Below are positions 1-24,334 of a stretch of 24,334 nt of DNA, piece after piece (the stretch's first letter is position 1; each line of letters starts with the position of its first letter). Made by a program: the position numbers and the translations under genes. The notes under the pieces were generated by a model. It saw only the letters and a program-made list of their open reading frames with translations, was not told where the DNA came from and made no database searches. This DNA comes from a virus, in the IMG/VR virus record IMGVR_UViG_3300005738_000034, positions 1 through 24,334 of that record; one strand, given 5' to 3'.

Positions 1-276
1 TTCACTACAGAGAGCAAACCCATGAGCAAGCAACCATCTAGAGTTTGCTACATTCTCGTTTGCCCAGATAGTGCAGGGGTGATTGCGGAACGCTCCCTTC
101 TCTGTAGCATAGGGGTTGCCGTCTTTCTTAGGCAATGTACCATAACCATGTCCCCACTTGTCTGAGGCGACTATAGAGAGCATCTGGCAGGTCTCCAGAG
201 GCATCTTGACGATGTGCTTATCAGGTAAAACCTGAGCAGATTGCCAAGGTGATTCATCGGTAACAAAGATATTCAT
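1..276 (-). CDS. Conserved phage protein, MNIFV...DKHIVKM type (3' end outside window)
   Basis: The first 92 residues of a gene whose 3' end lies beyond the left edge. The protein starts MNIFVTDESP and then has a DKHIVKMPLETCQML stretch, a Gly/Lys-rich segment and HPCTIWANENVANSRWLL. Small proteins of this form, with an invariant-looking DKHxVKM and a downstream HPxxxW, recur in T4-like phages and cyanophages as I recall them. I know of no established biochemical role and assign none. The ATG at 276-274 overlaps the stop of the upstream membrane-protein gene by 4 nt (ATGA), so the two are probably translationally coupled and belong to the operon that begins at cobS. No terminator separates it from its upstream neighbours. 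Confidence 0.75.
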   Translation of the reverse strand, partial: MNIFVTDESPWQSAQVLPDKHIVKMPLETCQMLSIVASDKWGHGYGTLPKKDGNPYATEKGAFRNHPCTIWANENVANSRWLLAHGFALCSE

Positions 277-476
277 AACAAATGCGATATAGAGATCACT
301 AGTAGGAATGTAATCATGATAACCACATCCCATGATTTTGTCCTTATGAAGTAAGGAATTGAAATACTATCACCCACCATCTGCAATAAGACACCAAGTG
401 TTGTATTCATATGGAGGATAATAAAGTAGGCAATGATCACAAGACCACTGCCTAATACTCTCATAGGGACAATCAT
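273..476 (-). CDS. Small membrane protein, two predicted transmembrane helices
   Basis: A 67-aa protein. Residues about 6-23 (RVLGSGLVIIAYFIILHM) and about 51-66 (VVIMITFLLVISISHLL) are strongly hydrophobic, separated by a short loop containing Arg and Lys (FIRTKSWD). This predicts a two-pass inner-membrane hairpin with little soluble mass. The ATG at 476 follows the preceding stop by 5 nt and its own stop overlaps the next start by 4 nt, the tight packing seen throughout this operon. No clear Shine-Dalgarno sequence precedes it. No known family is recognised; a holin-like or membrane-modifying role is conceivable but nothing in the sequence decides it. It sits among replication genes rather than lysis genes. 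Confidence 0.72.
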   Translation of the reverse strand: MIVPMRVLGSGLVIIAYFIILHMNTTLGVLLQMVGDSISIPYFIRTKSWDVVIMITFLLVISISHLL

Positions 477-481
477 ATTAA

Positions 482-622
482 TTAAAATTTAGCAGTTACA
501 CTAACAACCTTAGCGGTAGGATTTCTAGCAATAGCAGTTTGCTTTGCTTCTTCGTAGTTACGAGCAATGACCTGTTCCTTAAAGACGTTACCTGCTACAA
601 AGAGGGTGACTTCACATTTCAT
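482..622 (-). CDS. 46-aa conserved hypothetical protein
   Basis: I start this gene at the ATG at 622-620, giving MKCEVTLFVAGNVFKEQVIA and onward, 46 residues. A longer open frame to 703 exists, but it runs further into the methylase gene and lacks a better start. The predicted layout is a beta-strand pair (KCEVTLFV, FKEQVIAR), a helix rich in Ala and Glu (YEEAKQTAIAR) and a last strand (AKVVSVTAKF), a compact beta-beta-alpha-beta unit. It overlaps the methylase 3' end by 11 nt. Small proteins of this pattern are common in cyanophage genomes. Function unknown. Confidence 0.7.
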   Translation of the reverse strand: MKCEVTLFVAGNVFKEQVIARNYEEAKQTAIARNPTAKVVSVTAKF

Positions 623-1454
623 AGTTGGTAAGGACGAGTTCCTTGCGAGACGCTTGATCTGTATTATAGCACCCCGTGGATCGCATGGTGTACGTATGTG
701 CAAATTCAGCAGCTGTCCACTCCTTCTTGAAGCGGTCTCGGATCAGTTGCGATGAGTTGTATGACACAAGTTGATGAGAGATAAAGCGATCACAATCAGC
801 AGCAAACTGGTCGTGGTCGAATCCCTTATGCATGCTTCCACGCTTACCATATAGATTGGATCCGATCTCATAGGGGGGATCGAGATAGATGAAGGTTGAC
901 TTGCTGTCGCAAAATAGTTCTTCATAAGATAGATTAGTAATCTTCCACTTCTTAATCATCAAGGAGTAATCAGGAAGTTTATCAATACCTCGCATCGAGA
1001 AATTGCTATCTGACGCTTGCTTGCTAAAGGAACTGGATTCAGTAAGACCAGAAAAAGAGCACTTGTTAACAACGTAGAAAGCAACAGCACGAGATAGGTC
1101 AGATGTTGTATCCATATCTAATATGTCCTTAGCATCTAAAAACAATTCTTTTGCTAATACTGGTTCTGGATGGTTAGTTTTTAATCGTACTAACTTAGAA
1201 TGAAGTTCGTCACTCTGGTCTTGAAGCACTCTCCAGAAATTGTAGAGTGGTCCGTAAAGATCGTTCACCCAAATGTCTAGGTGTGGATATCGCTTTCCAA
1301 TTTCTAGTGCCACAGATCCACCACCCAAGAATGGTTCACGATACTCAGTGTAATCTTTCAGGTTTGGAATATACTGGAAGAGTTTACTCAGGGCACGACT
1401 TTTACCGCCAGGATATCTAAGTGGCGTCTTCAGTGATTTCAAAGTCTGGGGCAT
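612..1454 (-). CDS. dam: DNA adenine methylase, Dam / D12 class N6-MTase
   Basis: A 280-aa S-adenosylmethionine-dependent adenine-N6 DNA methyltransferase. The N-terminal TPLRYPGGKSR (residues 10-20) and PFLGGGS (41-47) are the alpha-class SAM-binding signature, and LDPPYEIGSNLYG (from 191) carries the catalytic DPPY motif at 192-195. Length fits the family (about 270-290 aa). I chose the ATG at 1454; the frame stays open to a GTG at 1472, which would add six residues. The gene overlaps its upstream neighbour by 38 nt. Phage Dam enzymes typically methylate GATC and can shield phage DNA from host restriction or mark it for other processes, but the exact target here cannot be read from sequence. 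Unlike T4, where dam is elsewhere, it lies just downstream of the clamp and clamp-loader genes. Confidence 0.92.
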   Translation of the reverse strand: MPQTLKSLKTPLRYPGGKSRALSKLFQYIPNLKDYTEYREPFLGGGSVALEIGKRYPHLDIWVNDLYGPLYNFWRVLQDQSDELHSKLVRLKTNHPEPVLAKELFLDAKDILDMDTTSDLSRAVAFYVVNKCSFSGLTESSSFSKQASDSNFSMRGIDKLPDYSLMIKKWKITNLSYEELFCDSKSTFIYLDPPYEIGSNLYGKRGSMHKGFDHDQFAADCDRFISHQLVSYNSSQLIRDRFKKEWTAAEFAHTYTMRSTGCYNTDQASRKELVLTNYEM

Positions 1455-1596
1455 GGTATTTAAGGTATTCACGAAAGATCATTTTCATTTCACGCTCTGT
1501 CATTCCACAATGAACAGCAGCATGGGGTAAGTTCATTGTAGCATGAAACAATGCTTCATTTGCTTCCTTTACGTTTTCAGGTGTCGTCTTCTTCAT
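1417..1596 (-). CDS. 59-aa hypothetical protein, possible helix-turn-helix
   Basis: The first ATG in this frame is at 1596-1594; the frame extends to a TTG at 1608, which I do not prefer. The product is largely helical: VKEANEALFHATMN, then NLPHAAVHCGMTEREMKMIFREYLKYH. The segment AAVHCGMTEREMKMIFREYL has the spacing of a helix-turn-helix (helix, Cys-Gly turn, helix), so DNA binding is possible but unproven. It overlaps the upstream gene by 20 nt and the methylase by 38 nt, which fits a compact phage operon. No orthologue with known function is recognised. Confidence 0.68.
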   Translation of the reverse strand: MKKTTPENVKEANEALFHATMNLPHAAVHCGMTEREMKMIFREYLKYHAPDFEITEDAT

Positions 1597-1774
1597 CGAT
1601 ATTTTCAAAATCTTCTATTTGATTTGCAGATACTTCATGCTCTCCAGCAATAAGATACCAGTGGTGTCCTGCACGTTCACCAAGATACATCATCTCATCT
1701 TTAGGAAAAGCATTTTCTCGCATTGCTGCCTGTATTTTAAGATGAACTAGTTCTTCATGTGTAGGTACTTTCAT
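1577..1774 (-). CDS. 65-aa acidic hypothetical protein
   Basis: The ATG at 1774-1772 overlaps the stop of gene 44 (ATGA), so it is probably translated by coupling to the clamp loader. The product has an N-terminal helix (HEELVHLKIQAAMRENAF), a central aromatic/Gly stretch (YLGERAGHHWYLIAGEHEV) and a strongly acidic tail (IEDFENIDEEDDT). In T4 this position downstream of gene 44 is held by gene 62, the clamp-loader small subunit, but at 65 aa this protein is far shorter than T4 gp62 (about 187 aa) and shows no similarity I can see. Function unknown. Confidence 0.72.
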   Translation of the reverse strand: MKVPTHEELVHLKIQAAMRENAFPKDEMMYLGERAGHHWYLIAGEHEVSANQIEDFENIDEEDDT

Positions 1775-2715
1775 CGAAACTCACACCCCATCATTATTTC
1801 AGTAAGACATGCCAAAAGATTTACTTCTTGATCAGCAACAAAAGCAATTTGATACTGATACTTAGCAAGGATCAATACAGCTTCAGGAATATACTTTGGT
1901 TTAATGTTTTCATACAAGATTGTATAAATTTTTCGCATGACAATATTTGGATCATTGTCAATATTTTCTATCACCCACTTACGAACAGTTGTAAACTCTT
2001 TGTTTTTCAAAGAAGTAATCAAATGATCTAAGTTGATGTCAGCGATGTCAACTAAAACATCAGTCTCAATCTTACCAGATGCAGAGTGACGTTGGGATTC
2101 ATTAATTAGACGACGCCAGTCAGGATAGTAACGTTGAATTAGTTTAACAACAATCTTGTCTTCATATTCAATTTGATTCTCATCAAGAATATTTTTCAGA
2201 CGATAGAAAAATTGCTCCTGCAATTTTGCTTCTTGATTTTTATTAATTCTAAAGTCAACAACTGTACATCTAGAATGCAATGGTTCGATGATCTTGTTCT
2301 GAAAGTTACAAGTAAAAATGAATCGACAATTACTATGAAACTCTTCAACAAAAGAACGCAAAGAGAGTTGCACATCATGAGTAGTATTATCTGCCTCATC
2401 GATAATGACAACCTTGTGTGATGCTCCACCTACTAGAGAAACGGTAGAAGCAAATGTCTTGACTTTATTGCGAACAGTGTCTATGAAACGTCCCTCGTCT
2501 GATCCGTTAATGAGGATGTAAGAGGCACCAATCTCATCACACAATGCTTTAGCAACAGTAGTCTTACCGACGCCTGCAGACCCAAGGAGAAGCAGATTAG
2601 GAATCTCTCCCTGCTCTACAAATCCTAAGAAAGGTTTCTTTAGGTTGTCGGGAAGAATACAATCATTGATCGTTTTAGGACGATACTGCTCTACCCAAAG
2701 AAACTTTTTACTCAT
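1771..2715 (-). CDS. 44: Sliding clamp loader, large subunit (gp44)
   Basis: AAA+ ATPase of the T4 gp44 / RFC family that opens and loads the gp45 clamp on primer-template DNA. From the ATG at 2715 the 314-aa product reads MSKKFLWVEQYRPKTI, the usual N-terminus. It has a Walker A GSAGVGKT (45-52), a Walker B VVIIDEADN (102-110, catalytic DE at 106-107) and the LHSRC motif (146-150) whose Arg149 acts in trans on the neighbouring subunit. The C-terminal third is the helical collar. Length matches T4 gp44 (319 aa). The start overlaps the gp45 stop by one base (TGATG). A TTG one codon upstream is less likely. It normally works as a 4:1 complex with gp62, which is not present next to it here. Confidence 0.96.
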   Translation of the reverse strand: MSKKFLWVEQYRPKTINDCILPDNLKKPFLGFVEQGEIPNLLLLGSAGVGKTTVAKALCDEIGASYILINGSDEGRFIDTVRNKVKTFASTVSLVGGASHKVVIIDEADNTTHDVQLSLRSFVEEFHSNCRFIFTCNFQNKIIEPLHSRCTVVDFRINKNQEAKLQEQFFYRLKNILDENQIEYEDKIVVKLIQRYYPDWRRLINESQRHSASGKIETDVLVDIADINLDHLITSLKNKEFTTVRKWVIENIDNDPNIVMRKIYTILYENIKPKYIPEAVLILAKYQYQIAFVADQEVNLLACLTEIMMGCEFR

Positions 2716-3380
2716 CAAAACTCCAATGCAATGTAATAAACAAGATCTAGTCTAGTGTGACGCCACTCAGATACAAGATGCTTCGACACTTTAACATGAT
2801 AATCTCCAGGTTGAAGACGAATGTGCTCAATTTTAAGAACTAGTTCATGATCTCCAGTTGTCTCTCCAGCAATTGTTTGACAATAATCATTACTAGTTTC
2901 GTTTTCGGAATCACGAAGATACAAACTAATTTGATCATTCTCAGATTTAAACACTAAGTCAGTAAGATTATAAATCGTTGCTGCTTTTCGCAATGACTCA
3001 ATTTCATCCCAAGAGATATTAAAATCAATATCTGCTCCGGGGAACTTGATATTTTTTTCTGGAGCAGACTTCAATGTAATCTCAGGGTCTGAAAAGAAAT
3101 ACTTTGCAGAGCGTCCACGAGATCTGATAGTTACATAACTCTCATTTGCAAATTCCAGTACTGGATTTTGAAACAAAGAAAGACCAGAAAGAAATTGGTT
3201 TAAATCATAGATACCAAAAGTTTGAGGGAAAGTTTCTTCACAAGTAAATTCAGCAAGTGCATTCTCTCCAACACTAATAGTTTTTAATTGATTGCCACCA
3301 CGAATAAGAATAGAACTATTGATTGTAGAATAGTTCTTTAGTACTTGCAAAGTTTGTTCAGATAAAATCACTTTATTCAT
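2715..3380 (-). CDS. 45: DNA polymerase sliding clamp (gp45)
   Basis: A 221-aa PCNA-like processivity clamp, close to T4 gp45 (228 aa). Recognisable parts are the N-terminal MNKVILSEQTLQVLKNYSTI, the strand-rich body with FGIYDLNQFLSGLSLFQNP and the C-terminal RLDLVYYIALEF that closes the last sheet. The trimeric ring tethers gp43 polymerase to DNA; in T4 it also acts as the mobile activator of late transcription with gp55 and gp33. Gene order 45-44 is as in T4. The ATG at 3380 overlaps the upstream DUF3310-like gene by 4 nt. A functional link to gp55, encoded at 11148-11642, is inferred from T4. Confidence 0.95.
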   Translation of the reverse strand: MNKVILSEQTLQVLKNYSTINSSILIRGGNQLKTISVGENALAEFTCEETFPQTFGIYDLNQFLSGLSLFQNPVLEFANESYVTIRSRGRSAKYFFSDPEITLKSAPEKNIKFPGADIDFNISWDEIESLRKAATIYNLTDLVFKSENDQISLYLRDSENETSNDYCQTIAGETTGDHELVLKIEHIRLQPGDYHVKVSKHLVSEWRHTRLDLVYYIALEF

Positions 3381-3661
3381 TGAGGATAGGGTTCAGTGTT
3401 AGCAGACTTGTCGTTAAAGTGAAGTAGCAACAGTGCATAGTGTAGGATCTTAATGATATCACGACGGGCAGTGCCTTTACGATCGTAACGTGAAGCATAC
3501 TTAAGGATGTTGCTACGGCAGAATGCCTCAGCGTCTCCACATGCTTCAATTAAATCTAACGTTTGAATGCTGTCGTTACCAGCAGAATAGTGTTGTCCAT
3601 AAGTTCCAGAAATGTAATCACTCAGCTCTTTCAACAGAGCATCTTCATTGTATTTTTTCAT
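3377..3661 (-). CDS. DUF3310-like small protein
   Basis: From the ATG at 3661 the product is 94 aa. The central part reads IQTLDLIEACGDAEAFCRSN, followed by ILKYASRYDRKG and RRDIIKILHYALLLL. The pattern (I-x-x-(L/I)D-L-I-E-A, F-C-x-x-N-x-x-KY-x-x-R, K...D-x-x-K-x-x-Y) is that of the DUF3310 family of phage proteins, often labelled as nucleotide-kinase-like without firm proof. It directly precedes the clamp gene, which suggests a link to replication or nucleotide supply, but that is inference. An upstream TTG at 3670 could add three residues; ATG is preferred because it gives the ATGA overlap with the preceding gene's stop. Confidence 0.75.
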   Translation of the reverse strand: MKKYNEDALLKELSDYISGTYGQHYSAGNDSIQTLDLIEACGDAEAFCRSNILKYASRYDRKGTARRDIIKILHYALLLLHFNDKSANTEPYPQ

Positions 3662-3828
3662 TTGCTCCAAATATACTCAATATTACTATGATAGCATTCA
3701 AACACTGATCCGTCAATCGATTGCATGGTAAGTTTAATACCATCTCCATTTAAAATTTTACCTGAGCGGTGTTCGCAATCTTTTAGGATTGCGACATGCC
3801 CAATGTATCCATGAAACTTATCACTCAT
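3658..3828 (-). CDS. 56-aa hypothetical protein
   Basis: A small gene read directly from the sequence: ATG at 3828-3826, TGA at 3660-3658. The product starts MSDKFHGYIGHVAILKDCEH and ends SNIEYIWSK. It overlaps the cobS 3' end by 8 nt and the following start by 4 nt, closing what would otherwise be a 150-nt gap and keeping the operon unbroken, which is the best argument that it is real. The alternating hydrophobic pattern (YIGHVAIL, GKIL, IKLTMQSI, VFECYHS) predicts a small beta-barrel-like protein. No family is recognised. Confidence 0.68.
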   Translation of the reverse strand: MSDKFHGYIGHVAILKDCEHRSGKILNGDGIKLTMQSIDGSVFECYHSNIEYIWSK

Positions 3829-4924
3829 TGTAAGGTGCCTCGATGTGTACTGATGTGGATTCTTCCAAATCTACTTCAGCATCAAGTTTGCTATAGAGAT
3901 CAAGAAAAATGATTTTGGTTTCTTCATCAAAACGATTAGTACAAACTTTAATTGCTTTGATACGATCATTCCAAATAGAATATGCACGAATAATGTGAGT
4001 TAAGCGGCGAGTAGAAATAACTTCATTAGTACCACCAACAGCAAAAGTCTTGCGAATAATGTCTGCCCAGTTAGCAAGTTTCTCACAGAACTCGCGATCT
4101 TCCAAACCAAGATCAAGAGAGATTCCCTCAAGAATTTTTTGCTCTACTTTAATACTTGGATACTCTTGCTCAAACGTCAACGCAAAGCGTTCCAAGAATG
4201 CCTCATTAAGAATATTTGTTCCAATAAAACGACCATCATCAGAACCTTTACCTTTAGTATTAGCAGTAGCGAAAATATTAAACCCGCTAGTAGGTTGAAT
4301 ATACTTGCCTGTCTTCTTCAAGAAGATACCTTTACCTTCAAGAATAGACTGGAGACACATAATTTTATTGGAAGCAAGGTCAACTTCATCTAGAAGCAAC
4401 ACAGCTCCGCGTTCCAAAGCCTCAACGACTGGTCCGTTGTGCCAAACAGTTTCGCCATTAACAAGACGAAAACCACCAATAAGATCATCCTCGTCAGTCT
4501 CAATGGTAATATTCACTCGAATAAGTTCTCTATTTAGAGAAGCACATGCCTGCTCAACAGACATGGTTTTACCATTACCAGACATACCAGTAATAAAAGT
4601 AGGATAGAAGATACGAGACTTGATGATCTTTTTTACGTCAACAAAATTTCCAAAAGGAATAAAAGTTTTATCTTTAGCGGGAGTAAGATTCTGAATAGGA
4701 TCAGAAACAATATTTTCTTCTAGTTGCTGTCGTACTTCATTGATAGTAAGATTCCACTCACCACGTCCAGTCTTGTATGGTTCCATACGATTTACGATAG
4801 TTGCATAAGAAACACCTTGTGCATTTGCAGCAGCACGTAGAGCACTAGTGCCAACTTCAGTACCAAAATTATCTTCAATGTACTTGAAGAGTTGAATCAT
4901 GTCGATGCGAGCGGAAAGAGGCAT
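3821..4924 (-). CDS. cobS: CobS-like AAA+ ATPase
   Basis: A 367-aa MoxR/CobS-class AAA+ ATPase. Residues 1-100 form a helical N-terminal part; the ATPase core has Walker A GMSGNGKT (113-120), Walker B AVLLLDEVD (174-182), sensor-1 FATANT (218-223) and an arginine finger in NEAFLERF (Arg246). CobS is one of the ATPase subunits of aerobic cobaltochelatase (CobNST), which inserts cobalt into the corrin ring; cobS genes are a known accessory gene of T4-like cyanophages. Directly upstream is a CobT-like gene with a metal-binding VWA domain, so the two may act as an ATPase/VWA pair. No CobN is in the window, so either host CobN is the partner or the pair has another substrate. The ATG at 4924 is the first in frame. 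Confidence 0.88.
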   Translation of the reverse strand: MPLSARIDMIQLFKYIEDNFGTEVGTSALRAAANAQGVSYATIVNRMEPYKTGRGEWNLTINEVRQQLEENIVSDPIQNLTPAKDKTFIPFGNFVDVKKIIKSRIFYPTFITGMSGNGKTMSVEQACASLNRELIRVNITIETDEDDLIGGFRLVNGETVWHNGPVVEALERGAVLLLDEVDLASNKIMCLQSILEGKGIFLKKTGKYIQPTSGFNIFATANTKGKGSDDGRFIGTNILNEAFLERFALTFEQEYPSIKVEQKILEGISLDLGLEDREFCEKLANWADIIRKTFAVGGTNEVISTRRLTHIIRAYSIWNDRIKAIKVCTNRFDEETKIIFLDLYSKLDAEVDLEESTSVHIEAPYNE

Positions 4925-4945
4925 TTGATTTGTTTCGATGAATTA

Positions 4946-4984
4946 ATTATAGGGCAGAGTGGGGGCAGACTCAGGGCAGAGTGG
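4946..4984 (-). promoter_or_regulatory. TATAAT element behind three 11-bp direct repeats, upstream of cobS
   Basis: On the minus strand a perfect -10 hexamer TATAAT (4951-4946) lies 22 nt before the cobS ATG. It is directly preceded by three head-to-tail 11-bp units at 4984-4952: CCACTCTGCCC, TGAGTCTGCCC, CCACTCTGCCC. Each ends in CTGCCC, so the hexamer recurs at exactly one helical turn. No TTGACA-like -35 is present at the normal spacing. I infer a promoter that depends on a protein bound to the repeats; the binding protein is unknown. Confidence 0.55.
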
Positions 4985-5000
4985 ACAGTTATTTAACTGG

Positions 5001-7145
5001 TTATGCGATGGTATCGATGAAAGAGTTGAGGACTTTTTTATTAGAAGATTTTTTGGCAAGCATTTTCTTGAAAGCAGCTTTGACTTCAGACTTTGAAGAA
5101 CCAGGAGCAACATCTAGTCCAGTATTGTTTTCATTAGAATTTTTAGTAGAGATAGCATATAGTGCATCATAGGCAATAGGATCAGGAAGGACAGCTGACT
5201 TATCTTTAGTCCACATTTTTTTAATAGTCGATAGACCTTCCATAGTTTGTTTACAGAAGAAGCGATAATAGGAAGTAAGACCATTACCATCAATCAATCT
5301 GATACCCATCACATTTACATCGGGATTATTCTCCTTCAAGTTTTGAATAAACAAGTTAGTAATTTCATACCACGAATAAAGATTATTATATGTACGTCCC
5401 AATTTACGATCACGAATAATAATTTTACTACCACAATCTACACGGCGTTGAGTCATTCTAGTAGAGTTACCATCATAAGAAATAACTTCAGATCCATAAA
5501 CTGAAGGACCAGATTCTCCATCAGTAAGAATGCAAAGGTTAACTTTACTTACTTTAGCATATGCTTTAAACTCTGGAATGATGTTGTTGACAACCATAAT
5601 TGCTTCGTTAAGAGGAGTGCCTGATAAAGACATTCCAATAGTTTGACGATATCCGCAGTAGTGTGTCATGCACATAACTTCACGAAAGATATTTAAACAC
5701 TGAATTTCAAAGTTTTGTGCATTAGAACGAGAAGAAATAATATTCATCATTCGGAAAAATTGTTTACTAACAAATATTTCGTTTTTCTTAAGATACTCTT
5801 TGTCACTAATAAATTCACTCTCATAGATTGAGCGTTCTGCTTGCCACCACTCATTAGTAAAAGCATATACCTCAAATGGAATATTAACTTTCTTACAGAA
5901 CATACAGAGTATAAGAAGTTGTTTGATAGTGGGAAGCATTGTAGATCCCATAGATCCAGACCAATCAAGACAGAAAAGCATTCCATGATTTTTACCTTCA
6001 GGAATAGTAGTTACTTTTTTAAATAAGTCTTCATTGTATTTGTAAGTATGAAGTTTGGAACAATCTAACACACCAGTTCTAGAAGTTTGTGAGCGAGAAT
6101 AAGCATCTGCTGCTTTCTTGCATTCAAATTCTTTCACCAGATAATTTACTTCATTGACAATACTTTTTTTAAATTCATTGTACTGATTATCTGCGAAAGA
6201 ATAATCTGCATCATCATCACGACAAGTAGCAATCCAATCATGAATAACTTCCCAGTCCGCAACATAATTTGAAGTTTTGAGGACAGGCATATCTATGTAA
6301 ATAGTATTGCTTCCACTATAAGTATCATTCAATCCTTTTGTTGCTTTATCAAATGATTCTTGAGTACTTACATTGTCTGTTGATTGTGCATGTGTTCCAC
6401 CAGGACATTCATCATCGGATGATGTATCACTTTCATTTTCTTTCTCACGTCTTTCTGCTTCTTCAACCATTTCTTCGTGAGTCATGGTTTCTCCTCCAGA
6501 TTGCATATCATCCATGCTTTCTGTATTGGTAGACTCAGACTCAGAACCACCACCATCAGTTCCTGACAATGGAACATTAGCAAGTTTTTCTAATTGTTTT
6601 TGTTGCTCCTTAGAGAAGATCCAAATTTCAGTAGCAACAGCAACTGCTTCATCAAATGTTTCGATCTTCTCTACTTTTTCAACTAAGATTTTTTCTTGAC
6701 TACTAAATGGTATTTCTACATCAACAATACCTAGTTTGAAATACAAATTAATACGATCGATTAAAGTATAAGTATCAAGATCTTCTCCAGCAATAGAAAA
6801 GAAATCACGATCATTCAATTCTTTATAACCAAAGAAAAAAGACTTACGTAGACCAGGATAACGACGCTTCATTAACTTTTCAACGCGAGCATCCTCAGTC
6901 ACATTCACATAAGACATAGGACATTCAAAATCTCCCCAAGCTGGAGTGAACAACGCATGACCAACTTCATGTCCCACAAGAAGATCGTATACAATAGTAG
7001 AGGCACGATCCCACTTAGGTAAGATTAGAACACGTTCATCAACATTGAAAGAAGCTGTGGAGCAGTTCTTATGCTCTACTACAAGATTCTCTGTAGCAAG
7101 CAACTTAGCAAGACTTCCTTTGATTTCTTGTGTCTTGGTAAGCAT
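5001..7145 (-). CDS. CobT-like protein: HExxH metallopeptidase-type N-terminus plus VWA domain
   Basis: A 714-aa protein. Residues 59-63 form HEVGH, followed by ALFTP and, 21 residues after the second His, NVTEDARVE (Glu84), the zinc-ligand spacing of HExxH...ED metallopeptidase-like proteins. Residues about 200-250 are a Ser/Glu/Asp-rich linker like the acidic region of CobT. The C-terminal third is a von Willebrand A domain with a full MIDAS: DWSGS (Asp394, Ser396, Ser398), Thr510 in SGTPLNEA and Asp542 in LTDGESG. CobT, the partner of CobS, has an acidic linker and a C-terminal VWA domain. The adjacent CobS gene supports an ATPase/VWA pair that remodels or metallates a target. I start at the ATG 7145, preceded by GAGAAAAA; a TTG at 7175 inside the terminator region is rejected. 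Whether the HExxH site is catalytic is unknown. Confidence 0.82.
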   Translation of the reverse strand: MLTKTQEIKGSLAKLLATENLVVEHKNCSTASFNVDERVLILPKWDRASTIVYDLLVGHEVGHALFTPAWGDFECPMSYVNVTEDARVEKLMKRRYPGLRKSFFFGYKELNDRDFFSIAGEDLDTYTLIDRINLYFKLGIVDVEIPFSSQEKILVEKVEKIETFDEAVAVATEIWIFSKEQQKQLEKLANVPLSGTDGGGSESESTNTESMDDMQSGGETMTHEEMVEEAERREKENESDTSSDDECPGGTHAQSTDNVSTQESFDKATKGLNDTYSGSNTIYIDMPVLKTSNYVADWEVIHDWIATCRDDDADYSFADNQYNEFKKSIVNEVNYLVKEFECKKAADAYSRSQTSRTGVLDCSKLHTYKYNEDLFKKVTTIPEGKNHGMLFCLDWSGSMGSTMLPTIKQLLILCMFCKKVNIPFEVYAFTNEWWQAERSIYESEFISDKEYLKKNEIFVSKQFFRMMNIISSRSNAQNFEIQCLNIFREVMCMTHYCGYRQTIGMSLSGTPLNEAIMVVNNIIPEFKAYAKVSKVNLCILTDGESGPSVYGSEVISYDGNSTRMTQRRVDCGSKIIIRDRKLGRTYNNLYSWYEITNLFIQNLKENNPDVNVMGIRLIDGNGLTSYYRFFCKQTMEGLSTIKKMWTKDKSAVLPDPIAYDALYAISTKNSNENNTGLDVAPGSSKSEVKAAFKKMLAKKSSNKKVLNSFIDTIA

Positions 7146-7166
7146 AATTTTTTCTCTGTTCCCACT

Positions 7167-7194
7167 AGTATACAATAAAAAAGGGGACCCGCAA
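7167..7194 (-). promoter_or_regulatory. Candidate sigma70-like promoter overlapping the upstream terminator
   Basis: On the minus strand TATACT (7172-7167) lies 21 nt before the cobT-like ATG, with a weak TTGCGG (7194-7189) 16 nt upstream that lies in the loop and stem of the hairpin terminator. The 10-mer ACTAGTATAC (plus strand 7164-7173) is repeated exactly at the gp55 promoter (11663-11672), which supports it as a real element. Confidence 0.5.
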
Positions 7195-7201
7195 GTCCCC
7201 C
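7175..7201 (-). terminator. Rho-independent terminator after the gp55-gp46-oxygenase operon
   Basis: Read on the minus strand: a GC-rich stem GGGGAC / GTCCCC with a short TTGCGG loop (7200-7183), followed by an uninterrupted run of six T. It stands 10 nt beyond the stop of the oxygenase gene and before the cobT-like gene, so it separates two transcription units. Confidence 0.85.
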
Positions 7202-7211
7202 TATGCCACTT

Positions 7212-7844
7212 CTAATATTGGAACGCAGAGTCTTGTATACCTATATCTCCTTTGGGCATAATATTAAATGCTAATGCATACCTAGTATTATTTGATTTAT
7301 TTTTAAGAACTTTATGCCTCAAGTCACTTGGAAATAATACAAGCATATTTGACAAAGGATATATATCCCAATTGTAAGAATTAAAAAAATTATAATGTAG
7401 AGTAGGAGAAAATACCATATCATGTTCTCCTTTATAAAATCTTATCGCAGAAGTATTAGGATCATAATCTCCAAAATAAAGTACCCCACTAATCCAAGAG
7501 TTGTTATGTGTATGAATTTCACATTGACCATTGTGCTCAGTTCTAGTAAACCAAGATGTGGTGAATTGAATATCACATCTATAACCTAATGTGTTAACAA
7601 CATACCCATGGCATATCTGTTTTAATTTATCATGAAGATCTTGATCCATTGATAAAATATTTTTTTTAATTGATACCGCACCATAAGATCCAGAGTCTTC
7701 ATCGTCTTCTATCCATTCAACCTTCCCACTAAGTTCTATAAGTTTTTTAGAAATGTCTTCTGAGACATAATTTATAGATAATGCTTTAGCAAAAAGAGGA
7801 TAGATCTCCCACCCAGTATTAGTTTTAAGTGTTGGGTAATCCAT
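7212..7844 (-). CDS. 2-oxoglutarate/Fe(II)-dependent oxygenase
   Basis: A 210-aa protein of the 2OG-Fe(II) oxygenase superfamily, close to the phage/cyanobacterial type often matched by 2OG-FeII_Oxy_5 (TIGR02466). The signature is HTHNNSWISGVLYF (from 111; candidate iron ligands His111 or His113), LFPSDLRHKV (distal His177) and NNTRYALAFN (Arg188, expected to bind the 2OG carboxylate). Such enzymes hydroxylate proteins, nucleic acids or small molecules using oxygen and 2OG; the substrate here is unknown. The ATG shares a base with the gp46 stop (TAATG), making it the last gene of the gp55-gp47-gp46 operon, just before a terminator. Cyanophages carry several such oxygenases; being coupled to gp46 hints at a nucleic acid or recombination-linked substrate, but this is inference. 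Confidence 0.85.
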   Translation of the reverse strand: MDYPTLKTNTGWEIYPLFAKALSINYVSEDISKKLIELSGKVEWIEDDEDSGSYGAVSIKKNILSMDQDLHDKLKQICHGYVVNTLGYRCDIQFTTSWFTRTEHNGQCEIHTHNNSWISGVLYFGDYDPNTSAIRFYKGEHDMVFSPTLHYNFFNSYNWDIYPLSNMLVLFPSDLRHKVLKNKSNNTRYALAFNIMPKGDIGIQDSAFQY

Positions 7845-9568
7845 TATTCTCCAAAAGATTCTCGTACAACAGAATAATTCTTGACTTTTTCTACATTGAG
7901 AGTTCTATCATACTTGTCATTAAGTTGTTCTTTATGAGAGATTACATAGATGGAAACACTATCATCAAAGTTTCTAAGGATCCAACCAAGATCACTACCA
8001 CCTTGCTGATCTAAAGAACCATCAAAAATCTCATCTAGTATGAGGAGGTTAGTATCCACACTATTCTTAAGTTTAGCAATAGAGCGCCAAGTAAGCAACA
8101 GAGCAATATCGATACGAGCTTTCTCTCCTTCACTGAAGGAGGCATAAGAGAATTGATCTCTGTATCGAGACTTAATAGTTTCTTCAAAGTTTTCATCGAG
8201 ACTAAAATTAACGTAAAACTCCATACCTTGAAGATACTGATTAATCAGTTTATTCATAGTAGGAAGATACTTCCTTATTATTCTAGTCTTAATTCCATTA
8301 TCTTTCAACAACTGAGAGGCAACACTTAATACATCTTTATCTTTTTTAGATTCAGATAATTGAAAATTTAATTCTTTTTTATCGCCAACTAAGTTTTCTA
8401 GTTTAAAGTATGCTTCTTTTTTATCTGCACCCTCAGACTCCAAGTCCTTAATCTCTATGTCAACTTCACCGATACTTTTACGAATTTGATTTACTTTAAA
8501 GTTTGCTTGAGAAATTATACTATTGCTATTAGTAATTTCTCCAGAGAGTTCATTTAATTTAGTAAAACGAGTTTCTTCCTCACCAATAGCAGAAAGAATT
8601 TCGTTGTAACCAATACTCATTTCATCTATTTTATTTTTACCAGAAGTGAGTTTATCTGTTCTGAGTTGATCAGAAATGTCTTGAGTACATGTAGGACAGA
8701 CATGATTCTTCTCAAAGAACTCATGCTCCTTTTGGCATGTTTGTAATTTAGAACTTAATTTAATAAGAAAAGTATTTAACTTTTTAAGTTTATCAGATGA
8801 TGAAGAGTACTCAGTAATTTGTTCTTTGATATTTTCAATATCTTTATTTGTTTTTTCAATAAGAAGATATTGAGAATTCTCACTATTAACCAAGTCTACA
8901 ATCTTTTCTTCTTTTTTAACTATGTCTGCTTTATTTTTCTTGTCCAGTTCTACAAGATAATTTTTTTGTAATTCAATTTTCTCGTTAAGAAGATCTAATT
9001 GATAATCAAACTCTTTTAATTCATCTCTGTTCTCTCTAATTTTATCTTTAAGAACTACGTTCATCGTAGAAAAAATTTGTATGTCCAGAATATCTTCAAT
9101 AATTTCACGACGTTGAACAACAGGTAAACGCATGAATGGAACAAACGTCGATGAACCAAGCACCACTATCTGGGTGAATGATTTGTAATTCATCTTGAGT
9201 ATATTTTGCTCAAGATTTTTCTGTTGATCTACTGTTGTACTCTCTTGATTCCACAATTGATCGTTACAATAGACTTCAAACACATTAGGTTTGATACCAC
9301 GAATAACTTTATAATCGTTTTTACCAATACTAAATTCAATCTCAGTTAGACAATCCTTTTCATTGATACTATTAACAAGCATCGGTTTGTTAATTTTACG
9401 AAAAGGTTTTCCAAATAAAGAAAAAGTAAGAGCATCCAAGATGGTGCTCTTACCTGCTCCGTTTTCTCCAACGATTAAATTTGTTTTGTTCTTACAAATA
9501 TCAACTTCGGTAAAATTATTTCCTGTAGACAAGAAATTCTTCCATCGAATTTTTTTAAAACTGATCAT
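7844..9568 (-). CDS. 46: Recombination nuclease ATPase subunit (gp46, Rad50/SbcC-like)
   Basis: A 574-aa SMC-type ATPase, near T4 gp46 (560 aa). It has Walker A GENGAGKS (34-41), a long coiled-coil interrupted by the zinc hook CPTC (291-294), the ABC signature SFSEGEKARIDIAL (477-490) and Walker B LLILDEIFD (508-516). With gp47 it forms the Mre11-Rad50-like complex that resects DNA ends and feeds strand invasion with UvsX, UvsY and gp32, and in T4 also degrades host DNA. The ATG at 9568 overlaps the upstream small gene by 14 nt. The coiled-coil arms are only about 100-250 residues each, short as usual for phage Rad50 homologues. Confidence 0.96.
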   Translation of the reverse strand: MISFKKIRWKNFLSTGNNFTEVDICKNKTNLIVGENGAGKSTILDALTFSLFGKPFRKINKPMLVNSINEKDCLTEIEFSIGKNDYKVIRGIKPNVFEVYCNDQLWNQESTTVDQQKNLEQNILKMNYKSFTQIVVLGSSTFVPFMRLPVVQRREIIEDILDIQIFSTMNVVLKDKIRENRDELKEFDYQLDLLNEKIELQKNYLVELDKKNKADIVKKEEKIVDLVNSENSQYLLIEKTNKDIENIKEQITEYSSSSDKLKKLNTFLIKLSSKLQTCQKEHEFFEKNHVCPTCTQDISDQLRTDKLTSGKNKIDEMSIGYNEILSAIGEEETRFTKLNELSGEITNSNSIISQANFKVNQIRKSIGEVDIEIKDLESEGADKKEAYFKLENLVGDKKELNFQLSESKKDKDVLSVASQLLKDNGIKTRIIRKYLPTMNKLINQYLQGMEFYVNFSLDENFEETIKSRYRDQFSYASFSEGEKARIDIALLLTWRSIAKLKNSVDTNLLILDEIFDGSLDQQGGSDLGWILRNFDDSVSIYVISHKEQLNDKYDRTLNVEKVKNYSVVRESFGE

Positions 9569-9833
9569 GCGGTAATCTTTTCGGGGGAATCAAGAGATCA
9601 TCTGAAGTGATTATAGCATATTTTTGTTCTCTTTCAATACATGCCATACATATTGTTGTCTTTTCTACTTCAGTAACATTCAAAGGCAACTTTTTTTCTG
9701 AGATATCATCCATCATAATATTATATCGATCTGCATCATCATACTCCTCAAAGATTGGTATAACTTGCTCACCATAATCATTGATTACAGTAAAGACTCC
9801 AGTTTCTTTTCCTTTAAGAGTAAGAATATACAT
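9555..9833 (-). CDS. 92-aa conserved hypothetical protein between gp46 and gp47
   Basis: From the ATG at 9833 (TAATG with the gp47 stop) the product starts MYILTLKGKETGVFTVINDY and continues with IFEEYDDADRYNIMMDD and a C-terminal CMACIEREQKYAIITSDDLL. The predicted order is beta-hairpin, helix, strand, helix, resembling small cyanobacterial/cyanophage proteins that begin MYVLxF and have an FEEEDDAxRYA helix. The CMAC pair of cysteines could bind metal, but no second pair is present. Small genes at this place between 47 and 46 are common in T4-like phages (T4 46.1/46.2 positions). Function unknown; a longer TTG start at 9848 is rejected. Confidence 0.75.
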   Translation of the reverse strand: MYILTLKGKETGVFTVINDYGEQVIPIFEEYDDADRYNIMMDDISEKKLPLNVTEVEKTTICMACIEREQKYAIITSDDLLIPPKRLPHDQF

Positions 9834-10876
9834 TATGATATCTCGCAACTTTCAATATATAGAGACTTCATTAGATTCTTAAGATCTGATTTACTTACGG
9901 ACATTTCTACCTCATCAATATATTCACTGAGAAGTGTCATGGTATCTTTGATCTCAACATCAACAGAAGAATTTTCTAAATCTTCATCGATAAGAGTTTC
10001 CGCGATCTTTACATCATGGACACCTACATTGTAAAGACGATCAACCAATGTCTCGAACATGTGGTAATCAGTTTTGTTTTCGACGATAACTTTAATGAAC
10101 TTGTTTTTATAACTAGACACATCTTGTTTGTTGTAGTCCACACTGGTGTCGTCATAGAAGATCTTCTCAAAGATTTCGTATGGATTTGCGACAAACTTAA
10201 GTCGATCACTTTCAGTATCGTAGATATGGAATCCGCGAGCGTCTTTATAATCATTCCAAAACATCTGATAAGGATTGCCTAGGTACTGGACGTTACCCTT
10301 TTTAGATTTATGGTGATAGTGTCCAGACCACACACGTTTGAAACGATGGAATAAACTAGCATCCATACCATGATCCATTTTCATGCCTGGTGTAATCTCA
10401 AACCCAGAAAGTTCTAGATGTCCACAAATATTGTCTGCTTCACTAGTCTCAAGTAAGTTTAGAATCTCTTCTTGATTCTCTCTATTAATCCAAGGGAGCA
10501 TCAGGAATTTCTTAGTACCAAGTTTTAAATGCTTAGGTTCAGAATAGATCTTGATATTATCATACTGCTTAAGAAGTAACTCTGGTGAGTTAATCTTATT
10601 AGTGTTCTTGTAGTACACACAATGATTGCCGAGCAGCATGTGTATATCATAATTTTTTAATCTATCGAAATAATTAGTCGTAACTCGATTACATACATTG
10701 TAATCCATAGACTTTCGGTTATCAAAAGTGTCGCCAAGGTCAATGATCGTTGAGATACCTTCCTTCTCAAGAGTTGGGAAAAAAATATCATCATAAAATT
10801 GTTGCCAGTAGTTCCAGAACGCTAAAGAACCTTTACGTCCATCTAGATGTTGGTCAGTGATTAACGCAATTTTCAA
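9833..10876 (-). CDS. 47: Recombination nuclease subunit (gp47, Mre11/SbcD-like), TTG start
   Basis: A 347-aa metallophosphoesterase, near T4 gp47 (339 aa). It carries the Mre11 motifs in order: TDQHLD (Asp8, His10), DLGDTFD (Asp49), LLGNH (Asn84, His85), CGHLE and SGHYHHKS, which bind two Mn ions for nuclease action. It partners gp46 in end resection. The start must be TTG at 10876: the frame is closed by TAA two codons upstream, and the first ATG downstream (Met57 of this frame) would remove Asp8, His10 and Asp49. TTG overlaps the preceding stop as TTGA, so initiation is likely coupled to the upstream gene. Confidence 0.95.
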   Translation of the reverse strand: MKIALITDQHLDGRKGSLAFWNYWQQFYDDIFFPTLEKEGISTIIDLGDTFDNRKSMDYNVCNRVTTNYFDRLKNYDIHMLLGNHCVYYKNTNKINSPELLLKQYDNIKIYSEPKHLKLGTKKFLMLPWINRENQEEILNLLETSEADNICGHLELSGFEITPGMKMDHGMDASLFHRFKRVWSGHYHHKSKKGNVQYLGNPYQMFWNDYKDARGFHIYDTESDRLKFVANPYEIFEKIFYDDTSVDYNKQDVSSYKNKFIKVIVENKTDYHMFETLVDRLYNVGVHDVKIAETLIDEDLENSSVDVEIKDTMTLLSEYIDEVEMSVSKSDLKNLMKSLYIESCEIS

Positions 10877-11151
10877 AGTTTAACACCCATAGCAGCAGAA
10901 GTAACAAAGGAATAATCATCTAGTGTCCCATCTTGTAGACACTTGAGATGCCATCTAGTCATAGTAATGACTCCATCTTCAGTAGCACCAGTAATAAAGT
11001 TAGCACCATAAGGATTTCTCAATACACTGGTGTACAGACCAAACATAGTTTTCTTAACATAGAAAGTATCGTCAATCCATACCTGACCTTCAGGAATATT
11101 TTTTTCAATAGTAGGATTAGATCCTAGACTAGTTGCTAATGTAGATGTCAT
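10873..11151 (-). CDS. 92-aa conserved hypothetical protein between gp55 and gp47
   Basis: The ATG at 11151 overlaps the gp55 stop (ATGA) and its own TGA overlaps the TTG start of gp47. The product reads MTSTLATSLG, then IPEGQVWIDDTFYVKKTMFG, YGANFITGATEDGVITMTRW and a C-terminal SAAMGVKL. It is rich in short strands, with a WHLKCLQDG turn near residue 68, suggesting a small all-beta protein. No conserved catalytic motif is visible and I do not recognise the family, though its tight coupling between the late sigma factor and a recombination nuclease suggests it is co-expressed with both. Confidence 0.75.
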   Translation of the reverse strand: MTSTLATSLGSNPTIEKNIPEGQVWIDDTFYVKKTMFGLYTSVLRNPYGANFITGATEDGVITMTRWHLKCLQDGTLDDYSFVTSAAMGVKL

Positions 11152-11642
11152 CGGTTCATTCTTGTTTCAATATTTTCTTTGATGCTACCCATGTCTGAAT
11201 AAGAAGCATTCATTCCTGCCATGTCACCCTCATACTTATCTGTATGCATAATTTCTTGGTGACCTGAACGTTCTAGAATCTTTCCCTTAATCTCTAATTG
11301 CTTCTTCTCCTTCTGTATGCGTCTCAGGAAGGCGTAATAGATAATCTGGGTGAAGTATGCAAAAGGATTAGAACTCTTCTCTGGGTCGAAGTTATCGATG
11401 TATTGTAGGCAGTTCTCAATGCCATCACAGATCATGTCCTCACGGAACATGTAGTTAACAAAGTTAGGTTTGTATGACAAGTGTGTAGCAATTTTTAAAA
11501 AGCATTCACCTATGTAATTTGTGACCCTTGGTCTTGGTTTCTCTTGTTCTTTTGCCAGGATAACTTTATTACGATACTCAGTAATAGCAGCAAGAAACTC
11601 TTTGTTATTTACATAGTACTCTTTGTTTTTGGTCCTTGTCAT
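11148..11642 (-). CDS. 55: Late-transcription sigma factor (gp55)
   Basis: A 164-aa small sigma factor that replaces host sigma70 on RNA polymerase for phage late promoters. The diagnostic part is YIGECFLKIATHLSYKPNFV, the MICDGIENCLQYIDNFDP stretch and FAYFTQIIYYAFLRRIQKEKKQ, the region-2-like helices that bind core polymerase and the -10-type late element. Length matches T4 gp55 (185 aa) allowing for a shorter tail. In T4 it works with the gp45 clamp and gp33. It is headed by a near-consensus sigma70 promoter, as expected for a regulator made before late genes. Its likely targets are the TAAATA elements upstream of the virion genes in this window. Confidence 0.93.
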   Translation of the reverse strand: MTRTKNKEYYVNNKEFLAAITEYRNKVILAKEQEKPRPRVTNYIGECFLKIATHLSYKPNFVNYMFREDMICDGIENCLQYIDNFDPEKSSNPFAYFTQIIYYAFLRRIQKEKKQLEIKGKILERSGHQEIMHTDKYEGDMAGMNASYSDMGSIKENIETRMNR

Positions 11643-11665
11643 TTTACTTTTTTATTCTTGATACT

Positions 11666-11694
11666 AGTATACTCGATTGAAGACATTTTGTCAA
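11666..11694 (-). promoter_or_regulatory. Strong sigma70-like promoter for the gp55 operon
   Basis: On the minus strand: -35 TTGACA (11694-11689), a 17-nt spacer and -10 TATACT (11671-11666), 23 nt before the gp55 ATG. The -35 is perfect and the -10 differs by one base. The predicted transcript covers gp55, the 92-aa gene, gp47, the 92-aa gene, gp46 and the oxygenase, and ends at the terminator 7175-7201. Confidence 0.85.
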
Positions 11695-11708
11695 CCTGAC
11701 CAAGGGGC

Positions 11709-11737
11709 TTGACAAAACCTCAGAAACTCAGTACAAT
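11709..11737 (+). promoter_or_regulatory. Sigma70-like promoter on the opposite strand, back-to-back with the gp55 promoter
   Basis: On the plus strand: -35 TTGACA (11709-11714), 17-nt spacer, -10 TACAAT (11732-11737, one mismatch). Its -35 box is 14 nt from the divergent -35 of the gp55 promoter. All genes to the right are on the minus strand, so the RNA would start near 11744 and run antisense to the 134-aa gene and then uvsW. No plus-strand ORF follows closely. It may make a regulatory or antisense RNA. Confidence 0.6.
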
Positions 11738-11771
11738 AACTCTGTAAGGGTTCAAAAGATAACTGTATCTA

Positions 11772-12176
11772 TTAGCTTCTCTTGAATAAAGATTCTAGAT
11801 TTTTTTTGACTTCATCTACACTACCCACATAACCATTGTTTTTTAGTTTATTGGGTTTTACATTAATTTCATCATGATCATCATCTTCTTCAGTATCTTC
11901 TATATTACTAATGTAAAAGTTCTTTATTCTTTCATCTAGTTCTGACATTGTAACTACTTGATCCATCTTGATAATGAAGATATCATCATAAGATGATCTA
12001 ATCCATTCTTTTAAAATAAAACCATCAACATTCTTTCCACGTTTATTTTTCTTATAGTTTTCAACAACCATAGGATTTTCTACTAGTAAAGAATCTTCTT
12101 CAGGTAAATAACATACCTTTGCTACAAGTTCTTCACCAGTAGATAATTTTATTGTTGTATAAAATTCTTCTTCCAT
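11772..12176 (-). CDS. 134-aa acidic protein downstream of UvsW, possible Sm-like fold
   Basis: The ATG at 12176 lies 1 nt after the uvsW stop. The N-terminal part, FYTTIKLSTGEELVAKVCYL then DSLLVENPMVV and GFILKEWI, has the strand pattern and GEE turn of small Sm/LSm-like beta-barrels; this is a fold guess only. The segment DDIFIIKMDQVVTMSELDERIKNFY follows and the C-terminal third is acidic and Lys-rich (NIEDTEEDDDHDEIN, then a VDEVKKNLESLFK helix). Similar proteins lie beside uvsW in cyanophages as I recall. It is the last gene of the uvsY-uvsW unit; no terminator is seen in the 130 nt beyond it, which instead hold the divergent promoter pair. Confidence 0.78.
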   Translation of the reverse strand: MEEEFYTTIKLSTGEELVAKVCYLPEEDSLLVENPMVVENYKKNKRGKNVDGFILKEWIRSSYDDIFIIKMDQVVTMSELDERIKNFYISNIEDTEEDDDHDEINVKPNKLKNNGYVGSVDEVKKNLESLFKRS

Positions 12177-12177
12177 A

Positions 12178-13644
12178 TTACTTTCTTAGATCTATTTTTA
12201 CTTTTTCATATTTAAAATTCTCTTCTTGATAGATCTTCACTCGTTCGTATAGATGTCTTAAAGTGTAATTAGATCTTGTTTCGTTAGAGATGTCATCAGC
12301 AATATCATAAAGTGTTGCGATGTCTTTACCTTCTCCCTTCCTCAGGACTCTACCAATTGATTGTAGGTTACGAACTCTTGACTTGGAAGGTGATGCGAAA
12401 ATAATATTGTGTAATCGTTTGATGTTAATACCAGTAGAGAAAGTTCCGTAAGAAGCAATAATAATTGCATTGCTTTCCTTCTCAGCAATTTCTCGAACTT
12501 CTTCTCTGGAATCTACATCAACTGAACCATGGACGAAGAATACTTTTCTATCGTCCTCTACCACATTATTTATCATTTCATAAAGTGGTTCACCATGCTT
12601 CTCGACATAGTTGAATAGAACCAATGTATTGCCATCTAAATCTTTAACTAGATTTTTGATGAGGTTGTTTCTCTTTTGACATGTAACGATATACTCCATC
12701 TCTGCATGGTAGTCTTCAAAGAACTGGTACTCATGCTTACACATAAGGATCTTGATTCTCAAATTAGATAAGTATCCTTTCTTAATTAGATCATCAGTCT
12801 TGGTAACCTTCTCACAGGCACCGAAGAGACCCTCCAGTACCCACTTATGAGTCTTGCTACCATCTAGTGTACCTGTAAACCCAAAGCGGTACTTAGCGTT
12901 GTGTAACTTGGTCATGATGCCTGTCAGACTCTTCGACTTAAATAGATGTGCTTCATCACCGATAACACACTCAATGTCATCAAAGTATCTTTTTGGGAAT
13001 TTATAGATTGATTGCCAAGTTGAAATAACAACTGGTTTATCCGTATTTTTATCTTTGCCCGAATAAATGGTGTGACAATAGTCTTCGGCATTCCATCCAT
13101 AGTCTTTAAAATCTTTTACCATCTGTTCTACTAGAGATGTAGTAGGAACAATTAATAGAATTTTTTTCTGTGTTGCGACATAGTATCTAACGATACTGTA
13201 GATCATTAATGACTTACCAGATCCTGTAGGGGATACAAATAATCCTCTATTGTTTTTTAGTGCTTGATAAACTGTACTATATTGATAATCTCTAGGTTGA
13301 TACTTAGAGATCTTATCCATAAAAACTTTTACACCACCACGGGATACAAAATTATTAGATTCCTGTGCGTCACCATACCATTCATTTTCTTCATACGAGA
13401 TACTATATTTTTTTTCTGATGCCCATACTTTAAGGTGATTTAATAACCCACCATAAAGTTCACCTGTACCTGGAGAGTACAAGCGAATCATTCCATCCCA
13501 ATACCTAAATCTAGGTTGTCGTTTTAAAAATTTTGCTTCTGGTAATTCAAAAGAAAAGTAATCCGAAAGTTCGTGATGAATGTGAGGTTCTGACCTGAGA
13601 GTAAGGTAAACCTCGTTCTTTTTTTTAATTACAATGTCGGACAT
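12178..13644 (-). CDS. uvsW: UvsW RNA-DNA / DNA-DNA helicase
   Basis: A 488-aa superfamily 2 helicase, near T4 UvsW (503 aa). It has a small N-terminal nucleic-acid-binding domain (about 1-110), a Q-motif-like YQPRDYQ, Walker A SPTGSGKS (138-145), a motif II DEAH box (230-233), motif III GFTGT and motif VI QSIGRVLRKG near 430-440. UvsW unwinds R-loops, remodels stalled forks and branched recombination intermediates, and in T4 drives the switch from origin-dependent to recombination-dependent replication. It follows uvsY with TAATG overlap, so both are likely made together. No missing motif is seen. Confidence 0.96.
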   Translation of the reverse strand: MSDIVIKKKNEVYLTLRSEPHIHHELSDYFSFELPEAKFLKRQPRFRYWDGMIRLYSPGTGELYGGLLNHLKVWASEKKYSISYEENEWYGDAQESNNFVSRGGVKVFMDKISKYQPRDYQYSTVYQALKNNRGLFVSPTGSGKSLMIYSIVRYYVATQKKILLIVPTTSLVEQMVKDFKDYGWNAEDYCHTIYSGKDKNTDKPVVISTWQSIYKFPKRYFDDIECVIGDEAHLFKSKSLTGIMTKLHNAKYRFGFTGTLDGSKTHKWVLEGLFGACEKVTKTDDLIKKGYLSNLRIKILMCKHEYQFFEDYHAEMEYIVTCQKRNNLIKNLVKDLDGNTLVLFNYVEKHGEPLYEMINNVVEDDRKVFFVHGSVDVDSREEVREIAEKESNAIIIASYGTFSTGINIKRLHNIIFASPSKSRVRNLQSIGRVLRKGEGKDIATLYDIADDISNETRSNYTLRHLYERVKIYQEENFKYEKVKIDLRK

Positions 13645-14117
13645 TAGTTTCCATTAATAAATCGCTCCCATTCAATAGCGTTTTTCACATGATAATTGCG
13701 AGCAGAGACTTGCTTTAGTACATGATCAAGATAATTGAGCATCATATCAATGTACTTAACTTTTGCTTCAATGTTAATGACTTCCTCATCAGCATCGAGA
13801 TAGACTCTCATCTTTTCACTTGTTTTAATACTAGACCCAAAAGGTTTTTCGGCATAAGTTTTAGCATCTGCTTCACCGCCGTAATACTCTCGTTTTTCCT
13901 TTATAGTTTTTCTCAGTTCAAATTCTAGACTAGTCTTTACCTGTGAAAGATCCGTGTAATGGTTTAAGTATTTATTATGCAAGAAAGGGATCTCCATGGA
14001 GATCTTTCCTAGGTCGGTAGTATATTGTTTGTTACGAAATTCATGTTCAACGTAACTATCTTCTTTCCAATCAGTTTTTATACGTTCAAAAAGATTATGT
14101 AGTTTCTCAAAATTCAT
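13644..14117 (-). CDS. uvsY: UvsY recombination mediator
   Basis: A 157-aa protein homologous to T4 UvsY (137 aa), which loads the UvsX recombinase on gp32-coated single-stranded DNA. The match is clearest in the C-terminal half: TSEKMRVYLDADEEVINIEA, then MLNYLDHVLKQVSARNYHVKNAIEWERFINGN, which parallels T4's SEMKTVLSADKDV...LDAIKSRGFAIKHIQDMRAFEAGK. REYYGGEADAKTY corresponds to the T4 DYYSGRGD segment. It overlaps the upstream tail gene by 4 nt (ATGA) and uvsW by one base, linking a structural gene and a recombination pair in one late transcript. Confidence 0.93.
   Translation of the reverse strand: MNFEKLHNLFERIKTDWKEDSYVEHEFRNKQYTTDLGKISMEIPFLHNKYLNHYTDLSQVKTSLEFELRKTIKEKREYYGGEADAKTYAEKPFGSSIKTSEKMRVYLDADEEVINIEAKVKYIDMMLNYLDHVLKQVSARNYHVKNAIEWERFINGN
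13989..14004. repeat. 16-bp perfect palindrome inside uvsY
   Basis: GATCTCCATGGAGATC reads the same on both strands and carries a GATC at each end; with one bulged base the symmetry extends to GAAAG/CTTTC. It lies within the uvsY coding sequence. No function can be assigned; chance or codon constraint is possible. Confidence 0.6.
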
Positions 14118-14614
14118 GTAATATTGTTAATGTTAAACTCAGTATACTTGAAGGTTGCCTGTGCTGTAAAGTACTCTTGATCAGATTGAGTAGCATCGAA
14201 TGTTAATCCGGTAAGTGATACTGGAAACAAACGCTCGAAGTTAATAGCGTGAGATATATTATAGTGTGATGATGTGATAAACAACTGCCCTTGAGAGAAT
14301 TCTATCTCATCGCTAGAATGCCCCTCAGACCCTCCGTTTTTTCTAATCCAGTTATGTATGCTTTTATAGTTTATGAGGTCTTCATCGACTATAAACTGCA
14401 GATTGAGGTCACCATAAGTAACACCACCACCAGGAGTTACTGGAAAATTTCTAAAGCGTGTCGCCACTTCAGTGAATGGCATTTGAATTTCAGGGATGCC
14501 TGCCGATTGGCAGAAAAAATCTACCCCTGAAAAGATTTCCAATTTTAATTGGAATCCTAACGGAGATAGATAATTTCTATTTGTTGGTTGTTCTTTATAC
14601 CAATTAGCAGCCAT
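14114..14614 (-). CDS. Tail-tube-fold virion protein, candidate tail completion protein gp3
   Basis: A 166-aa protein with the layout of T4-type tail tube/terminator proteins: LSPLGFQLKLEIFSGVDFFC, then QSAGIPEIQMPFTEVATRFR, GGGVTYGDLNLQFIVDEDLI and NYKSIHNWIRKNGG, then a long strand region ending TFKYTEFNI. gp19 in this window shows the same signals (LLCKSAALPAS..., then a YTYW strand near the end), so they look like distant paralogues. Between gp23 and uvsY, T4-like cyanophages commonly carry a gene called gp3 (tail completion and sheath stabiliser), hence the suggestion; a different baseplate or tube role is not excluded. It has a good SD (GGGAG) 9 nt before the ATG and a CTAAATA late element 24 nt upstream. 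Confidence 0.75.
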   Translation of the reverse strand: MAANWYKEQPTNRNYLSPLGFQLKLEIFSGVDFFCQSAGIPEIQMPFTEVATRFRNFPVTPGGGVTYGDLNLQFIVDEDLINYKSIHNWIRKNGGSEGHSSDEIEFSQGQLFITSSHYNISHAINFERLFPVSLTGLTFDATQSDQEYFTAQATFKYTEFNINNIT

Positions 14615-14638
14615 AGTATGTCAGCTCCCAAGCAATAC

Positions 14639-14645
14639 TATTTAG
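14639..14645 (-). promoter_or_regulatory. Candidate gp55-type late promoter, CTAAATA
   Basis: On the minus strand CTAAATA ends 24 nt before the start of the tail-tube-fold gene. The same element occurs before gp23 and gp18. It abuts the stop codon of the preceding 44-aa gene. It resembles the T4 late consensus TATAAATA. Confidence 0.55.
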
Positions 14646-14780
14646 TCAGTCAGTCCAATCTTCAATTTCATAAAGGGGACAAGGTTCTTCCATCAGTAAA
14701 TCATTTTTTACTTTAGCAATTCTTTCTTTGAGGTGCTGATTATCATCAAGCAAATCGTCAATAAAATCTAGATCTTTCAT
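14646..14780 (-). CDS. 44-aa acidic hypothetical protein
   Basis: A small gene read from the sequence: ATG at 14780, TGA at 14648-14646. The product is MKDLDFIDDLLDDNQHLKER followed by IAKVKNDLLMEEPCPLYEIEDWTD. Its first 28 residues have Leu/Ile at heptad-like spacing (L4, I7, L10, L11, L17, I21, V24, L28, L29) and could form a short coiled coil; the tail is acidic. It overlaps the upstream small gene by 4 nt (ATGA), which supports translation. Function unknown. Confidence 0.65.
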   Translation of the reverse strand: MKDLDFIDDLLDDNQHLKERIAKVKNDLLMEEPCPLYEIEDWTD

Positions 14781-14944
14781 TGTCTGTATTCTTGTAATAC
14801 TTTAAGGACTTCATTATAGGCATAATGAGCACCGTCTGTCCATTGTCCAGTTTTAGATGTATGCTTACTGCTTTCGTAAAGTTCTGTCTTCAATTTATAT
14901 AGTCTTGCCAACATATCAACTTTCAGCATTGTGCTTCTAGGCAT
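14777..14944 (-). CDS. 55-aa hypothetical protein (or 50 aa from an internal ATG)
   Basis: The reading frame runs from ATG 14944 (MPRSTMLKVDMLARLYKLKT) to TGA 14779-14777, ending VLKVLQEYRQ. A second in-frame ATG at 14929 gives 50 residues; neither has a clear Shine-Dalgarno, and I list the longer form. It is mostly helical, with a GQWTDGAHYAYNEVLKVL segment. The gene begins just beyond the capsid terminator, with an ATTAAATA late element 21 nt upstream of the ATG, and overlaps the next small gene by 4 nt. Function unknown. Confidence 0.65.
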   Translation of the reverse strand: MPRSTMLKVDMLARLYKLKTELYESSKHTSKTGQWTDGAHYAYNEVLKVLQEYRQ

Positions 14945-14965
14945 GGTTCATATTCATATTACATC

Positions 14966-14973
14966 TATTTAAT
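14966..14973 (-). promoter_or_regulatory. Candidate late promoter, ATTAAATA, after the gp23 terminator
   Basis: Minus-strand ATTAAATA follows the T-tract of the terminator and lies 21 nt before the 55-aa gene. It could restart transcription after the capsid gene and serve the small genes, the tail protein, uvsY and uvsW. Confidence 0.45.
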
Positions 14974-15001
14974 AAAAAAGGGGACCCCGTTGGGATCCCC
15001 T
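14974..15001 (-). terminator. Rho-independent terminator of the capsid gene
   Basis: Read on the minus strand: stem arms GGGGATCCC and GGGGTCCCC with a small AAC loop region (15000-14980), followed by a run of T (14979-14974). It lies about 20 nt past the gp23 stop and is expected to end the abundant capsid mRNA. Confidence 0.88.
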
Positions 15002-15021
15002 GACAATCTATGTGAATTGGA

Positions 15022-16428
15022 TCACATGAGGTTCGTAACTTGTACTCTTCTGTAGTACATGTTGGTGTTGGCGGTGAGAGTCTCTCCGTCAGGTGTTCCG
15101 TTGTACAATCCGTTAGTGGTAACGAAAGGATTGCTGACCATGCCGTAACGAGTCTTGAAACCAATTTTTGGTTGGAAGTTGTTAGGATCGATCGAGCGAA
15201 CCATTTGAAGGGGAACGTATGGGCAGTAGAATAGTCCTGCGTCATAAGGTGAGGTTCCCTTGTAACCTACGACATAGTAGTGCTTGTCGCTAAGGTTAGC
15301 AGAGTAAGGATCAACATAGACCTTGATGCGACCATTGATGGTGCCAACAGCGAGGTTACCAGTGTCATCAACTTCACCGATGGAAGGACCACCAGCACCG
15401 CTGAGTCCGCTGCTGTAGTCAAGTACGCCTGCCATTGCAAGTGCAGAAGCAACGTCAGCAGAACAGATCAGGAAGTTGCCCTTTCCTCTACGAGTGTCTT
15501 GTGCAATTGCATTGCAGTCGCGCTCGATTTGGAAAAGAAGTCCTTTGAATTTCTCAACGGACCAACGACCATTGCTGTCAACGTCAAGGTCAAAGATACC
15601 AGCGTTAGCAACGTTGTTTGCAGCACCAGGCTTAGCAACGCTGTATACGCGACGGACGACTTCGCGGTTGATTTCTGCAAGGACTTCGCTAGACAAGATG
15701 TTAGCAAGTTCCTGCTCAGCATCAAGACCATGAATTGCCTTAAGGTCTTGTGCCAGTTCCAAGGTGTATTCTGCTTTCAAAGCTCTGGACTTAGCAGTCA
15801 CAGAAGTCTTCTCAATGCTGAATGACATCTCGCGGAAGAGTTTGCCAGCATCGCCAGCTTGCTCTAGGTTCTCGCGAGAGAATCCTTGGGGAACCTCGTA
15901 GGTGCCAGGTGAAGAATCGTTGAGGAGAGCAGGGTTGTTACCTTCTGCGTCGCCACCAACACCAGCGCCCGTTCTAGGGGTGTAAGCACCAGCACTAGCG
16001 TCGAGACCAGCAGTGAAGCCAGCGTCGGGCTCGTTGAACAATGCTTCTTCGCCGCCTTGGTTCTCGTAGCGTGAACGCATTGCGAAGATGAGTCCAGTAG
16101 GACCGCTCATGGGTTGAACGCCACAAACGTCATATGCCATCAAGTTAGGCATTGCGCGGCGAACAAGACTGATCAGTACAGGGTCGAAACCTGCCAAACC
16201 AGCAGTGTTAGCAGATCCGAGTGCCGAACCACCGGGGGAGATGGTGCCAGCGCCGAGGCTGTTGACTGCTACTTCATTAAGCATTCCACGCTCTTCGCGT
16301 AGGAAGCGTTCTTGGTTTTCCAGGAGGACGGAGGTCACTGCCTTCTTGTAACGATCAGCAATAGGATTTGCCATTTCGTTATTGAGAACAGGTGACCACT
16401 TTTCCTGGAGATGTTCTGCGTTAAACAT
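15022..16428 (-). CDS. 23: Major capsid protein (gp23)
   Basis: A 468-aa HK97-fold capsid precursor that assembles around the gp22 scaffold and is trimmed by gp21. The centre is diagnostic: LVRRAMPNLMAYDVCGVQPM followed by SGPTGLIFAMRSRY, as in T4 gp23, and the end reads YYRRVQVTNLM. T4 gp21 cuts after Glu in (L/I)xE; here LNE at 50-52 (before VAV) is a good candidate for the N-terminal cut, with LRE (43-45) an alternative. It is shorter than T4 gp23 (521 aa). The start has SD GGAG 6 nt upstream and a CTAAATA late element 39 nt upstream. The gene is visibly more GC-rich than gp46 or the small genes, fitting high expression. Confidence 0.98.
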   Translation of the reverse strand: MFNAEHLQEKWSPVLNNEMANPIADRYKKAVTSVLLENQERFLREERGMLNEVAVNSLGAGTISPGGSALGSANTAGLAGFDPVLISLVRRAMPNLMAYDVCGVQPMSGPTGLIFAMRSRYENQGGEEALFNEPDAGFTAGLDASAGAYTPRTGAGVGGDAEGNNPALLNDSSPGTYEVPQGFSRENLEQAGDAGKLFREMSFSIEKTSVTAKSRALKAEYTLELAQDLKAIHGLDAEQELANILSSEVLAEINREVVRRVYSVAKPGAANNVANAGIFDLDVDSNGRWSVEKFKGLLFQIERDCNAIAQDTRRGKGNFLICSADVASALAMAGVLDYSSGLSGAGGPSIGEVDDTGNLAVGTINGRIKVYVDPYSANLSDKHYYVVGYKGTSPYDAGLFYCPYVPLQMVRSIDPNNFQPKIGFKTRYGMVSNPFVTTNGLYNGTPDGETLTANTNMYYRRVQVTNLM

Positions 16429-16467
16429 TTTGTCTCCGAATTTTTTAATAGGAATTGTGGATAGAAT

Positions 16468-16474
16468 TATTTAG
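16468..16474 (-). promoter_or_regulatory. Candidate late promoter CTAAATA for gp23
   Basis: Minus-strand CTAAATA lies 39 nt upstream of the gp23 ATG, between it and the gp22 stop. Position, and recurrence before other virion genes, suggest recognition by gp55-RNA polymerase. Confidence 0.6.
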
Positions 16475-16478
16475 TGAA

Positions 16479-17663
16479 TCACTGATTCCAGCGGTTCATT
16501 GCATTAATGTATTGCGCCATTGCAGGCGAAACATCATCAGTGCTACCTTCTACTGGGGTTTCATCAGCAACGTCTGCTTTGATAACCGACTCCTTAATGA
16601 AGTACGATTCTTTGATAGTGTTGAGTTTCTTAGAAAATTCTTCTTCAGTTGTAAACTCTACTCCATCTGCAAGAGATGCTAACTTTTCTTTCTGAGTATC
16701 GGCAAGTCCTTCGGAAACTACGTTTACGATTACTTGCTTACTGGACTCATTAAGACGATTTTGAAGTTCAATATTGCGCTTAACCTGTTCGTCAAGACGC
16801 TCCTCCATTTTACAAAGGTCTTCAGTTACTCCTTCGAGAACGTCTACTTTCTCATCGGGAATACTGATGTAGTGCTCTTCAAAGAGATTCTTCAGACCTA
16901 CAATGAAGTCCTCGGTAATCTCATTTCTGATGCCACGATCAACAGATACTTGATTTTCTTCAAGCCACTTGGTGACCGCATAGTTCATGGTTCCGTTAAC
17001 GTCTTCAGCAAGTTCTTTCTTAGAAAGTTCTACTGCTTCATTAACTTGTGCTGCAAAACCTTCTTCTAGTTTCGCCCACTCTTCGTTGAGGCGAGAAGTT
17101 ACAGCAGCTTCAAAGATTGTTTTTGCCTTATCAGCAAATTCTTCTGAGAGCTCGGTGCCTTCAGTTAGTGCAGCAACGTCTGCACTCATGTCTACCGATT
17201 CAAACTTGGGTTTGATCGGATAAGTTACGCTTCCACCCATCTTAGTTCCATAAGCAATTTCTGCGCCGAAAGAAGGAGCAGTGCCATTGGGAAGATCGGT
17301 GTTGCTAGCGCCACGATTAGGTTCGCCAGAAACGCCACCCGAAATAGGAGCAGCTGCCTTAGCACCTGGATTCTCATCTCCATCCTCATCATGTTCGTGA
17401 GGAGTGGTGGTTACACTGTTGACTTCTTGTGGTGCTGCCTGACCAATAGCAACTCCTGGTTGAATAGGTGCAGCATGACCAGTAGCACCTTCTCCAGCAG
17501 ATGCTTTCGCATTTACTGCAGTGTTTGATTGTCCTGTAGCAGCAGCATCGCCAGGGAGCACAGCAGCAGTCACTGTTGGCATTGGATCTTGTCCTGCCTC
17601 AGCGAGGACAGATGCATGCTCAGTGGCAAACTCCCCAAACTTTTCGTTAAGCATATCTGACAT
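16479..17663 (-). CDS. 22: Prohead core scaffold protein (gp22)
   Basis: A 394-aa scaffold that fills the prohead and is later degraded by gp21. It starts MSDMLNEKFGEFATEHASVL, continues with a long Ala/Gly/Pro-rich low-complexity part (about 25-140), then a Glu/Lys-rich helical region with coiled-coil character (AKTIFEAAVTSRLNEEWAKL, ELSKKELAEDVNGTMNYAVT, KRNIELQNRLNESSKQ), ending AQYINAMNRWNQ. Order 21-22-23 is as in T4. It is longer than T4 gp22 (269 aa), mainly because of the N-terminal low-complexity part. An AATAAATA element lies about 36 nt upstream. Confidence 0.9.
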   Translation of the reverse strand: MSDMLNEKFGEFATEHASVLAEAGQDPMPTVTAAVLPGDAAATGQSNTAVNAKASAGEGATGHAAPIQPGVAIGQAAPQEVNSVTTTPHEHDEDGDENPGAKAAAPISGGVSGEPNRGASNTDLPNGTAPSFGAEIAYGTKMGGSVTYPIKPKFESVDMSADVAALTEGTELSEEFADKAKTIFEAAVTSRLNEEWAKLEEGFAAQVNEAVELSKKELAEDVNGTMNYAVTKWLEENQVSVDRGIRNEITEDFIVGLKNLFEEHYISIPDEKVDVLEGVTEDLCKMEERLDEQVKRNIELQNRLNESSKQVIVNVVSEGLADTQKEKLASLADGVEFTTEEEFSKKLNTIKESYFIKESVIKADVADETPVEGSTDDVSPAMAQYINAMNRWNQ

Positions 17664-17699
17664 TTGAGTTTTCCCGTGTACGTTATTTTTATCTATGTT

Positions 17700-17707
17700 T
17701 ATTTATT
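17700..17707 (-). promoter_or_regulatory. Candidate late promoter AATAAATA for gp22
   Basis: On the minus strand AATAAATA lies 36 nt before the gp22 ATG in a very AT-rich gap that holds a second partial copy (AATAAATC). Same class of element as before gp18, gp20 and gp23. Confidence 0.5.
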
Positions 17708-17718
17708 GATTTATTAAT

Positions 17719-18363
17719 TTAGAGTGCGGAAATGAAACGCTCAAATGCTTTGAGTGTCGCTTCCTCTAATTCCAATCTATTAGAAGAGTCTAAAGATGTT
17801 TTAATTTCTTGGATATGCTTCTCCTTAAGGAGACCATTATCCCAGACCCATTCTTTACCTTCCATAATACCATTAACAAATGCATCAGGCGCGGAAGGAT
17901 CTGCAACGATATCTGCTGCAGTAGCAAGCATGAAATCGTCCATTACATAAGAAGCACTTTCTTGGCGATCGATGCTTCCCATGCCTCTAGAAGAAACTCC
18001 TAGTTTAACTCCTTCACCAAGAAGAGATTTCGCAATATTACCCATTGGGGTATCAAGAATTTGCGCTTTGCCAATGAAGTTAGATCCTTCTGCTTTAAGT
18101 GATGTGATTCTATGTGAAACACGATCAAGATTTACAGTAGGACCATCGGGGTGTCCGAGTTCTCCTAGAGCACGTCCCTTAGTAACATACTCTTCATTGT
18201 AACGACCTACTTCTTTTTCCAATACGGAAAAAGGGTAGATCCTGCCGTTGCGATTCTTAATTTCTGATTGCAAGAAAACACCTTCGATATACAGGTGCTT
18301 TTTGCCATCCTTCTCTTCGGAAAGAATCTGGATATCTTCGATGTTTTCTGTGATTAATCTCAT
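17719..18363 (-). CDS. 21: Prohead core protease (gp21)
   Basis: A 214-aa serine protease that matures the prohead by cutting gp23, gp22 and core proteins; T4 gp21 is 212 aa. The fold signals are VFLQSEIKNRNGRIYPFSVL, GELGHPDGPTVNLDRVSH with the likely catalytic His71, and LGVSSRGMG with the likely nucleophile Ser124 or Ser125, then a helical C-terminus. The ATG overlaps the upstream 62-aa gene by 4 nt. The C-terminal 45 residues carry ELEEAT, which could be a self-cleavage or regulatory tail, but this is not established. Confidence 0.96.
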   Translation of the reverse strand: MRLITENIEDIQILSEEKDGKKHLYIEGVFLQSEIKNRNGRIYPFSVLEKEVGRYNEEYVTKGRALGELGHPDGPTVNLDRVSHRITSLKAEGSNFIGKAQILDTPMGNIAKSLLGEGVKLGVSSRGMGSIDRQESASYVMDDFMLATAADIVADPSAPDAFVNGIMEGKEWVWDNGLLKEKHIQEIKTSLDSSNRLELEEATLKAFERFISAL

Positions 18364-18548
18364 TCTTCTTCTGGTGATGGTTCGTCAAAGAAAGTATTTG
18401 CCACTACTTTTTTGTAGTCGTCCATATTCTGAGATGCTTTCGCATACAGAATGTCGGAGATTTTATCAAGAGCATCAGCTCTTTTTTTATCTCCGATCAT
18501 ATTAACAATGTCCAATACTTCGGACTCTAATGGTGGTTGATCACTCAT
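18360..18548 (-). CDS. 62-aa protein between portal and protease, candidate prohead core component
   Basis: The product is acidic and mainly helical: MSDQPPLESEVLDIVNMIGD, KKRADALDKISDILYAKASQ, NMDDYKKVVANTFFDEPSPE and a Glu-rich end. In T4 the genes between 20 and 21 are 67 and 68, small internal prohead core proteins; position, acidity and size suggest a similar role, but sequence similarity is not evident to me. It overlaps gp21 by 4 nt (ATGA), and an AATAAATA element lies 21 nt upstream, overlapping the end of the portal gene. Confidence 0.75.
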   Translation of the reverse strand: MSDQPPLESEVLDIVNMIGDKKRADALDKISDILYAKASQNMDDYKKVVANTFFDEPSPEEE

Positions 18549-18568
18549 AATTAATTATTAAGTATAAA

Positions 18569-20248
18569 CTATTTATTAGAATTATTATTTTGTTTTGGTG
18601 GAGCGGACTTTAACTTCTTAATTTCTCGCTCTGCCGCAGCATCTGCTTCCGCAGATTGTAGTTCAGGTTGGAATGCTTTATTCTGTTGTTCCATGTCTGT
18701 GAGCATGTTAACTTGAACAGGATCAATAGCAAGACCACTCTCAATATCAACTTTCATCTGCTTGTCAATTTCCTTATACTCCATCTCAGTTTGCTTGAGA
18801 ATATGGCGACGGATGTATTCAGTAGAGAAATACTTACCAACAAAAGGATCCATTTGTGTTACAAGAGTGATGCGTTGCATCTGCATCTCTTGTTCCTTAA
18901 GTTCATTGAAATGATTATCAAACAGGAAGTCATATTGGATATGCTCTTCCATGTCATCCCAATCTTCAGGTGTAATTACACCCTTCAGAATCAATTGTGT
19001 CTTAAGAATATCATGAAATAATTGAGCAAAACGCTTGCGTAAGCGACCAATGAACTTAGTAAACTTCAGTTCGTCACGCAAGATCTCAGTAGATTTACCA
19101 AGATTAAAAGCTTTATTGTCGTCAGTGAGACGAGAAGGAGGCAGATTAAGAGAGTTGTATAATTTCTTCTTAAAATACTCCACATCCTTGAGTTCTCCAA
19201 GATTTTGTCCTCCGGGGAGAGTAGTTATTTCAGTACCACGTCCACCCTCTCTACGAGGTAACCAGAAATCTTCTAGCATACTCATGTGTTTTTTATCATC
19301 ACGAATCTCACCAGTTTGTGCATCATACACAAGTTTGTTACGATAACGTGCCATGACATCACGAAGATATTGTTCTGCCTTTACTTTAGGCAAATTACCA
19401 ACATCAATGTAGAAAATTCTACGTTCAGGTGCGCGAGACAATCTGTAAATAACCAGAGAGTCTTCGATCATTCTTAATTGATTGAGTGACTTAATTGCTT
19501 TATGTAAGAAACTCAATCCCATTTTCTTGTTGAGATCCATCAATCCAGAAGTTGATTGTGCAATAGCATCTGCAGCAATCTTAACACCTTCTGAATTTGT
19601 CCAATCCATCGCTCCAGTAACGGATGGAGTTGAACCAGCAAATCCTTTGGGATTGTAAATATAAAATTCTATATAATCGCCATAGTCATATGCAAGTGCA
19701 GATCCTTTCTCCGCTTCAACTTTATTAGGATCTGTTGCTTTTAACTTATGTCTTACTTTTCTAATTTTAAGAGTATCAATATAACGAAGTTCTAGAATTC
19801 CTTTCTTGGGAGCATCCAAATCAATTACTTTGTGGTAATGACACTTACCATCTACATACCAATTTCTAATAATTTCATGTGCATTAATATTGAAATCCAT
19901 CATGCGTAAGATGTGATCAAACTCATCACGCATTTTTCTTTTGACACCTGCACCAATTTCAAGATTTTGTAGATTAATTTCTACAGGTTTATCATCACCA
20001 TCATTAACAACAAACTCATTTACAATTTCATCGATAGCAGAATCGCATTCTGGATGCAATGACATATCACGATATCTACGAATGAGTTCATACTCATTTC
20101 GTGAATTTTGACCACCAGATGTATCAACATATGTACCAAAATATCCGCCAGCAACAGTGCTAACGGATGCCTCATTATTAGGAGGGACGGGGGATTGCCC
20201 CGTTTGTCCCTCCTTTTTATTGATCATAAAACCAAATAGTTGACTCAT
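18569..20248 (-). CDS. 20: Portal vertex protein (gp20)
   Basis: A 559-aa portal subunit (T4 gp20, 524 aa) that forms the dodecameric head-tail connector and the DNA entry channel for gp17. Typical segments are YELIRRYRDMSLHPECDSAI with DEIVNEFVV, RNWYVDGKCHYHKVID, RLSRAPERRIFYIDVGNLPK, YDAQTGEIRDDKKHMSMLED and FWLPRREGGRGTEITTLPGG followed by LGELKDVEYF. The last 25 residues are Lys/Asn/Ala-rich and probably flexible. No clear Shine-Dalgarno precedes the ATG at 20248, and codons about 12-23 form a strong hairpin (20180-20214). This gene is widely used as a cyanophage diversity marker. Confidence 0.98.
   Translation of the reverse strand: MSQLFGFMINKKEGQTGQSPVPPNNEASVSTVAGGYFGTYVDTSGGQNSRNEYELIRRYRDMSLHPECDSAIDEIVNEFVVNDGDDKPVEINLQNLEIGAGVKRKMRDEFDHILRMMDFNINAHEIIRNWYVDGKCHYHKVIDLDAPKKGILELRYIDTLKIRKVRHKLKATDPNKVEAEKGSALAYDYGDYIEFYIYNPKGFAGSTPSVTGAMDWTNSEGVKIAADAIAQSTSGLMDLNKKMGLSFLHKAIKSLNQLRMIEDSLVIYRLSRAPERRIFYIDVGNLPKVKAEQYLRDVMARYRNKLVYDAQTGEIRDDKKHMSMLEDFWLPRREGGRGTEITTLPGGQNLGELKDVEYFKKKLYNSLNLPPSRLTDDNKAFNLGKSTEILRDELKFTKFIGRLRKRFAQLFHDILKTQLILKGVITPEDWDDMEEHIQYDFLFDNHFNELKEQEMQMQRITLVTQMDPFVGKYFSTEYIRRHILKQTEMEYKEIDKQMKVDIESGLAIDPVQVNMLTDMEQQNKAFQPELQSAEADAAAEREIKKLKSAPPKQNNNSNK
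18570..18577 (-). promoter_or_regulatory. Candidate late promoter AATAAATA before the 62-aa gene
   Basis: Minus-strand AATAAATA spans the last codons of gene 20 (its TAG stop overlaps the end), 21 nt before the next ATG. It may give extra transcription of the core and scaffold genes; because it is partly coding, chance is harder to exclude. Confidence 0.4.
20180..20218 (+). terminator. Terminator-shaped hairpin on the plus strand, inside the 5' end of gene 20
   Basis: Perfect 9-bp arms AGGAGGGAC (20180-20188) and GTCCCTCCT (20206-20214), with inner GGGG/CCCC pairing, are followed on the plus strand by TTTTT (20214-20218) then AT. For plus-strand RNA this is a good Rho-independent terminator. 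For the gp20 mRNA it is a hairpin starting about 35 nt past the start codon, with no T-tract after it. Either or neither may matter; see findings. Confidence 0.5.
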
Positions 20249-20276
20249 CAGTTAAAAATAAATCTTTTCCTAGATC

Positions 20277-20284
20277 TATTTATC
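20277..20284 (-). promoter_or_regulatory. Candidate late promoter GATAAATA for gene 20
   Basis: Minus-strand GATAAATA lies 28 nt before the gp20 ATG and overlaps the gp19 stop (TGA). One base from T4's TATAAATA. Confidence 0.5.
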
Positions 20285-20897
20285 AACCTTGGACTAAGCG
20301 AGAATCGCCAACACCTTGCTTGACGCCAGATGCTCCATTCTGTGTTTCACCCGAAACAACATTCCAATATGTGTATTGGAACTCAACTGTGAATTCTTCA
20401 ATCTGATCATTGCTGTCGTAAGCAAGATCAATCTGAGAAACATTAGTTGGGAATGCATAGTGTAGATTGTACTGACGTAGAACTTCGCCAGACTCAGAAG
20501 CATTCTTTTCAAGTTGCTTAACTTTGAGCAATCTTGAATAACCATCTGTTTCGGATGGTGTGAATAGAGGAGCGTTGTTTGCTTCGTGACTATTGATTGT
20601 TGCCAACCACTGCTCAAAGTAAGCGCGGATCTTCATTTCCTTATCGTTAGTGAAGGTTGCAGTCCATGTATCGAAGGTGCGATCACCAGCGATTTTAACT
20701 GTTCTTCCACGGAAAGGAACTTCGATTACACCCAAATTTGATGCAGGGAGAGCAGCAGACTTGCAAAGCAAATTGATCATGTCAGCATCTCCACCAGCTC
20801 CTTCTACTTCAGTAGGAAAAGCGATATCAACGATGAACATATTGGGCTTTACGCCCTGACCAATTTCTTGAATAAAATTGCTTAATTTAGTTGCCAT
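20283..20897 (-). CDS. 19: Tail tube protein (gp19)
   Basis: A 204-aa tube subunit; T4 gp19 is 163 aa, and the extra length is mainly the N-terminal segment, an internal loop and a Gly/Ser-rich tail (NGASGVKQGVGDSRLVQG). The core matches T4 closely: LLCKSAALPASNLGVIEVPF, then RTVKIAGDRTFDTWTATFTN (T4 has NVAGDRTFDDWTVTVMND), later YAFPTNVSQIDLAYDSNDQI (T4 LWPTNVGELQLDWDSNNEI) and FTVEFQYTYWNV. Hexamers stack to form the inner tube inside the gp18 sheath. It follows gp18 after a 45-nt gap with a GAGG sequence upstream of the ATG. Confidence 0.97.
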   Translation of the reverse strand: MATKLSNFIQEIGQGVKPNMFIVDIAFPTEVEGAGGDADMINLLCKSAALPASNLGVIEVPFRGRTVKIAGDRTFDTWTATFTNDKEMKIRAYFEQWLATINSHEANNAPLFTPSETDGYSRLLKVKQLEKNASESGEVLRQYNLHYAFPTNVSQIDLAYDSNDQIEEFTVEFQYTYWNVVSGETQNGASGVKQGVGDSRLVQG

Positions 20898-20942
20898 TTG
20901 TTTCTTTTAACCTCGATTGATGTTTGTGATGGGTTTTAATAA

Positions 20943-22877
20943 TCAACGACCTACAACTTCACTGAAGGAAACTCCAGTCTTAGTAGCGGTAAATGTAACT
21001 GTAATGAAGTTAATCGAACGAGTTGGTTTTACATAAATTTCAGCAACGAATTCGTTACGATCAATAACGTCAGGAGTGTTGTTTGATTCATCACAAACAA
21101 CTAGATAATCAGTAACACCTCTTCTTGCCTGAACTTCAGATAGATATGAATTCAATGCACTAGCAAAACCAGATCTGGTAGTAGCATCATTGAGTTCAAA
21201 CAGAACTCCTTCAGCAAGAACACGAGCTCTCTTCTCAAGGTTGAGGAAGAGACGGCGAACGTTGATACGATCGAATGCAGAAGGTGCTGCAAGTGCAGTC
21301 TTATCACCAAACAATACTGTTCCTTGACCTTTCAAGGAAGTAACTGGGTTGATGCGTGATTGATAAAGTTCGTCTCTATCTGCTTTGTTAGGATTGTATG
21401 CCATCTTAACAGCGTTAAGAATGCCACCACGATTCAAACCAGCAGGTGAATACCAGTCTTCTTGAACGTTAGATGTTTGAACGCATAGACCAGCAATGTC
21501 TCCGTTACATGGGATGTAACGATACTTGTCGCTGAAGCGATCATAAACATACTTGTATCCACTATCAAAGACTGCATAAGATGTAGATGCAAGACCATCA
21601 AAGAAAGCAATTGTGTTTTCTTTTTGCTGAATTGATGTTAGAGCAGTGTTACCACTTGATGCAATTTGATTTGCTTTGTGTGGGGATACAAAAGCGACAC
21701 AATCTTTGCGACCATCAGCAATAGCAAGAACTTTAGTTGCTTTTGCTTTAGTGTCAGTTTCAGATGCCATTGAACCGCCCATCAGGACGAAATCAATATC
21801 AGTTTCTTCGGTGTCTAAGAACAGATCCATCGCACCCTGGAATTCTCCAGTTGTGTAAAGGTAATCATCTGCTCCATTTTCCAGTTGATCCTCAAAAGAA
21901 CCTACTCTTGCAACAGCGCCAGTTACATCGGTGGTTGCTTGATCCCATGCTTCACCAGTCATGTTTGCATCAGTTGTTGGTGATGTACCAACAAACATGA
22001 ATTTAGAGAAAGTATTAACTACACTCTTGTAGTAAATATTTGCATTTTCATCGCTAGTAGCATCAGTAATTTTAGAAAGATATGTAAATCTTTCTAAAAT
22101 CGTGTTAGCAGATCCACTAATTTCTCCAGTGGTATCAATTACCGCGAAGTGAACAGCGTCATCAGAAGCGCCATTGTCTAATGCATGTTGAGTAGAACCA
22201 GGACGAGGACCAATTGCACTTAGTTTGATTCCCGTGGATCCAATAGTTGTATTGAGATACCAATCTTTTACTGATTCAAGTGCGATGGTGGATCCACCAT
22301 CTGTAAATGTGCTAGAGGTTGTTATAGGTGCACTTGTCGTAATAACTAAAGCAGATTGAGATCCTGAAATAACTGTACCGGTAACACCACCACTAAATGC
22401 AATGGCATCGCCACGACCAACAGTTGCTGTACTAGGTGCTGACGCAAGATCGATGATATAGTCAGGACCTTTGTCAACGATGACGCCTAGTAATGAGTTA
22501 CCCCAAGTACCAGCAGATCTGGCAGCAAACTGCTCAGAAGTTCCAGCACCAGCCAACCAATCTTCTTCAGTAGCAATTTTGATTCCTGCTACTCCAGTGG
22601 TTGCGTTCAGTACTCCACCATCTGTACGCACAACGGCGAGTCTTCCACCATAATTTAAGAATTCGGATGCTACTAACCAATCTTCAGCATTATTTTCGTT
22701 TGGTTGTCCAAACACACTGATTAGTTCTTTCTGTGAATTGATGTTAACGATCTGACCTACTGGTCCCTTAGCAAAAGATGAGGCATGAGCAGCACGAATC
22801 TGCAATACACCCGTCACGACAGCATTAGTAAGGTCACGCTCTTTAACTAAAATTCCAGGCGAGACTTGACTTGCCAT
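20943..22877 (-). CDS. 18: Contractile tail sheath protein (gp18)
   Basis: A 644-aa sheath subunit (T4 gp18, 659 aa). Typical signals: MASQVSPGILVKERDLTNAV at the N-terminus, AKGPVGQIVNINSQKELISV followed by FGQPN, a variable Thr/Ser-rich protruding region (about 130-220) and the conserved C-terminal core with INPVTSLKGQGTVLFGDKTA, FDRINVRRLFLNLEKRARVL and NEFVAEIYVKPTRSINFITV. It contracts to drive the tube through the host envelope. The ATG at 22877 has a strong SD (AAGGAG) and a CTAAATA late element 37 nt upstream. Two perfect inverted repeats lie in the variable region. Confidence 0.98.
   Translation of the reverse strand: MASQVSPGILVKERDLTNAVVTGVLQIRAAHASSFAKGPVGQIVNINSQKELISVFGQPNENNAEDWLVASEFLNYGGRLAVVRTDGGVLNATTGVAGIKIATEEDWLAGAGTSEQFAARSAGTWGNSLLGVIVDKGPDYIIDLASAPSTATVGRGDAIAFSGGVTGTVISGSQSALVITTSAPITTSSTFTDGGSTIALESVKDWYLNTTIGSTGIKLSAIGPRPGSTQHALDNGASDDAVHFAVIDTTGEISGSANTILERFTYLSKITDATSDENANIYYKSVVNTFSKFMFVGTSPTTDANMTGEAWDQATTDVTGAVARVGSFEDQLENGADDYLYTTGEFQGAMDLFLDTEETDIDFVLMGGSMASETDTKAKATKVLAIADGRKDCVAFVSPHKANQIASSGNTALTSIQQKENTIAFFDGLASTSYAVFDSGYKYVYDRFSDKYRYIPCNGDIAGLCVQTSNVQEDWYSPAGLNRGGILNAVKMAYNPNKADRDELYQSRINPVTSLKGQGTVLFGDKTALAAPSAFDRINVRRLFLNLEKRARVLAEGVLFELNDATTRSGFASALNSYLSEVQARRGVTDYLVVCDESNNTPDVIDRNEFVAEIYVKPTRSINFITVTFTATKTGVSFSEVVGR
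22069..22100. repeat. 13-bp perfect inverted repeat inside gene 18
   Basis: Arms at 22069-22081 (ATTTTAGAAAGAT) and 22088-22100 (its exact complement) enclose a 6-nt ATGTAA loop. The mRNA would form a long AT-rich hairpin within the sheath gene. No T-tract follows on either strand, so it is not a normal terminator. Confidence 0.7.
22284..22301. repeat. 18-bp perfect palindrome inside gene 18
   Basis: GATGGTGGATCCACCATC is identical on both strands and centres on GGATCC, which contains a GATC. It encodes part of a Gly-Gly-Ser turn (DGGS) in the variable region of the sheath protein. It could be chance from codon use at that turn. Confidence 0.65.
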
Positions 22878-22914
22878 ATTTTTCTCCTTGGTGTGTCCAA
22901 TTTTAATCTATTAT

Positions 22915-22921
22915 TATTTAG
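22915..22921 (-). promoter_or_regulatory. Candidate late promoter CTAAATA for gp18
   Basis: Minus-strand CTAAATA lies 37 nt before the gp18 ATG in the gap after the zinc-ribbon gene, followed by a second AT-rich stretch (ATAATAG). Same element as before gp23 and the tail-tube-fold gene. Confidence 0.6.
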
Positions 22922-22962
22922 ATTTTTGAACTCTTCGAGTGGGGAAACAATGCATGAACCCT

Positions 22963-23223
22963 TTACCAGTCAGGATATATATCTTTTATTCTTGGGACTG
23001 GCCAGTATGGTATGTCTGGTTTATCTTTACTCTTTTTCCTAGATTCAATTACTCTTTTTATAGTGCAATCTTTGCATTCATATGAATATGAGGATTCTAG
23101 AGTTTGTGATTTTTTTCTAACCAAATAAAAATCATCTAATAAACTTTTACTTTTATTGCACGTTCTACACACTCTTTCTTTGAGCAATAAATTTTGTAGT
23201 TTAAATTGATCATCTAAATCCAT
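22963..23223 (-). CDS. Small zinc-ribbon protein between gp17 and gp18
   Basis: From the ATG at 23223 (TGATG with the gp17 stop) the product is 86 aa. It has VCRTCNKSKSLLDDFYL (Cys19, Cys22) and YSYECKDCTIKRVIESRKK (Cys50, Cys53), two CxxC pairs about 27 residues apart, as in the treble-clef/zinc-ribbon that often precedes an HNH nuclease domain (C-x-x-C...K-x-L...F...C-x-x-C). No HNH residues follow; the C-terminus is short and basic, ending IPYWPVPRIKDIYPDW. It may bind DNA or a terminase subunit, or be the remnant of a homing-type HNH gene. A longer frame to 23271 starts without ATG inside gp17 and is rejected. Confidence 0.75.
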   Translation of the reverse strand: MDLDDQFKLQNLLLKERVCRTCNKSKSLLDDFYLVRKKSQTLESSYSYECKDCTIKRVIESRKKSKDKPDIPYWPVPRIKDIYPDW

Positions 23224-24334
23224 CAGTAATTCCACATATACCCAACATCTTCCTGTGTATCTCCATACCACACAGCACCATCAGTAACGAATCCTTCATC
23301 TCCTTCTAATCCTGTAGTAATAAATCCGAATGGTGACATGTCTTGTTCAATTTGATTCTTTTGTTCATCGTAGATACGTTGACGAATATCATTGTCAGTC
23401 ATTTCTTTGAAGTATTCCTGCTGAACCAACCAAGCAAAGATAACCATACACATCACCAAGTCATCATGGAATCCTTCATCAGCTTCAAAGGATTGTTTTT
23501 TCTGAATGAATGTAGTTAACTCATTAATAATGTCATAGTCATTAAAGATGAGTTTATCATCTTCTACAATTTGTTTAAGGTTCGCGCATCCAACTTTCTT
23601 AACTGTCACACTCATCTTGACTCCAAGTTGTGTCTTGTTACCTGAGAATCCCTGACCAACAATTTGCCCTGCACGTCCTCGCATAGCACACATAAGAACG
23701 TTAGGATATTCTAAATCGTAATTTAAAATAGATGCTACTCCATCTCCAACATCATTAACTTCACATAATACCCACGCATTATTATATGCTCTGGCAACAT
23801 CGTTAATAACATTAGGGAACAACATAGGTTTAACTTCGTTGTTTCTATATTTTCCTACTATCCTGTAGGGAACTGTTGTAATGTCGAATATAATAAAAGC
23901 AGAATAGTCTCCACCAACACCGCGACTGACATCAACAGTAAGAAGGTATTCAGATTTGTCCTTTGGTTTCTCATATATGTCTAGTCCTTTATTTTGAGAG
24001 ATTGGATCTTCAAATGCTAATGCTTTTAATTTTGATGCTGCAATTAAAGTATCAACAGATCCTAAAAATTCGCATTCAAATTCTTGTGTGAACTGACGTT
24101 GTGACGTGTTCTTAATTGTTTCTTCTTTCCACTTAGCGTCCCTACCAGGAACCTGTGACCAGTGTACTTCGTGATATGTGTAATCGTTTCTACCATTAAC
24201 AGCATCCTGCCACATCTTATAGAAGTGGTTCATACCCTGTGGGGTAGAGATAATAATTACTTTTGTTGATTTACCAGAAGTGATAGTAGGATAAACAGAG
24301 GCAAAGAACGAGTCAGCAATGTGATTTGGGACGA
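23223..24334 (-). CDS. 17: Terminase large subunit (gp17), N-terminal part outside window
   Basis: The last 370 residues of the packaging motor. The frame is open to the right edge, reading VPNHIADSFFASVYPTITSG, then KSTKVIIISTPQGMNHFYKM (coupling motif and end of the ATPase domain; the Walker motifs lie beyond the window). The C-terminal RNase H-like nuclease follows: LLTVDVSRGVGGDYSAFIIF with the first acidic residues, CEVNDVGDGVASIL and FHDDLVMCMVIFAWLV with the last Asp. It translocates DNA into the prohead through gp20 and cuts concatemers at headfuls. T4 gp17 is 610 aa. An internal Met at 24233 is not the start. Confidence 0.96.
   Translation of the reverse strand, partial: VPNHIADSFFASVYPTITSGKSTKVIIISTPQGMNHFYKMWQDAVNGRNDYTYHEVHWSQVPGRDAKWKEETIKNTSQRQFTQEFECEFLGSVDTLIAASKLKALAFEDPISQNKGLDIYEKPKDKSEYLLTVDVSRGVGGDYSAFIIFDITTVPYRIVGKYRNNEVKPMLFPNVINDVARAYNNAWVLCEVNDVGDGVASILNYDLEYPNVLMCAMRGRAGQIVGQGFSGNKTQLGVKMSVTVKKVGCANLKQIVEDDKLIFNDYDIINELTTFIQKKQSFEADEGFHDDLVMCMVIFAWLVQQEYFKEMTDNDIRQRIYDEQKNQIEQDMSPFGFITTGLEGDEGFVTDGAVWYGDTQEDVGYMWNY

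Follow-up and report, generated by a model that had tools for sequence, protein, structure and literature searches.

The window, i.e., the whole stretch of 24,334 nucleotides analysed here, is a fragment of a T4-like cyanophage whose nearest annotated relatives are S-RIM44 and Syn1 (~83% DNA identity). Beside the gene for the late sigma factor gp55 it carries two promoters placed back to back, one of which points away from gp55, as well as a feature that the initial annotation had missed, a dyad over the predicted start site of this antisense promoter. In line with the initial annotation, the main genes to the right of gp55 lie on the minus strand. The features of the locus are as follows.

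11148-11642, minus strand: gp55, late sigma factor (phrog_234, E 5.6e-68)
11666-11671, minus strand: gp55 promoter, -10 box TATACT, 17-nt spacer (consensus scan; a site of the relaxed pattern in 71/80 relatives)
11689-11694, minus strand: gp55 promoter, -35 box TTGACA (consensus scan)
11686-11717: 9-nt inverted pair, TTTTGTCAA at 11686-11694 and TTGACAAAA at 11709-11717, made up of the -35 boxes and their neighbours
11709-11714, plus strand: antisense promoter, -35 box TTGACA (TTGAC invariant in 80 IMG/VR relatives)
11732-11737, plus strand: antisense promoter, -10 box TACAAT, 17 nt from the -35 box (initial TA and final T as well as the 17-nt spacing kept in 80/80 relatives)
11738-11752, plus strand: imperfect dyad AACTCTGTAAGGGTT, 15 nt, directly after the -10 box and straddling the predicted +1; proposed operator, phage-specific
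11744, plus strand: predicted transcription start, the G of TGT, 7 nt past the -10 box (from the spacing rule and a TG that is invariant in 81/81 loci)
11772-12176, minus strand: gene of a 134-aa Sm-like protein (T4-GC 139, annotated 'methylamine utilization'; PF16243 Sm_like E 2.2e-9, phrog_471)
12178-13644, minus strand: uvsW helicase gene (PF21241 UvsW_N and helicase domains, phrog_16)
13644-14117, minus strand: uvsY

Each of the two promoters matches the consensus at 11 of 12 positions, and the two are among only four such sites in the 6 kb scanned. They lie exactly where the initial annotation had placed them, TTGACA-17-TACAAT on the plus strand at 11709-11737 and TTGACA-17-TATACT on the minus strand at 11694-11666. 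With its near-consensus hexamers and a spacing within 16-18 nt, the plus-strand promoter is of the sigma70 type. It had further been pointed out that the -35 boxes form an inverted pair 14 nt apart, which is true in the window, where the pair extends to 9 nt. We rejected this pair as the key feature of the locus because the gap varies among relatives; it is 2-7 nt in 60/71 of them and 14 nt in the window.

The 134-aa protein encoded directly opposite the predicted antisense transcript matches the Pfam family Sm_like (PF16243) above the curated cut-off, and as judged from its sequence it is an Sm-like domain protein, possibly RNA-binding, and no methylamine enzyme; a search for sequence matches among solved structures found none. 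Elsewhere in the window, a strong intrinsic terminator on the minus strand (14980-15000; nine pairs, seven of them G-C, followed by TTTTTTATTA) lies just beyond the stop of a 468-aa gene at 15022-16428, which by synteny with S-PM2 and Syn1 is probably gp23. A near-consensus minus-strand promoter (14813-14842, TGGACA-18-TATAAT, 11/12) is found between this probable gp23 and a gp3-like gene. An exact match to the late-promoter sequence TATAAATA is absent from both strands of the window, where chance alone would give about two, despite the presence of late-type genes, and the late promoters of the window may deviate from the T4 form. An Rfam search of the window gave no match.

The antisense promoter is conserved far beyond chance. 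Among 80 IMG/VR loci that were picked by their gp55 protein only, all 80 carry TTGAC[A/G]-17-TAnnnT upstream of gp55 and pointing away from it, whereas the same pattern occurs elsewhere in these loci at 0.0116 per 170-nt stretch. This bears out the initial annotation in its view that a chance match is unlikely, and the check that it had proposed, conservation of the plus-strand -35/-10 spacing among relatives, came out strongly positive with 17 nt in 80/80. Conservation is looser for the promoter of gp55 itself, which was recognised by a relaxed pattern in 71/80. Named phages of most genera examined carry the antisense promoter as well (Syn9, S-CAM9, S-RIM8, S-SSM5, ACG-2014d, P-SSM7, S-RIM2, P-SSM2, P-SSM4, S-SM2, S-ShM2, S-CAM3, S-RSM4, S-RIM32, S-PM2 and Syn1). 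In ACG-2014f it is weaker and degenerate (TTGCCA-17-TATAAT) and the dyad is shortened; P-HM2 has the promoter and no recognisable dyad at either gp55 or phrog_718, and in S-N03 neither promoter nor dyad was found. The arrangement of two sigma70-type promoters back to back, one of them antisense, is thus conserved across the Kyanoviridae, and judged by this conservation the plus-strand promoter is a genuine promoter of the whole family.

Directly after the -10 box, nearly all of the 80 loci carry the dyad, whose consensus AACnnTGTnnnRGGTT has the predicted +1 at its centre. From phage to phage, its two arms change together (AACTCT/AGGGTT, AACCTT/GAGGTT, AACAGT/GCTGTT, AACTGT/GCAGTT and others). 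In 28 distinct dyad 15-mers, 86.9% of the cells form pairs as compared to 82.2% after shuffling, and the covariation score is 0.290 (0.211 after shuffling), with 1 of 500 shuffles as high; slid versions of the dyad all score lower. Since related sequences weaken such shuffle controls, we regard the covariation by itself as moderate evidence. The dyad is imperfect, and its length varies between 14 and 16 nt. It overlaps the predicted start site as the operator of a homodimeric phage repressor would, though the symmetry is lost in ACG-2014d, where the sequence is still common to the copies in that genome. For the main dyad variant, which was the one searched, no cyanobacterial match was found in genome contigs, and a host origin of the element was rejected on this ground.

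The record comprises the 24-kb window alone, and sister copies were therefore sought in the genomes of relatives. A position-weight scan over six complete genomes, each with 1300-1900 promoter-like candidates, found the combination of promoter and dyad 2, 2, 2, 3, 2 and 3 times, that is, one or two copies beyond the one at gp55 and essentially nothing else (the second copy of P-SSM7 surfaced only in a wider scan). The outcome was alike when 19 more records were searched with a sequence model. The sister copies are sense promoters of early-type genes. They precede phrog_507 (T4-GC 49) in S-PM2, and in Syn1 and S-RIM32 with phrog_507 as the second gene; they drive CP12 in S-SSM5 and cpeT in S-RIM2, within cp12/cpeT clusters; and they stand before phrog_718 (~70 aa) in Syn9, S-RIM2, S-RIM8, ACG-2014d, S-ShM2 and S-SSM5, with a diverged copy at phrog_718 in P-SSM7. 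The copy antisense to the genes beside gp55 is the most constant member of this class. Neither the sister copies nor the Sm-like nature of the 134-aa product had been noticed in the initial annotation.

The prediction that phrog_718 should be preceded by a copy was tested once the first copies had been found. It came true in S-SSM5, where the copy, with its 18-nt spacer, had escaped the first scan and where the dyad is identical to that of the antisense copy, and roughly so in P-SSM7; no copy was seen at phrog_718 in P-HM2, and in P-SSM4 the nearest one lies ~1.1 kb upstream. phrog_718 is a small early-type family with the motif IYDLE..VDG.R, to which Syn9 gp88 belongs, and it is repeatedly the first gene after a sister copy. 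In several phages, the start codon of phrog_718 or of other genes of the class is only ~13-20 nt past the predicted +1.

The copies within one genome share their dyad. Over 12 genomes, the dyad of the antisense copy is on average 2.40 edits away from the sense copies that accompany it in its genome; for other genomes the figures are 5.35 to the sense and 5.15 to the antisense copies (p=0.0002 by permutation). This agreement was not built in, because the model by which the copies were found spanned phages. It is small in the -35/-10 spacer (7.67 versus 8.70, p=0.012), and the sequence downstream of the copies differs almost as much as between genomes. S-ShM2 has a 14-nt dyad together with the -10 variant TAAACT in all three copies, and S-CAM9 a TGCC variant in all three; AACAATGTCAGAT occurs in two copies of ACG-2014d and ACCTTTGT in two copies of S-SM2, and the two copies of S-SSM5 are identical over 18 nt. 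In S-RIM8, P-SSM4 and S-RSM4 the copies agree only in part. The genomes thus carry several sites (2-3 copies) of one genome-specific sequence, as would be expected of the operators of a repressor. Although WH8102 is the recorded host of both S-SSM5 and S-ShM2, their dyads differ, which argues against a host factor and makes a phage-encoded one the simplest cause. A search for DNA-binding families among the proteins encoded beside the sister copies gave no match.

The explanation that we favour, with a probability of about one half for the whole of it, combines a host-sigma70 early promoter class, a phage-specific start-site dyad, a repressor and competition with gp55. The plus-strand promoter would be an early promoter read by the host sigma70 RNA polymerase and would belong to a small class, usually of two or three copies per genome, with a dyad over the start site. 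This dyad would most likely be the binding site of a putative phage-encoded DNA-binding factor, most likely a repressor that shuts the promoters of the class off; a repressor seems more plausible than an activator, given that the boxes are close to the consensus and that the predicted +1 lies under the dyad. At gp55, the product of the antisense promoter would be a predicted non-coding RNA that enters the Sm-like/uvsW unit from its 3′ end. The -35 boxes of this promoter and of the gp55 promoter are neighbours, and the two would compete for RNA polymerase. Given the usual footprint of RNA polymerase, promoters this close could not be occupied together, and with a gap of 2-7 nt between the -35 boxes in most of the relatives the two should compete. 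While on, the antisense promoter should hold gp55 down and counteract transcription that comes in from the direction of uvsW. Binding of the factor would then release both, which would help the switch from early to late transcription.

The best of the alternatives, which we nevertheless consider unlikely, is that the promoter makes a dedicated cis-antisense RNA by which the Sm-like/uvsW mRNA is repressed early in infection, or which delimits the late transcript coming the other way, with the dyad as a side feature. Wherever the promoter occurs, it faces one and the same pair of genes in antisense, and it is located where the uvsW side meets gp55/gp47/gp46; by its orientation, the predicted transcript would be antisense to the Sm-like gene and, if long, to uvsW. 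However, a conserved terminator or RNA structure, by which a cis-antisense RNA gene would be recognised, was not found: terminator-like sites downstream occur in 58/81 loci as compared to 44 in shuffles and are scattered, with no conserved position, and the fold of the predicted transcript is unremarkable (z-scores -0.02 and 0.64). Synonymous constraint in the overlapped Sm-like gene is flat save for the last few codons. There is no conserved plus-strand ORF after the promoter either (fewer than 10 codons in 47/81 loci, and no ORF common across loci), which led us to reject a promoter for a small plus-strand early gene; judged from sequence, the transcript would be non-coding. These findings on ORF, terminator, fold and synonymous constraint make it more likely that the act of transcription or the competition with gp55 is what matters, and less so a defined RNA. 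Furthermore, a dedicated antisense RNA would not account for the sister copies, which are sense promoters of ordinary early genes. Control of uvsW by the predicted RNA is a possibility, and the small family-wide early regulon with its phage-specific start-site dyad is the stronger finding.

Somewhat less probable still, in our estimate, is that the dyad acts as RNA or as a single strand, either as a hairpin at or near the 5′ end of the transcript (for stability, or as the site of a phage RNA-binding protein) or as a non-template-strand hairpin with an effect on promoter escape. The covariation of the arms, often with G-T pairs on the transcript strand, would fit a hairpin, and so would a loop length that differs among close relatives (15 versus 16 nt), since hairpins tolerate such differences. 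On the other hand, a normal distance between -10 box and +1 puts the 5′ arm upstream of the transcript, and the fold of the region is unremarkable. Moreover, a hairpin could form from different sequences at two loci in a genome, whereas the sequences seen there are alike; a hairpin alone was rejected because it leaves the agreement within genomes unexplained. This agreement could in principle also arise without any shared factor, by short-tract gene conversion or the recent spread of a 20-25 bp module in each genome, and the -10 variant TAAACT that the S-ShM2 copies have in common would be in line with this; but the agreement is largely confined to the dyad, with spacer and downstream sequence nearly as different as between genomes, and we judge this explanation improbable. 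The least credible reading is that of a replication-origin transcript, i.e., an R-loop primer as at the origins of T4, which rely on a promoter and an R-loop that is unwound by UvsW: a conserved promoter with a predicted non-coding transcript next to uvsW would suit it, but there is no turning point of G+C skew at the site in six genomes, and the same element drives ordinary early genes.

It is instructive to compare the favoured reading, a repressed early promoter class, with known systems. Repressor-operator switches such as lambda OR and those of P2 and 186 have close divergent promoters that exclude each other and a dyad over one start. The arrangement at gp55 resembles them in its divergent promoters, which are near enough to shut each other out, its start-site dyad and the recurrence of the same type of site at a few promoters. 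It differs from them in that the phage is lytic, the repressor is putative, each promoter has a single imperfect dyad, and the locus is that of a late-sigma gene, not a lysogeny switch.

The early promoters of T4-like cyanophages are sigma70-like (PMC2984593), and the class described here shares with them the TTGACA and TATAAT-like boxes, the predicted use of unmodified host RNA polymerase and the association with early genes. Unlike these early promoters in general, the subset adds a phage-specific dyad over the +1, is limited to two or three copies per genome, and always has one copy in antisense orientation beside gp55. With respect to antisense RNA, the initial annotation had drawn a parallel to CfrI, the first antisense RNA of T4-like phages, at psbA of S-PM2 (PMC2984593, PMC5931967). 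The parallel holds in so far as both are cases of antisense transcription in marine T4-like cyanophages, here predicted from sequence, and nothing further is shared: CfrI is an expressed RNA of ~225 nt that links psbA and a homing endonuclease gene, whereas the gp55 antisense RNA is a prediction at another locus, where the conserved part is the promoter and the start site and not the body of the RNA. In the literature searched, we did not find the promoter-dyad element or its regulon described, though the start-site map of Syn9 may already list the antisense start.

T4-like cyanophages lack the MotA, AsiA and Alt/Mod proteins, and the timing of their genes is still an open question (PMC2984593). 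In this context, it is conceivable, if at present rather doubtful, that an undescribed and fast-coevolving repressor-operator circuit of the Kyanoviridae flips the exclusive divergent promoters at gp55 from antisense to late-sigma transcription, and thereby times the early-to-late switch in the absence of the MotA/AsiA middle control of T4. The regulon gives a concrete handle on gene timing in cyanophages, as it predicts a single phage regulator and names the DNA with which to fish for it. The strong antisense promoter beside the late-sigma gene, with a phage-specific start-site mark that recurs at just one or two further early promoters of the genome, suggests an undescribed viral control circuit.
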